Positions 1 through 64,000 of a stretch of 64,000 nucleotides of DNA are shown here, piece by piece. The translations under genes were made by a program, and so were the position numbers. The stretch's first letter is position 1; each line of letters opens with the position of its first letter. Under the pieces are notes generated by a model that was not told the DNA's origin, ran no database searches, and saw only the letters and a list, made by a program, of their open reading frames with translations. This DNA is from an uncultured Clostridia bacterium. GTDB taxonomy: Bacteria > Bacillota > Clostridia > Christensenellales > UBA1242. The stretch spans positions 1 to 64,000 of the forward strand of contig CANPYI010000003.1 of NCBI GenBank assembly GCA_947588355.1. Direction: 5' to 3'.

Positions 1-151
1 GATGCACATACACTTGTGCTTTTTTCCTGACTTGTTAACTTACATTGACTTTTCAATAACTTTGCGTTATGGTTGTTGTTTCTTTTGCCTTACACTATTT
101 AATTGTCAAAGTTCTCGCACACTCAATTTACTTTTCGAGTGCGACATGTCT

Positions 152-181
152 ATTCTACACGATTCCTCACCCTTTTGTCAA
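152..181 (-). promoter_or_regulatory. Putative SigA-type promoter reading leftward out of the window
   Basis: Minus strand TTGACA (176-181), 18-nt spacer, TAGAAT (152-157); followed by an imperfect inverted repeat (CTCGCACACTC...GAGTGCGA). Confidence 0.5.
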
Positions 182-320
182 CACTTTTTCAAAAATTTTT
201 TACCTTTTTTCAACTTTTTTTCACTTTTCACCCTTTTTCCTCTCACCACCACCCCGCGTGTATCTCGAAAAATGGCTTAAAATTTAAATTTATTATTTGA
301 AAATGTATTTTAAAACAAAA

Positions 321-350
321 AAACCATAGGCAAATTTCCTATGGCTTTTT
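321..350 (-). terminator. Rho-independent terminator downstream of rpmF
   Basis: CCATAGG/CCTATGG stem flanked by A and T runs, just after the rpmF stop. Confidence 0.75.
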
Positions 351-355
351 AAGTT

Positions 356-553
356 TTACTTTTTTGAATCTTTCTTTTTATCTTCAACAACAGTTTTGTT
401 TTTATATGTTCCGCAATTTTTGCAAACTGTGTGAGGTTTTTTGAGTTCGTGGCACTTTGGACATTCAACAAGTGTCGGTGCTTCTACATTAAAGTTTGCA
501 GAATTACGAGTGTTTTTTCTCTGTTTTGAAGTTTTATGCTTTGGAACAGCCAT
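356..553 (-). CDS. rpmF: 50S ribosomal protein L32
   Basis: MAVPKHKTSKQRKNTR start and CPKCHELKKPHTVCKNCG zinc-binding motif. Confidence 0.95.
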   Translation of the reverse strand: MAVPKHKTSKQRKNTRNSANFNVEAPTLVECPKCHELKKPHTVCKNCGTYKNKTVVEDKKKDSKK

Positions 554-653
554 TTTCTTTCTCCTTTTTGTGAGTATTTATTATCAAATTTACGCCAAAT
601 TATATATCAAAAATAATTTTTTGTCAAGTCATTTTCACTTATTTTTCAAAATC

Positions 654-1868
654 TTATTTTTTCTTCTTTTTTGACGCTTCAACAATCGCCTTTGTTTCGC
701 GAGCCATCATAAGTTCTTCATTTGTTGGAACTATATAGATTTTTACTTTTGATTTTGCAGCTGAAATAAGTTGAACTTCTCCGCGTTTAAAGTTGGCATT
801 CTTTTTCTTGTCCAAAACTATGCCGAAATTTTCCAAACCTTCGCATATTGCTTCGCGAGTGGCATCACCATTTTCACCAATTCCACCCGTAAAGACAAGT
901 GCATCAACATGTCCAAGCACCGCCATAAAACTGCCGATATATTTTTTTACAGAATATGCCAACATGTCAAGTGCAAGTTTGCAGCGTTTGTTTCCTTCTT
1001 TTGCCTTGGCAATCACTTCGCGTTGATCACTAGAAACACCGGAAACGCCCAGAAGTCCGCAGTTTTTATTTAAGTAAGAGATCATTTCGTCAGTGCCAAG
1101 TTTTTTCTTTTTGCCTAAATACTGGATAATTGTAGGATCAACATCACCCGAACGAGTGCCCATAACAACACCTTGCAATGGAGTTAACCCCATTGTTGTG
1201 TCCACGCTTTTGCCATTTTCAACAGCAGTGATAGATGAGCCATTTCCAAGATGGCAAACGATAAGATTGACATTTTCTGGCTTTTTGTCAAGCAGTTTTG
1301 CAGTTTCAAGAGTGATAAATCTGTGGCTAGAGCCATGGAAACCATACTTTCTGGCATGATATTTTTCATAATCTTTGTAGTCGATAGCATACATAAATGC
1401 TTTTTCCGGCATAGTTGAATGGAAAGCAGTATCAAAAATAAGCACTTGTGGAACTTTTGGCATAGCCTTTGAGCAAGCATTTATGCCCTTTATATTTGCA
1501 GGATTGTGAAGTGGAGCAAGATCCTCCATTTTCTTCAAATCTTTCAAAACTTGGTCAGTTGCCAAAACGCTTTCATTAAAAAGCCAACCACCTTGGACAA
1601 CTCGATGTCCAACAGCATCAATCTCGTCAAGACTTTTAATGACGCCGCAGTTTTTGTCCACCAAAATATTTAAAACTTTTGAGATTGCCTCATCGTGATT
1701 TTTTGCCCCAGCAAATTCCTGAGACTGCCCGTCATGTTTGTAGGAAATGATTGGTTTTGAAAGACCAATACGCTCGCAATTTCCTTTTGCCAGCACTTTT
1801 TCTGTTTTCATGTCAAGAAGTTGATATTTAAGTGACGAACTCCCCGCATTGATAACTAATATTTTCAT
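654..1868 (-). CDS. ackA: Acetate kinase
   Basis: MKILVINAGSSSLKYQLLD, HRVVQGG, FDTAFHSTMP, GFHGSSHRF, GNGSS motifs; adjacent to pta. Confidence 0.96.
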   Translation of the reverse strand: MKILVINAGSSSLKYQLLDMKTEKVLAKGNCERIGLSKPIISYKHDGQSQEFAGAKNHDEAISKVLNILVDKNCGVIKSLDEIDAVGHRVVQGGWLFNESVLATDQVLKDLKKMEDLAPLHNPANIKGINACSKAMPKVPQVLIFDTAFHSTMPEKAFMYAIDYKDYEKYHARKYGFHGSSHRFITLETAKLLDKKPENVNLIVCHLGNGSSITAVENGKSVDTTMGLTPLQGVVMGTRSGDVDPTIIQYLGKKKKLGTDEMISYLNKNCGLLGVSGVSSDQREVIAKAKEGNKRCKLALDMLAYSVKKYIGSFMAVLGHVDALVFTGGIGENGDATREAICEGLENFGIVLDKKKNANFKRGEVQLISAAKSKVKIYIVPTNEELMMARETKAIVEASKKKKK

Positions 1869-1881
1869 AAAAATTCTCCTT

Positions 1882-2877
1882 TTAATTTTGTTTTGTTTTT
1901 TCTTCAACTTGCAAAGCAGTTATCGCCGAAACAACCACAATATCTTGCACAGAACAACCGCGCGACAAGTCATTGACCGGTTTTTTAAGCCCCTGCAATA
2001 TAGGTCCAACCGCATTCAGCCCGCCGATATACTGTATGGCTTTGTAGCATATATTCCCCGCTTCCAAATCCGGAAAAACAAGCACATTGGCATTGCCTTT
2101 CAAGTTGCTTTCTGGCGCTTTGTTTGCTGCCACGTTTGGCACCATTGCAGCATCAAACTGCAATTCACCGTCGCAAACAATTTCTTTTTCCTTTTTGGAA
2201 AACTTCTCAAAAGCGGACCTAACTTTTTCCACCATTTCGCTTTTTGCACTGCCCTTGGAAGAATAGGAAAGAAATGCCACTCTTGGCTGAATGCCAAACA
2301 TTTTGGCACTCTCGACACTTTGACAAGCCACACTGCAAAGAGTGTCAGAATCAGGATTTTCCAAGACTGCACAGTCAGATAAAATCAGCGGCTTGTTTTT
2401 CAAAAATTTGTTTTTGCCATAAATCAAAAAGAAAGACGAGATAGGTTCTTTTTTGCTTTTGCCTTTGATTATTTGAAGTGCAGGTCTTATTGTGGTGGCT
2501 GTCGAAGCCTCAGCACCTGCCACCATGCCGTCTGCAAAGCCACATTCCACAAGAAGTGTGGCAAAATAGTATGGATCTTTTTCAAGTTGATCGGCCTCTT
2601 GCATGGTCATGCCTTTTTCTCTGCGTTTTTCATAAAGTGCCTTGACAAGTTTTGCACGTTCTGGAAAAGTGACCGGATTGACTATTTCAAATCTTTCAAA
2701 TGCTTTGTCACGCAAAATCAAAGCACTTGCATCACCCACAAGCAGAACTTTGACGATATGATGTTTTTGCAAAATTTTCACTGCTTCAAAAGTGCGGTCA
2801 GAAAAACTCACCTCTGGAAACACAATCGTTTTTTGTCTTTTTTTTGCAGCATTTAATACATTGTCAATTTTAAACAT
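1882..2877 (-). CDS. pta: Phosphate acetyltransferase
   Basis: Full-length Pta-like ORF (ADGMVAGAEASTATTIRPALQIIK, GPILQGLKKPVNDLSRGCSVQDIV); paired with ackA. Confidence 0.95.
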   Translation of the reverse strand: MFKIDNVLNAAKKRQKTIVFPEVSFSDRTFEAVKILQKHHIVKVLLVGDASALILRDKAFERFEIVNPVTFPERAKLVKALYEKRREKGMTMQEADQLEKDPYYFATLLVECGFADGMVAGAEASTATTIRPALQIIKGKSKKEPISSFFLIYGKNKFLKNKPLILSDCAVLENPDSDTLCSVACQSVESAKMFGIQPRVAFLSYSSKGSAKSEMVEKVRSAFEKFSKKEKEIVCDGELQFDAAMVPNVAANKAPESNLKGNANVLVFPDLEAGNICYKAIQYIGGLNAVGPILQGLKKPVNDLSRGCSVQDIVVVSAITALQVEEKTKQN

Positions 2878-3000
2878 ATTCCCCTCTTTTTCTCAAAGAA
2901 AAAAATTATATCTTGTTTGAAAGTTACATTTTATATTTAATAAACAAATATATTTTAGAAAAAAAACAACTTCGATGTCAAACAAATAAAGGAGAAAATA

Positions 3001-3957
3001 TTGAAAAAATTTCGCAAATTTGACACAAATATAAGTTTTTTCAATATGGCATTCACAGTGCTTGTCATTTTTTTTCTTGTTTGCATGATAAGTGCACCTT
3101 CAAAATTTATTTCTGCTTCGTTGGACGGTGTGTCGGCTTGGGCATTTAATGTTCTTCCAAGCGTTTTGCCATTTATGTTTTTCACACGCACGCTTTCTGC
3201 CCTAAATGTCATGCCAACACTCACTCGACCGTTTTCAGTGTTGACCACAAAACTTTTCAAAACCCCGCCAATTTCCATATATGCGTTTTTTATGGCAATA
3301 CTTTCTGGCTATCCTGTCGGCTCAAAAATGGTCGCCGATTTGTATCTTCAAGGTCAAATAAGCAAACAAGACGCCTTCAAAATGTCGTCATTTTGTTCCA
3401 CTTCTGGACCAATGTTTATTGTTGGTGCTGTGGGAGTTGGAATGTTTCACAGCACAAAAATAGGATATATACTTTTTTTCAGTCATTTTGTCGGTGCGAT
3501 AATCAACGGCATTATCTTTCGCAACTTCAAACTCAAGCAAAACGAAAGTAATATGGAAAATGTAAAGCAACAAAAAACAGAGACGATAAACATCTCTGAC
3601 ATTGTCACGAGTTCCACACTTGCAATACTTTCAGTTGGCTGTATAATCACCATCTTTTTTATCGTAATAACTTGTTTTGAGCCTATTCTTTCATTATTCC
3701 CAGAAAATATCGCCTATTTTTTGGAAGGAATGATAGAAATAACAAAAGGTTGCCTTGACCTTTCCACGCTTTCAAATCTAAAGATGGCAGTCACAATGTG
3801 CTCGTTTGTGATAAGTTTTGGCGGAATTTCAACTTTGCTGCAATCATTGACAATGCTTTCGGCAGTGAAAATGCCGATAAAACTTTTTGCGTTTCAAAAA
3901 TTAATGCACGCAATATTTTCTGCAATAGTCACATTTGTTTTGTTGTCAATTTTGTAG
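3001..3957 (+). CDS. ylbJ: YlbJ/SpoVV-like sporulation integral membrane protein
   Basis: TTG start after AAAGGAG; multi-TM, LSGYPVGSKMVADLY and FCSTSGPMFIVGAVGVGMF regions typical of YlbJ/nucleoside-recognition domain proteins. Confidence 0.75.
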   Translation: MKKFRKFDTNISFFNMAFTVLVIFFLVCMISAPSKFISASLDGVSAWAFNVLPSVLPFMFFTRTLSALNVMPTLTRPFSVLTTKLFKTPPISIYAFFMAILSGYPVGSKMVADLYLQGQISKQDAFKMSSFCSTSGPMFIVGAVGVGMFHSTKIGYILFFSHFVGAIINGIIFRNFKLKQNESNMENVKQQKTETINISDIVTSSTLAILSVGCIITIFFIVITCFEPILSLFPENIAYFLEGMIEITKGCLDLSTLSNLKMAVTMCSFVISFGGISTLLQSLTMLSAVKMPIKLFAFQKLMHAIFSAIVTFVLLSIL

Positions 3958-4863
3958 TTTTGCGATTTCTTCTCGTGCAAGGGCGTCACAACGGTTGTTG
4001 TAAACATTGTCACTATGCCCTTTAACTTTGTTGAATTTCACATCAAGTTTTTCGGTCAGTGCCAAAAGTCGTTGCCAAAGGTCTTTGTTTTGCACTTCGC
4101 CTTTGCTGGCAGTTTTCCAATTATTAGAACGCCAAAACTCCAGCCATTTTTTTTCAAAAGCGTTCACAACGTAGGCGCTGTCGCTGAAAACTTGCACAGG
4201 CAGATTGCTTTTAATGCTCTCCAAGCCCTGTATGACTGCCATAAGTTCCATGCGATTGTTTGTAGTCTCTTTTTCGCCACCGGACAAAACTTTTTCTTTC
4301 CCTTTATATGAAAGAATGGTCGCCCAGCCACCTGCACCAGGATTTCCAGAGCAAGCGCCATCAGAGTAAAGCACAACGGCGTTCTGGCCGTCCAACACCA
4401 CGTCTTGTGTGTCCGAAATTTTGAGGGTTTGGCAAATTTCTTCAAGATTTCCACCCTCCTCAAATGGACAAATGGTCAAATTTTTGGCATCTGAAGAAAG
4501 AACTTTCCCGCAAAAAAAATTTGAAACAATCATTTTATCATCTTTCTTTCGTGGAATGATATGAATATGCAAATGCTTTACCGACTGGTTTGCGGCCTCA
4601 CCATTGTTGTTTAAAATATTCACACCATCAAAGCCACAATTGTCAATATAATGATTGCCTATCTTTTTTACTACTTGCATAACTTTGGCAAGTGTAGAGT
4701 TGTCGCATGTCATAATTGTCTCATAATGTTTTTTTGGCACAACAAGTGTGTGGCCATATGCATCATTTGAGATATCCAAAAAGGCAAGCACAAAATCGTC
4801 CTCATAAATTTTATAGCAAGGTATTTCGCCATTTATTATCTTACAAAAAATACAATCTTTCAT
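3946..4863 (-). CDS. HIT domain / ribonuclease HI fusion protein
   Basis: N-terminal HIT domain (CIFCKIINGEIPCYKIYEDD ... HLHIHIIP) and C-terminal RNase HI (LYSDGACSGNPGAGGWA, NNRMELMAV, VFSDSAYV, NNRCDALA) in one 305-aa ORF. Confidence 0.9.
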   Translation of the reverse strand: MKDCIFCKIINGEIPCYKIYEDDFVLAFLDISNDAYGHTLVVPKKHYETIMTCDNSTLAKVMQVVKKIGNHYIDNCGFDGVNILNNNGEAANQSVKHLHIHIIPRKKDDKMIVSNFFCGKVLSSDAKNLTICPFEEGGNLEEICQTLKISDTQDVVLDGQNAVVLYSDGACSGNPGAGGWATILSYKGKEKVLSGGEKETTNNRMELMAVIQGLESIKSNLPVQVFSDSAYVVNAFEKKWLEFWRSNNWKTASKGEVQNKDLWQRLLALTEKLDVKFNKVKGHSDNVYNNRCDALAREEIAKLQN

Positions 4864-4928
4864 TTTTTACCTCACAAGTTATTTTATCACCTATTCTTCA
4901 CTCAACAAAACAATTTTACACAAAAAAA

Positions 4929-4948
4929 AAGAGAGTTTTTGCTCTCTT
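4929..4948 (-). terminator. Terminator of the DegV gene
   Basis: AAGAGAG/CTCTCTT stem, U-tract on the minus strand. Confidence 0.7.
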
Positions 4949-5816
4949 ATTGATAAACTCTGTAAGTTCCGCATGCCAGAACTCTTGGTCCGGTGTGAGT
5001 GGCGATTGAAAGTGAAAGAGGATCATTAAAATCAAATTTGCACTTTGGAAACATTGCCTTAAGTTCTGCAGCAAACTCTTTCGCGGCCTCTTCATTGCAA
5101 GTGTGCGCAACAGAGATGTGCATTTCGCCACTTTCGACAAATTTTGCAAAACGACCTTCCAAGTCGTTTTTCAAAGCAGCAATCATAACCTCTTTTGCCA
5201 CCTTTATATTTCGCACTTTGGCAAGTTTGTCAAGTTTTCCGCCCTGAATTTGCAAAACGGGTTTTATGCCCAAAAGTGTGCCGATTGCCGCAGCGGCAGG
5301 AGTCACTCTGCCACCTTGTTTAAGATACTTCAGTGTGTCCACCATAAGATAGATTGAACTGTCCAAAGCAGTTTCCTCCAGCCAATCTTTTATTTCTTTG
5401 GCACTTTTGCCGTCTTTTGCCATGTTGACAGCATCAACCACAGACGCTTTCATAGAAATAGAAACACGTTTGTTGTCAACAACCTGAACTTTGCCCTCAA
5501 ACTCCTCTGCAAAACTCAAAGCAGTTTCACAACTTTGTGACAGTCCACTGGACATAGGAATATGTACTATTTCGTCATACTCTTTCAAAATTCTTTTCCA
5601 CTCGTCAACAACTTTGTTGATGTTTGGCTGAGAAGTTGTGATACGCTTGTCGCTTTCTTGAATCTCATAAAATTTTTCGTGCAACAAGCTCACGCCTTCA
5701 AAATATTCTTCCCCGTCAATAATAAAAGGCATCGGAATGATAATACAACCTATCTTTTTTGCATCATCGGGAAAAATGCCGCTGTTTGTGTCGGTCACAA
5801 TAGCAATCTTTTTCAT
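4947..5816 (-). CDS. DegV family fatty-acid-binding protein
   Basis: KIAIVTDTNSGI start, TSQPN, MSSGLSQSCETA, KGGRVTPAAAAIG-like motifs. Confidence 0.9.
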   Translation of the reverse strand: MKKIAIVTDTNSGIFPDDAKKIGCIIIPMPFIIDGEEYFEGVSLLHEKFYEIQESDKRITTSQPNINKVVDEWKRILKEYDEIVHIPMSSGLSQSCETALSFAEEFEGKVQVVDNKRVSISMKASVVDAVNMAKDGKSAKEIKDWLEETALDSSIYLMVDTLKYLKQGGRVTPAAAAIGTLLGIKPVLQIQGGKLDKLAKVRNIKVAKEVMIAALKNDLEGRFAKFVESGEMHISVAHTCNEEAAKEFAAELKAMFPKCKFDFNDPLSLSIATHTGPRVLACGTYRVYQ

Positions 5817-5951
5817 TAAATCTCCTCCACGAAATTGTTGACAACTCAACAATTTTCCTAAATTATAACATACAAGCGTCACTTTTCCAAACAAAACACT
5901 TAAAATTTTTTAATTATTAACAAAAAAAACTGAAAAAGAATAAAAAAGTAC

Positions 5952-6983
5952 ATGTTTACAATAAGTGTGTGCATGATAGTCAAGAATGAAGAAGACAATT
6001 TGCCGCGAATTTTGGAATGCGCAAAACAATTTGCGGACGAAATTGTTGTTGTTGACACCGGCTCAACGGACAGCACCAAACAAATTGCAAAAAAATTTGC
6101 TGACAAGGTTTTTGATTTTGAATGGTGCGACGACTTTTCCGCTGCCAGAAACTTTGCTTTTTCGCTTGCAAGTTGCGACTTTCAAATGTGGCTAGATGCC
6201 GACGATTTTATCACAGAAAAAAACATTTTGCGTATACAATCACTAAAAAAACAATGCACGGACACAGATGTGTTTATGTGCAAATATAACTTTTTCGATT
6301 TGACGTATTATCGCGAAAGAATTTTGCGGCGGTCAAAAAATTTCAAGTGGCAAGGGTTTGTACATGAAGTTATTTCTCCGTACGGAAAGATTGAATATAC
6401 AGATATAGAGATAGAGCACCGAAAAACAAAACCAAGCGACCCAAAAAGAAATTTGCGTTTATATCAAAATGCGCTTAAAAAAGGCAGAAAATTCAACGCA
6501 CGTGAGCAGTATTATTATTCACGTGAACTGTATTACAACAACAAATATATCAAAGCAATTGAGGGTTTTAAAAAGTTTTTAAAAATGCCCAATCTCTATC
6601 CGCCCGACCAACTTGGTGCCACCTTGCTTTTAAGTGAATGTCAATCTTTGATTGGTGAAAACGAAACAGCACTTGCCACCTTGTTTTCTGCACTACAAAA
6701 ATTTACACCAACTGCAGAACTTTGTTGCAAAATCGCCTATCTTTTTGAGGCTGAAAAAAAGACGGAAAGTGCTATTTTTTGGTTTAAATGTGCCTTGGAA
6801 TGTCCAAAGCAAACAGAAGGATTTGTGCAACAAGAATTTGAAGGTCTTGTGCCTTGCATAGAACTTTCAAAATTGCTGTACACAGCGGATTATGCTTCTG
6901 CAAAAAAATTTCACAAACAAGCAGAAAAAATTGCACCAAACAACAAATACGTGGTGTACAATCAGCAGTTTTTTGAAAACTAA
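5952..6983 (+). CDS. Family 2 glycosyltransferase with C-terminal TPR-like region
   Basis: ISVCMIVKNEEDNLPRILECAKQFADEIVVVDTGSTDST; helical repeat-like C-terminal half. Confidence 0.88.
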   Translation: MFTISVCMIVKNEEDNLPRILECAKQFADEIVVVDTGSTDSTKQIAKKFADKVFDFEWCDDFSAARNFAFSLASCDFQMWLDADDFITEKNILRIQSLKKQCTDTDVFMCKYNFFDLTYYRERILRRSKNFKWQGFVHEVISPYGKIEYTDIEIEHRKTKPSDPKRNLRLYQNALKKGRKFNAREQYYYSRELYYNNKYIKAIEGFKKFLKMPNLYPPDQLGATLLLSECQSLIGENETALATLFSALQKFTPTAELCCKIAYLFEAEKKTESAIFWFKCALECPKQTEGFVQQEFEGLVPCIELSKLLYTADYASAKKFHKQAEKIAPNNKYVVYNQQFFEN

Positions 6984-7001
6984 TTTACAAAAAGGCATAA
7001 A

Positions 7002-7027
7002 AAAAATCACTTTTTACAGTGATTTTT
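7002..7027. terminator. Bidirectional terminator between convergent genes
   Basis: AAAAATCACT/AGTGATTTTT stem. Confidence 0.75.
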
Positions 7028-7439
7028 CTTTATAAGTTTTTTTAATACGGTTGTCAACTATATAAAACTTAGGCTCAAATCCAATTTGTGTAACAACGGC
7101 AGACTTTCCAAAATCATTGGCCTTTAAGTGCGCAAAAAGTTGTTGTGCCTCTTGCTTAACGAGATGTCGAGGGATAATTTCATCTTCATCGCGCGTGGAA
7201 ACGCTGCTTTGAAGAAAAACGATTTGTTCTTTTGGAAAAGGCTCGTCACCTGTCTCTTTTTCTTGAGCGCAATATTTTTTATACATATCATCACAATCGG
7301 AAACCAAGTTTAAATATCTTAGTTTGGCATTTATTTCAGCCAACATTTCCGTTTCTCGTCTGCTGTTATTCAAAGTCAACTGTGAGGCAATCATCTCAAA
7401 TCCCCCTACTTGACAATACTTTACATCAAAATTCGACAT
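7014..7439 (-). CDS. Hypothetical protein
   Basis: 141-aa ORF, no recognisable family. Confidence 0.55.
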   Translation of the reverse strand: MSNFDVKYCQVGGFEMIASQLTLNNSRRETEMLAEINAKLRYLNLVSDCDDMYKKYCAQEKETGDEPFPKEQIVFLQSSVSTRDEDEIIPRHLVKQEAQQLFAHLKANDFGKSAVVTQIGFEPKFYIVDNRIKKTYKEKSL

Positions 7440-7554
7440 TTGTCAATACCTGTTTGAGTTTTTTTTAAAAACTTCTTCTCAAACATAAACAATTTGCAAA
7501 AGTTTGTTGCATTTTTTTTTGAAATATGATAAACTTACATCGCAAAAAGCACTT

Positions 7555-7644
7555 GCAGAGGTGTCCGAGTGGTTTAAGGTGCAGCCCTGGAAAGGCTGTG
7601 TGTGAGAAATTGCACCAAGAGTTCGAATCTCTTCCTCTGCGCCA
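7555..7644 (+). tRNA. tRNA-Ser (GGA)
   Basis: Acceptor GCAGAGG/CCTCTGC, anticodon loop CTGGAAA, long variable arm, GTTCGAATC, encoded CCA. Confidence 0.95.
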
Positions 7645-7669
7645 ACAAAAAAATTGCGCTATTTGCTCG

Positions 7670-7968
7670 TTTTCGCCTTCAGCGAAAAGCATCGCCTTGA
7701 CGCTTATTTTTTTGTCTACGCGACCAAACGCAATTCGTGGCTACGCCTAGCGAATTGGTCGCGACTTTTATGAAGGATAAACCCATCAGTTTGTTTTTTC
7801 TCTATCTTTGCGCCGCTTTCGCCCGTATTGAAAACCGCATTTCATTGGCGGTTTTGCGCAATCGCTCTTTTGATAGATGCCTTCAAAAATATTTATAAAA
7901 ACAAAGCATCACCTTGACGCTTATTTTAAAGACATATCTTGAAAATTAACTTGCCGTTCTGATATGTC
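7670..7968. repeat. Non-coding block with a 25-nt direct repeat and at least four inverted repeats
   Basis: AAAGCATC(G/A)CCTTGACGCTTATTTT at 7686-7710 and 7903-7927; hairpins TTTTCGC/GCGAAAA, CGCGACCAA/TTGGTCGCG, AAAACCGC/GCGGTTTT, GACATATC/GATATGTC. Confidence 0.75.
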
Positions 7969-7974
7969 AAAATC

Positions 7975-8002
7975 AAAAAAAGCCTTTTTAAAGGCTTTTT
8001 TT
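7975..8002 (-). terminator. Terminator of the SHOCT protein gene
   Basis: AAAAAGCCTTT/AAAGGCTTTTT stem. Confidence 0.75.
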
Positions 8003-8538
8003 TACAACAAGTCAAAAAGTTTTTGTTTGTATTCTTCCTCAGTGATTATGCCGTTGTCACGCATACGTTTCAAGTCTTCAATGCGCTTTTTCTTTTCTTC
8101 ATAAGCAGCATCATCTTTTATTGTCTGTTTTTCTTCTTCGCGTTCCTCATGTCTGATTTCACTCCTAGAGTTCATGACAATCACGTCAGGCACAAACATT
8201 GCAATAAACAAAAGCACCCAAGACAGCCAGCCACCGCTTATAACAATTATTATAAATCCTGCAACATAAAATCCTTGTGAAGTGCGATAATATTTTCCTT
8301 TATTTCTGACCGACCACATCAAAAGTGCACTGCCAACAACTCCAACAACAAAAGCAATTATGCTGTAAACCAAATTGAAAACTGAATAATTTATCATTGC
8401 GATGTATTCAACATAAGGTTCCAAGCCCGGAACATTAAAATGTATCAGAAGTGCAAACACAAAACTTGCTGTGACGCCTATCAAATTGACAATCGCGCTG
8501 GCAAGAATAAGATTTCTTTTAGTTTTGTTCATATACAT
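8002..8538 (-). CDS. SHOCT-domain membrane protein
   Basis: Multiple TM segments and C-terminal RIEDLKRMRDNGIITEEEYKQKLFDLL; start placed after GAGGTG SD. Confidence 0.75.
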   Translation of the reverse strand: MYMNKTKRNLILASAIVNLIGVTASFVFALLIHFNVPGLEPYVEYIAMINYSVFNLVYSIIAFVVGVVGSALLMWSVRNKGKYYRTSQGFYVAGFIIIVISGGWLSWVLLFIAMFVPDVIVMNSRSEIRHEEREEEKQTIKDDAAYEEKKKRIEDLKRMRDNGIITEEEYKQKLFDLL

Positions 8539-8643
8539 GTATATCACCTCACAAAACATCGATATGATATCATTATGTGAAAAATTTGTCAAACTATTTT
8601 GAAAAATATAAATTTTGCGCTAAAATCAAATAAAGGAGTTTTT

Positions 8644-9420
8644 ATGAGGATAGAAAAACGCACAATTGTCATCACTGGTGCTTCCAGTGGACTTGGAAAA
8701 GGCTTGCTTGAAAAATTTGAAGCAAAGGGAGACACAGTGGTTGACATTTCCTTGGATGGCAGGGACTTTGAGTGTGATGTTTCCGACCATAAAAAACTTA
8801 AAGAAGTTTTTTGCGAAATTCAAGAAAAATATGGAAAAATAGACATGCTTATCACTTGCGCCGGCTATGGCATAAGTGGTGCAATAGAACTTTTGGACGA
8901 AAAGGACACCCAAAAACAATTTGACGTCAATTTTTTTGGCACTGCAAATGCTTGCAAATATGCCATTCCATTGCTGAAGCCTCACGGAAAAATCATCATA
9001 ATTGCCTCTGCTACTGCACTGTTTCCGCTGCCTTTCAAGGCATATTATTGTGCCAGCAAAGCCGCAGTTGAAAGTTTTGCCCAGAGTTTGCGCATGGAAC
9101 TTTCACATACACAAATTCAAGTGACATCAATTTGTCCTGGCGACGTCAAAACCAATTTCAGTGCAAATCGAGTGAAGATATATCAAACAAACGAGCGCTA
9201 TGGCGATTCCATTAAACGCTCAACAGAGCCAACCGAAAAGACAGAGAGTCGCCGTATGAGTCCAGAATATGCCACCAAAAAAATGATGGAGATATGCGAA
9301 AAAGACAAATTGAAGCCAAGATATATCATAGGAAAAAAATACAAATTCTTTAATTTTGCAAGAAAAATTTTGCCAAAACGCATCATGAACAAGTTTTTGC
9401 TAAGGATTTTTTACAAATAA
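8644..9420 (+). CDS. Short-chain dehydrogenase/reductase
   Basis: TIVITGASSGLGKGLLEKF Rossmann motif, YYCASKAAVESF (YxxxK). Confidence 0.92.
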   Translation: MRIEKRTIVITGASSGLGKGLLEKFEAKGDTVVDISLDGRDFECDVSDHKKLKEVFCEIQEKYGKIDMLITCAGYGISGAIELLDEKDTQKQFDVNFFGTANACKYAIPLLKPHGKIIIIASATALFPLPFKAYYCASKAAVESFAQSLRMELSHTQIQVTSICPGDVKTNFSANRVKIYQTNERYGDSIKRSTEPTEKTESRRMSPEYATKKMMEICEKDKLKPRYIIGKKYKFFNFARKILPKRIMNKFLLRIFYK

Positions 9421-9421
9421 T

Positions 9422-10144
9422 TTAATAATTTCGAAACCAAGCCAAAAATTCAGTATTTCCGTCACCGCCCTTGATTGGAGAGGATATCAGTCCACACTTT
9501 TTAAAATTGTTTAATTCAAATTCATGCACAACGTTTTCAATAACTTTGCCATGAATTTTTTCATCTTTGACAATTCCCTTGTGCTTACGTGCATACTGCT
9601 CTCCAACTTCAAACTGAGGCTTTATCAGTGCCACTATATCCACTTTATCTCCCTCAAAATCCATGGATAATTTTTTTGCAAATTTTGTCAAACTCACAAA
9701 AGACACGTCAATCACCACAATTTGAGTGTCTTTAAAAACATTTTTTGATAAATTCAAAAAATTTGTCTTCTCCAAATTTATCACTCTTTTGTCCTTGCAT
9801 AATTTTTCGGCGAGTTGCCTTTCACCTGTGTCAACAGCATAAACTTTTTTTGCTCCATTCTGCAAACAAACGTCTGTAAATCCGCCAGTTGAAGCACCAA
9901 TATCCAAAACAACCTTGCCTGACAAATCAATATCAAATTCTTCGACCGCTTTCTGCAATTTGAATCCTCCGCGAGAGACAAACTCAAAAGGTTTTGCCAC
10001 AATTTTTGCGTCAAATGGACAATCAAAAGAAACTTTGGTGACCAAATTGCCGTTCACCAAAACACGTTCACTTTCGATTGCTTGTTTGGACTTCTCCCTT
10101 GATGGGTAAAAGCCGTTTTGCACCAAAAACAAATCCAATCTCAT
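9422..10144 (-). CDS. tlyA: TlyA family rRNA (cytidine-2'-O)-methyltransferase
   Basis: S4-like N-terminus MRLDLFLVQNGFYPSREKSKQAIE plus VLDIGASTGGFTDVCLQNGAKKVYAVD. Confidence 0.9.
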   Translation of the reverse strand: MRLDLFLVQNGFYPSREKSKQAIESERVLVNGNLVTKVSFDCPFDAKIVAKPFEFVSRGGFKLQKAVEEFDIDLSGKVVLDIGASTGGFTDVCLQNGAKKVYAVDTGERQLAEKLCKDKRVINLEKTNFLNLSKNVFKDTQIVVIDVSFVSLTKFAKKLSMDFEGDKVDIVALIKPQFEVGEQYARKHKGIVKDEKIHGKVIENVVHEFELNNFKKCGLISSPIKGGDGNTEFLAWFRNY

Positions 10145-10220
10145 GAAAGTGATTATATCACACAAAAAACTTTTTCACAAATTGTTTACTTTCACATACT
10201 ATGATAATGGAGGCAAACAA

Positions 10221-10454
10221 ATGAAATACACATGTAAATATCAGACAGGTTGTTATCAAGATTTGCGTCCATTTGGCAGTTGCTGTCCGGGATTTGGTCA
10301 AAATTGGCAAAATTTTGGATGTGGCTGCCAGCCAACTTGCGTGCCACCCATTCCGCGATGTCCCCTTCCATGCGGAAACTGTTGTACGCAAGAAAATGTT
10401 CTTTATTTTGCAATAGGATATCTCTTGGCTTCAAACAATTCAAAAAATTTCTAA
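10221..10454 (+). CDS. Cysteine-rich small protein
   Basis: 77 aa, 11 Cys; GGAGG SD about 8 nt upstream of ATG. Confidence 0.65.
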   Translation: MKYTCKYQTGCYQDLRPFGSCCPGFGQNWQNFGCGCQPTCVPPIPRCPLPCGNCCTQENVLYFAIGYLLASNNSKNF

Positions 10455-10509
10455 AAAAGATTTTCAAAGGCTTAGATTGCAAAAATAGGTAAAAAGTGAG
10501 ATATCAAAA

Positions 10510-10537
10510 AAAAGGCAGGATAAAAATCCTGTCTTTT
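10510..10537. terminator. Terminator between convergent genes
   Basis: AAAAGGCAGGAT/ATCCTGTCTTTT stem. Confidence 0.7.
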
Positions 10538-10563
10538 AATTATTCATTATTTTGCATAAATAT

Positions 10564-12339
10564 TCACAACAACTTTTCCCAGTCTTTCAAAAAAGTGCGG
10601 CATGTCGCAAACACATCGTCAAATGTTTTTTCTTTGGTCAAATCACAATCAGCAATCTTTAATAAGGATATCGGGTCAGTTGAACTCCCCGAAGATAAAA
10701 ATTTGAGATATTTTTTTGCAAAATCTTTTTCTTTCAAAATTTTGCCACAAATTTCTATTGCCGCAGTGATGCCGGTTGCATATTTATACACATAAAAACT
10801 GTCATAAAAGTGCGGAATTCTTGCCCATTCATATTTCATCTGCGGAATTTGTTTAACTTTTTTGCCATGGTAAAAATTGTTTAATTCTTCGTATTTTTCG
10901 CAAAGTAATTCGGCAGAAAGTGGATTTTCCTTTTCATATTCTTCATGAGCAAATTGTTCAAACTCAGCAAACATTGTTTGCCTGAAAATAGTCGAGCGAA
11001 CTTCACTTAAAAACTTGTCGTACAAAGTTATTTTTTCTTTGTCGGTTTTTGCATTTTGCAAAAGGTAATTCAAAAGCAACATTTCATTTGTTGTACTTGC
11101 AACTTCAGCCACAAAGATCACATAATCGGCGGTTTGGATTGGTTGGTGCATGTTTGAAAAATAAAAGTGCATTGCATGACCTAATTCATGTGCCAAAGTG
11201 AACACACTTTCCAGATTATCTTCAAAGTTCATAAGCACAACAGGTGTCATACCCTTGCCCTCTGCCGCACTTGAAAAAGCGCCGCTATATTTGTTTTTTG
11301 TTGGATAAACATCAATCCAACGCTCTTTTTTTGCCCTGTCAATAAGCGCAACATACTCTTTGCCAAGTGGTGCGGTGGCTGATTTGACAAGTTCGATTGC
11401 CTCATCATAAGTGTATTTTTTTGAAACGCTTCCAACAGGTGCAAAAGTGTCATAAATAGCAATATCTTTTTGCTTAAGCATCTTGCGTTTTACTTCAAAA
11501 AATTCTTGCAAAATGTCAACATTTTCTCGCACTTTTTTGATAAGCATTTCATAAACTTCAGGTGCAATTTCTTCGCAAAAAAGTGACTCTGAAAGTGCCG
11601 ATTTATATTTTCTTACTTTTGCCAAAACACAATCCTCTTTGACGTTTGCTATATAGGAAGAAGCAAGTGTATTTATAAATTCTCCTCTTTTGCCATTTAT
11701 GGCCTTAAAAGCGTTTTCTCTCAGCTTCCTATCTTGACTTTCGGCATAAACTCCAAACTTGCTTTGTGAAAGTGGATATTTTTTGCCCTTGCTGTCCTCT
11801 ATGTCGGCAAATTTCAAGTCAACATCATTAAACTTGTCAAACACATCTTCTGTTCCACCCATCGCCTCACTCAAATTTGTCAACAACATTTCTTCTTTTG
11901 CGGAAAGAGAGTGTTTCTTTTGTCTTATTGTCGCTTCAAAATATCTTGCATACAAAGAAAATTTTGGATTTTTGTGCAAACCATTAAGTTTTGACACAGA
12001 AAACTTGTCAATTTCACTTTCAAGAGGTGTAAGTGCTCGCAAAAGTTTGGTCAAAACAACATTGCGTTTTTCCATCATCTCATTGGCTTTTCTGTCTCCC
12101 CTATCTTCGCATTGACGCAAAAAAGAGTAACAAGTTTTGCCTGCCTTTTCATTTATTTTTGTTTTCATATCAAGATATTTTTTAAGTACATTGTCATCTG
12201 ACAACTTGCCAGAAAACTGAGCAAATTTTTTGCTTTCACTTTCAATTTCATCCAAAAGTTTGTAAAAATCATCATCATCTTTACAAAATTTTGACAAATC
12301 CCACTTGTATTTTTCTTCAATTTGACTTCTTTCCTTCAT
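10564..12339 (-). CDS. pepF: Oligoendopeptidase F (M3 family)
   Basis: HELGHAMHFYFSN zinc motif; 591-aa M3-type ORF. Confidence 0.93.
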   Translation of the reverse strand: MKERSQIEEKYKWDLSKFCKDDDDFYKLLDEIESESKKFAQFSGKLSDDNVLKKYLDMKTKINEKAGKTCYSFLRQCEDRGDRKANEMMEKRNVVLTKLLRALTPLESEIDKFSVSKLNGLHKNPKFSLYARYFEATIRQKKHSLSAKEEMLLTNLSEAMGGTEDVFDKFNDVDLKFADIEDSKGKKYPLSQSKFGVYAESQDRKLRENAFKAINGKRGEFINTLASSYIANVKEDCVLAKVRKYKSALSESLFCEEIAPEVYEMLIKKVRENVDILQEFFEVKRKMLKQKDIAIYDTFAPVGSVSKKYTYDEAIELVKSATAPLGKEYVALIDRAKKERWIDVYPTKNKYSGAFSSAAEGKGMTPVVLMNFEDNLESVFTLAHELGHAMHFYFSNMHQPIQTADYVIFVAEVASTTNEMLLLNYLLQNAKTDKEKITLYDKFLSEVRSTIFRQTMFAEFEQFAHEEYEKENPLSAELLCEKYEELNNFYHGKKVKQIPQMKYEWARIPHFYDSFYVYKYATGITAAIEICGKILKEKDFAKKYLKFLSSGSSTDPISLLKIADCDLTKEKTFDDVFATCRTFLKDWEKLL

Positions 12340-12352
12340 TGTTTTCCCCTTT

Positions 12353-13045
12353 TTATCTTGTAAAATATCTTTCCATTCTAAACTTGTTCCAAGGCGATTT
12401 GTCTTCTGGACAAGCCAAAAACATCAGTTTTTCTTTCGTTGTTGGATGAGTGAAGGACAACTTTCCTGCCCAAAGCCCCAATGCACCCGTGCGACCGGTC
12501 GCCTTGCCATATTTGACATCGCCGACAAGCGGAAATCCTATATTTGCAAGTTGCAGTCTGATTTGGTGACTTCGCCCTGTCAAAATTTTCACTTCAAGCA
12601 AACTTTCATTGCCATTATCTTCCAAAACTTTGTAAACAAGTTCGGCTTTTTTTGCTCCCTTTTCGCTCATAGGCACAATTTTGACAATGTTGTCCTTTTC
12701 GTCTTTCTTGACATAGTTTACAAGCGTTTGAGTTTTTATTTTCACAACACCTTGAGTTATTGCATAATAAGTTTTCTCAATTTCGTGCGTTTTAAACTGT
12801 TCGGAAAGACGTTTTGCTGACTTTGAATTGCGTGCAAACACCATAATTCCACCTGTAGGCCTGTCCAATCTGTGCACAAGTCCAACAAAAGCCTCGCCCG
12901 TTTTGTTATATTTTTGCTTTATATAATCTTTCACCAATGAAAGCATGTCTTCGTCACCGCTATCATCTGGTGCCGAAGGTACATTTTGAGGTTTCAGGAC
13001 AACAACAATTTGATTGTCCTCATAAAGCACAGTCAATTTTTCCAT
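12353..13045 (-). CDS. RluA/RluD family pseudouridine synthase
   Basis: LVHRLDRPTGGIMVFARNSKSAKRLSEQF and LLEVKILTGRSHQIRLQLANIGFPLVGD. Confidence 0.93.
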   Translation of the reverse strand: MEKLTVLYEDNQIVVVLKPQNVPSAPDDSGDEDMLSLVKDYIKQKYNKTGEAFVGLVHRLDRPTGGIMVFARNSKSAKRLSEQFKTHEIEKTYYAITQGVVKIKTQTLVNYVKKDEKDNIVKIVPMSEKGAKKAELVYKVLEDNGNESLLEVKILTGRSHQIRLQLANIGFPLVGDVKYGKATGRTGALGLWAGKLSFTHPTTKEKLMFLACPEDKSPWNKFRMERYFTR

Positions 13046-13875
13046 ATTTTCACTCCTGTTGCACCGCATGGCAAAACAAGGCCTTCGTTGGTCGGAAGTC
13101 CGATTTCATCTGCCTCAACATTGTCGGGTCCAAATACGCTTTTCAATATATTGGCAATTACAGTTGGCTGCAGTCCTGTGGTGTAAGAATTTATCAACAC
13201 AAAAAGAGGTTTTTCGGACAAAACACCTTTGCAGAGTTCCACAAAATCTGCCAGATTGTCCTCCAACTTCCACATTTCTCCACTTGGACCTCTTCCATAA
13301 CTTGGCGGGTCCATAATAATGGCATCATATTTGTTTTTTCGACGTATTTCTCTTTCAATAAACTTTGCGCAATCGTCCACAATAAAGCGTATGTTTGAGA
13401 TATTGTTCAGTTTGGCATTTTCCTTGGCTCTTTCAACCATGCCCTTGCTGGCATCAACATGTGTCACACATGCTCCAACGCTTGCAAGAGCAGCTGAAGC
13501 GCCACCCGTGTAGGCAAACAAGTTTAAAATTTTTATTTCACGATTTGAGTTTTTAACAAGTTGTTGCATAAGTTCCCAATTCACCGCTTGTTCAGGAAAA
13601 ATTCCGGTGTGCTTAAAGCCCATTGGCTTGACAATAAACTTAAGTTTTTTCCAATCAATAAGCCACTGCTCTGGAATTTGTTTGTTGTAGTGCCAAAGTC
13701 CGCCACCCTCTTTGCGCTCATAAAAGGCATCAACACCCCTTTTCAAATCCTTTTTTGCATGCCAAATGACTTGCGGATCAGGTCGAAGCAGTTTGACGCC
13801 TGCCCAATCTTCAAGTTTTTCTCCGTCACCGGTGGCAATAACGCGATAATCCTTCCAAGAATCTGCAATCCTCAT
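13033..13875 (-). CDS. Class I SAM-dependent methyltransferase (RlmI-like)
   Basis: ILNLFAYTGGASAALASVGACVTHVDASKGMVERAKENAKLN and IIMDPPSYGRGP motifs. Confidence 0.85.
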   Translation of the reverse strand: MRIADSWKDYRVIATGDGEKLEDWAGVKLLRPDPQVIWHAKKDLKRGVDAFYERKEGGGLWHYNKQIPEQWLIDWKKLKFIVKPMGFKHTGIFPEQAVNWELMQQLVKNSNREIKILNLFAYTGGASAALASVGACVTHVDASKGMVERAKENAKLNNISNIRFIVDDCAKFIEREIRRKNKYDAIIMDPPSYGRGPSGEMWKLEDNLADFVELCKGVLSEKPLFVLINSYTTGLQPTVIANILKSVFGPDNVEADEIGLPTNEGLVLPCGATGVKIWKN

Positions 13876-13890
13876 AATTTGCCCTCAAAA

Positions 13891-16800
13891 TCATTTTTTG
13901 ACTGTTTGCAATTTTGTGATAATAAAACTATCCCCAACTTCTATATTGCGTTCAATGTCAGGATTGTCTATTTTTTCAACTGCACGCACAATCAAAACTT
14001 CTTGTTTAATCTTGTCCATAAAGTTGTAAAGCATCGTGGCAAGTTGCTCGTCAGCCGTCTCAAAATATGCATAAAGTCGGTCATCAATCGCAAAGTCGGC
14101 GTCTTTACGCAAAACTTGAAGTCCGCGCACAAACTCGCGATACAAACCTTCCAACACAAGTTGTTCGTCAAGTGTGATATCAAGCACAACAGTGTTTCCG
14201 TTTTCGTGAGCAATAACAAAATCTGTCTTTGGCTTCTTTTCCAAAACAAACAACTCTCCGTCAAGGTCCTTAAATTCGCCAACAGACACTTTTCCTGCCT
14301 TGAAGCCTTCCACAACTTTTTTCATGTCTTGGTCATCTAAGTTTGCAAGTGCAATCTTAAGTTTTTGCACATCACCCTTAAGCACAGCGCCCGCTTTTTT
14401 AAAGTTGACAGTCAAAAATTCGTCATTAAATTTGGCATCGTCTGTCACTGCTTCCAAAGTTTTGACATTCAATTCATCTTTTATGATGTCAGCAAAATCT
14501 TTCAAAACATCAACAGTATTTTCTCCGCCCGCAACATAAAGTGTTCGCAGTGGCTGTTTTATTTTTATCTGATTTTCATTACGCAATCTTTGTGCTGTTG
14601 ACATAATGTCACGTGCAACTGCGGTCTTTTCAAGCACTCCCTCAAATTTCTGCTTGCAAATTGCAGTTGGATATCCCGAAAGCATTATCGCCTCGGCCTC
14701 GTTTGGCTCTATCTCGCGCACAAGATTTTGCCAAATATATTCTGTCACAAACGGAATGACCGGTGTCATCACGCGAATGATTGCTTTGATTGCATTATAC
14801 AAGCACCAATATGCTGTAAGTTGGTCTTCCTTGTCATCAGACTTCCAAAATCTTTTACGATTTGAACGGATATAGAAATTGGATATATCATCAACCAATT
14901 TTTCAAAATCTTTGACCACCAAGTATTGCTTGTCCTCTGCATAATTCACATCGCTGTCAGAAACAAACTTGTTTATGCTTGCCAAAAGCCATTTGTCCGA
15001 AATTGTGAGATTTTTTTCAGAAAGTTTAAAGTTGTCAAATCTAGGATTGTCAATCACAGCATAAGTGTTAAAGAATGTGTAAACATTCCAAAATGCCAAA
15101 ATTTTTCGCCTTGCCTCATCTGTCAGTCCAAAGCCAAAGCGCATGTCATACACAGGACTTGAAGAAGAAAACAAATATCTTATTGCATCGGCGCCAACTT
15201 TGTCTGCAACATGATCTGCTTCCAAAGTGTTTCCGCCGCTCTTGTGAAACTCGCCACCATTTTCATCACGAACATATTGATAGGTCACAATTTTTTTGTA
15301 TGGTGCTTTGCCGGTCAAAACAACACTCATAATAAGAAGTGAATAAAACCACAATTTTATTTGTTCAATCATCTCACAAACATAGTCGCTAGGAAAATTT
15401 TCCTCAAAAAACTTTTTGTCAGAGAAGTATTTTTTCGTCGAGAAAGGAGTTATGCCTGCATCTAGCCACACATCGCCGACTTCCGGCACTCTTGAAACAG
15501 TTGCACCGCAGTCACATTTTATTTTGATATCATCAATCCAAGGTCTGTGGATATTTGGCAACTTGTCCACAAGTGCAGGATCAACCGCTTTTTGTTTAAG
15601 TTCTTCCAAACTGCCGATCACATGCACCTTGCCACATTTTTCGCAGACGTAAAAAGGCAGTGGCAGCCCATAAAAACGGCTGCGAGAGATATTCCAGTCG
15701 CCCATATTGTTAAGCCAATCTTTCATACGTTTTTTTGCATAATCTGGCTTAAATTCGACTTCCTCAATCGCCTTGAGTGCAAGCGGACGAATTTCGTCCA
15801 TTTTGATAAACCATGCCGATATAAGTTTGTACACCAAATCTGTTTTGCAACGCCAACAGAAAGGATAGGAGTGTTTGTACTTGTGAGCATACAAAAGTTT
15901 TCCATCTTTTTTCAAACGCTCAACAACCAAATCAACAACATCTGTTGTTTTTTTTCCGGCAAGAAAGCCCGTGCTTTCCAGCATCACACCTTGCTCGTTG
16001 ATAGGACAGATTTCTGCAAGTCCAAGACTTTGTCCAAGTTCAAAATCTTCCGCACCACAGCCCGGAGCAATATGCACAACACAAGTGCCTTCAGCATTGT
16101 CAACCATATCCCAAGCCACAACCTTGTGAGCAAATTGTTGCTCAGAAAGTTCTGGAAAACAAGTCTCATATTCCAAGCCTACAAGGTCTTTTCCCTTGAA
16201 AGTTTCCAAAATAGGCAAATCCTTTTTAAGCACTTTCAATCTGTCTTTTCCAAGAACAATATTCTCGCCTTCAAAATTCACCTTAACATATTCAAAATCA
16301 GGATTAACGGCAAGAGCAACATTGGCAGAAAGTGTCCAAGGAGTTGTTGTCCATGCCACAATCTTAAAGTCTTTGTTTTTGACAGGAAATTTGGCAAAAA
16401 TTGCAGTATGCTCCACTTCATGATAAGATGATGACATCTCATGTTCTGACAGACTTGTCCCACAACGTGGACACCAAGCCATAGGACGATTTTTCTTGAC
16501 AATCCAGCCATGACTGTCACACTCTTTCAAAAAGTGCCAAATAGAAGTGATATTTTCGTCAGTGTTGGTATAGTATGAATTGTCCCAATCCATCCACTGC
16601 CCCATTCGAATAGATTGTTTTGTGATTTCATTGCCAAAATGTTCAACACGCTCCATACATTTGTTTGTAAATTTGTCAATGCCATAGTTGACTATCTCAG
16701 GCTTGCCATTAAGCCCAAGTTCCTTTTCAACATTTACTTCCACCCAAAGACCTTGTCCGTCAAAGCCGTTTTGATATTGACAATCACGGCCCTTAAGAGC

Positions 16801-17013
16801 GTTGTATCTTATTGTCAAATCTTTGAGAGTGCGTCCCCAAAAGTGATGCACGCCAAGTCTGTTGTTGGCAGTTGCCGGGCCGTCAAGAAACTTAAATCGT
16901 TCGTGCCCCTCGTTTTTTTTCATCAGTTTTTCAAAAGAATTATTTTCTTTCCAAAATTTTAAAATGCCTTTTTCCATTTCCACAAAATTTGGTACTGTAG
17001 GTTCTTTTTTCAT
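13891..17013 (-). CDS. ileS: Isoleucyl-tRNA synthetase, type-2-like, variant GVHH motif
   Basis: About 1040 aa; IleRS core (NGFDGQGLWVEVNVEKELG, WMDWDNSYYTNTDEN, WCPRCGTSLSEHEM); GVHHFWG in the HIGH position. Confidence 0.92.
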   Translation of the reverse strand: MKKEPTVPNFVEMEKGILKFWKENNSFEKLMKKNEGHERFKFLDGPATANNRLGVHHFWGRTLKDLTIRYNALKGRDCQYQNGFDGQGLWVEVNVEKELGLNGKPEIVNYGIDKFTNKCMERVEHFGNEITKQSIRMGQWMDWDNSYYTNTDENITSIWHFLKECDSHGWIVKKNRPMAWCPRCGTSLSEHEMSSSYHEVEHTAIFAKFPVKNKDFKIVAWTTTPWTLSANVALAVNPDFEYVKVNFEGENIVLGKDRLKVLKKDLPILETFKGKDLVGLEYETCFPELSEQQFAHKVVAWDMVDNAEGTCVVHIAPGCGAEDFELGQSLGLAEICPINEQGVMLESTGFLAGKKTTDVVDLVVERLKKDGKLLYAHKYKHSYPFCWRCKTDLVYKLISAWFIKMDEIRPLALKAIEEVEFKPDYAKKRMKDWLNNMGDWNISRSRFYGLPLPFYVCEKCGKVHVIGSLEELKQKAVDPALVDKLPNIHRPWIDDIKIKCDCGATVSRVPEVGDVWLDAGITPFSTKKYFSDKKFFEENFPSDYVCEMIEQIKLWFYSLLIMSVVLTGKAPYKKIVTYQYVRDENGGEFHKSGGNTLEADHVADKVGADAIRYLFSSSSPVYDMRFGFGLTDEARRKILAFWNVYTFFNTYAVIDNPRFDNFKLSEKNLTISDKWLLASINKFVSDSDVNYAEDKQYLVVKDFEKLVDDISNFYIRSNRKRFWKSDDKEDQLTAYWCLYNAIKAIIRVMTPVIPFVTEYIWQNLVREIEPNEAEAIMLSGYPTAICKQKFEGVLEKTAVARDIMSTAQRLRNENQIKIKQPLRTLYVAGGENTVDVLKDFADIIKDELNVKTLEAVTDDAKFNDEFLTVNFKKAGAVLKGDVQKLKIALANLDDQDMKKVVEGFKAGKVSVGEFKDLDGELFVLEKKPKTDFVIAHENGNTVVLDITLDEQLVLEGLYREFVRGLQVLRKDADFAIDDRLYAYFETADEQLATMLYNFMDKIKQEVLIVRAVEKIDNPDIERNIEVGDSFIITKLQTVKK

Positions 17014-17033
17014 ATTATCTCCTATTGCAATTT

Positions 17034-17792
17034 TCAATAATTTTCCAAAATCTTGTTCATTTTCATAACATCAGCTGCGGTCATAATTCCCAAAGGTTTT
17101 TCTCTTGCACCACCATTTTGCGTCACCAAGATTGCAAGCATCTTGGAATTTTTGTGAAACATATCAAGTGCTTGCTCCACAGTGATGTCTTTGTTTGCAA
17201 ATGCATAATAATCACTGTGTTCAATCTTTGAAAGCATGTCCTCAATCTTCACGGAATCCAAGAAACTTTCTGCTTTTCCGCCGGACAGCAGGTGTTTTCC
17301 AAAAGCGTCAATGATTTTTTGTCCGTTTGCAACGCCAATGATTTCATTTCCCTTAAACACGGGCAAGTTTGAATAGCCCGACGACGCAATTGTGCAAATC
17401 ACCTCCCGCATAGACATACTTGACTGCACTGCCAAAACATCTCGCCTTGCCACAACCTCCAAAGCACGCGGAGGAGTTGTCAAAAGTTTTTCAATCTTTT
17501 CAATTTTTTCCACAACATCGTCGTGAGGTTCGGCAATAATAAAATCATTATTGTCATGCACAATCGCATTTCTCAACCTTCCGTAGCCAATCAAATCGTC
17601 TTCATATTTTCGCACTGTATAGTTGAATGCAACTGCCTTTCGTACTGCTTCCGAAAATCCCATACTGCGATTAAAGTTGTATCTGGTTTTAAGTGCATAG
17701 TCAATATTGTTGAATGCCGACAAAAAGCGTGCAGCATTGCTTTTTGGCACGGTGTCAATAATTTGTTCTGAATTTTTGTCTTTCTTTCCCAT
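17034..17792 (-). CDS. CBS-domain protein with N-terminal HEPN-like region
   Basis: CBS-pair-like C-terminal half (SMSMREVICTIASSGYSNLPVFKGNEIIGV; EKPLGIMTAADVMKMN); GRLRNAIVHDN in the N-terminal half. Confidence 0.7.
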   Translation of the reverse strand: MGKKDKNSEQIIDTVPKSNAARFLSAFNNIDYALKTRYNFNRSMGFSEAVRKAVAFNYTVRKYEDDLIGYGRLRNAIVHDNNDFIIAEPHDDVVEKIEKIEKLLTTPPRALEVVARRDVLAVQSSMSMREVICTIASSGYSNLPVFKGNEIIGVANGQKIIDAFGKHLLSGGKAESFLDSVKIEDMLSKIEHSDYYAFANKDITVEQALDMFHKNSKMLAILVTQNGGAREKPLGIMTAADVMKMNKILENY

Positions 17793-17897
17793 TTTACCTC
17801 TCAATTGTAATCAAACTAATTATACATAAAAAGAAAGAAAAAGAAAAACAAAAAACGCACTAAAATAAAAAAATATTGTCAACAAAACAAACAAAAC

Positions 17898-18581
17898 TTA
17901 TTTTGCTGGAGAATAAGTAAGTGGCGAGTTTGCACCAAGATAAACCTGTGGAACTTTTCCACTGATAACACTTTCTGCAACAAGAACTTCTGTCACACTG
18001 TCAACGGTGGTGGAATAAGCCGGCAAAACCAAAGAAACACTTGCGTAAAGTTTTATATACAACGAATGTTCGGTGTTGTTGACGCCTGCACCTTCAAACT
18101 TGCTTTCAAAAACAGAAGTCATTGCACCGATAGGCATAAGTTTCAAACTAACCTTTGGCCCAATGCCCACCAAAAACGGCAAACCGGTGAAAGTCCCAAG
18201 TGCAACATCAACACCGTATTTGCCCATTTGGTCAAGATAAATTTGTGCAACCTGATAAAATTTGCGAGCCATAAGATTGAGTTTGACCGTATCCAAGGAA
18301 ATAAACACAACTTCGTTTTGCGAATTTGTTTCAATATGCACCAAGTCTTCATATCGAAATCCTTCTTCACCCAAAACATCACAAACTGCATCACTGACAG
18401 CAGAAGTTGAAAGTGAAAAAACTGTTGCCTTTGTCGCCTCAACTACAACAGGATTGACAACAAAAAACACATAGCAAACAACAAGTATCAGGCACATACA
18501 AAAAGAAAAAACAACAAGCCTGAATTTTCGCTTTTTCCTCTTTTCATATTTTTGCTGATACAAACTTACTCTGCATTTCAC
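17898..18581 (-). CDS. yunB: Sporulation protein YunB
   Basis: N-terminal TM; NSQNEVVFISLDTVKLNLMARKF, VALGTFTGLPFLVGIGPKV region. Confidence 0.85.
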   Translation of the reverse strand: MKCRVSLYQQKYEKRKKRKFRLVVFSFCMCLILVVCYVFFVVNPVVVEATKATVFSLSTSAVSDAVCDVLGEEGFRYEDLVHIETNSQNEVVFISLDTVKLNLMARKFYQVAQIYLDQMGKYGVDVALGTFTGLPFLVGIGPKVSLKLMPIGAMTSVFESKFEGAGVNNTEHSLYIKLYASVSLVLPAYSTTVDSVTEVLVAESVISGKVPQVYLGANSPLTYSPAK

Positions 18582-18652
18582 AAAATATGTATATGCTGTG
18601 ATGCGTCAAATTTTGACAAAATATTTAAGAGCGATAACTCGAAAATAAACAC

Positions 18653-18692
18653 AATATATGGTGTATTATGTATGCGTAATACACCATATATT
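18653..18692. terminator. 16-bp perfect inverted repeat 3' of the spoVA genes
   Basis: AATATATGGTGTATTA - 8 nt - TAATACACCATATATT, 12 nt past the spoVAE stop. Confidence 0.55.
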
Positions 18693-18704
18693 TGGCAGCC
18701 TAAA

Positions 18705-19073
18705 CTACTTTTTTGTGTGAGAATGGAATATAAGAGCAAACAAAAATGCAAAGCCTATCGCCGCTGCGATGCCACCGGCAGTGGCAGTCAGGCCGCCCGT
18801 GAATATCCCCAAAAAGCCATGAGTTTTCACCGCACCGATTGCACCTTTTGCAAGCGAGGCACCAAATCCAACAATAGGCACATTTATGCCCGCTTTGGCA
18901 AAATCTGAAATATAATCAAAAAGCCCAACTGCTTCCAGAAAGACGCCTATAAGCACAAAAGTGACAAGAATTCGTGCAGAGGTTATGTTTGTTGTGATTA
19001 TCAAAAGTTCACCAAGAGCACACACCAATCCGCCAACCAAAAACACCCACAAATAAGTCAAAAATATTTCCAT
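18705..19073 (-). CDS. spoVAE: Stage V sporulation protein AE
   Basis: Small multi-TM protein, position after spoVAD, GFGASLAKGAIGAVKTHGFLGIFTGGLTATAGGIAAAI. Confidence 0.92.
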   Translation of the reverse strand: MEIFLTYLWVFLVGGLVCALGELLIITTNITSARILVTFVLIGVFLEAVGLFDYISDFAKAGINVPIVGFGASLAKGAIGAVKTHGFLGIFTGGLTATAGGIAAAIGFAFLFALIFHSHTKK

Positions 19074-19083
19074 CTCTCCTCCT

Positions 19084-20100
19084 TTACTTTTCCACAACTA
19101 TTGCGTGACAGACGCAAGGAATGGTGTCACCCTGTTGTGTGGAAGTTGTCGACAAAAGTGCCCCTGTCGGCAAAAAAAGTACTTTTTTGTATTGCCCTTC
19201 ATTTATCTTTTGGATTATATAGGAATTAAACACTGTTGCACAACAACCCGCACCAGATGCACCACACAAGGTCTCTTGTTCACGCTTGAAATACATCTGT
19301 CCACAGTCACCATAATTTGTTCCAAGAGTTATGCCTTCGTCTTCCATGAGGTCAATCAAAATCTCACTTCCAAGTTTGCCCAAATCGCCGGTCACAATAA
19401 GGTCATAATCATCGGGTTTTGTGCGCGTGTTTCTGAAGTGCGACAGCATTGTATCACGTGCCGCTGGAGCCATGGCACCACCCATGTTGTTGACATCATT
19501 CACTCCCCAATCAACAACTTTCCCAAAAGTGACAGCGGTGATTTTTGGACCTTCACCTTCCAAGGAAACTACCGAAGCGCCCGCACCCGTCACAGTCCAC
19601 TGCGAAGTCGGGGGTCTTTGATTTCCAAGTTCAAGCGGAAATCTGTACTGCCTTTCAGCCGTAGAAAAATGCGAGCCTGTGCAACAAACCACATTCTGAT
19701 AAAATCCACCGTCAACAAGCACTGCACCAATCGCCAAACTTTCCGCCATAGTGGAACAAGCACCATACAGGCCTATAAAAGGAAACTGGAACGCTCTAGC
19801 AGCATATGAAGAACTTATTATTTGATTCAAAAGGTCGCCTGCAATCATCAAATCGATATCTTTGGGTTGCAAATGTGCATTTTGTATCACGCCCGTAACC
19901 GCACTTTCAAGCATTTTACGTTCTGCCTTTTCAAAAGTCTTCTCGCCGAAGTGGTCGTTTTTCATGACATAGTCGAAATAAGGGCCAAAATTTCCCTGCC
20001 CTTCCTTGGGCCCAACAATAGCATAAGAGCCGATTATTTTTGGTTGATTTTTCAGTTTTATAGTTTGTTTTATTTTGAATGTATTCTGTCTTTTTTGCAT
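19084..20100 (-). CDS. spoVAD: Stage V sporulation protein AD
   Basis: Thiolase-like; GLYGACSTMAESLAIGAVLVDGG, ASGAGCCATVFNSYI. Confidence 0.94.
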   Translation of the reverse strand: MQKRQNTFKIKQTIKLKNQPKIIGSYAIVGPKEGQGNFGPYFDYVMKNDHFGEKTFEKAERKMLESAVTGVIQNAHLQPKDIDLMIAGDLLNQIISSSYAARAFQFPFIGLYGACSTMAESLAIGAVLVDGGFYQNVVCCTGSHFSTAERQYRFPLELGNQRPPTSQWTVTGAGASVVSLEGEGPKITAVTFGKVVDWGVNDVNNMGGAMAPAARDTMLSHFRNTRTKPDDYDLIVTGDLGKLGSEILIDLMEDEGITLGTNYGDCGQMYFKREQETLCGASGAGCCATVFNSYIIQKINEGQYKKVLFLPTGALLSTTSTQQGDTIPCVCHAIVVEK

Positions 20101-20111
20101 ATTCTTTCCTC

Positions 20112-20567
20112 TTAAAACAAAGAAATTATCCAATAAATAAGCCCCACAACCATACTTGACGCTACGCCAAACACAATAACGGGACCTGCAATAGTAAACA
20201 TCTTTACACAAATGCCGTATATTATACCTTCACTCTTAAATTCTATCGACGGACTTGTGATGGAGTTTGAAAAACCTGTAATTGGAACAATTGAGCCACC
20301 CCCTGCAAACTTTCCTATTTGGTCATAAACGCCAATTCCGGTCAAAAAAGAAGCGATAAAAATAAGAGTTATCAGTGTCAATGACCAACCGGTCTGTTGC
20401 GAAATATTCGGAAAAATCAGCAGATAAATGTCGTTTATGCCTTGACCAATCAAACAAATCAGTCCACCCACCCAAAACGAATTAAACAGCGATGGCCAAG
20501 GCCTTGTTTTTGGTATTTTTGCTGAAACATATTTGTTGTACGCTTCGTTTCTTTTTTTATCTTCCAT
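20112..20567 (-). CDS. spoVAC: Stage V sporulation protein AC
   Basis: PWPSLFNSFWVGGLICLIGQGI, GTGIYDQIGKFAGGGSIVPITGFSNSITSPSIEFKSEG-type signature. Confidence 0.94.
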   Translation of the reverse strand: MEDKKRNEAYNKYVSAKIPKTRPWPSLFNSFWVGGLICLIGQGINDIYLLIFPNISQQTGWSLTLITLIFIASFLTGIGVYDQIGKFAGGGSIVPITGFSNSITSPSIEFKSEGIIYGICVKMFTIAGPVIVFGVASSMVVGLIYWIISLF

Positions 20568-20690
20568 GCTATACCTCTTAAAACCTAAACAATAAAATTT
20601 TGTCCAAAAAGAATGAAAATAATCAACAGCCGGCATGGTTTTGTATATTTTTATTCAAAAAGCAAAATATAAGAAAAATCGGAGGTTTTT

Positions 20691-21938
20691 ATGAAAAAAA
20701 TAATACTCACTATGGCGATTATGCTGATGTGCATTTCACTTGCAGGCTGTGGAGCAAGCAACAGTTCAACAATAACAAATCTAGGAAATCAAATTGACGA
20801 AACTGCAAATGTCATAAGCAGTATCGAAAGTGTCAATCCAACCGATTTAAATTTGTCAAAAGAAATGTTAAACACCATAGCGATAAAAGAAAACAGCAGT
20901 GCCATATATGACAATGTTATCGCAACACAACAAACATTGCTTGCCGAGGAATATTTCAAAACAGATATCTTAAACACAACAGCCAGAATCAAAAACACGT
21001 TGTCAAAGGACATAAAATTGTCAAAAGCACAATCAACCGCCTTGAAAGAACTTACAGACAATCTCTCAAAATACACAAACTCTGTTGCATACACAAAAAA
21101 TGATATGGAAAGCACCCTAAAAAACATCTCCTCTTTGAAAAAGAATGCCAGCAAAAATGCTGACCGAATAAACGCAAAACTCAATCGTTTGGCATGCAAC
21201 TCGAATTCTCGTTCTTCATTTTATGAAAACATTTTATCTTCATTAAATCAAATAGAAAATTATTTAAACATTCCGCAAGAAGACAAACAAGAGCAGCCAG
21301 ATGAGATTCAACTTGCAAATCAAGATTCTCAGACACAAAATCTCAAAAATGAGCAAAACACAAATCAATTGGCAAATTCTCCGTACACACGATTCAATTC
21401 AAACAACATAAACCGCATGAGATTTGGCTATGGTTATGGAATGAATGGTGGATACACAATGCCTGTGGCACCGTATGGCAACGGCTATGGAATGTATGGA
21501 TATGGCAATGCAATGTATGGGGCAAACGGAATGAACAACATGTATTTTCCAAACGAGATGGGCATGTATGGTGGCTACAACTTTGCAAACCCGTACATGT
21601 ACGGTGGAAAAAATATAAACTTCGCGCGATTTAACACCTTGCGCAACACTGACACATATGCACCGCTTGTCAGAAACATAGACACCTATCGCACAAACAC
21701 AGAAAGCAGATCAGTTGCCCTGCCAGAAAAGCGTCTTGAAACATATGAAAAAGTTAACGACGACAACACAGTTGAAATGATTGACACAAAAGACATAGAG
21801 AGTGACGAAACAGAATGCCAAGACGATTTTTGCGGGGCAGAAGAGCAAATGGACAATCCAGATACTCCCGTTTTTAAGCAACTTAAAATAAAGCCTGTTT
21901 CAGATGACGAACTTTCTCAACCAACAATTGCGCATTAA
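20691..21938 (+). CDS. Lipoprotein with Gly/Tyr/Met/Asn-rich low-complexity segment
   Basis: Signal plus lipobox MKKIILTMAIMLMCISLAGCGAS; GGAGG SD; GYGYGMNGGY...YMYGG tract. Confidence 0.8.
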   Translation: MKKIILTMAIMLMCISLAGCGASNSSTITNLGNQIDETANVISSIESVNPTDLNLSKEMLNTIAIKENSSAIYDNVIATQQTLLAEEYFKTDILNTTARIKNTLSKDIKLSKAQSTALKELTDNLSKYTNSVAYTKNDMESTLKNISSLKKNASKNADRINAKLNRLACNSNSRSSFYENILSSLNQIENYLNIPQEDKQEQPDEIQLANQDSQTQNLKNEQNTNQLANSPYTRFNSNNINRMRFGYGYGMNGGYTMPVAPYGNGYGMYGYGNAMYGANGMNNMYFPNEMGMYGGYNFANPYMYGGKNINFARFNTLRNTDTYAPLVRNIDTYRTNTESRSVALPEKRLETYEKVNDDNTVEMIDTKDIESDETECQDDFCGAEEQMDNPDTPVFKQLKIKPVSDDELSQPTIAH

Positions 21939-21940
21939 AA

Positions 21941-21961
21941 AAATCTTGAATATCAAGATTT
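21941..21961. terminator. Terminator between convergent genes
   Basis: AATCTTGA/TCAAGATT stem with A/T flanks. Confidence 0.75.
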
Positions 21962-21964
21962 TTT

Positions 21965-24900
21965 TTAATGTGTTCTCATTTTTCTCTTCTTTTCCGCTTC
22001 CTTCTTTCTGACAATTGACAGAATCACTTTTGCCAAAGCAAACACAAACAAAAGTGAAAGGAAAATAGCCAAATACACAACAAACACCGAATTGTTTGAA
22101 AAGATGCCAGAGCCAATCTTTTTGAATGAAACCACAATGTTGGCATCTTCCGAGATGTTTTCAAGGATAAATCTTCCGTTTGTAACTTCAACAACCTTGC
22201 CATTTATTGTCACAAAGTCCAATTCATAGCCATCATTGGCACGAATATCATACTGCTTGCTTGCCCCGTATGCCAAATCGCCGTCCAAAGAGCCCGCTGA
22301 AGAGATGTTTCCGCCTTTGCCAAGTGAAAGATTGACATGAAACGATTTTGCTTGAAAAACAACCACGATTTTGATATCTTCCGAAATGTTTTCAATCTGA
22401 TAGAAGCCATTTTCGTCAGCATCAAGCCTCACGCCACCCGCCAAAACACGTTTGACTGTGTAACCGGTCACAGGAACTATCTTAAACTTGAACACTTGTT
22501 GGTCTCTGGAAACTGTAGCAGAAGTAAGTTGGTGTCCATCTTCATCAAAGATTTGCCCCTGACCGCTCAAATCAAACGACACATCAAGATTTTGTTTTTC
22601 GATAGTTGTCACATCAAACACAATATCGCCTTGCTGATTGTTCAATGTGTACAAAAATCTTGTTCTGTCCACAATGGTCTGTTGCACTCCATTGATATTT
22701 ATACTTTCCAAACTGTAGCCATTTTCTGGCAAAATCTCCACTTGATAGTTTTGATTTTTGTACAACGTGCCTTTTTTAAACAAGTCGCCATTTACAAACA
22801 TTTGCGAATGTTGTCCAATGTGGCTTATGCTGAAAACTTCCGCTTCTGTCCCAACAACATCAAACTGCATCACGCCTTCCACAGTTGTGCCAAAAGTGTC
22901 TTCCAACAAAACTTTCAAGGTTTGATTTCTCCCCAAAGCCAAATTGGAAATATGAATGCTCAAGTCATTTTCAAGTTCTCTGCCCTCAACTTGAGCCGAA
23001 ACAGTTGGATTCAAATAGGACACAGAGTCAAAAGATATTTGGTATTTGGCATTGTAGCCGATGTATTGCAAGTCAAGGTCCAAGTCTTCGCCATATTTGA
23101 CAATGATATTTTGCGGAAGCCCCCTTGTGAAACGTAAGGTCATGTCCACAAAATCAGTATTTTCATCAAATGCAAGTTTTTCGGAAGCGGACATTTCGTT
23201 TCCTTGTCCAACATAGCCATACACACATTCAAGGCTGAGTGTGCTCTGCTCAGCAATAGAAAGTTGTTTAGAATTTCCTAAATAAAGAGTTTCAATCCCC
23301 GAGCCAGATAGTGCATGCCTGCCAATTTCGACCGCATTCATAAGTTTTAATGTTTTGAGTGACTCATCACGTGCAAAAGCATAAGAGCCGACCGTCCTGA
23401 CATTAGGAACATCAAAGACACGCAAATTTGTGCAAGTGTAGAATGCATAATCTCCAACTTGAATATTGTTGCCAAGACAATAAATTTCCTCTATTTGTAA
23501 GTTTGCACTAAATGCTGACTGTGCAAAAAGCCTTATAGTTTCAGGCAATATCAAAATCTTGACATTTGTGCCAGAAAAGGCAGATCCTCCAATTCCAATC
23601 ACATACTGACCTCTGTACATTTTTGGCACAACCAATGTTGTCAAATCAGTTCCACTGTATTTGGAAATAACATATCCACCGCCCAAGACTGCGGCAAATT
23701 CGTAATTTGTTTCAAGATCATAATTTCCAAAGTAGTAAATATTGCTGGAAACAAAACTACGTTGCAAAACTTCGTCAGATGTGTTTTGAACAAATGCCAC
23801 AGCCGTCACTTTTGTGGTTTTGTTTATCACAATAGGTTGCGTGTACAATATTCCATTGCTTTTATCCAAGTTGCCGATGTCACTTTGCAAGGAATAATAA
23901 ATTTCCATATTCCCATGATTTTCAAAACTAAGTGTGATTGTTCTGCTTTCAACTTCACCGGTCGATGAACGATGTTCTTCAACATTAAATTCAACATAAC
24001 CCGAAGTCAAAACTCCAATCTTTGCAATATTTATACAACCATGGCCATACAGTTCGTCCCAATCTCCCTGACCGTAATCAACGGCATTTTCACGCAAAAG
24101 GTCATAAACCTTTTCCGCCGAATAATCTTTGTAAAATGGATTTGAATAAATAAGTGCAACACACGCAGTCACATGCGGTGCAGCCATCGAAGTACCGGTT
24201 TTGCGCGCATAAGAACTTCTGCCATAGATTCCTGCACTGTAAATGCTTGTCCCAGGTGCAGAAAAATCGACAAAACTTCCGTAATTGCTGTAAGAATCGT
24301 CAAAGGAAAGCGTTTCACCAGTTGAAGTTACAACTCTTTTCAATGCAGAAACAGTGATTGCTTCTTCAACATTTGCAGGGCTTGCAAATGAAGTGTCAAC
24401 ACTGTCGTTTCCGGCAGAGACAACAGGAATTATGCCATTTTCGTACAATCTCCTGACCGCTGAATTTAATGCTGTATTTTGTGCCGAAGTCCCCTCGCCA
24501 ACCGAAGTGGCGTCAACACCAATACTCATATTGGCAACTTTTATATTCAATCCATCAGATTTTAAGGAAAGGGCATATTCAATCGCGTTTATTATCATGG
24601 AAACATTTCCACGACCGTTGGATTTGAGGACTTTAAGCGGAAGAATTTGCACATTGGAAAGTGTTGCCTGTGCAATAGTGCCACTCACATGTGTTCCATG
24701 TCCATAAAGATCTTCAAATTGATAGCCGCCCACATTCTCTTCGGCAGAAAAATCTCTGCCATAATCCAGCAAAATCCTATCTTCAAAAAGTTCGTGCGAG
24801 GTGTATATCCCGCTGTCCAAAACTGCAACAACCAAATTGTTGAGATCGCTCTGGTTGTGCATAGTAAGCATAGTCGCCTTGTAATCATCAACGCCAATAT

Positions 24901-25354
24901 ATTGCCAGCCCCAATCTTCATATGTTGCTGTGCTTTCAATTTCTTCTGTTGTGGTTTCGTAGTCATAAGTCACGCTAAAATCAAGGTCAGAAAGTTTTTG
25001 ATAAGCGTTTTCGGTGTCCTGTTGACTATCATACTGAAAAATATGCCAATCGTGATATTCTGCTTTTTGCACAGCACCATAGTCCGCAACATTTTTGTCA
25101 GAATAAACAATCAATCGATTTGGCAACAAGTTTTGTGTTGTTTCATGTCCCTCAACAGAGGCAACCGCAATTTCATTAAAATCATCATCAAATTCGGACA
25201 GCATTTTGATAAGCGAATCATTAAAATCTTCGTAATTTTCTTGACTTGCACATGCAAAAGTTTGCTGCAAAGGTTTGTATGCTATTATTGCAGCAAAAAT
25301 CGCCAGCGTAAACATCAAGAAGTAACAAAAAATTTTCTGTCGAATTGTTGTCAT
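21965..25354 (-). CDS. Subtilase (S8) with BspA-like leucine-rich repeats, InlB-type repeats and C-terminal TM anchor
   Basis: Triad motifs VVAVLDSGIYTSHE, GHGTHVSGTIAQ, GTSMAAPHVTA; LRR-like VGDYAFYTCTNLRVFDVPNVRTVGSYAF; GYTVKRVLAGG/GYELDFVTINGK repeats; terminal TM plus basic tail. Confidence 0.92.
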   Translation of the reverse strand: MTTIRQKIFCYFLMFTLAIFAAIIAYKPLQQTFACASQENYEDFNDSLIKMLSEFDDDFNEIAVASVEGHETTQNLLPNRLIVYSDKNVADYGAVQKAEYHDWHIFQYDSQQDTENAYQKLSDLDFSVTYDYETTTEEIESTATYEDWGWQYIGVDDYKATMLTMHNQSDLNNLVVAVLDSGIYTSHELFEDRILLDYGRDFSAEENVGGYQFEDLYGHGTHVSGTIAQATLSNVQILPLKVLKSNGRGNVSMIINAIEYALSLKSDGLNIKVANMSIGVDATSVGEGTSAQNTALNSAVRRLYENGIIPVVSAGNDSVDTSFASPANVEEAITVSALKRVVTSTGETLSFDDSYSNYGSFVDFSAPGTSIYSAGIYGRSSYARKTGTSMAAPHVTACVALIYSNPFYKDYSAEKVYDLLRENAVDYGQGDWDELYGHGCINIAKIGVLTSGYVEFNVEEHRSSTGEVESRTITLSFENHGNMEIYYSLQSDIGNLDKSNGILYTQPIVINKTTKVTAVAFVQNTSDEVLQRSFVSSNIYYFGNYDLETNYEFAAVLGGGYVISKYSGTDLTTLVVPKMYRGQYVIGIGGSAFSGTNVKILILPETIRLFAQSAFSANLQIEEIYCLGNNIQVGDYAFYTCTNLRVFDVPNVRTVGSYAFARDESLKTLKLMNAVEIGRHALSGSGIETLYLGNSKQLSIAEQSTLSLECVYGYVGQGNEMSASEKLAFDENTDFVDMTLRFTRGLPQNIIVKYGEDLDLDLQYIGYNAKYQISFDSVSYLNPTVSAQVEGRELENDLSIHISNLALGRNQTLKVLLEDTFGTTVEGVMQFDVVGTEAEVFSISHIGQHSQMFVNGDLFKKGTLYKNQNYQVEILPENGYSLESININGVQQTIVDRTRFLYTLNNQQGDIVFDVTTIEKQNLDVSFDLSGQGQIFDEDGHQLTSATVSRDQQVFKFKIVPVTGYTVKRVLAGGVRLDADENGFYQIENISEDIKIVVVFQAKSFHVNLSLGKGGNISSAGSLDGDLAYGASKQYDIRANDGYELDFVTINGKVVEVTNGRFILENISEDANIVVSFKKIGSGIFSNNSVFVVYLAIFLSLLFVFALAKVILSIVRKKEAEKKRKMRTH

Positions 25355-25360
25355 ATATAT

Positions 25361-25389
25361 ATTATAACATGTTTACTTAAAAAAATCAA
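25361..25389 (-). promoter_or_regulatory. Promoter of the subtilase gene (possibly leaderless)
   Basis: TTGATT (25384-25389), 17 nt, TATAAT (25361-25366); -10 ends 6 nt before the ATG. Confidence 0.6.
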
Positions 25390-25514
25390 TAATTCATTCA
25401 AGAAAACTTCAGTGTCACACAGAATATAAAGTTTTTTGCCAATCTTTGAGAAATTTTGGCAAAACTGTTGACTTTTAAAAATTCTCGTTGTAAAATAAAA
25501 GGGCATTTTGATAT

Positions 25515-25596
25515 GCGGATGTGGCGGAATGGCAGACGCGCTTGTTTAAGGGGCAAGTGGGAAACCGTGGAGGTTCGACCCCTCTCATCCGCACCA
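25515..25596 (+). tRNA. tRNA-Leu (apparent anticodon AAG)
   Basis: Acceptor GCGGATG/CATCCGC, anticodon stem CTTGT/GCAAG with loop TTAAGGG, variable arm, GGTTCGACC, encoded CCA. Confidence 0.9.
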
Positions 25597-25678
25597 GATA
25601 AACCTAAATCAATTTGATTTAGTTTTTTTTTATTTTATATTAAAATTTTATTTGTGAATTTAAATTCTTTATGCTATT

Positions 25679-27373
25679 ATGAAAACTAAAAAGGACTTTA
25701 TGAGACAAATTTTTAAAGCTTTCAAAATAATTTGGAAAGTTTTGCATAGAAAAGAAAAGTTTTGTTTTATCGGTGTTTTTATATTGTGTTTGACAAGAGC
25801 TTTCAGTTATCTTGGTTTTGCACAGGTTTTAGCATGTTTAACAGCAAAAGCTTTGGGAAATAATGCAGTTTTTTTTGGAATAACTTTGCCAAATTCATTG
25901 AGTTTTCTTGATGTTGCAGCAATAAATTTTGCAATAATGGCTTTCTTTTTAATACTTAACATCTTTTCGAGAAATATGATGCTACGTTTTAGCGAAGGTT
26001 TAGCAAAAACAAGATATCGAGAATATGCTCTGAAAGAAATTTTGTCATTAAGAAAAAATATGGACTTGAAGCACACAACAGGCGAGATTATTTTTATTGT
26101 AGAAAGTTCATCAGATGCTGTAGTGGATTATATAAAAAACTTAAACATAAACATTGTACCTTATGTTTTTTCTTCAGTAATTGCATCGGTTTATCTGTTT
26201 TTTATAAACATTTTTATTGGTATAAGTTCTTTAGCCATGGCATTTTTGATTTTTGTTGTTGCAATGTGGCGAACAAAACTAGACAAAAAACTATTTAAAA
26301 ACATGGACATAGTAAATTCCAAAGTCAACAACAATATTTCAAATTGCATAAACAATTTACCTTTTATTTCTTTTATAAACTCAACCAATCATGAAATAGA
26401 GTTGCTAAAACAAAAGCACAAAAGATACAACAAAATTGTTGCAAAAAGAATGAATATACATATTTTCTATTGGTCTATCCTTTACATTATGGAATACGCT
26501 TTCATGTTTTTGGCAACATTTTTGTTGGTCAAAAATTCAGGCAATACCATTGATATCGACACAATAGTTTTACTTGTCTCTTATTTGGATAGGCTGTTTT
26601 CGCCTATCAACGATATGGGCTACAACTTAAATTTGCTAGTCAATCATTCAACTCGTGTGTGTCGTCTTGACGAGCTTTCCCCAAGTGCAGCTGACAGATT
26701 AAATCAACAAGAAAATTTGAAGAATGAACGTCAGCAAATCAACTATTTGCGAGGACACAAGATCAAAAAAATTCAAATGAAAAACATCGAAATTGAAATT
26801 GGACAGTTTCATCGTGCAGGGCTAAATGCAACTTTTGAAGCAGGAAAAATTACTTGCATTTGTGGTCCTAGTGGAAGTGGAAAAACAACTCTCTTGGGTT
26901 GTCTTTTGGGCTTGAAAGAATATAAAAGTGGATCAATCATCATCAATGACCAACTTCGTGTGAGTTCTTTGTTTTATATATCAAACAAAATCAATTTGAC
27001 ATTACAAAATTGTACCATCTTTGACAGAAGTGTAATTGAGAATATTGCATATCCAAAGTCAGAGCCAAATGCCTTTGCAAAAAAGAACATCAAAAAGTTT
27101 GAACTTGAGAAGGTAGCAGAGCGAACAAACAATGACGAAACTAATCTACTTGATCAGCTTTCAGGTGGCGAAAAAAAACGAATTTCTTTTGTAAGGGCTG
27201 TTTCACGCCGAGGAGATATTTACATATTTGATGAACCAACAAACGATCTTGACAACAAAAATGTTCAACTTGTTTTAGAAATGATGTGCAAAGTAAAGAA
27301 AAACGATATTGTGATTGTTGTATCACATGATAAGCGAGTTATTGAAATTTCAGATGAAATAGTAAATTTATGA
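25679..27373 (+). CDS. ABC transporter, fused permease/ATP-binding protein
   Basis: N-terminal TM domain, Walker A GPSGSGKTT, LSGGEKKR signature, IYIFDEPTNDLD Walker B, VSHD H-loop. Confidence 0.9.
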   Translation: MKTKKDFMRQIFKAFKIIWKVLHRKEKFCFIGVFILCLTRAFSYLGFAQVLACLTAKALGNNAVFFGITLPNSLSFLDVAAINFAIMAFFLILNIFSRNMMLRFSEGLAKTRYREYALKEILSLRKNMDLKHTTGEIIFIVESSSDAVVDYIKNLNINIVPYVFSSVIASVYLFFINIFIGISSLAMAFLIFVVAMWRTKLDKKLFKNMDIVNSKVNNNISNCINNLPFISFINSTNHEIELLKQKHKRYNKIVAKRMNIHIFYWSILYIMEYAFMFLATFLLVKNSGNTIDIDTIVLLVSYLDRLFSPINDMGYNLNLLVNHSTRVCRLDELSPSAADRLNQQENLKNERQQINYLRGHKIKKIQMKNIEIEIGQFHRAGLNATFEAGKITCICGPSGSGKTTLLGCLLGLKEYKSGSIIINDQLRVSSLFYISNKINLTLQNCTIFDRSVIENIAYPKSEPNAFAKKNIKKFELEKVAERTNNDETNLLDQLSGGEKKRISFVRAVSRRGDIYIFDEPTNDLDNKNVQLVLEMMCKVKKNDIVIVVSHDKRVIEISDEIVNL

Positions 27374-27450
27374 CAAAATAAAAATTAATTTAAGATTACC
27401 CAAATAGCAATTGAATTTTTTATACGGTATTTTAAGCAAAAATCAAAAAA

Positions 27451-27470
27451 AACAGGCATTTTTGCCTGTT
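27451..27470. terminator. Bidirectional terminator
   Basis: AACAGGCA-TTTT-TGCCTGTT with A/T flanks. Confidence 0.85.
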
Positions 27471-27473
27471 TTT

Positions 27474-29891
27474 TTATTCCAAAATAGGTTTTCCTATTTC
27501 TATTGAAAAACTTCCTTTTGCAAAGTTTATATTTCTTACAGAACAAACTGCTTTGATATCCGACTCGCAATCTTTCAAAAAATCCAGGTTTTGTGCAGTG
27601 ATTGTCATTTGATCAATCTCAGTTTTCATGCTCAATTTGTTTTCGCCCTTAAATGCTCTGACTTTTGACACAATATCAACCACCATATCGCCGTTTTGTA
27701 TGATATTTTGTTCATTTTCAACATCAATCTTTGAAAGTGTTGTCAAATGGATTGAAATCTCTTTTTCAAACTTTCGGAAATAATTTTGATAAATTTCCTC
27801 AGTGATATATGGCATTGTGATTGCAAACAATTTCAAAACGCCCAAAAGCACATTATAGCATGCCCATTGTGCCGAAGTTTTGGCTTCCTCGCCGTATATT
27901 TCTGGTTTGTAAAGGCGATTTTTGGCAATTTCGATATAGTTGTCACAGAAGTTCCAGAAAAACTTTTCTATCTCGCTTTTTGCGTAGCCCATTTCAACAT
28001 TTTCATATTGAGCACAAGTTTTTTCAAATGCTTCGTTAAATTTGTGCATGATGAATCTGTCCATAGGCAAAATTTTTGCTGGTTTTGTTGGAATATAGTC
28101 CTCCATAAAAGAGAGTACAAATTTGGAAGCGTTCCAAAGTTTGTTTAAAAGTTTGTAACCGTCTTTCAAGCCGTCGTCAGTAAGCATAACATCTCGCCCA
28201 TACGCCCCGATTGCGCACCAATACCTTATCACATCGGCACTGTACTGCTCTATCATCTCATTTGGACCAAGTTTGCTGTTTGAAAGATGTTTTGAAAGTT
28301 TAACGCCCTTATCCGCCATAACCCAACCATTGACAATCAATTTTTTCCAAGGCAGGCAGTTTTGATGATAATATGCTTTAATTATCGTTCTCAAACTCCA
28401 TGTAGTGATGATATCTCGCCCGCAAAAACGCATATCCATAGGCATACGCTTTGCACATTCTTTTTCATTTTCTGCCCAATCACAGTTTATTTGAGGTGTC
28501 ACCGAGGAAGTTGCCCAAGTGTCCATAATATCATTTTCTGGAACAAACTCATTTGAGCCACATTCACACTTTGTTTTTGGCATAGTTGAAAGAGGGTTTA
28601 CCGGCAAATCTTTTTCATCTGCAAAAATAGGTTTACCGCATTTTTTGCAGTACCAAACAGGAAACGGCACACCAAAATACCTTTGACGCGAAATGGACCA
28701 ATCTTGATTGAGATTGTTCACCCAAGCCATGTAACGCGCTTTCATATTTTCTGGATGCCATTCAACTTGATTTCCAAGTTCTGTCCATTTTTTTCTTAAT
28801 TCCTCTGTTGAAGTGCGAATAAACCACTGTTTTTTAGACAAGAACTCAATAGGCTCTTCGCAACGTTCATGCACTTTCACAGCATGCACGATAGGATCTT
28901 GCTTATAGATGTATCCTGCAGATTTGAGATCTTCAATAATTTGTTTGCGAGCCTCAATAATCTTCAGTCCGGCATATTTTCCGGCTATTTCGGTCATTCT
29001 GCCGCTGTCGTCTATTGCTGCTTTAAGTGGAAGTTTATATTCTCTCCACCATTCAACGTCAGTCTGGTCACCAAAAGTACAGCACATAACAATGCCTGTA
29101 CCTTTGTCAATGCCAACCTTACTGTCCGCAAGCACCGTGACCTCATTTTGCTCAAAAAGAGGCACTTTGACCTTTTTTCCAACAAGATGAGCATATCTTT
29201 TGTCTTCAGGATTGACAAATATTGCCACACAAGCAGGCAAAAATTCTGGTCTTGTCGTTGCAATAGGAATTGTGCCGGAGCCATCTGCCAAGCGAAAATT
29301 AAGATAGTTGAAAACACTTGCAAGTTCTTTGTCCTCAAGTTCCAATTCAGCAACACTTGTGTGACATTTGCAACACCATGGAGATGGCTTTTCCTCGCGA
29401 TATGCAATCCCCTTTTTTGCAAGTTCGATAAACGACTTTTGGCTGGTTTTTTGGCTGTGATTGTCAATAGTGTTGTATCCAAGCAAAACATCACAACTCA
29501 TTCCAGACCTCATGATAAGGTCACGATAACTTTGATTGTATTTTGCCACCAACTCCAAAGCAATTTTTGTAAATTCCTCTCTTGGAATAGTGTGAGCCTT
29601 TATTTTCTTTTCTTTTTCCACCAAAAGTTCGGTTGGAAGTCCATTGTTGTCAAATCCAAGTGGATAAAACAAATTTTTGCCAAGCATACGGTTGTAACGT
29701 GCATACATATCCGCTTGTGCAAAGCCAAAAATATGCCCCATATGAAGATGACCACTTACAGTTGGTGGTGGAGTGTCAATAGAAAAAGTTGGCTTGTTTG
29801 ATTTTTCGTCAAACTTGTAAACTTGATTTTCCTGCCAAAATTTTTCCCACTTTGGCTCTTTTTCTGCGAAATTATATTTATTATCTAACAT
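27474..29891 (-). CDS. valS: Valyl-tRNA synthetase, short form
   Basis: HLHMGH motif, KLSKHLSNS KMSKS-type loop, 805 aa, no C-terminal coiled-coil arm. Confidence 0.85.
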   Translation of the reverse strand: MLDNKYNFAEKEPKWEKFWQENQVYKFDEKSNKPTFSIDTPPPTVSGHLHMGHIFGFAQADMYARYNRMLGKNLFYPLGFDNNGLPTELLVEKEKKIKAHTIPREEFTKIALELVAKYNQSYRDLIMRSGMSCDVLLGYNTIDNHSQKTSQKSFIELAKKGIAYREEKPSPWCCKCHTSVAELELEDKELASVFNYLNFRLADGSGTIPIATTRPEFLPACVAIFVNPEDKRYAHLVGKKVKVPLFEQNEVTVLADSKVGIDKGTGIVMCCTFGDQTDVEWWREYKLPLKAAIDDSGRMTEIAGKYAGLKIIEARKQIIEDLKSAGYIYKQDPIVHAVKVHERCEEPIEFLSKKQWFIRTSTEELRKKWTELGNQVEWHPENMKARYMAWVNNLNQDWSISRQRYFGVPFPVWYCKKCGKPIFADEKDLPVNPLSTMPKTKCECGSNEFVPENDIMDTWATSSVTPQINCDWAENEKECAKRMPMDMRFCGRDIITTWSLRTIIKAYYHQNCLPWKKLIVNGWVMADKGVKLSKHLSNSKLGPNEMIEQYSADVIRYWCAIGAYGRDVMLTDDGLKDGYKLLNKLWNASKFVLSFMEDYIPTKPAKILPMDRFIMHKFNEAFEKTCAQYENVEMGYAKSEIEKFFWNFCDNYIEIAKNRLYKPEIYGEEAKTSAQWACYNVLLGVLKLFAITMPYITEEIYQNYFRKFEKEISIHLTTLSKIDVENEQNIIQNGDMVVDIVSKVRAFKGENKLSMKTEIDQMTITAQNLDFLKDCESDIKAVCSVRNINFAKGSFSIEIGKPILE

Positions 29892-30019
29892 TTCATTTGT
29901 CCTTTTTGTGTTTATTTTTTATAATACCACACATTTACAAGAAAAACAAAACAATTTTTGTAAAACAACAAAACACAATTTTGTATTTTTGCATATCTTT
30001 GATTTTGTAAGGAGGAAAA

Positions 30020-31042
30020 ATGAAAATTTGTAAAAAACTTGGAATTTGTTGCTTGGCACTGTTGATGATTGTGTCAACCGCTGTTTTGGCAACCGCTTGT
30101 GGTGGAAAAGACTGGAACAAAATCGAACTTAACGAAGTCACACACAGCATCTTTTATGCACCACTCTATGTCGCCATGAACGAGGGTTACTTTAAAGACG
30201 AAGGCTTGACAATCTCGTTGACAAATGGCGGCGGCTCAAATGTGTCCATGAACGCTCTTTTAAACGGCTCGGCGGACATAATTTTGGCAGGACCAGAAAC
30301 GTCTGTCTATACACAACATGTTGCCGATGCACCAAAAGTTTTTGGACAACTGACAACCTGCGATGGCTCGTTTATCATTTCAAAGACTCACATCGATGAT
30401 TTTGACCTTAAAGATTTGAAAGGAAAGTCCATAATAGGTGGCAGACCGGGCGGAATGCCGGCTATGACATTAAACTACATTCTTCATGAAAACAACATCG
30501 AGATTGGAGATGGAGAAGACAAGGTGAAGGTGCGTTCTGATGTCGATTTCAACAACACCGCATCTGTTTGGGCAAGTGACAGCACTATTGATTTTTGCGC
30601 CTTGTTTGAGCCAACAGCAACAAACATGACAAAAGAGAATGCCAATTATCAAATCGTTGCCAGCCTTGGCAAACTTTTGGAAAAACGTATGCCATACACC
30701 TGCTTTGCAGCACGAGAAAGTTACTTAAAAGATCATGCAGATGTTGCAGAAAAATTCATTAAGGCAGTTTTGCGTGGGGAAAAATTTATTGAAAATCACA
30801 CCGATGCCGAAGTTGCAAAGGCACTTAAGGATTCATTCTCTGTCAACACTTTGGAAGAACTCGAAGCATCTGTAAGACAATATCGCAGTATTGAAGCGTG
30901 GTCAAAAGACATGATTTTGACAAAAGAGTCTTTTGAAAATCTTATGGATATTTTGGAATTCAACAAAACAATCGCTTCACGCTCTGATTGGGCAAATATT
31001 GTTGACAACACAATTGCAGAAAAATTGAAATCTGCAGTATAA
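30020..31042 (+). CDS. ABC-type substrate-binding lipoprotein (NMT1/THI5/SsuA-like)
   Basis: Lipobox region VLATACGG; APLYVAMNEGYFKDEGL, LLNGSADIILAGPE, KGKSIIGGRPGGMP. Confidence 0.87.
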   Translation: MKICKKLGICCLALLMIVSTAVLATACGGKDWNKIELNEVTHSIFYAPLYVAMNEGYFKDEGLTISLTNGGGSNVSMNALLNGSADIILAGPETSVYTQHVADAPKVFGQLTTCDGSFIISKTHIDDFDLKDLKGKSIIGGRPGGMPAMTLNYILHENNIEIGDGEDKVKVRSDVDFNNTASVWASDSTIDFCALFEPTATNMTKENANYQIVASLGKLLEKRMPYTCFAARESYLKDHADVAEKFIKAVLRGEKFIENHTDAEVAKALKDSFSVNTLEELEASVRQYRSIEAWSKDMILTKESFENLMDILEFNKTIASRSDWANIVDNTIAEKLKSAV

Positions 31043-31045
31043 AAC

Positions 31046-31074
31046 AAAAAACCGCTGAAAATAGGCGGTTTTTT
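31046..31074. terminator. Terminator between convergent genes
   Basis: AAAAACCGC...GCGGTTTTT stem. Confidence 0.75.
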
Positions 31075-31095
31075 TTAACAAAATTTTGTTTAATT

Positions 31096-32142
31096 TCAGT
31101 CTTCCATGTTGTCAGAGTCGTCCCCAGAAGAGAAATCAGTGTTTCCAACGGCTTGTTCACGAATTTTCTTTTCAAGTTCGTCCATAATCTGAGGATTTTT
31201 TTCAAGATACAATTTTGTATTTTCCTTGCCCTGTCCAACTTTTTCGTCGTTGTACGAAAACCATGCGCCGCTTTTTTTGATCAAGCCAAGATTGAGAGCC
31301 ATATCAAGCACACAGCCAGAACGAGAAATTCCCTTTCCGTACATAATATCAAATTCAGCCACTTTAAATGGAGGAGCCATTTTGTTTTTGACAACCTTAA
31401 CTTTTGTACGGTTTCCAATCACGTTTTGACCTTCTTTTATGGTGTCAGTTTTGCGAACATCAAGACGCACACTGGCATAAAACTTGAGCGCCTTTCCGCC
31501 AGTCGTAGTTTCTGGATTACCAAACATAACTCCAATTTTTTCTCGAAGTTGATTGATAAAAATCACTGCTGTGTTGCTTTTTGAAGAAACAGAAGTCATT
31601 TTTCTGAGTGCTTGGCTCATCATTCGTGCTTGAAGTCCAACATGATTGTCGCCCATTTCGCCGTCAATCTCTGCCTTTGGAGTGAGCGCAGCAACACTGT
31701 CCACAACGATAACATCAAAAGCGCCTGAGCGAATCAAAGTGTCGCAAATATTGAGTGCTTGCTCGCCGTTGTCTGGCTGAGAAACATACAAAGCTTTGGT
31801 GTCAACACCCAATTTTTCTGCATAAGCAGGGTCAAGTGCATGTTCCGCATCAATAAAGGCAGCACGACCACCATTTTTTTGTGCCTCGGCAACAATATGC
31901 AATGAAACAGTTGTTTTTCCCGAACTTTCCGGGCCATAAATCTCTACAATTCTTCCGCGAGGAACACCACCTATGCCAAGTGCAAGGTCAAGTGTCAAAC
32001 AGCCGGTTGAGATAACCTCCACTTTTTGATAAGGTTGGTCGCCAAGTTTCATAATAGCACCCTTACCATAATCCTTTTCAATTTTCAAAAGTGCTTGTTC
32101 CAATGCTTCAACACGAGCATCTTTTTTCTCTTTCTCCGCCAT
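31096..32142 (-). CDS. recA: Recombinase RecA
   Basis: [19 protein letters not shown] Walker [43 protein letters not shown]-like region. Confidence 0.97.
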
Positions 32143-32217
32143 TTTTTTCTCCTAATCAATCAAATATAGTTATATTATATCAAAAACACCGAACATTTCA
32201 AAGTGATTTAATGACAA

Positions 32218-33180
32218 TTATTTGCAGACACACAAAAGCCTAAACAAAGCAAAATCCACAACATTGTTCAAAACTTGATAAAAATCTCCTGAAAAAGTGG
32301 TTGAAAACACATGTATTTGCTGCTTGTTTCCAACCGCAACAAAAAACTTTTCGTTGTCCCCCAAAACTGCCATTGTCAGGTCGGTTTTTGCAGAATTCAT
32401 CAAATTTTTTGCAACCTCAAAGGCGGTTTCTTTGCTCGCCAAACCGTGTTCACTCAAAAATTCTTGACTTATTGACAATTTTTGAAAATCTTCATTTGAA
32501 AGCAAAACATGACATTCCTTGACAACCGGAGACAAACTGTTTAATGCCCCGCACACAAGTCCAGAAGTTACTTGCTCTGCAATTGCCACACTAAGCCCGT
32601 TTTTTTTCAAAAATTGACTGCAAGTGGAAGCAACACTTTCATTTTCTGACGAATAAAGGTTTTCTGCAAAGGCATTTTTCAAAAGTTCCGGATTTACAGA
32701 AGAAGAGCAGTAAATTGTATGTAAAATAGGACTTTTTGTTATGATTTTATAATCACATCTTATTGAATTGAAAATGTTTTCAATATATCCCAAAGTTTTT
32801 CCAAACACACTGAAAACAAGTGGAGATTGATTTTCCAAAAATTCCTTCAAGAACATCTGATAATCAACTTCAAAAGGCAAAAACAGTATTCGTTTTTCAA
32901 CATTTCCGTCATTTTTGTGTTCCATCAAAACTGCTTGCTCATGAAGTAGCGTAAAACTGTCGCCCTCTTTTTTTATGTTTTCCAGCAAGCCGTCAAGATA
33001 TTGATTTTCACAAATGACAATTGCCTTGTCAAAATCTTGCCCGCACTCGCCCTCACAATCGGTTTGCGTGTGGCAAATTATGTAAGAAAAATCAAAATGC
33101 CCCAAATTTAAAAGTGCATCTTCAATTTTTCTTGTGCAAAAATTTTGATTTCCAGTGAAAACAATCACTCTATTTTTCAT
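32218..33180 (-). CDS. Degenerate CinA-like protein
   Basis: Located between pgsA and recA; C-terminal half aligns by eye to CinA amidase (LSVAIAEQVTSGLVCGALN ... LSEHGLASKETAFEVAKNL) with altered active-site motif. Confidence 0.6.
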   Translation of the reverse strand: MKNRVIVFTGNQNFCTRKIEDALLNLGHFDFSYIICHTQTDCEGECGQDFDKAIVICENQYLDGLLENIKKEGDSFTLLHEQAVLMEHKNDGNVEKRILFLPFEVDYQMFLKEFLENQSPLVFSVFGKTLGYIENIFNSIRCDYKIITKSPILHTIYCSSSVNPELLKNAFAENLYSSENESVASTCSQFLKKNGLSVAIAEQVTSGLVCGALNSLSPVVKECHVLLSNEDFQKLSISQEFLSEHGLASKETAFEVAKNLMNSAKTDLTMAVLGDNEKFFVAVGNKQQIHVFSTTFSGDFYQVLNNVVDFALFRLLCVCK

Positions 33181-33814
33181 TGGTCTTATCCTTTTTCTCC
33201 ATCAAAACTTGCTTGTTGCTTACAATATAATTTATCCCCGAATATATTGTCAAAATCACCGTCAAAGCAAGCATAACATATCCAATTATGCAAAGCACAC
33301 CATTTGCCGTGCCTGCGATAACAGAATAAAACTCTTCAACCAGAAATGCATAAACAAAGTAGTATATCAGCGTTGCCAATTGCACACAAGTTTTCACTTT
33401 TCCGATCATATCCGCTGCAATAATGACATTTTTTGTGACAGCAACCATTCGGAATGCGGAAATAATAAACTCACGTGCCAACACAATTATCGCGGCAATA
33501 ACGCCAACATACGTAGGATAAATGGCAGGCTCCAACAACTGACCACCATTTGGCACGATAGGCACACTTATCAAAAGCAGCAGCCCGCACATAACAAGCA
33601 CCTTGTCGGCAATAGGATCCAAAAATTTTCCTAAGTCTGTCACAAGGTTGCGCTTTCGGGCAATATGACCATCAAGGTAGTCAGTGAAACTTGCTACGCA
33701 AAAGATAAGCACAGCAATCAACTTTCCGTAAGGAATAAAAGATGCAAGATAGAAAAAAATGAAAAGTGGAATCAACAATATTCTGCAAAGTGTAATTCTG
33801 TTTGGCAAATTCAT
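33170..33814 (-). CDS. pgsA: CDP-diacylglycerol-glycerol-3-phosphate 3-phosphatidyltransferase
   Basis: MNLPNRITLCRILLIPLFIFFY; DYLDGHIARKRNLVTDLGKFLDPIADK CDP-OH motif. Confidence 0.94.
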   Translation of the reverse strand: MNLPNRITLCRILLIPLFIFFYLASFIPYGKLIAVLIFCVASFTDYLDGHIARKRNLVTDLGKFLDPIADKVLVMCGLLLLISVPIVPNGGQLLEPAIYPTYVGVIAAIIVLAREFIISAFRMVAVTKNVIIAADMIGKVKTCVQLATLIYYFVYAFLVEEFYSVIAGTANGVLCIIGYVMLALTVILTIYSGINYIVSNKQVLMEKKDKTNEK

Positions 33815-35130
33815 ACAACTTCTCCTTTAAAATTTTCGCCGTCAAAATCTGAAAATTTGACCATAATCATGTCTCCGACTTTGATATGACCATTATCCAC
33901 AATTTCCACTCCAAAGTCAACTGTTGGAGAAAGAAATTCGGTGTGTCCGACAAAAACTCCTTTGTTTTCGTCAAAATAGTCAACAAGTGTCAAAAAACTT
34001 TTCCCCAATCTTTCACGAGCATGGTTTGAAGCGATTTGATTCTGAATTTTTTGGACCTTTTTAAGTCTTATTTTTTTGATAAACTCACGCACTTGTCCAT
34101 TCATGAAATAACTTGGCGTGTTTTCTTCACGATAGTATGGGAAAAATCCCGCATAATCAAACTTGCTTTCTTCCAAAAATGTGCAAAGTTTTGCAAAGTC
34201 CGCTCTTGTTTCAGTTGGATAGCCAACAATAAATGTCGTTCTCAAGGCAATTTGCGGATATTTTTCTTTCAGTTTTTTGACAAGTTGGCGTGTTTTTTCT
34301 TCGTCAAGATGTCTGCGCATGCTTTTTAGTATTCTTTCGTCGATATGTTGCAAAGGAATGTCCAAATATTTGCACATTTTGTCCTCTTTTGCAATAAACT
34401 CCAAAAGTTTGTCTGTCGTTTTTTCTGGATAGGCATAATGCAGTCTTATCCACTGTATTCCGTCAATTTTGCAAAGTTTTTTGCACAATTCCAAAAGTTT
34501 GTTTTGCCCGTACAAATCTTCCCCATAGCGTGTCACATCTTGTGCAACAAGAATCAATTCCTTGACACCGTTTTTTGCCAAATATTTTGCCTCGTCAATC
34601 AAAGTGTCCATATCAAAACTGATATATCTTCCTTTGATTCGTGGAATGGTGCAATACGAACAAGCATTGCTGCACCCCTCTGCAATTTTCAGATAGGCAA
34701 AACTTCCCCTGTTAGTAAAAATTCTGCCAAATCTTTCCTGATGCTTGCTTTCCGGCACATTGTAAAGTTTTTCAATAATTTGGCAAATATTCTCGTTGTC
34801 TTTTGCTGTCAAAAAACAGTCAACCTCAGGAATTTCTTTGCAAAGTTCAGTTTTATGCCTTTGTGGCAAGCAACCTGACACCAAAACTTTTTCGATTTTT
34901 CCTTTGCTTTTCAAAAGGCACATTTCAAAAATATTTGAAAGTGCCTCTTTTTTTGCCGGAGTGATAAAAGCACAGGTATTGACAATCACAATGTTGGCAT
35001 CACTGACATTATCCACAATTTCAAGGCCATAATCGGAAAGGCGAAATAGCATTTTTTCCAAATCAACTCTGTTTTTGTCGCAGCCCAAACTTATGGCACT
35101 AACTTTTTTGTTTTTTAATCTTTCGTCCAT
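33811..35130 (-). CDS. rimO: Ribosomal protein S12 methylthiotransferase RimO
   Basis: VSAISLGCDKNRVDLE, GCSNACSYCTIPRIKGRY radical SAM CxxxCxxC, C-terminal TRAM. Confidence 0.93.
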   Translation of the reverse strand: MDERLKNKKVSAISLGCDKNRVDLEKMLFRLSDYGLEIVDNVSDANIVIVNTCAFITPAKKEALSNIFEMCLLKSKGKIEKVLVSGCLPQRHKTELCKEIPEVDCFLTAKDNENICQIIEKLYNVPESKHQERFGRIFTNRGSFAYLKIAEGCSNACSYCTIPRIKGRYISFDMDTLIDEAKYLAKNGVKELILVAQDVTRYGEDLYGQNKLLELCKKLCKIDGIQWIRLHYAYPEKTTDKLLEFIAKEDKMCKYLDIPLQHIDERILKSMRRHLDEEKTRQLVKKLKEKYPQIALRTTFIVGYPTETRADFAKLCTFLEESKFDYAGFFPYYREENTPSYFMNGQVREFIKKIRLKKVQKIQNQIASNHARERLGKSFLTLVDYFDENKGVFVGHTEFLSPTVDFGVEIVDNGHIKVGDMIMVKFSDFDGENFKGEVV

Positions 35131-35144
35131 AAAAATCCTTTATT

Positions 35145-38100
35145 TCAGTCAACATCTCCAAAAAGTTCTTTAAATTCTTCCTCAGTTGTGTAAACTGTCC
35201 TTCCTTTTGGCCCATCGGCACTGGAAATGTAGCCAGCCGCTTCCATTTGGTCGATTATTCGTGCTGCACGAGGATAGCCGATTGCAAACTTACGTCTTAT
35301 CATCGTGGCAGAGGCTTGTCCACACTCAATAGACACCTTCAATGCTTGTGGCAAAAGTTCGTCCATTTCGGTATTGTAGCCCGGGCCATTATTATTTCCG
35401 CGATTTGGATTATTGATTTGTTGCTCAATTTCTGGGTCAAAAATAGGTTTGTTGTTGTCGCGACAGAAGTCCACAATTTTGTTAATCTCATTGGTTGTCA
35501 CAAAACAGCCTTGCACACGGATAGGATCTTTTGCACCATTAGGAAAATAGAACATGTCACCTTTTCCAAGCAATTTTTCTGCGCCAACTCTGTCCAAGAT
35601 TGTCATACTGTCAACAGCGCTTGTCACGGCAAACGAAATACGTGAAGGGAAGTTGGATTTAATAAGACCTGTGATGACGTCAACAGATGGTCTTTGAGTT
35701 GCCAAAATCAAGTGAATACCTGCCGCACGTGCCTTTTGTGCAAGGCGGCAAACTTTTTCTTCTACCTCTTTTTTGCCGGTCATCATAAGGTCGGCAAGTT
35801 CGTCAACAATAATCACCAAATATGGCATTTTTTGTATTTTTCCGGAAAGCACATCAGGTGTTTGATTAAATTCGCTGATTTCACGCACTCTTGCTTTGCC
35901 AAGCACATCAAATCGGCGTTCCATTTCATTGACAGCCCAAGCAAGAGTGTTTATCGCCTTTTGTGTGTCACAAACAATTTGAGGCATAATAAGATGTGGC
36001 AATGCTTCATATGAGGCAAATTCCACGCGTTTAGGATCAATCAAAATAATCTTAACATCCTCTGGTGAAGCCTTGTATATGATAGACAAAATTATCGAAT
36101 TGAGGCAGACAGATTTTCCGGAACCCGTGCTGCCTGCAACAAGAAGGTGTGTAAGTTTTCTCATATCAGCGCAAATTGTATTTCCCGTTATGTCCTTGCC
36201 AAGTGCAAACGTCAATGGCGAAGATGCTTGCTGAAATTCCTTGCTCATCAAAACGTCTTTAAGCGAAATCGTTGCAATAGAAGCATTTGGCACTTCCACG
36301 CCAACAACACTTTTTCCAGGAATTGGTGCTTCGATGCGGATTGTCCCCTCCGCTGCCAAAGAAAGTGCAATATCATCTGCACGATTTTTGATTTTTTGCA
36401 CAGAAATGCCTTGTGGCATTTCAAGTTCGTAACGTGTCACTGCCGGTCCAACAACAACTCCCTGAACTTTTGCCGGCACGCCAAACATTTCAAGAGTGTT
36501 TTCCAACATAACTCTTTTTTCAGCAACTTCCTCGTTTAATGTTGAAAGATCAACACTTTTTGTTGTAATAAAGTCAAGCGGCGGAATTTCATAATCATAA
36601 GGCTCATGCACCTGTGGTTCTTCTTCAGGGATTGGCTCAACTTCACGTGCCAAGCCGCCATTTCTCATATTCAATCTTTCGCTGTCGCGATGGAAAGACA
36701 TTCGGGCATCTCTGTCATCTTGCGTTAAGTTTCTGTCTTCTCTTTCTCGAAGACTGCGCGAGAAGGCATCTCTGCCCCGTTCATTTCGGTCAAACACGTC
36801 GTTTCTGTCACGATTTAGGTTCACTCTGTCACCTGAACGGTCAAAAGTTTCCCTTTCAGTACTTCCCAAAAGACCCTCAATCACACTTTCATCATCGTTT
36901 TGCTGAACTTCACGCGAAAAACTGCCAGAATTGTCACGCTCTGGCAGATTGTCAAGAGGGGAAATTTCTGGCTCAGTTGTCTGCGAAGACAAGCTCTCGT
37001 AGTATTCTGGATTTTCGCTTTTTTCTTCCTCTATTGCCGATCTTAAAATATCGTCGGCACGTGCAACCAATTCTTGCGACTGAGTCTGAAGTTCTGCAGA
37101 TTGTGTTTGAGGCAAAGTTCTGCGTATAAAAGGCGTGCTGTCCATCTTAAATTCATCTTCATGAAAAACTTGCGATGGCTCAGAACTGTCGTTTTTAAGG
37201 GCGGTTATGTTGTTTTCAACTTCTTCCTTGCTTGGCGCTTCAACTTTTGCTCGCTCATTTTTAAAATATTCGTCCAAATCCACCTGCGGTGGAGTGAGAA
37301 TAATCTCTTTTATGGTTTTTTGGCGAACAGGGTCGTTTTTCCAATTTTCAGTTTCGGTCTTTTGCGTCTCAGCAAACTTTTTTTCGCCTTCTTTATCATA
37401 TTCAAAAGCACTATTGTGCTTTTTGTCCAAGCCCAAAATTTGTCTGGCGGTAAGAGGTTTTTTCTGTTCGACAACCTTCTTTTCTGCCTTTTGTGTTGCC
37501 TCTTTTTCTTGCTCTTCTTTCAAATTTCCTGCCAAAACAACATTTGTTGGCTGTGGCCTTTCAAAAGCAACATTCTTTTGTGGAATATTTTCTGTTTGAG
37601 CGGATTTTGCTTCTGCGGAATTTCCTTTGATTTGAACTTTTGTTGGCGCAGAAACAGTTTTTTCTTTTTTAAGAAAATTCAAACTGTCCAAAAGAAGAGA
37701 AACACAAATCACAAATCCAAGAATGGAAAGTATATATGCCCCCCAAACTGTTGTTGAATAAAGAAGTATCGTGGTGAAAAGTCCAACAATAATTCCACCT
37801 GCAGTCCATTTTTGCAGATAGTTTTTTGCAAGATACTCGCCGAAAGTGAGGTCTCCCTTGCTGCCAACAATGGCAAGTTGAAGAACGCACAACAGGAAAA
37901 ACACCGACAAGCAAAGGCAAATTGTGTACTTTAATGACATGACATATCTACGGTTGTTGACAAGAGCCAAGCCAACAATAAACAAAATCACGCAAAGAGG
38001 AAATCCAAAAACTCCAAACACTCCCAAAAAGAAGGTTTGCAAAGGAGCGATGATTCCGGTCAGCAGCAAAAACACAACAGAGGCCACACCAAGCATCGAA

Positions 38101-38171
38101 AAGCCGACAATTTTTTTGACATTTCTTTTTGTTTCATTCTTTTTCTTGGAACTGAGTTTATAAACTGCCAT
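35145..38171 (-). CDS. ftsK: DNA translocase FtsK/SpoIIIE
   Basis: N-terminal TMs, charged linker, motor with LLVAGSTGSGKSVCLN, IDPKRVEF, C-terminal gamma winged helix. Confidence 0.95.
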   Translation of the reverse strand: MAVYKLSSKKKNETKRNVKKIVGFSMLGVASVVFLLLTGIIAPLQTFFLGVFGVFGFPLCVILFIVGLALVNNRRYVMSLKYTICLCLSVFFLLCVLQLAIVGSKGDLTFGEYLAKNYLQKWTAGGIIVGLFTTILLYSTTVWGAYILSILGFVICVSLLLDSLNFLKKEKTVSAPTKVQIKGNSAEAKSAQTENIPQKNVAFERPQPTNVVLAGNLKEEQEKEATQKAEKKVVEQKKPLTARQILGLDKKHNSAFEYDKEGEKKFAETQKTETENWKNDPVRQKTIKEIILTPPQVDLDEYFKNERAKVEAPSKEEVENNITALKNDSSEPSQVFHEDEFKMDSTPFIRRTLPQTQSAELQTQSQELVARADDILRSAIEEEKSENPEYYESLSSQTTEPEISPLDNLPERDNSGSFSREVQQNDDESVIEGLLGSTERETFDRSGDRVNLNRDRNDVFDRNERGRDAFSRSLREREDRNLTQDDRDARMSFHRDSERLNMRNGGLAREVEPIPEEEPQVHEPYDYEIPPLDFITTKSVDLSTLNEEVAEKRVMLENTLEMFGVPAKVQGVVVGPAVTRYELEMPQGISVQKIKNRADDIALSLAAEGTIRIEAPIPGKSVVGVEVPNASIATISLKDVLMSKEFQQASSPLTFALGKDITGNTICADMRKLTHLLVAGSTGSGKSVCLNSIILSIIYKASPEDVKIILIDPKRVEFASYEALPHLIMPQIVCDTQKAINTLAWAVNEMERRFDVLGKARVREISEFNQTPDVLSGKIQKMPYLVIIVDELADLMMTGKKEVEEKVCRLAQKARAAGIHLILATQRPSVDVITGLIKSNFPSRISFAVTSAVDSMTILDRVGAEKLLGKGDMFYFPNGAKDPIRVQGCFVTTNEINKIVDFCRDNNKPIFDPEIEQQINNPNRGNNNGPGYNTEMDELLPQALKVSIECGQASATMIRRKFAIGYPRAARIIDQMEAAGYISSADGPKGRTVYTTEEEFKELFGDVD

Positions 38172-38282
38172 ACAACCCCCAAAACAAGTGAATATAATTC
38201 AGGCACAATTTTTCAAGATAAGTATAGCACTTTTGATATTTTTTTCACAAACACTTTTAATAAAAATTTCAACCTTTTTTTG

Positions 38283-39026
38283 TCATTTTCCTGCCTTGGC
38301 ATCAAAACCAAGATTTTCACTTACAGTGCAAAGTTCAAAACCTTTGCCCTTCAATGTTTTTATGATGTCATCGAGTGCATTTTTTGTTTCTTCTGTCGGA
38401 TGCATCAAAACAAAATCTCCGCCTTTGCAATTTTTTATTGCTCGCTGATATATAAGATTACTGTCATGGTCTCGCCAGTCAACAGTGTCACGCCCGTCCG
38501 TCCACATAATTGTTTTGTAGCCAAGTTCTTTGGCAACTTCCACCGTCTTTTTGTTGTAGCTTCCGCTTGGAGGTGCAAACAAATTCATTTCAACGCCAAT
38601 CAAACTTTTCACAAGGTTGTGCGTGTTTAATATTTCTTCATGATTTTTTTCAGCATTGATTTTTCCTTGATTTTTGTGATAATAGCCGTGATTTCCTATC
38701 TCATGCCCTGCCTCAAATATCTTTTTCAGTGTTTCACTTTCCTTGACCGCCCAAGTTCCGCCAACAAAAAAGGTTGTTTTGACATCATTTTCGTCCAAAA
38801 TATTCAACATTTCGTCGATATATTCTGTCCCCCAATAAACATTTATCATCAAGGTGACTTTGTTGCTGTTTTCGTCACCGCTGTAATAAACATCGTTATA
38901 AATTTTTGATGAAGTCACAAGATTTACACCAAATCCTGCCAATGTGCATACGCTAGCAAGCATAAGAAAAATTAAAACATTACAAATCATATGGCGTGCA
39001 CTAATTGTCCAAATTTTTGTTTTCAT
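38283..39026 (-). CDS. Polysaccharide deacetylase family protein (YlxY-like)
   Basis: KVTLMINVYWGTEYIDEMLNIL, TTFFVGGTWA, HEIGNHGYYH. Confidence 0.82.
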   Translation of the reverse strand: MKTKIWTISARHMICNVLIFLMLASVCTLAGFGVNLVTSSKIYNDVYYSGDENSNKVTLMINVYWGTEYIDEMLNILDENDVKTTFFVGGTWAVKESETLKKIFEAGHEIGNHGYYHKNQGKINAEKNHEEILNTHNLVKSLIGVEMNLFAPPSGSYNKKTVEVAKELGYKTIMWTDGRDTVDWRDHDSNLIYQRAIKNCKGGDFVLMHPTEETKNALDDIIKTLKGKGFELCTVSENLGFDAKAGK

Positions 39027-39117
39027 AAGATAAAAATATGAAATTAGGACAAGATATAGCACCAAAAAATGTAAAAAAAGTCTTTACAAAACAATTATCT
39101 TTTGATATAATATCAAC

Positions 39118-40038
39118 ATGAGTAATTTGTTGGAAGTTAAAAACCTTTCCGTTCTTATAAAGGACCGTTTTTTAGTTAAAAACACCAACTTCACTATGGA
39201 AGATGGTGAGTGTATAGGCGTGATAGGTCAAGATAAAAGCGGAAAAACAAGTCTTTTGAAGGCTGTCTCTGGCTCGCTGCCTATCAGCGCAGGGCAAGTT
39301 TTTATAGATGGTCACGACATCTTTCGTGACAAAAAGATTCTCACAAAGGTCAGCACATGCTTTGACCCTCCTATTTTTTTCAAGTATCAAACGGTGCTTG
39401 CCAACATGAAGTACATCTCCATGCTCAGCGAAGCTTACAACAAAGAAGACATTATCAAAGTTTTAAACAAATTCAATCTTGCACAAAAACTCCACACAAG
39501 AGTGTTGTTTTTGTCTTATTTCGAGAAAAAACTTATGGGATTGGCACTTGGATTGTTGACAAAGCCAAAACTTTTGCTGTTAGATGAGCCTTACAAAAAT
39601 CTGCCGCCCGAACATCTTGAAATGGTGAAAAATGCCATAAAGCAAATTCGTGAAAACGGCACGGCAGTGATTATGACGACCAGAGATTTGGACACAATTT
39701 TGGATGAATGCGACCGTTTTATGTTTATGGAAAATCGCGCTGTCAAAGAAATTTTGACGAAAGAGGAATGTGAGAAAAAATCACAAGGTCCAATTTTTGC
39801 TTTCATAAAAGTAAAATATCCTCACTATGTGGGCAAACTAATCATGGAAAACTTTGACTTGCACGTAAAATTGCAAGGTCAAAATGTTTTGTTTCAAGCA
39901 GATGAAGATATCACAGCAAAAATCGTGCATTTTTTGAACGAGAAGAAGTTGGCTGTGTATCGTGCGGGATATTTAAGCAAAAAAGCCGAAAAAATTTTTG
40001 CGAATCTTACCCCTTTCTTTAAGGAGGAAACAGAGTGA
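39118..40038 (+). CDS. ABC transporter ATP-binding protein with degenerate signature motif
   Basis: Walker A IGQDKSGKTSLLKA, Walker B PKLLLLDEP; LSYFEKK at the LSGGQ position. Confidence 0.87.
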   Translation: MSNLLEVKNLSVLIKDRFLVKNTNFTMEDGECIGVIGQDKSGKTSLLKAVSGSLPISAGQVFIDGHDIFRDKKILTKVSTCFDPPIFFKYQTVLANMKYISMLSEAYNKEDIIKVLNKFNLAQKLHTRVLFLSYFEKKLMGLALGLLTKPKLLLLDEPYKNLPPEHLEMVKNAIKQIRENGTAVIMTTRDLDTILDECDRFMFMENRAVKEILTKEECEKKSQGPIFAFIKVKYPHYVGKLIMENFDLHVKLQGQNVLFQADEDITAKIVHFLNEKKLAVYRAGYLSKKAEKIFANLTPFFKEETE

Positions 40039-41720
40039 AGAAAATTTTTCAGATTGCAGGATATGACTTTCGCCGACTTATGCTAAACCCAATCACAATA
40101 CTGGTGGTCGTGGGCTTGTTGATTGCAAGTTTGATATTTTCGGCAACATACAAAATTCCAACCACGCCAAAGTACGAGGCAGTCACCGCCGGACAAACAC
40201 CTTCTGAAATATTTTCGAATTTCAATTCTCAAAGCACGGACATCGACACAAAGCAAAGCATGGACAAACTGATTGCACATGCACAAACTCTTATCGACAC
40301 GCAAAAGAATTGCGACCACTTAAATCAACTGACACAACTAAACAACAAGTTTGCAGACATAAAAGAAGAATTGCAATGGTATGCCGGACTTGGAAGTGAA
40401 TCTTCAAAATACATACAAGACGGTATCGGTGAAATAATCGAGACCTCAGACCAACTTAAATTGTTTATAGAAAATTACAAAAATTTGGACGAATTTGAAA
40501 GCAATATCTTTTTCACTAAAGAAACATTTGCGTCTTTGCAGAAAATATCGGAATTTTTTGACAAAACAACGCATCAAAATATTCCTGTAAAGCAGATTTT
40601 GGACGAACTGTACAAAAATTTGCAGCAGATATCAAATTTTGAACAAATTGTCACAGATGATGTCACAACATGGGCTGTTGACAACGAACAACTTGAAAGT
40701 TTTCAAACAGAAATTGTCAATGTTGCCAAGCAAAAAACGGAAGCAATTTATCAAGAAATGCAAACATACGTTTCTGCCGGAACCTCTGCCGACCAACTTG
40801 TCAATGATGTCAAAAGTTTAATCACAAACTATCGCCTGACATGTGAAAGTGCAAACTTTTCAGTGAATGCACATTTAAAATTGTTGCTTTCTTCTCACTT
40901 TGGAAATTTGGACATAATTTTTGGATATTCCAACTTTAATGAAGAAGATTTGCAGCAATCCTTGACCAAAACGGAATATTTTTTGAAAGATAATCAACTT
41001 TTTTACACCGCATATCAACAGCCACTCAACTTCAATATTGCGCAAACTCAAATCACGCCTTATGACAACACCTATTTCATCATAAGTATCATTGGTTTTC
41101 TGACAATAATATTTGGCATATTTTGTGCCTACAAATTGTTTGGACTTGACCGAAGAAACGGAAAATTGGACGTGATTTTGTCTCAAAATGTTTCATTTGG
41201 ACAAGTTTTTGCCGGAAAATTTACAGCAATTGTCCTTTGCACATCAACAGTGCTGTCGATATTTATGATATCCATACTAGTTTGGTCAATGCTGTTCTAC
41301 TCCTCCCTTCCAAATGGAATTTTGGCAGTGTTTAACTTAAAAACTCCATACATAATCCAGCCATTTTTGTTTTTGCTAATAAAGTTTGTCGGAATAGAAC
41401 TTCAAGTGATTTTCTGGTCAATTGGCACAGTTTTCCTTATGAATATCTCGCGTAAGTTTGACTTGTTGTTTGTTATATCCCTGATAATTTTTGCTGCAGT
41501 CACAATTTGCAATATCTTTTTGAATGGCTCGCTTGTGTATTGCCTGTTCCCATTCATACACACAGATTTGACCGCATTCTTAGGTGGAGGAAGCATAAAC
41601 GCAGGATTCTTACAGACCCCTCTGTACGCATTTGGAAACTTCTTTATTTCACTTGGATATTACTTGGTTGTTGTTGTTTTGATTTACAACTTCACAAATC
41701 AACTTTTCAAGAAAAACTAA
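40035..41720 (+). CDS. ABC-2 type permease with large extracytoplasmic domain
   Basis: N-terminal TM, about 300-aa soluble loop, C-terminal TM bundle; overlaps the upstream ATPase by 4 nt. Confidence 0.8.
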   Translation: MKKIFQIAGYDFRRLMLNPITILVVVGLLIASLIFSATYKIPTTPKYEAVTAGQTPSEIFSNFNSQSTDIDTKQSMDKLIAHAQTLIDTQKNCDHLNQLTQLNNKFADIKEELQWYAGLGSESSKYIQDGIGEIIETSDQLKLFIENYKNLDEFESNIFFTKETFASLQKISEFFDKTTHQNIPVKQILDELYKNLQQISNFEQIVTDDVTTWAVDNEQLESFQTEIVNVAKQKTEAIYQEMQTYVSAGTSADQLVNDVKSLITNYRLTCESANFSVNAHLKLLLSSHFGNLDIIFGYSNFNEEDLQQSLTKTEYFLKDNQLFYTAYQQPLNFNIAQTQITPYDNTYFIISIIGFLTIIFGIFCAYKLFGLDRRNGKLDVILSQNVSFGQVFAGKFTAIVLCTSTVLSIFMISILVWSMLFYSSLPNGILAVFNLKTPYIIQPFLFLLIKFVGIELQVIFWSIGTVFLMNISRKFDLLFVISLIIFAAVTICNIFLNGSLVYCLFPFIHTDLTAFLGGGSINAGFLQTPLYAFGNFFISLGYYLVVVVLIYNFTNQLFKKN

Positions 41721-41790
41721 GTTTTATATTCATTCGTTTGCAATTTTAAACAAAATTTTGATAGAATGTATTGTGTAAGAGAGGTTTTGT

Positions 41791-42627
41791 ATGAATTATA
41801 AAATAGTCACAGAAGCATCAGTTGATATGCCGAAAGATTTTGCCGAACAAAATGACATTACAATTCTGCCAATAGAAGTCAACTTTGGCGGAGAACTGTA
41901 CCCCGAAGGTCTGCCGAATGACGAATTTTATGCAAAACTCAAAAGCACAGGAATTATTCCAAAAACAAGCCAACCAAATCAATACAAGTTTGAAAATGCC
42001 TTTCAAACCTATTGCAACAAAGAAGATTGGTTTGTCCTTACAATAGTGATTTCTTCCGACCTTGCCGGCACAATAGCACAGGCAAAAAACGCAGTAGAAA
42101 ATCTTGAAATGAAAAATTGCTATGTTTGTGACAGCAGAGTGACAACTTTTGCCGAAGGAGCACTCATTGTTGAAATAGTAAAATACATTAAATCTCATCC
42201 AAATGCACAACCGCAAGAAGTGATTGATGAACTTGAACGTCTGAAAGGCATGGTACGACTTGTTGCCGTTGTTGGCGATTTGAAATATCTGAAAATGGGC
42301 GGAAGACTTGGCTCGGCAAGTTATGTTGTTGCATCCGCACTTAAAATAAAACCTATAATAAGTCTTGACGGTGGCAAAGTGAACAACATAGCCAAAAAAG
42401 TTGGCGAAAAAGCCAACGAATTTATGGTTGAACTTGCCAACAAACGTAACAAAGCATATCCAATTTATTTTGGTCATTCTGCAGAGCCAAAACTCATTAA
42501 GGATTTTTTGAAAAAATATGCTGAAGCGCTTGATATCAACCCGGAAACGTCTGAGATTTATGAGATTGGTTGTGTGGTTGGCACTCATGCAGGGCCAAAT
42601 TGCTATGGAATGGTGTATTTTGTTTAA
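41791..42627 (+). CDS. DegV family protein
   Basis: YKIVTEASVDMPKDFAEQ, TSQPNQYKFENAF, KYLKMGGRLGSAS. Confidence 0.9.
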   Translation: MNYKIVTEASVDMPKDFAEQNDITILPIEVNFGGELYPEGLPNDEFYAKLKSTGIIPKTSQPNQYKFENAFQTYCNKEDWFVLTIVISSDLAGTIAQAKNAVENLEMKNCYVCDSRVTTFAEGALIVEIVKYIKSHPNAQPQEVIDELERLKGMVRLVAVVGDLKYLKMGGRLGSASYVVASALKIKPIISLDGGKVNNIAKKVGEKANEFMVELANKRNKAYPIYFGHSAEPKLIKDFLKKYAEALDINPETSEIYEIGCVVGTHAGPNCYGMVYFV

Positions 42628-42632
42628 AAAAG

Positions 42633-42656
42633 CGGCACAAAATATGCCGTTTTTTT
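42633..42656. terminator. Terminator between convergent genes
   Basis: CGGCA/TGCCG stem followed by T8. Confidence 0.6.
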
Positions 42657-42874
42657 TATAATTTATTTCCAAAGTTTTTCACTCTGTCAACTTCTATTTC
42701 AATATCAAAAATGTATTTTTCACCTTCGCGCTTAAACCGAACAACAGGTTGCATTGATATTACAAACAAATCTTGAGCGATAGGCGTGATTTCTTCTTGC
42801 AAAACCTCCGCCACCCTGTCCAGATTTGTAAATTTGTCTTTTATCAAAAGTTCGTTCATTCTTTGCATATTCAC
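42656..42874 (-). CDS. minE: MinE-like cell division topological specificity factor
   Basis: Small protein directly after minD; AEVLQEEITPIAQDLFVISMQPVVRFKREGEKYIFDIEIEVD fits the MinE C-terminal domain. Confidence 0.65.
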   Translation of the reverse strand: MNMQRMNELLIKDKFTNLDRVAEVLQEEITPIAQDLFVISMQPVVRFKREGEKYIFDIEIEVDRVKNFGNKL

Positions 42875-42875
42875 C

Positions 42876-43667
42876 TCAAACGTGTTTTTTGATATTTCGT
42901 TTCAAGTATCCAACAAGTCCACGATATTTGTAAGTGCAATCAAAAATCTTTTTACTTCCGTTGTGTATGTTTTCTGCAAGCAAAGTAAATGCCCTTGCAC
43001 TCTCACAATCGGTCATGATTCTGCCATCAGACGACATTTTTCCAACATCATCATCTTCAGGAATAACGCCAAAAAGTGGCACGCCCATCGCTTTCACAAT
43101 GCTCTCTATGTCCATCATTTCACCAGAAAGCAACAAGTCTCCACGCATACGGTTTATCACCAAGCCTTTGCTTTCGATGTTGTATTCACTCAAAAGTCCA
43201 ACAACCTTGTCCGCGTCACGAATGGAGGAAAGATGTGGAGTCACACAAATCAACGCCTCATTTGCAGGAAAAACTGCTCTGTGAAAACCTGCCTCAACTC
43301 CCGCCGGACAATCAATTAGCACATAATCAAAAGAATGGTCAACGATGTCGATAATGTTTTTTATGTGCTCACCGGTGATTTTGCTTGAAGAATAGGTGTG
43401 TGCTGACGGAAGTAAGTAAAGTGATGGAAAATTTGGGTCTTGCAAAAGTGCTTGCCTCACTCTGCATTTGCCAGACACAACATCGGTGACATCAAAAATA
43501 ACTTGCCTTTCCAAGCCCATGATCACGTCAAGATTATTTAATCCAATATCAACATCCATCAACAGCACACGAAAACCTAATCTGGAAAGATAAACGCCCA
43601 AATTTGCACAGACGGTTGATTTTCCAACACCGCCCTTGCCACTTGTAATCACGATTTTTCTTGCCAT
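42876..43667 (-). CDS. minD: Septum site-determining protein MinD
   Basis: MARKIVITSGKGGVGKSTVCANLG, LLMDVDIGLNNLDVIMGLE, DYVLIDCPAGVEAGF, C-terminal amphipathic YRGLVGYLKRNIKK. Confidence 0.95.
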   Translation of the reverse strand: MARKIVITSGKGGVGKSTVCANLGVYLSRLGFRVLLMDVDIGLNNLDVIMGLERQVIFDVTDVVSGKCRVRQALLQDPNFPSLYLLPSAHTYSSSKITGEHIKNIIDIVDHSFDYVLIDCPAGVEAGFHRAVFPANEALICVTPHLSSIRDADKVVGLLSEYNIESKGLVINRMRGDLLLSGEMMDIESIVKAMGVPLFGVIPEDDDVGKMSSDGRIMTDCESARAFTLLAENIHNGSKKIFDCTYKYRGLVGYLKRNIKKHV

Positions 43668-43772
43668 AAAAAAACTCCTTGAAACAATTTTAAAACAACA
43701 GATAAAACTGCCCAAGAAGTTTGTTAACATTATGCCAAATATTTTGTCTGCTTTTGTCGAAAAGCAAGCCAA

Positions 43773-44774
43773 TCACAAATGTTTAATTATCCCTTCAAGA
43801 AGTTGAGGGTCGGAAAGCAATTTTCCGGCGCCCAGAATTGTGACGTTGTCGGTGTCTTCGGAAATTTCTACAGGAAAATTGAGATGCTTTTTAAAATAAT
43901 CATCAAGTCCCTGCATCTTTGCACATCCACCAACAACCAAAATTTTGTTGTTGATTATGTCTGCCACAATTTCAGGTGGAAGAGTGTTTACCGTTGTGTC
44001 AATAGCACGCACAATTTCGCTGAAAAAAGGTTCTATTGCTTTTCGCAAATCTCCCGAAAGCACAACCGTTGTTTTTGGAGTTTTTGTTTGAACGTCAACA
44101 CCTGTGATTTCCATATTCAGCGTGTCATTTGTGTACAAGCTGCCGACATCGTTTTTCAAATTTTCTGCAGTTGAAAGCCCAATCACAAGGCCTTGAGAAT
44201 ATGCCAAAAAGTTGACAATCGAGGCATCTATGCTTTTGCCACCGATACCAAGTGTGGCGCCCTTTATGATACTGGACATGTTTATCACACCAATTTCAGT
44301 TGCTGTGCCACCAATATCAACAACCATGTTCACTTTTGAACTATCCACATTTCTGCCTGCTCCAACGCACGAACACAAAACAGACGGAACAAGTGCCACA
44401 TATCCCATGTTAACCGCTTCGCACACATTCAAAATGTTTTCTTTTTCGTGAGCGGAAAGCCCGCACGGAACAATCAAGATTGCATTGTCTTCATATGCCT
44501 TGAAACCAACTTTGTTCAAAAAGTATTTCAAAAGCACAACAGAGTATTCAAAATTGGAATGTTCGCCACTGATTGAAGGGGTGAAAATTTCAACATTTTC
44601 CTTTGTTTTTCCAACAAGTTTTTTTGCATCATTTCCCATTGCAATCACATGATATCCATCTGCACCAGGCTCGGCAGCGATCAGCGTTGGCTCCTTGAGT
44701 GCAAGGCCTTGACCCTTGACATATATGCAAGTGTATCCACCGCCCATCTCAATGGCATATTTTATTTTTTTCAT
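43773..44774 (-). CDS. Divergent MreB/Mbl-like actin homologue
   Basis: CIYVKGQGLALKEPTLIA, MVVDIGGTATEIGVI phosphate-2 motif, ILVVGGCAKMQGLDDYF adenosine motif. Confidence 0.82.
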   Translation of the reverse strand: MKKIKYAIEMGGGYTCIYVKGQGLALKEPTLIAAEPGADGYHVIAMGNDAKKLVGKTKENVEIFTPSISGEHSNFEYSVVLLKYFLNKVGFKAYEDNAILIVPCGLSAHEKENILNVCEAVNMGYVALVPSVLCSCVGAGRNVDSSKVNMVVDIGGTATEIGVINMSSIIKGATLGIGGKSIDASIVNFLAYSQGLVIGLSTAENLKNDVGSLYTNDTLNMEITGVDVQTKTPKTTVVLSGDLRKAIEPFFSEIVRAIDTTVNTLPPEIVADIINNKILVVGGCAKMQGLDDYFKKHLNFPVEISEDTDNVTILGAGKLLSDPQLLEGIIKHL

Positions 44775-44783
44775 ACTGTCCTC

Positions 44784-46004
44784 CTAAATTTGAATAGTTA
44801 CAGAATTTTCTGTGCCGCTTGCATCCAACATAGAGCAAAAATGAAATATCGCACTTTGGCCACTTTTCATAGAATAAAGCAGATTGAAAAGGTCGATTTT
44901 GTTGACAATGTCATATGAATTTCCGCCATATTCCACCTTTGTGATAAGATTGTCTTTTTCAATCTTTTCTTCGCCGTAATTCAAATCCTCAAACAAATAA
45001 AAACCCAAGTCGCTATTGTTACAAAAATTGTAAAGTCCCTCTGTGTAACTCACCCATTTATCTTTAAAGTAAAAGAAGTCTTTTCTTCCATTTTCGGCTT
45101 TGCTTGACGTAAGCATATGGCAGTAAACTTCAGTAAAATCAAGTCCAACAAAACTATCAACAAGTTTGTTGGCAAATTGCTCTGATTTTTTGTAATCTGC
45201 AACAACCTCGTCCAAAAAAAGTCTTGCGGGAGTCATCGGCAAAACATCATTTTCAAAAAGACCTGTTTCTTCATCAAAAGACTGCCCGAGTGAAAGCCCA
45301 ATCAAATTTCCTGTTTTGTCAAAAACCGCACCATTTTCAAAAGCAGTGTTTGAATAGTAAAGTTCCAGTACGTTACAATTTTCCATAATAGTTTCAACAG
45401 CCGTAAAGCCCTCTTTTTCGGATTCGACATAAACATTTGTCAAAGTTTCTTGTATTTCCCCCGTCCAAACATTTTTGCTGTCTTTTGGCGAAGATACTGC
45501 CAAAACTTGATTTTTCAAAAGTGTGCCTGTTGACAAAGAAACAAACGGAATTCTGACATTTGATTTGTCGTCCTCGTTTGTGTTTTTGCATTTTAGCACA
45601 GCAATATTGTAATTTTTTTCAGTAAATATAATATCAGCGGCATACACTTTTCCGGAATTTGTGCAAATTGTAATTTCTTTTCCGTCCCACAACAAAAAAT
45701 CGCTGTAAGGTGCAAGCACATATCCGTCTTCACGAACATTCACCCCCACAGAAGTCTGTTCAATATCAGTTTCAAAATCTTCAGTTGCCGTAAAATCTAT
45801 TTCCACGGTGGCGTCTAAGTAAATATCTCCAAGTGTGCTGTTGGAAACAAACGGCCAAAGTTTAAGTTTCAAAGCGATGTTGTTTGGTGCAAAAAAGAAA
45901 AAATGGATGACGACAAACATATAACACAAAATGACTGAGACAACACCAAGCACGATGCCCCAAACAATTTTTGATGTGTTTTTCTTTTTTTCAGTGTCTT
46001 CCAT
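44784..46004 (-). CDS. Membrane-anchored HtrA/trypsin-like pseudoprotease
   Basis: N-terminal TM; HtrA-like pattern SVGVNVREDGYVLAPYSDFLL ... NIAVLKC ... FENGAVFDKTGNLIGLSLG without the triad residues. Confidence 0.6.
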   Translation of the reverse strand: MEDTEKKKNTSKIVWGIVLGVVSVILCYMFVVIHFFFFAPNNIALKLKLWPFVSNSTLGDIYLDATVEIDFTATEDFETDIEQTSVGVNVREDGYVLAPYSDFLLWDGKEITICTNSGKVYAADIIFTEKNYNIAVLKCKNTNEDDKSNVRIPFVSLSTGTLLKNQVLAVSSPKDSKNVWTGEIQETLTNVYVESEKEGFTAVETIMENCNVLELYYSNTAFENGAVFDKTGNLIGLSLGQSFDEETGLFENDVLPMTPARLFLDEVVADYKKSEQFANKLVDSFVGLDFTEVYCHMLTSSKAENGRKDFFYFKDKWVSYTEGLYNFCNNSDLGFYLFEDLNYGEEKIEKDNLITKVEYGGNSYDIVNKIDLFNLLYSMKSGQSAIFHFCSMLDASGTENSVTIQI

Positions 46005-46074
46005 ACTTTCCTTTTTAGTTTTATGAAAAAAATGCATAAAAACATGCTTCTTTTCATTTTTTTTGTAATTGATT

Positions 46075-47556
46075 TTAAATTATTTGCAAACTTTTCTTGA
46101 AAGTTTTCCTAAAATCATCGGCAACTTTCATTGCTTGAATAATTTCAAACGAAGGGTCGGAATTTACAACCGTTTTCATAATTATGCTGTCACCCAAGAT
46201 GTCACAAACGATATCCGAAATGACATTTTTTCTTGAGGCATTAAGGTTTACTGCCAAATTTACAAGCACACCCATTTTGCGAATAGCGTCAACATCTTCG
46301 TCAGACAGGATCTCCTTGTATTTCATAACTTCTGCCAAATTGAAGTTGTCCAAATTTTGACATGTGCAAGCAAATGCCGCAAGCAAAATATCTTTTTGGC
46401 TTGCTCCTGCAATATTTGAATTCAAAATGGCATAATATGCGTGCTTTTGATTGTCGTTGAAACTGATGAATTTTCCGCAATCATACATATATGCTGCGAT
46501 TTTGAGTGGTTTAACATACACCCTTGGCAATTTGTGAACAACTTTCAACTGTTTGAAAAGCAAGATTGCCATTTCATACACTTGCAAATTGATGGAAAGT
46601 CCTTCTTTCTTAAATTCATATATGCTGTCCAAACTGTTTTGCAAAAGGTCGGAATATTTTTCATTTGCAGTGCCAACAAGATTTGAAAGCACAACACCTT
46701 CAAGTGAGTCAGCAGACGAAACAACAGCACTTTCAAGTTTTAAGGTGTCATAAACTGCTGTGACAATCGCCATGCCACCGTCAATACACTCTCTGCCGTC
46801 TGCACCGATGCCTTTTATTTTCCCGATTTTCTGAGAGTCAAGTCCGCCAATAAAATCAGCAACTTTGTTTAAAGTTTCTCTGGTCAGGTCATAATTGTTG
46901 TCAATATCGATTGGATAACGAGTCAACTTTTTGCCGATTCGCGCCAGGTCAACGAATGTTTCGCCACAGCCAATAACACTGTCATCCTCATAATGCTTTA
47001 TCAATGAGCATTTTTTCAGTTCTTTTTTCACGTTGGCAACTTTTTCAGCAAAAGTCACTTCTCCACCAGAAAGATTGGTGTATCCAAAAGGAATAACGTC
47101 AAAATCCATCACATTCCTGCGATTAAACTTGCAAATATAAGTTTCATAAGCCTCAATGTCAACGATATAGCCTTTTGAAAGGTCGATTTTTGACATGCAA
47201 GACAAATAAACGTTTTTGACGATATCCTCATCAGAAGCAATCAAAAAGTTCATTCCGGTGTTGGTGTAAATTTCATCAAGAAAACCACGATAGTTTCTTG
47301 CTTTGACAATAATTTTTGATGCAACAGCAATCATACGAGAAACCTTAAACGTTTCAATCGTGTAGCGATACATATTCAAAATTTTCAAGATATCAGTTTT
47401 TGATTTTGGACTAAACAAACAATCTTTCACAATGTCTTGTGAAAGATTGTACCTGTTGACAACCTCTTCCAAAATTCTGTATCTTCCGTTTCTGCTTTGA
47501 ACAACCAAAAGTTTGACTTTTTTGTCGTCAAGAGTGATATAAGCAATATTTTCCAT
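46075..47556 (-). CDS. Ppx/GppA phosphatase-like protein, divergent
   Basis: N-terminal actin-like half followed by HD-like helical C-terminal region (AAYMYDCGKFISFNDNQKHAYYAILNS). Confidence 0.65.
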   Translation of the reverse strand: MENIAYITLDDKKVKLLVVQSRNGRYRILEEVVNRYNLSQDIVKDCLFSPKSKTDILKILNMYRYTIETFKVSRMIAVASKIIVKARNYRGFLDEIYTNTGMNFLIASDEDIVKNVYLSCMSKIDLSKGYIVDIEAYETYICKFNRRNVMDFDVIPFGYTNLSGGEVTFAEKVANVKKELKKCSLIKHYEDDSVIGCGETFVDLARIGKKLTRYPIDIDNNYDLTRETLNKVADFIGGLDSQKIGKIKGIGADGRECIDGGMAIVTAVYDTLKLESAVVSSADSLEGVVLSNLVGTANEKYSDLLQNSLDSIYEFKKEGLSINLQVYEMAILLFKQLKVVHKLPRVYVKPLKIAAYMYDCGKFISFNDNQKHAYYAILNSNIAGASQKDILLAAFACTCQNLDNFNLAEVMKYKEILSDEDVDAIRKMGVLVNLAVNLNASRKNVISDIVCDILGDSIIMKTVVNSDPSFEIIQAMKVADDFRKTFKKSLQII

Positions 47557-47579
47557 TTTTCCCTCGCTGAAATTTTTAT

Positions 47580-47750
47580 TTATGCGTCCAAATCAATAGC
47601 CTCAACAGGACAACTTGCCTGGCAAGCACCACAATGAATACATTTGTTTTTGTCAATCTCCGCTTTGCCATCATCTCCAAAAGAGATTGCCCCAACAGGA
47701 CAAATAGCAACACAAGTTCCGCAAGAGATACATTTGTTTTTGTTGACCAT
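47580..47750 (-). CDS. 2[4Fe-4S] ferredoxin, 56 aa
   Basis: Own translation MVNKNKCISCGTCVAICPVGAISFGDDGKAEIDKNKCIHCGACQASCPVEAIDLDA; absent from the supplied ORF track because it is short. Confidence 0.93.
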   Translation of the reverse strand: MVNKNKCISCGTCVAICPVGAISFGDDGKAEIDKNKCIHCGACQASCPVEAIDLDA

Positions 47751-47826
47751 AGTTCACCTCATTATGTTTGCATATAATATAGCATAAAAAAGAGAATTTG
47801 TCCACTAATTTTTGAATACTTTTTTG

Positions 47827-48201
47827 CTATTTTTTTAATATTTTGACAAATTCCACTATTGACAGCAAAATAAGAAACACTCCAAAGCCTATTTTGAGTA
47901 TTTTTGAAGGTAAGAACGTCATCAGAATTGCACCCAATATGGCAAAAATGACACCAAAAATAATTATCCAATAAATATTTTTTGTCACAATAAATCCGTG
48001 CTTGTAGTGGATATAAACAGAAAAAATCGCCATGACCAAAAAACTTAAAAGATTTATCCCTTGCGAAAGTTTTTGATCAAAGTCCAAAAAAATAGTCAAA
48101 ACAGGAATAAGCAGTGTTCCTCCGCCCATTCCAAGTCCGCCAAATATTCCGGACAAAAAACCTGCCAAAATATAAAAAAAATAAATCACAAAAAACTCCA
48201 A
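47827..48201 (-). CDS. TauE/SafE family half-length membrane protein
   Basis: GFLSGIFGGLGMGGGTLLIPVLTIFL, 124 aa. Confidence 0.82.
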   Translation of the reverse strand: MEFFVIYFFYILAGFLSGIFGGLGMGGGTLLIPVLTIFLDFDQKLSQGINLLSFLVMAIFSVYIHYKHGFIVTKNIYWIIIFGVIFAILGAILMTFLPSKILKIGFGVFLILLSIVEFVKILKK

Positions 48202-48263
48202 AAATAATATGTGAAAAATATAAAAAAAAATTGCAAAAAAGCCATATTTTTTGCGTTTTTCAT

Positions 48264-48671
48264 TTAAAAAAGCAATCTAATTCCCCCTGCAAGCATAACA
48301 AAAACAAAAACGATTTTTATTATTTTTGTAGGCAAAAATTTAAGCAAAAATGACCCCAAAATTCCGCCCAAAACGACCCCCGTTCCAACAGTGACAAAAG
48401 GCACTGTTTCAAGGTTTCCACCAAGGCAATAAACAAGGGCACTTACGAATGAAATTGGAAGAATTATGACGATTGCTGTCGCATGAGAATATTTGCTTGG
48501 CAAGTGAAGCAACCTTTCAAGTAGCGGAACACAGATCATTCCACCTCCCCCACCAAAAAATCCGTTGACCAATCCTATCAATGCTCCGCACAGACACAAA
48601 ACAGCAATATGCTTTGCCGACAACTTTTCAGATGTTGATTTTTGCTTTGATTTGCAGATGTTTTGTGCCAT
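48264..48671 (-). CDS. TauE/SafE family half-length membrane protein
   Basis: GLVNGFFGGGGGMICVPLLERLL, 135 aa. Confidence 0.82.
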   Translation of the reverse strand: MAQNICKSKQKSTSEKLSAKHIAVLCLCGALIGLVNGFFGGGGGMICVPLLERLLHLPSKYSHATAIVIILPISFVSALVYCLGGNLETVPFVTVGTGVVLGGILGSFLLKFLPTKIIKIVFVFVMLAGGIRLLF

Positions 48672-48738
48672 AAAGTTCCTTCCACACAGCCAAAATATAC
48701 TCTTTAATAAATATTATAAATAAATTTAAAAAAAATAT

Positions 48739-48767
48739 TTGATATTTCAGAATGAATATGCTATAAT
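48739..48767 (+). promoter_or_regulatory. Promoter of the 1288-aa surface protein gene
   Basis: TTGATA, 17 nt, TATAAT with extended TG. Confidence 0.65.
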
Positions 48768-48801
48768 TTCAAAGTTAGACTTACATAGCAAAAGGTGAAA
48801 T

Positions 48802-51800
48802 ATGAAAAAAAATAAAAAACTTAAACAAAGATTATTCACACTATCCTTGGCGGCTCTTGTTCCATTGTCCGCTTCCGCCGTTTTGTTTTCGCAAAATGAA
48901 AACACAACACAAGCTGTTGCGCTCAAATATCAACCAAGTGTAAAAAAAGATGTGTCTTTGACAAACAACAACTTCAACTCAAGTTCGTCATCAATGTCCT
49001 TAAGCACCTCACTTTCAGGCTGGACAGGTCAGATAAACGACCGCAAAACAACTGCCGGCATCATAAGTGTCGGAACTTCATTTGCGGGAAACGCATCGCC
49101 TTATTTCCACCTTGTCAACAATCCGGGCAAAAATGGCACAGACGACCACATTTTGATGATAAATTCAAAAACCGACAACTCAAACAACTTCACAATGGCA
49201 AAACAAGGCTACCGTTCAGGTTCAGTAAGTTTGTCGGCAAACAGTTATTATTCTTTTCAAGTTGCCTTCAAAACCGACAAAAACTATGACACAGAAAAAG
49301 AATACATTGAATATGGAAAAATTGGCGATGATATTCCTGGCGATACAAATGGAGATTACTATATTTCAGAAAATTCTTTTGAGTCTGTTCCTTTTGATGT
49401 AAACGAAGATGCAGAAGTTTATATTTCTTTCCAAGACCCAAACCGTGATACGTTCTATCTCAAAAAATCCTTGACAAAGGCAGAATCCACAACAGTTGAT
49501 GCAAGCACGCAGATAGAAGCATTTTATGATGACAATGTTTTTATCGGCTTTTTGAAAGATGAAAAACCTTATTATGTTTTGAAGACTCAAGTCACTGCCA
49601 CAAATCCAGAGAAATCTGACAAAATATACACAGTAAATGAAGATGCCACTTTGTATGAATGCTCAATAGTGTACACAAAATCTTCCACAAATCCATACAA
49701 AGTCCAAAAGGATACAGTTTTTTACAAGCAAAACGATCATCATGAACCTGTCAATGCACAAACAAGCGGATCAATCTATCTCGACGGGCTTACAGACGAA
49801 AATGGCAACCCTGTGACAGCGGAATATGTCACCATTTCATCTGACCAATGGGTAACTTTCTATTTCTTTGTGGCAACAGGAAACCAAAATCAAGATGTCA
49901 ACCTTCAGTTGTGGCTTGGCTCAAAAGATGTCACAAGCAGCGGTGTTGTTTTCTTTGATGATGTCAATGTTTTCCAGTACAGCGAAAACGAATTTTGGAA
50001 AACCTATAAAGATTGCTATGACAAATATTACACCCTGCAATCTTCAACAGAGATAAAAAAGCAGTTTTGCACAAGTTTGTATGATTTGCGCAAGCAAACC
50101 GAAAAGGATACAACATACAACTCTTACAATTTGGATTTTGAAGAAGGTGTTTACAATTCCGATGTTTCTTCGCTGAAAGAATGGAAAAAAGATCAATCAA
50201 CAAGTGGTCAGGCACAAGTTTTTGATGTGAACGCGCCAGAGATATTCAAAACTCGCACGGGCTACGATTTTGTAGGCTCAAATTACTCATATGAAGTTGA
50301 AATTTCTGACGAAGGACTTGACAACACAGATGTTCCTCGCCTTAAAATTGTCGCTGAAAAGGAAAATAAATATGTGCTTGGACTTTGGACGGACAACAAT
50401 ACGGTCAAAGTCACTTCAAAAGATATTTTGATAGAGTCCAAAAAGGTTTACAAAATTTCCGCAAAGTACAAAATCTCCAGCCTTGACGGAAATGCTTATA
50501 TATTTGTAAAAGAAAATGACAGTATCGTGAAAGGCTACAACCTTAGTGACAAACAATACACCATAAAAGACGAAACGGCAAGTTCGGGAATAAATTCAAA
50601 CCCAGACAACGACTTTGTCAACGACTATGGCACGATTGAATTTTATGTCAAAGGCGGCACACATATTGATTCTTCAATCAATGTTTCGCTGGGCTTAGGA
50701 AATGGAGATGAGGTTTCGACAGGCTGTGTGGTTTTTGATGATGTGAAAATTGAGTTGGCAACAAGCGAACAATACAACTCTGCAACAAACAAACTCGAAC
50801 TTGGCACCACCCCATCAACATCTTTAAGTGTGCCAAATGGAGATTTTGACATCGTCACAGCAAACGCAAACAGCACAGGTATCTTTTCTCCTACAGAATG
50901 GACAATAACTTCTTCAGATGACTTTGTGTTTTCAGGTGTTGTAAGCACAGATGCCAAACAATTTGAAAGATACAACACTTTGTACAAACAAAACAAAAAC
51001 GAGGGCGTTGCACCTGCAAAAAATCCATATTACTGGGCATCTTTTGGAAGTCCGATAAATAGATTTAACGCACAAGAGCCTGACAATGTTCTTATGCTTG
51101 GCAATGTCAACAAATCTTGGCAAAAATTACGCTCTGCCGACCTTTCAATCTCGGCAAGAACATCTTATAAATTATCCTTCTTCTACAAAACTATTGGTCT
51201 TGGCACAGAATCGCAATTCAAAGTATCTCTTGTTGGCGACGACGGATTCAAGTTGTATGAATCCGACATGTTGTCTTCACAAGAATGGGCACAAAAAGCA
51301 ATCTATATCGCAGATGCTTCTGGTGCAACCACACTTCACCTTGAAATTGAATTTGGCACCCAAGCTGATGGTGTTTCAGGAATTGCATATTTTGACAATT
51401 TTGCCCTCACAAGCGGTTCCACTGCTGTAAAAGGACAAGATGTTGTTGACCTTTCAAATTTCTTCCTTAATATTCCGGGCAACAACATAACTTCAAGCCT
51501 GGAAACTTCAACAACTCCCGCCTACAACGGCTCAGTCACAAACAGTGATGGAACAGAAATAAAAGGCGGAATAGTAACCGGAGAGGCATTCAAGCCAGGG
51601 AGTGTGTATTATGTAGAAAACTCCGAAAGCGACAAATTCTTTTATATTACTATTCACGGAAAAGGTATTTATGTCATTCAATCAAACTTTTCAATGGATT
51701 TGGAATCTGGAAAATATTATGATCTTTCTTTCAAACTTAAAACTCACTTCAACAGCAAAAATCAACTTGACAAAAATAAGTCCTACTCCTATGGTGTTAC

Positions 51801-52668
51801 GTTTGGTTTGACCGGTTTCAAATACATGACCGAACTTAAATCAAACGACGAATATCAGAATTATCACATTTATTTCAATCCAAGTGAAGAGACCTCGGCA
51901 GAATTGTACATGGCTTTGGTCTGCGACAGTCCAGAGACCGCCGGCTCTATGGCTTTGTACGATTTGCAACTCAACGAATCAACCGAAGATGAATTCAATC
52001 GTGCAAAGGAAGAGACAAAAGACAAAAACTACAATGTCAACGAGGGTCTTAAATTTGTAAGTTCCGCAAACGATGTCGAAGAAAATCCGGATGAAACCGA
52101 GCCAGAACCAGACACAAATACACCTTCAAACGATTTTAATTGGCTTTTGATTCCAACCCTTATCACCGCCCTTGCGATTGTGATTGCAGTTGTCGGATAT
52201 TTCTTGAGAAAGATTAAGATAAAGAAAATTGAAATCAAGCGAAAAGAGTCATATGACAGAAAACGCAGTGCCAATGTTGACATAATCAAACGTCAAGCAT
52301 TGGCAGAACGCGATGCACAAGTACAATCCGTTGAAGCAACAAAAGCAAAATTTGAAAAAGAACTCGAAAAACTTGAAACCACTCACAAGCAAAAAGTTCT
52401 TGAACTTCGTGAAAAAGACAAAGACAAGGTTTCAAAAGAAACGGACAAGGAATTCAAGTTGTTTGCAAAGAAACGTACAGTTATCGCCGAAAAGATAGAA
52501 TCTTTGGAAAAAGAAATTGCAGAACTTAAAACCCCAGAACATTTGCTAAGTTTGGAAAGAAAAGTTTTTACAGAAGAACAAAATAAACGTAAAGAACTGC
52601 AAAAAATCTCAAAACAAGCAAATAAAAAGGACAAAACAAGCAAAGATGACAAAAAAGAAGATGCTTAA
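48802..52668 (+). CDS. Large secreted/membrane-anchored protein with repeated carbohydrate-binding-like modules and cytoplasmic coiled coil
   Basis: Signal peptide; repeated GVVFFDDVNV / GCVVFDDVKI / GIAYFDNFAL segments; C-terminal TM then long charged helix. Confidence 0.82.
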   Translation: MKKNKKLKQRLFTLSLAALVPLSASAVLFSQNENTTQAVALKYQPSVKKDVSLTNNNFNSSSSSMSLSTSLSGWTGQINDRKTTAGIISVGTSFAGNASPYFHLVNNPGKNGTDDHILMINSKTDNSNNFTMAKQGYRSGSVSLSANSYYSFQVAFKTDKNYDTEKEYIEYGKIGDDIPGDTNGDYYISENSFESVPFDVNEDAEVYISFQDPNRDTFYLKKSLTKAESTTVDASTQIEAFYDDNVFIGFLKDEKPYYVLKTQVTATNPEKSDKIYTVNEDATLYECSIVYTKSSTNPYKVQKDTVFYKQNDHHEPVNAQTSGSIYLDGLTDENGNPVTAEYVTISSDQWVTFYFFVATGNQNQDVNLQLWLGSKDVTSSGVVFFDDVNVFQYSENEFWKTYKDCYDKYYTLQSSTEIKKQFCTSLYDLRKQTEKDTTYNSYNLDFEEGVYNSDVSSLKEWKKDQSTSGQAQVFDVNAPEIFKTRTGYDFVGSNYSYEVEISDEGLDNTDVPRLKIVAEKENKYVLGLWTDNNTVKVTSKDILIESKKVYKISAKYKISSLDGNAYIFVKENDSIVKGYNLSDKQYTIKDETASSGINSNPDNDFVNDYGTIEFYVKGGTHIDSSINVSLGLGNGDEVSTGCVVFDDVKIELATSEQYNSATNKLELGTTPSTSLSVPNGDFDIVTANANSTGIFSPTEWTITSSDDFVFSGVVSTDAKQFERYNTLYKQNKNEGVAPAKNPYYWASFGSPINRFNAQEPDNVLMLGNVNKSWQKLRSADLSISARTSYKLSFFYKTIGLGTESQFKVSLVGDDGFKLYESDMLSSQEWAQKAIYIADASGATTLHLEIEFGTQADGVSGIAYFDNFALTSGSTAVKGQDVVDLSNFFLNIPGNNITSSLETSTTPAYNGSVTNSDGTEIKGGIVTGEAFKPGSVYYVENSESDKFFYITIHGKGIYVIQSNFSMDLESGKYYDLSFKLKTHFNSKNQLDKNKSYSYGVTFGLTGFKYMTELKSNDEYQNYHIYFNPSEETSAELYMALVCDSPETAGSMALYDLQLNESTEDEFNRAKEETKDKNYNVNEGLKFVSSANDVEENPDETEPEPDTNTPSNDFNWLLIPTLITALAIVIAVVGYFLRKIKIKKIEIKRKESYDRKRSANVDIIKRQALAERDAQVQSVEATKAKFEKELEKLETTHKQKVLELREKDKDKVSKETDKEFKLFAKKRTVIAEKIESLEKEIAELKTPEHLLSLERKVFTEEQNKRKELQKISKQANKKDKTSKDDKKEDA

Positions 52669-52684
52669 AAACATCTTCTTTTTT
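52651..52684. terminator. Terminator with the stop codon in its loop
   Basis: AAAAAAGAAGATG/CATCTTCTTTTTT stem. Confidence 0.8.
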
Positions 52685-52686
52685 TA

Positions 52687-53211
52687 TTAAAAATCGTCAT
52701 CATCGTCGTCTTCGTCAGAATCTTCATCATCTATTTCATCAAAGTCATCATCATCGAGTTCATCTTCTTCCTCATCAGATTCTTCATCAAGTTCGTCTTC
52801 ATCAAGTTCGTCAAGTCCGCTTGTATCCAAACTATCGTCAAAGCCTATTCCCGAGTCCAAGTCATCGTCGTCTAAAACTTGGTCTTCAAGGTCGGTCACA
52901 GTTGCCATGTCGCCCGTTTCTTCGTCATCGTAAACGATTTCTTCTTCGTCACGGTTCATATATTCGTCCCAATCATTTGAAATGTCCTCATCGCCATCGT
53001 TTTGATGATCTCTCAAACAAGAGGAGCACATAATTTCGTCAGGCTGGATATAATTTGTTTTGCATATAGGACAAAGTTCCAAATCCAAATCCCCAATAAA
53101 TTCGTCTTTTTTTGCAGAAAGTTCTGCCTTGCAAACACTGCAAAGTTTGTCTTTCTTTTCAATATAATTAAGTTCACATCTTGGACATCTTATATAAACA
53201 GGTTTTTTCAT
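52687..53211 (-). CDS. Double zinc-ribbon protein with polyacidic C-terminal tail
   Basis: CPRCELNYIEKKDKLCSVC and CPICKTNYIQPDEIMCSSC, then Asp/Glu-rich tail ending DEDDDDDDF. Confidence 0.8.
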   Translation of the reverse strand: MKKPVYIRCPRCELNYIEKKDKLCSVCKAELSAKKDEFIGDLDLELCPICKTNYIQPDEIMCSSCLRDHQNDGDEDISNDWDEYMNRDEEEIVYDDEETGDMATVTDLEDQVLDDDDLDSGIGFDDSLDTSGLDELDEDELDEESDEEEDELDDDDFDEIDDEDSDEDDDDDDF

Positions 53212-53269
53212 ATTCTCTCCTTACGTCACAAATTCTACATGCAAACAAAGTTCTTTGTCAACTGATTTT

Positions 53270-53917
53270 TCAAACTTTTTTATTTTTTTTAAGCAAACTA
53301 TCCTCCGCCTGCGAAAGCCTTAAATAAAGCGGTTCAAGATTTTGCACAGAAACAAATTTTTGTTGTCCAGCCAAAAAATCAGCGTAATCCAACACATCTT
53401 CGCTCGAAATCTGAATTTGTTGAAAGTTTTCTCCTTCAAAATCGCCGGTCAAAGCGTATATAGGCATTTGCAAAGATTTAACCTGCGTCAATTCAACCAG
53501 CGATTCTTCCTTTAATTGTATTCCTTTCTCATTGAAATATGCAACAAAACACAAACCTGACAGGGCATTTATCACACAAGCATAGTTTTCATGCACTTTT
53601 CCGCTCTTGAAAAGAGTATATGCCATAAGTTGCAAAGAGGATATTGGCAAAAGTTTCAGTTTTTTGTTTACACTTGCCAATGCCTTTGCTATTGCCACGC
53701 CAATCCTAAGCCCCGTAAACGAGCCCGGCCCAGTGACAACAGCCACTGTTTCAACATCAAGCACATCAATTTTTGCTTTTTGGCATAAGGTGTCTATATT
53801 TTTTAAAACATTTTCACTGTGCTTGGCATTTGCATCAAGAGTGCAAAAAAATTTGTTGCCATCTTTGGTTTCAAGTGCAATATTAGCCTGTAAAAAAGCA
53901 GTATTTAAAGCCAGCAT
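53270..53917 (-). CDS. tsaB: tRNA threonylcarbamoyladenosine biosynthesis protein TsaB
   Basis: VETVAVVTGPGSFTGLRIGVAIAKALA. Confidence 0.92.
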   Translation of the reverse strand: MLALNTAFLQANIALETKDGNKFFCTLDANAKHSENVLKNIDTLCQKAKIDVLDVETVAVVTGPGSFTGLRIGVAIAKALASVNKKLKLLPISSLQLMAYTLFKSGKVHENYACVINALSGLCFVAYFNEKGIQLKEESLVELTQVKSLQMPIYALTGDFEGENFQQIQISSEDVLDYADFLAGQQKFVSVQNLEPLYLRLSQAEDSLLKKNKKV

Positions 53918-53927
53918 ATTTTTTCTC

Positions 53928-54371
53928 CTATTTATTTGGTGAGATTTCAAAAATTCGAGTTTGAGCGTCTTTTTTACTGATTTTGACCACAAAATCAGCA
54001 TTTTTTATCAAGCCTTCAACATTTCCCGGCCATTCCACAAAAGCCACACCATCAAGCCGTGATTTATCAAAATATTCATCAAAGCCCAACTCACGAGCAA
54101 CTTCCGAACTTTCCAATCGATACATATCAAAGTGATATATAGGCCAACCATTGCCCTTGTTTGTTTTGTAAGTGTTTAAAAGTGCAAAAGTTGGACTTGT
54201 CACCTCGTCGTCACTTTTAAGTGCTTTTGCAACTGCCTTGACAAAAGTTGTCTTGCCAGCACCAAGGTCACCCTCCAAAAGCACAATCATCGGTGGCTTC
54301 AATGCGGCAGCAAAAGCGTATGCCAATGCCTCTGTTTGCTTGAGGTTTCTCACTTCCATTCTAACCTTCAT
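53928..54371 (-). CDS. tsaE: tRNA threonylcarbamoyladenosine biosynthesis ATPase TsaE
   Basis: LLEGDLGAGKTTFVKAVAKAL, VTSPTFALLNTY, YHFDMYRLES. Confidence 0.93.
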   Translation of the reverse strand: MKVRMEVRNLKQTEALAYAFAAALKPPMIVLLEGDLGAGKTTFVKAVAKALKSDDEVTSPTFALLNTYKTNKGNGWPIYHFDMYRLESSEVARELGFDEYFDKSRLDGVAFVEWPGNVEGLIKNADFVVKISKKDAQTRIFEISPNK

Positions 54372-54951
54372 TTTTTCCTCCGTGCGAATTGAGTATTCCA
54401 AGTGCTTTCAATTTTTTTACCATATACCAAAACATAAACAAAATGCCAACGACACATATCACGCCGGAAATGACAAAGCCGCCAATAAGGTCGGTCAAAT
54501 AATGTTTTCCCAAGTACATTCTTGAAAGAGCCACAAGACCGACATAAACTGCACAACAAATAACAATAAGAGTTCTTGCACCCTTTCCTTTGAAATAAGT
54601 AAAAAGAAAAAGTCCAAAAAATATGGCAATAGCGGTTGCACATGCCACATGTCCGCTTGGAAACGAGTAATCTTGCACAACATCTCCAATGCTTACAATT
54701 TGGTCAGTAACATTGAAAGGGCGCACGCGTGCCACAACATTTTTGAGCAAATTTACAACGCCAAGGACGACTCCATATGTGCCAAGATACCATATAATCA
54801 AATGTCGGTTGAAAATAAGCAAGACAACACAAAGAAAAACAACGCCAAGCCAACTGCCCATCTGAGAAATCAACTGAAATGAGGTGTCAAAAAACGGCGT
54901 TCTTCCACTTTGCAAAAATTCAATTATCTTTATTTCAAAACCCATACGCAT
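54361..54951 (-). CDS. PAP2 family phosphatase
   Basis: KNVVARVRPF, SFPSGHVACATAI, LSRMYLGKHYLTDLIGG motifs. Confidence 0.93.
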   Translation of the reverse strand: MRMGFEIKIIEFLQSGRTPFFDTSFQLISQMGSWLGVVFLCVVLLIFNRHLIIWYLGTYGVVLGVVNLLKNVVARVRPFNVTDQIVSIGDVVQDYSFPSGHVACATAIAIFFGLFLFTYFKGKGARTLIVICCAVYVGLVALSRMYLGKHYLTDLIGGFVISGVICVVGILFMFWYMVKKLKALGILNSHGGKNEG

Positions 54952-54990
54952 ATTTTAACAAAAAAAGACAAAATTACCAACAATTTTGTC

Positions 54991-55572
54991 CTATTTTCTT
55001 TTAATGCTAACAGAAACTCCATCTTCAAAGTCAAAAATTTGAGTTTCAAAGTCTTTGTCGTCCTTTAATGCTTGCAAAAACTTTCGCAAATTTTCCACTA
55101 TCGTGCGATGTTTATGCTTTATAAATTCATCGGAACGCACAAGTCCATAAAACAAAACATCATCTGCCATAAGCACCCCACCTTTCGTGAGCATCGCTTT
55201 GATGTAAGGAAGATATGCTTTGTACTGTGCTTTTGGCCCGTCAAGAAAAACAAAATCATATTTTTCAGTTCCAGCATTTTGTTTTAAGTATTGAAAAGCA
55301 TCGCAGCACAAAATTTCAACGCGTGAGCCAAATTTTTGTAAATTTTCTTTGGCACACCGTACACTCTTTTCATCTTTTTCCAAAGTAACGACTTTGACAT
55401 CTTCAGAAATTTCACACATCACCCCCGCCGAATATCCCAAAAAAGTGCCTATTTCCAAAATATTCTTTGGCTTGTGTTTCAAAATCAAGGAGCGCAAAAG
55501 TTTTTCCGTTTCCGGTCTTATCATAGGCAAGTATTCTTTGCCCGAAACACCCATCAAATCTTCTTTTTTCAT
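54991..55572 (-). CDS. O-methyltransferase (SAM-dependent, YrrM-like)
   Basis: KNILEIGTFLGYSAGVMCE, VVTLEKDEKSVRCAKENL, YDFVFLDGPKAQY. Confidence 0.9.
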   Translation of the reverse strand: MKKEDLMGVSGKEYLPMIRPETEKLLRSLILKHKPKNILEIGTFLGYSAGVMCEISEDVKVVTLEKDEKSVRCAKENLQKFGSRVEILCCDAFQYLKQNAGTEKYDFVFLDGPKAQYKAYLPYIKAMLTKGGVLMADDVLFYGLVRSDEFIKHKHRTIVENLRKFLQALKDDKDFETQIFDFEDGVSVSIKRK

Positions 55573-55580
55573 AGCATTTC

Positions 55581-57236
55581 CTAGTCAAGCATAACGATGG
55601 TCAAAATCATAGGTCTTCGTTTTGTACGCTTGAAAATAAAGTTTGAAACATTGCGTTTCACCGTGTTGCGAATAACGGCAGGGTCGCACCCGCGAAGGTC
55701 TTGCTCCTTAAGTGAAGCCACAATCATGTTGCGAGTGTCTTGCACAAAAGCCTCAGCCTCGTCTTGATACACAACCCCTCTTGTGATAATAAATGGGTCT
55801 CCAACGACATCACCAGTAACGTTGTTTATCGTCATAACAAGCACACAAATGCCGTCTTCCGAAAGTTGTTTTCGTTCACGCAAAACGTTGCTGTCTATGT
55901 CACCAATGCCAATGCCATCAATCAAACGTTGGCCGGCGATGGTGAAGCCAACTTTTTTGATAGAATTTGGCGTCAGTTCAATTTGTGAGCCAATTGTTGG
56001 CAAAATAATGTTTCTTTCTTCCATTCCAAGTGCCATGGCAAGTTGCTTGTGCATGCGAAGATGTCTGTATTCGCCGTGAATAGGAATGAAAAACTTTGGT
56101 TTGACCAACGAATGAATAGTTTTAATTTCCTCTTGACAAGCGTGACCAGAGGCATGCACTTCGGAAAGTTCATCGTAAATAACGTCAGCACCTTTTGAGA
56201 AAAGTGTGTTAATGACGTTGTAAACACTTTTTTCGTTGCCCGGAATTGGAGAAGAAGAAAACACAATCAAGTCATTTGAGCCAATTTTTATCTGTTTAAA
56301 ATCGCCTGTCGCCATGCGAGTTAATGCGGAAAGCGGCTCGCCTTGACTTCCGGTTGTCACAATGACAAGTTCTTTGTCAGCATATTTGTCAATTTTGTCA
56401 ATGTCGATGATATTGTCGCGATTATACTGAATTTCACCTATTTTCATGCCGGTTTCCGCAATGTTTATCATACTCCTTCCCGTAAACGCAACTTTTCTGC
56501 CATACTTTTCAGCCAAATTAAGTATTTGTTGAAGGCGATGAATATTGGAAGCAAAAGTTGCCACAAAAATACGATTATCCGGGTGAGTTTTGAAAATTTC
56601 CTCCAAAGCACGTCCAACTTTTTTTTCACTCATAGAGTAGCCTTTGCGACAAACGTTGGTACTTTCGCACATCAAAAGGTTGACGCCTTTCTTTCCAAGT
56701 TCGCCGAAACGTTGAAGGTCAGTCATAACGCCATCAATAGGCTCAAAGTCAATCTTAAAGTCGCCTGTGTGAATGACATTTCCTGCAGGCGTTGAAATAC
56801 AAAGTGCCAAAGAACCTGCAATTGAGTGTGAAACTTTGATAAACTCCACTGCGAACTGACCAATTTTCAAAACATTGCGAGGCTTGACAGCCACAGCCTT
56901 GTATTTCACTTTTGGATGCTCACGCATCTTGTTGTCAACAAGCGCCAAAGTGAGTTTTGAGCCATATATCGGTGCATTGATTTGTTCCAACAAAAAAGGA
57001 ACGGCGCCGATGTGATCCTCATGTCCGTGTGTCAAAATGATTGCCTTGATTTTGTCTTTGTTGTTTAAAAGATAAGTAAAATCTGGTATAACAACATCAA
57101 TGCCAGGCAAATCGTCGCCAGGAAAGGTGAGCCCAGCGTCAACAACAATCATTTCGTCGCCCATTTCAAAGGCGGTCATATTTTTGCCGATTTCGCCCAC
57201 CCCGCCCAAAAAAGTAATTTTAAGTTTATTATTCAT
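55581..57236 (-). CDS. rnj: Ribonuclease J
   Basis: FLGGVGEIGKNMTAFE, LTHGHEDHIGAVPFLL, HASGHACQEEIK. Confidence 0.95.
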   Translation of the reverse strand: MNNKLKITFLGGVGEIGKNMTAFEMGDEMIVVDAGLTFPGDDLPGIDVVIPDFTYLLNNKDKIKAIILTHGHEDHIGAVPFLLEQINAPIYGSKLTLALVDNKMREHPKVKYKAVAVKPRNVLKIGQFAVEFIKVSHSIAGSLALCISTPAGNVIHTGDFKIDFEPIDGVMTDLQRFGELGKKGVNLLMCESTNVCRKGYSMSEKKVGRALEEIFKTHPDNRIFVATFASNIHRLQQILNLAEKYGRKVAFTGRSMINIAETGMKIGEIQYNRDNIIDIDKIDKYADKELVIVTTGSQGEPLSALTRMATGDFKQIKIGSNDLIVFSSSPIPGNEKSVYNVINTLFSKGADVIYDELSEVHASGHACQEEIKTIHSLVKPKFFIPIHGEYRHLRMHKQLAMALGMEERNIILPTIGSQIELTPNSIKKVGFTIAGQRLIDGIGIGDIDSNVLRERKQLSEDGICVLVMTINNVTGDVVGDPFIITRGVVYQDEAEAFVQDTRNMIVASLKEQDLRGCDPAVIRNTVKRNVSNFIFKRTKRRPMILTIVMLD

Positions 57237-57342
57237 TAAATTCTCCTTTATCTCGTAAAAATTTAAAGCAATATAAAATTGCCGCCATACAAAAAACTTG
57301 ACGCCTCAAACAAAAAGGCAAATCAAATGTATGTAAAACGCC

Positions 57343-58260
57343 TTACAAAATGTAGGCGGTTTTGTTGAAATTGTCAACCTCCTCCAATTTTTTTGGAGTG
57401 AGTATGTTGTTTTCATTGTAATAAAATCTCATTCCTTGACTTGAGAAAAACATAACCATGTTGTAAACGCACAGAAGGACAGTCACTGCTGGAACAAGAA
57501 TGATCAAACAATAGAAACCGAAGATAAAAGTCAAACCCCAAAACAGCACAAAATACAAAACTGTTGTGCCAAGTGTCGCCCAGAAATGTCTGCAAACAGC
57601 TTTAAAGCCCTTTCTCCAAGCCGAAAAAACATTACAGTCAAAAACAATAGAGGCAGACATCCAACCCAAAATTGTGGTTTCGTGCAATGAAAACAAAAGC
57701 ACCAAGCAAACGAAAAGCACAATAGGAAGAAAGTATTCAACAAAAATGCCATTGTCAATCAGTCCAAAGCCATAAACAGTGAAAAATGCCACAGCAAAAA
57801 ACAAAATGTTATACAAAACTTTCAGCATGGCAAAGAAAACGGACCTGCGTAATCCACGCACCAAAGCACTGAAAAAGCCGATTTTGTTTTTGCTTGTCAT
57901 GTATGAGTACAGCATTTCGCAAAAAGCATATTTGCCGATATTGATCAAATATGGCAGAATGATAAACATCACAACAAGCCCATAAACTGTCATTCCTGCG
58001 TTTGCTTGAAAAGCGGCAACCAAAGTGGAAAAAACCGCCCCGATAAGCATATGCAATCCTTGTCCAATTCCACTGCCAAATACACCTGCAAAAGTTGTGG
58101 TCAAGTCCTTAAAATTGGTCACAACAAGGTCTTTAAAGCAAAAAAAGCAAGGCAAAAGCAGAGCAAAACAAATCCCCCAAACCACCACATAGAAAAGGAA
58201 AAATTTGAGAGCCTTCACCCAATTTGAACCAAAAAGTTTTAAAGAATACAAAAACATCAT
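57343..58260 (-). CDS. Multi-pass membrane protein
   Basis: 305-aa ORF with several hydrophobic segments. Confidence 0.65.
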   Translation of the reverse strand: MMFLYSLKLFGSNWVKALKFFLFYVVVWGICFALLLPCFFCFKDLVVTNFKDLTTTFAGVFGSGIGQGLHMLIGAVFSTLVAAFQANAGMTVYGLVVMFIILPYLINIGKYAFCEMLYSYMTSKNKIGFFSALVRGLRRSVFFAMLKVLYNILFFAVAFFTVYGFGLIDNGIFVEYFLPIVLFVCLVLLFSLHETTILGWMSASIVFDCNVFSAWRKGFKAVCRHFWATLGTTVLYFVLFWGLTFIFGFYCLIILVPAVTVLLCVYNMVMFFSSQGMRFYYNENNILTPKKLEEVDNFNKTAYIL

Positions 58261-58329
58261 AATGACCTAATAATAGGATAGCACATGCTACGCACAAAGA
58301 CCAAACTAATTTGCAAATTTTTCAAAAAA

Positions 58330-58800
58330 TTAGACAACTATTGAAACAATCTTGTATGAAACTGCGCCGCTTGGTGTTTGGACTGTGATTGTTTCACCTT
58401 TTCTGTGGCCAATCAAGGACTTTCCTACCGGCGAAACGTTGCTTATGACACCATTTCTTGGATCGCTTTCACTTGAACCTGTGATGCGATATTCCACTTC
58501 TTCGTCAAATTCCTCGTCATACAGTTTCACTTTGCAACCTACTGACACAACATCATGGTTAATCTTTTTTGGATCAATAATTTCTGCATTAAGCAATATA
58601 TCTTCCATTTCAGCGATTTCTGCTTCAATTTGCGCTTGTTCGTCTTTTGCAGCATCATATTCGCTGTTTTCACTCAAATCGCCAAATTCTCTTGCCACTC
58701 CGATACGCTTCACATTTTCAGGACGTTTTACAGATTTGAAATATGCAAGTTTTTCCTCAAGTTGTTTTTTGCCCTCAAGTGTAAGATAGTGTTTTTCCAT
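58330..58800 (-). CDS. greA: Transcription elongation factor GreA
   Basis: LTLEGKKQLEEKLAYFKSVKRPENVKRIGVAREFGDLSENSEYDAAKDEQ. Confidence 0.96.
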   Translation of the reverse strand: MEKHYLTLEGKKQLEEKLAYFKSVKRPENVKRIGVAREFGDLSENSEYDAAKDEQAQIEAEIAEMEDILLNAEIIDPKKINHDVVSVGCKVKLYDEEFDEEVEYRITGSSESDPRNGVISNVSPVGKSLIGHRKGETITVQTPSGAVSYKIVSIVV

Positions 58801-58963
58801 AAAATCTCTCCCAGAATTTAAAAAAATACACATTTGAAGAATGGTGAAAGCCACTCAACTTGTGCGTTGACCCTTATATTATATTCAATTTGATAAAAAA
58901 AAGTCAACAAAAATGCAAAAAAAACAAAAAAATAAAAATAATAAACAAAAAGAAGGAGAAATT

Positions 58964-59434
58964 ATGATAACTTTTATTGCTTTTCTTTTGACAATAGCCG
59001 GTTGCGTAAATTGGCTGCTTATCGGAATTTTGCAGTACGACTATATTGCCGGCTTTTTTGGTTTTCAAGCATCAATTATGTCACGAATTTTTTACATTTT
59101 GTTTGGAATTGGAGCGGCATATCTTGTGCTGAGAGTGATAATAAACAAAGGCACTTTCAAAATCTGGGAACGAAAAAAGAAAAAGCAAAAAGAGGAAAAA
59201 CATGAAGAAAAAGAAAGCATGCAACCAGCCTCTGCCAATGTGGAAGCCTCCAAAGAAAGTGTGCCAAAGCAAAATCAACCTCAAGTCAATTTTGAAAATT
59301 TAAAGCAATTTCAAACAGAAAATTTTTCACAACCTATGCCAAAAACCACAACCGACACCTTTTTTGAAAGTCAAAACGTACAGACAACTTCAGCCGACAG
59401 TTTGTTTGACGAGCATATGCAACAAAAAAGATAA
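58964..59434 (+). CDS. DUF378-type membrane protein with charged C-terminal tail
   Basis: TIAGCVNWLLIGILQYDYIAGFFG; SD GAAGGAG. Confidence 0.8.
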   Translation: MITFIAFLLTIAGCVNWLLIGILQYDYIAGFFGFQASIMSRIFYILFGIGAAYLVLRVIINKGTFKIWERKKKKQKEEKHEEKESMQPASANVEASKESVPKQNQPQVNFENLKQFQTENFSQPMPKTTTDTFFESQNVQTTSADSLFDEHMQQKR

Positions 59435-59497
59435 ATATTTTCAAGTTGTTTGCTTTTTGTTGAAAAAAAATGTATCCTATAACATAGGAGAAATAAT

Positions 59498-61000
59498 ATG
59501 GTAACATTAGTCATTTTGGACGGATTTGGAGAGAAAAAAGAAAAATTTGGAAATGCCATAAAAAGTCAAGGCACACCAAATTTGGATAAATTAAAAAAGA
59601 TGTATCCTAACACACTTATTGAAGCGAGTGGCGAGGCGGTTGGTCTTCCAAAAGGCGTTATGGGAAACAGCGAAGTTGGTCATCTTACACTAGGCAGTGG
59701 AAGAGTGATTTTGCAAGACCTCAAACTTATTGACAGCGAAATAGAAAACGGGAAATTCTTTCAAAATCCTGCACTAATAAAAGCCATGACTCATGCAGAG
59801 AAAAACAAATCAAGTTTGCACTTGATGGGTCTGCTTTCAAACGGAGGAGTTCACTCGCAACTTTCTCATCTTTTTGCCCTTTTGGATATGGCAAAAAATT
59901 TTGATATTCCAAAAATATACATTCATGCCATTCTTGACGGTCGTGACACCGGCTTTATGGACGGAATAAAGTTTGTCAAACAAACGCAAGAAAAGATTGC
60001 TGGCACAAACGTACACATTGGCACAATAAGTGGCAGAGTTTACACCATGGACCGTGAAAAAAGATATGAGCGTGTTGAAAAAGCCTACGACATGCTTGTA
60101 AACGGAAAAGCAAAGATGCATTCTGATGCTGTTGACGCTGTGCTTGAAAGTTATGAAAATGGCGTATATGACGAATATTTTGAACCGACGATTATCGACA
60201 AAAACGCTTGCGTAAAGGACAACGACAGTTTTATTTTCTTCAACTATCGTTCCGACCGTGCACGAGAAATAACTTTTGCCATGACCGACGAAGATTTTAA
60301 AGAATTTGAAACAAAAAAACTGAAAAACTTTTTGTTTACAGCCATGACTGAATATGCCGATGAACTGAAATCTCTCAACACAGCATATCCTCCAAAAGTT
60401 GTCGAGGACAACCTTGCATGTGTGCTTTCAAACGCAGGAAAAACACAATTTCACACTGCCGAAACCACAAAGTACGCACATGTCACATTTTTCTTTAATG
60501 GTGGAATTGAAAAGCCGTACAAAGGTGAGGACAGAAAACTTGTTGACAGTATAAATGTCAAAGATTTTTCTGACTATCCAAAAATGCGAGCAGTGGAAAT
60601 CACTCAAGAGGTGCTTGAAGCAATTGCCTCGCAAAAGTATGATTTTGTTTTGGTAAACTACTCCAACCCAGACATGCTTGGACACACTGGCAATTTCAAC
60701 GCCACAAAAGAGGCAATTGAATGCGTTGAAAAACAAGCATATGCCGTGGCGCTTGCCACTCTTATGGTTGGTGGAGACTGTATAATCACTGCAGATCACG
60801 GAAATGCCGAGGAAATGTTTGACCACGAGGGGAACAAATTGACAAAGCACACCACAAACCCTGTTCCTGTGATTTTGGTCAGCGAAAGATACAAAAAAGT
60901 GAAACTCAAAAAGGGCAAATCTTTGACAGCAATTGCACCAACTGTGCTCAAACTTTTGGACATACAAAAGCCAAGCACTTTCGACGAACCATTATTTTAA
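59498..61000 (+). CDS. gpmI: Cofactor-independent phosphoglycerate mutase
   Basis: VTLVILDGFG, MGNSEVGHLTLGSGR, HAILDGRDT, ITADHGNAEEM. Confidence 0.96.
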   Translation: MVTLVILDGFGEKKEKFGNAIKSQGTPNLDKLKKMYPNTLIEASGEAVGLPKGVMGNSEVGHLTLGSGRVILQDLKLIDSEIENGKFFQNPALIKAMTHAEKNKSSLHLMGLLSNGGVHSQLSHLFALLDMAKNFDIPKIYIHAILDGRDTGFMDGIKFVKQTQEKIAGTNVHIGTISGRVYTMDREKRYERVEKAYDMLVNGKAKMHSDAVDAVLESYENGVYDEYFEPTIIDKNACVKDNDSFIFFNYRSDRAREITFAMTDEDFKEFETKKLKNFLFTAMTEYADELKSLNTAYPPKVVEDNLACVLSNAGKTQFHTAETTKYAHVTFFFNGGIEKPYKGEDRKLVDSINVKDFSDYPKMRAVEITQEVLEAIASQKYDFVLVNYSNPDMLGHTGNFNATKEAIECVEKQAYAVALATLMVGGDCIITADHGNAEEMFDHEGNKLTKHTTNPVPVILVSERYKKVKLKKGKSLTAIAPTVLKLLDIQKPSTFDEPLF

Positions 61001-61023
61001 AAAAACACCATATGGTGTTTTTT
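60999..61023. terminator. Loopless palindromic terminator-like element
   Basis: AAAAAAACACCATATGGTGTTTTTT between convergent genes. Confidence 0.65.
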
Positions 61024-61029
61024 AATATT

Positions 61030-61713
61030 TTAAACATTCATGGCTTCAATATTCGACTCGTCTTTTTCTTTTATTTTTTCTATATTTGAAAGCACTGAAA
61101 CAGACTGACAAGAAACCTCATAGGCAGTTTTTACTTCGCACTCACCATTTTCAAACTTTTTGGTGTATTCTCGCGACTGAATACGTCCAACAACCTCAAT
61201 TTTGCAGCCAACATATTGTTCTGCCATAAAGCGTGCATTTCTTCCCCACAAAATGCAAGGAATGTAGTCAGATTTACGGTAGTTTGCACGATTTATTGCC
61301 AGCAAAACATCACAAATTTCACGTTCAAAAGGTGTTTTCCTGTAGATAGGTTCTTTACAAACAAATCCGGTAAGTTTAACTTCGTTTTCATTACTCTCGC
61401 TTTGCAAGATTTCCAAATCCTTGGTAAAAAGATGCAAAACAAGTTTACTGTGTTCGCCTTCAAGTTTGTTGTAACTACGATACTCCCCGCTCACTCTTAC
61501 AAAACTGCCATTTTCGATAGTTTTGCCCATTAAAATGCGTTCCGAAACAGTCACAGGGATTGTGTCCACTTGTTCGGACAAGCGTTTCACTTTTATGGCA
61601 AATTCAAAAAATTTTTCGCCGTCTATTTCGTGTGATTTTTCAAGTTCTTTGCATACCACACCTGCCAAAGTTGCAAAATTTGTGTTTTCTTCTTTAATAT
61701 TTTCGTAATTCAT
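61030..61713 (-). CDS. SSB-like protein with two OB-fold-like domains
   Basis: Two SSB-like segments (GKTIENGSFVRVSGEYRSY; DVLLAINRANYRKSDYIPCILWGRNARFMAEQYVGCKIEVVGRIQSREY). Confidence 0.75.
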   Translation of the reverse strand: MNYENIKEENTNFATLAGVVCKELEKSHEIDGEKFFEFAIKVKRLSEQVDTIPVTVSERILMGKTIENGSFVRVSGEYRSYNKLEGEHSKLVLHLFTKDLEILQSESNENEVKLTGFVCKEPIYRKTPFEREICDVLLAINRANYRKSDYIPCILWGRNARFMAEQYVGCKIEVVGRIQSREYTKKFENGECEVKTAYEVSCQSVSVLSNIEKIKEKDESNIEAMNV

Positions 61714-61723
61714 AATTTCCCTC

Positions 61724-62488
61724 CTAATTTTTGTGTTGCACGCCGTTTCTGTCAATTGTAAAGTTGTCATGATAAATCAAATCGCCAACCGCCGTCACTT
61801 TGTAGCCCTGCACTTTAAGTCGGTTTAGGATAAGTCTCAAGCCGTCAAGCACATGATCACTGTTGTTGTGCATCAAAATGATTGAGCCGTTTTTGACGCG
61901 TGAAAGTACTCGCTGCGAAATGTCATTTGCGGAAAGCCCCTTCCAGTCCAAACTGTCCACATCCCACTGAATTGTTTTCAAGTTCAAACTTTCCGCCACA
62001 TCCAAAAGGTCATTGTTGTAACTCCCAAACGGTGCACGGAAAAGTTCGACTTGCTTTCCGGTCACAGCAGTGATTTTTGCGCTTGAAGTTTCCAATTCTT
62101 CTTTTATGGTGTTTTTGTCAAGTTTTGCCATATCGTGATGTGTGTTGGAGTGAGTGCCAATTTCCATTCCGGCCTCGTCTATAGCCTTGACCATTTCGCC
62201 GTAGTCGTCCACCCAAAATCCCACCAAAAAGAAGGTTGCGCGGCAGTCAAACTCTTTCAAAATGTCCAAGATATCCTTAGTTTTGTCAGCACCCCAAGCG
62301 GCATCAAAAGAGATTGCCACTTGTTTTTCCTCAGTTTCGACATTGTAGATTGGCACTTTGCGCGTGGAGTAGCCAAAATACACCTCCGCTGAGGTTGCCC
62401 CATTTATAGAGATTGAAAGCAGAATAGCAACCAGCACAAGTACAAGGCAAATTTTGATTGTTTTTGATTTGACAACGCAGAAACGCAT
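61724..62488 (-). CDS. PdaB-like sporulation polysaccharide deacetylase
   Basis: VAISFDAAWGADKTKDILDIL, ATFFLVGFWV, GTHSNTHHDM, FRAPFGSYN. Confidence 0.88.
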   Translation of the reverse strand: MRFCVVKSKTIKICLVLVLVAILLSISINGATSAEVYFGYSTRKVPIYNVETEEKQVAISFDAAWGADKTKDILDILKEFDCRATFFLVGFWVDDYGEMVKAIDEAGMEIGTHSNTHHDMAKLDKNTIKEELETSSAKITAVTGKQVELFRAPFGSYNNDLLDVAESLNLKTIQWDVDSLDWKGLSANDISQRVLSRVKNGSIILMHNNSDHVLDGLRLILNRLKVQGYKVTAVGDLIYHDNFTIDRNGVQHKN

Positions 62489-62678
62489 ACAAACCTCGCT
62501 TTTATTTTAAAAAATGTAGTGTTTTTCCTCAAGGCATAATCTGTCCAAAGTTCATATAATTTGTCCAACCTTGTCGAAAAATTCACTACTATTTTATTTT
62601 TACAAAATCAAATATAGAACTTTTGGCGCAACAAAAAAAGAAGTTATGTTTTTATAACCTCTTTTCGTTAAGTTTTTT

Positions 62679-63980
62679 TCACCAATAGAATATTTTCAGT
62701 GCCAGGTTTCCATTGACTATTGTCCAAATCTTGCTGTTTTTGATGAGTGTTTCTTCAGTTGCACCAAACACTCCATTTGTTTGCAAACTATCGTTCCACA
62801 AAACTGAAATATCTCCAAAAAAGCAGTCAGAAAGCGTGTTTTCTCCAGCAATTATCTGATTGCTTGTTCCACTTATCACCCTAAGCGTGCCTTTGTTGTA
62901 AGATTGGTCAATTTTTGTGCCATTTCCACTGCCCGCAATACCTCCAACCTTATCAATTCCCGTGACAGTTGCCCGATTGCTGCAGCCAACAAAATTGCAA
63001 CTTTCTGTGCGACCAACAAGTCCGCCAAAATTTACTCGTGCCTCAAATTGACTTGGAATGTCAAATTGTGCCACGTGATCAACAACTTCAATCTTGTCTT
63101 CTCCATCGACAAAAGCCAATCTATCAAAAGTTTCCTCTCTCTCATTTTCATTAACATTGAAATATTGCATTTCTGTTGCGCTTAAATTTGTTGAGTAGTT
63201 TTCCACTCTGCTGAAGGTCGTGTTTTTTGCAAAACCCACAACAACGCCAACATCTGAATATCCTGTCACATTGCCCTCAACAAAAGTGATGTTTTTTATT
63301 GTTGCACCGTCAGTGCAGCCAAACAATCCGCGGAACGACAACAAATCGTTGCTGATGTCCGCCGAATTTGATATCCTAAGATTGTAAATCTGCTTAAAAT
63401 TGCCATCAAACACACCCTTAAAAGGACGCTCCAAAATGCCTATTGGCGTAAAATTTTCGCAATCTTTCATATCAATATCATTCTGCAACTGCAAAATTTT
63501 GCCCTCAAAATCTTCGTTTCTGGCGTTGGCTCTTGCCACCCAAACAAGATTGTCGGCACTTTCAATTTTGTAAACGCCGTCTTGATAAATTGGCTGTGTT
63601 CCAACCGCCAAAGCACTATACGCCACAAACTTGACAACGATTTGTATTTTTGCATCTTCTTGAAAATCATCTCCACTCAAAACAAAATGATATTCTGGAT
63701 CTTTGGAAAGCAGTTTTTCGCCATCACTCGTGGAAAGAAAGTATCCACCAAATATGTAATTTGTGTTTGGAGCAGACTCCAAAACAATCGGTGTGTTGTA
63801 ATATATACTTTGCACAAAACCATTTTCAGAAGCATTCACCCTTGAAGAAGTGTTGTTGACATAGTTTGTGACATACACTGATCCAAGCCCAACTTTTGTA
63901 CATGAAAGTTGATATTGTTGAAGTTGATGATCTGTGACAAATTCAATTTTTCGAATGACATCATCAACGGCAAAATACAA
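62679..63980 (-). CDS. Surface protein with GLUG-type repeats, 5' end likely outside the window
   Basis: FTPIGILERPFKGVFDGNFKQIYNLRI, FRGLFGCTDGATIKNITFVEGNVTGYSDVGVVVGFAKN; no start context visible. Confidence 0.75.
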   Translation of the reverse strand: MYFAVDDVIRKIEFVTDHQLQQYQLSCTKVGLGSVYVTNYVNNTSSRVNASENGFVQSIYYNTPIVLESAPNTNYIFGGYFLSTSDGEKLLSKDPEYHFVLSGDDFQEDAKIQIVVKFVAYSALAVGTQPIYQDGVYKIESADNLVWVARANARNEDFEGKILQLQNDIDMKDCENFTPIGILERPFKGVFDGNFKQIYNLRISNSADISNDLLSFRGLFGCTDGATIKNITFVEGNVTGYSDVGVVVGFAKNTTFSRVENYSTNLSATEMQYFNVNENEREETFDRLAFVDGEDKIEVVDHVAQFDIPSQFEARVNFGGLVGRTESCNFVGCSNRATVTGIDKVGGIAGSGNGTKIDQSYNKGTLRVISGTSNQIIAGENTLSDCFFGDISVLWNDSLQTNGVFGATEETLIKNSKIWTIVNGNLALKIFYW

Positions 63981-64000
63981 ACTATTGCCTACTTTTGCTG

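Follow-up and report, generated by a model that had tools for sequence, protein, structure and literature searches.

The 64,000-nucleotide stretch of DNA analysed here (the window) encodes an isoleucyl-tRNA synthetase (IleRS) in which the class I signature HxGH is replaced by GVHH. We consider it probable (roughly 0.8) that this enzyme is the sole, housekeeping IleRS of its host, that it belongs to a clade with the swapped motif and should be resistant to mupirocin, and that ileS of this type has been replaced repeatedly at one chromosomal site. Since the swap and its effect have been published (PMC10485003), the swap in the window IleRS is not new, and the enzyme is a new example of swapped-motif enzymes already described. 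More notable than the motif itself is that, within the genus, the gene has repeatedly been exchanged at its locus with one for a canonical IleRS2. The features of the gene were as follows.

13891..17013, minus strand: ileS, isoleucine--tRNA ligase, 1040 aa (TIGR00392, PF00133, PF08264, PF19302, AlphaFold)
16843..16854, minus strand: GVHH replacing the class I HxGH signature (direct translation; gap-free alignment with HVGH of PmIleRS2 and TtIleRS)
16045..16074, minus strand: editing-site segment HIAPGCGAED (sequence; invariant in a 13-member clade alignment)
15238..15252, minus strand: EFHKS replacing the class I KMSKS signature (aligned to KMSKS of PmIleRS2, TtIleRS and HxGH relatives)
14542..14997, minus strand: anticodon-binding domain (PF08264, 89 bits)
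13930..14490, minus strand: C-terminal DUF5915 domain (PF19302, 99 bits)

The reading frame of ileS is open from a TTG at 17037, which overlaps the stop codon of the gene upstream, and an ATG at 17013 has AGGAG (17019-17023) five bases upstream of it. This ATG is the likely start and gives a protein of 1040 aa, the approximate length estimated in an earlier note on this DNA. The whole-length score against TIGR00392 was approximately 734.7 bits, above the curated cut-off of 621.4. Assignment of the enzyme to IleRS2, also made in the earlier note, was borne out by the C-terminal domain, the sequence scores and the fold. In HMMER comparisons the window IleRS was nearer to P. megaterium IleRS2 (PmIleRS2, 635 bits) than to PmIleRS1 (295 bits), and a Pfam search gave no match to the zinc-finger domain of the IleRS1 type. 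The AlphaFold model, generated with 33 sequences as input, was confident (mean pLDDT 91.7). Its best Foldseek matches were structures of PmIleRS2, with that of the GVHH mutant (8c8w) among them, and it covered PmIleRS2 along the full length with a TM of 0.88. HYPFE, an IleRS2 motif named in PMC4861432, was absent from the window IleRS, which has KKYFS at the position aligned to HYPFE of PmIleRS2, and was also missing from the consensus of an IleRS alignment made up mainly of the deep clade described below. HYPFE appears, from these alignments, to mark the major IleRS2 clade; the minor clade is still termed IleRS2 despite this point (PMC10485003).

The minus-strand codons GGC GTG CAT CAC (16843-16854) translate to GVHH in the context DGPATANNRLGVHHFWGRTLKDL, and HMMER paired these residues gap-free with HVGH of both PmIleRS2 and the T. 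thermophilus IleRS (TtIleRS). The replacement of HxGH by GVHH had been claimed before and was confirmed by these results, which also indicate that the HIGH motif is not located elsewhere in the protein. With Gly at position one and His at positions three and four, the enzyme has the G/AXHH pattern. All EFHKS-type ileS genes of the genus that were read (44 loci in 43 genomes) encode GVHH or GIHH; a chance or misaligned motif was ruled out by the gap-free alignment together with this conservation across the genus. Three genomes from two sister genera (L107, L120 and L125, in G829, G708 and G787, respectively) have KLHH at HIGH with KFSKS, a first position absent from those given in PMC10485003, being neither Gly, Ala nor His. 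A very divergent IleRS with HHGT and KLSKK is found in a sister genus (L127, G598).

The window IleRS also has an altered KMSKS signature, a feature absent from the earlier note. The region reads DENGGEFHKSGGN in the window IleRS and DENGQKMSKSKGN in PmIleRS2, and of the five KMSKS residues EFHKS retains just the Lys at position four and the Ser at position five. Elsewhere in the pocket, HGLP is changed to QGLW and DQTRGW to EQIKLW. These ATP-pocket changes, EFHKS included, are typical of the clade to which the enzyme belongs, and within the window's group the KMSKS variants were EFHKS, KFSKS, KLSKS, and KFSKT followed by a one-residue deletion. EFHKS could alter ATP or drug binding beyond what the published enzyme pairs predict.

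Because both class I signatures are altered, the window protein might be a degraded or moonlighting paralogue, with tRNA-Ile charged by another protein. We regard this as highly improbable. A profile search of the whole genome (928 kb, a draft estimated to be 95% complete) returned this gene as the single ileS over the TIGR00392 cut-off. No second ileS was found in that draft, and the other class I matches were the weaker ones to ValRS, at 27474-29891 of the window, and LeuRS, on contig 1. A search for a second ileS had been proposed together with a housekeeping role for the enzyme, and its outcome upholds that role. The paralogue explanation is also opposed by conservation of the type in at least 43 genomes of the genus, by the confident prediction of an IleRS fold and by the retained editing residues. 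The His and Asp of the editing site, separated by nine residues, are kept in the window IleRS and invariant across the 13-member clade alignment; we take this pair to be His333 and Asp342 of E. coli IleRS. Compared with other species of the genus, ileS had a dN of 0.10-0.22 and, where it could be estimated, a dS above 2, indicating strong purifying selection, which likewise argues against a paralogue in decay. In addition, the activity of GVHH enzymes has been demonstrated (PMC10485003). Relatives of the window bacterium include Clostridia/Bacillota MAGs, and, in a genome of less than 1 Mb, the window contains a gene for a YunB-family sporulation protein and SpoVAD- and SpoVAC-like genes, the latter two read by eye (17898-20636).

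A link between GXHH and mupirocin hyper-resistance, put forward in the earlier note, is present in the literature. Brkic et al. 2023 (PMC10485003) counted G/AXHH in 86 of 163 IleRS2 sequences and found it nowhere among IleRS1, and mutagenesis in the same study links the swap causally to hyper-resistance. The swapped motif raises the mupirocin Ki by 10^2-10^3 at a cost in kcat; reversion of ALHH in D. radiodurans IleRS2 lowered the Ki 823-fold, and the opposite change, from HVGH to GVHH, was made in the T. thermophilus and P. megaterium enzymes. The enzymes assayed were from Deinococcus, Thermus and Priestia, with that of S. griseus measured earlier, and all of these appear to lie outside the deep clade of the window IleRS. 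By analogy with these related enzymes, the third-position His of GVHH would stand in for the usual first His in the transition state and, through its side chain, would collide with mupirocin; strong resistance is therefore expected of the window IleRS and its host. Intrinsic mupirocin hyper-resistance of the host is thus likely, and well grounded in that analogy. We infer a catalytically competent, functional-looking enzyme, yet full activity is not to be assumed, since GVHH introduced into the tested enzymes lowered kcat about 4- to 10-fold (PMC10485003).

The position of the window IleRS among other IleRS2 enzymes was assessed with a motif survey of 80 named loci across phyla and with trees, which were quick searches rooted on one very distant IleRS1 as the outgroup. 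The window IleRS fell within a deep IleRS2 clade of 41 rows whose stem was starred (SH-aLRT 99). This clade contains the window's group and sequences from Chloroflexi, Marinimicrobia, Phycisphaerae, Cloacimonadota and several archaeal and candidate-phylum genomes. His was present at HIGH positions three and four in 40 of the 41 rows, the exception being L168 (AVHT). GxHH enzymes of the deep clade mostly have xMHKS, QGLW, and either GQFRNW or EQxRLW, and their KMSKS has usually lost its Lys at position one and its Ser at position three. GxHH enzymes of the major clade, from Caldisericum, Ignavibacteria, Acidobacteria, actinobacteria and some Bacilli, retain HGLP or nearly so, DQTRGW and KMSKS-like motifs (one KMHKS). 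GXHH has been assigned both to the common ancestor of a minor clade of IleRS2 and to a subclade of the major clade (PMC10485003). The window IleRS groups with GXHH enzymes of Chloroflexi and Planctomycetota, apart from the major IleRS2 clade, and its deep clade, as resolved in the present tree, seems to match the published minor one. What is new here is that loss of the canonical KMSKS is general in the deep GXHH clade. In two Actinomycetota MAGs the only ileS found encodes AVHT with EMHGS (L168:3001-6042) or GVHH with EMHYS (L154:3001-5991), so that, between them, these genes have other residues in place of the last His of HIGH (L168) and the second Lys of KMSKS (both).

The genus itself contains two very different types of ileS. 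Among its 112 genomes, which are drafts, approximately half carry the window type (70-87% identical) and half an HxGH IleRS2 (32-40% identical); none of the 112 was found to carry both. The types, GxHH/EFHKS and HxGH/KMSK[SH], are only approximately 34% identical to each other and occupy a single conserved locus in alternation, and the gene order CBS - ileS - methyltransferase - rluA - pepF is common to both. In the window the immediate neighbours were as follows.

17034..17804, minus strand: CBS-domain protein, conserved neighbour upstream of ileS in the genus (PF00571; synteny)
13033..13875, minus strand: SAM methyltransferase, conserved neighbour downstream of ileS in the genus (PF10672; synteny)

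Mapped onto a tree built from three genes of the flanks, the GxHH label requires 13 changes, and starred branches force at least 12 of these. A tree of rpoB, a gene unlinked to the locus, covered 90 genomes and likewise requires 13, of which at least 11 are forced. G470 and G474, with RpoB approximately 2% apart, carry different IleRS types at the same locus. Between sister loci of different type, similarity of the flanking DNA (approximately 73-81%) ended at or near the ends of ileS. The GxHH allele has also crossed clades within the genus: the ileS genes of two species (L231 and L276), which belong to one flank clade, group with another clade, and that of G013 likewise groups with a clade other than that of its flanks. 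In G001 (L232 / L018), ileS resembles that of a sister genus over its first 780 alignment columns (62-88% to L238) and the EFHKS type of its own genus over the last 200 (62-88% to L257). This gene is a chimera in which a GLHH/KLSKS type gives way to the genus EFHKS type near alignment column 800, so that ileS also recombines internally. At this one chromosomal site very different versions of ileS have displaced each other again and again, probably via recombination in the conserved flanks. ileS2 has been described as following the species phylogeny at short distances (PMC4861432), and ileS of this genus departs from that view. Sister species such as G470 and G474 would allow the cost and benefit of the swap to be tested on a near-constant genetic background.

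Several loci had further features. ileS of G013 is accompanied on both sides by approximately 2.6 kb of extra genes (L227 2250-4980 and 8440-11000), not seen in the locus of its nearest relative. They encode a 602-aa unknown protein, a peptidase S51 and a 400-aa membrane-like protein; Pfam gave no informative match for these genes besides peptidase S51. No ileS was found in G443, rated 99% complete, probably owing to an assembly gap. An open frame of 24,661 aa at ileS of G472 proved to be a run of N and was rejected as a gene.

Alternation of the two types could be driven by IleRS inhibitors, with the swapped allele favoured in their presence and the canonical, faster allele in their absence. 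The gain in Ki at a cost in kcat described above (PMC10485003) and the 11-12 or more forced switches within one genus are in keeping with such selection, and resistance as the driver of ileS2 transfer has been put forward as speculation by the authors of PMC4861432. However, the HxGH allele is also IleRS2-like and is therefore probably moderately resistant already. ValRS and LeuRS provided controls. ValRS proteins of the genus (window 27474-29891 and relatives) fell into identity classes of 77-85, 47-54 and 30-34%, and LeuRS proteins (e.g. L004:1009-3438) into classes of 67-83, 44-50 and 39-43%, unlike PepF, encoded in the neighbourhood of ileS, which diverged gradually. Deeply diverged types of both synthetases were seen to alternate among close species of the genus. 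With valS and leuS classes taken as identity bins, not from trees, the rpoB tree required at least 9 changes for valS and approximately 18 for leuS, compared with 14 for all ileS types. A purely IleRS-directed drug leaves the deeply diverged valS and leuS types unexplained, and we think it unlikely that inhibitors drive the alternation.

Several synthetases thus turn over in the genus and, as valS and leuS also occur in very different types, the turnover of ileS need not be mupirocin-driven; ileS-specific selection as a simple cause of switching was weakened by these controls. We give a somewhat better than even chance to the view that aminoacyl-tRNA synthetase genes of this genus are frequently replaced from other bacteria with little or no selective effect, the motif travelling with ileS and playing no special part in the switching. 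The valS and leuS changes set against the gradual divergence of PepF support this explanation, as does ileS type, which had no significant association with leuS or valS type. Against it, the survey comprised three synthetases, two of them classified by identity bins, and ileS alternates mainly between just two alleles. That two non-orthologous alleles of IleRS, a drug-excluding, slow one and a canonical, fast one, are maintained and swapped at one locus by homologous recombination under natural inhibitors we hold to be decidedly doubtful; if true, an essential enzyme would be naturally polymorphic because of a trade-off.

Among known systems, the window enzyme is IleRS2-related like MupA and MupB, the plasmid-borne mupirocin-resistance enzymes of staphylococci. 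It is only approximately 32% identical to MupA over 95%, and it scored 581-611 bits against NCBIfam MupA/MupB cut-offs of 1900 bits, far below them. Unlike those plasmid genes, the window ileS is the sole chromosomal ileS, and a MupA-like plasmid origin was rejected, the best plasmid matches being less than 35% identical. Canonical HxGH IleRS2 enzymes of the same order, with HxGH and KMSK(S/H), have the same role and, within the genus, the same locus, and are approximately 34-38% identical to the window IleRS. The swapped HIGH motif is shared with G/AXHH IleRS2 of S. griseus and D. radiodurans (ALHH), which we infer to belong to the major clade and whose mupirocin Ki values were measured in the mM range; major-clade GxHH enzymes, unlike the window IleRS, keep KMSKS-like motifs, HGLP and DQTRGW. 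Features in common with the minor-clade G/AXHH IleRS2 (PMC10485003) are the IleRS2 fold, the exchange of HIGH positions one and three, and membership of a deep clade that includes Chloroflexi and Planctomycetota. That clade has no member among the enzymes with a mupirocin Ki in PMC10485003, and the text of that paper does not comment on the KMSKS changes, which its Fig. 2b may show. Unlike other enzymes of the minor clade, the window branch has EFHKS and EQIKLW and occurs in small-genome relatives of Clostridia.
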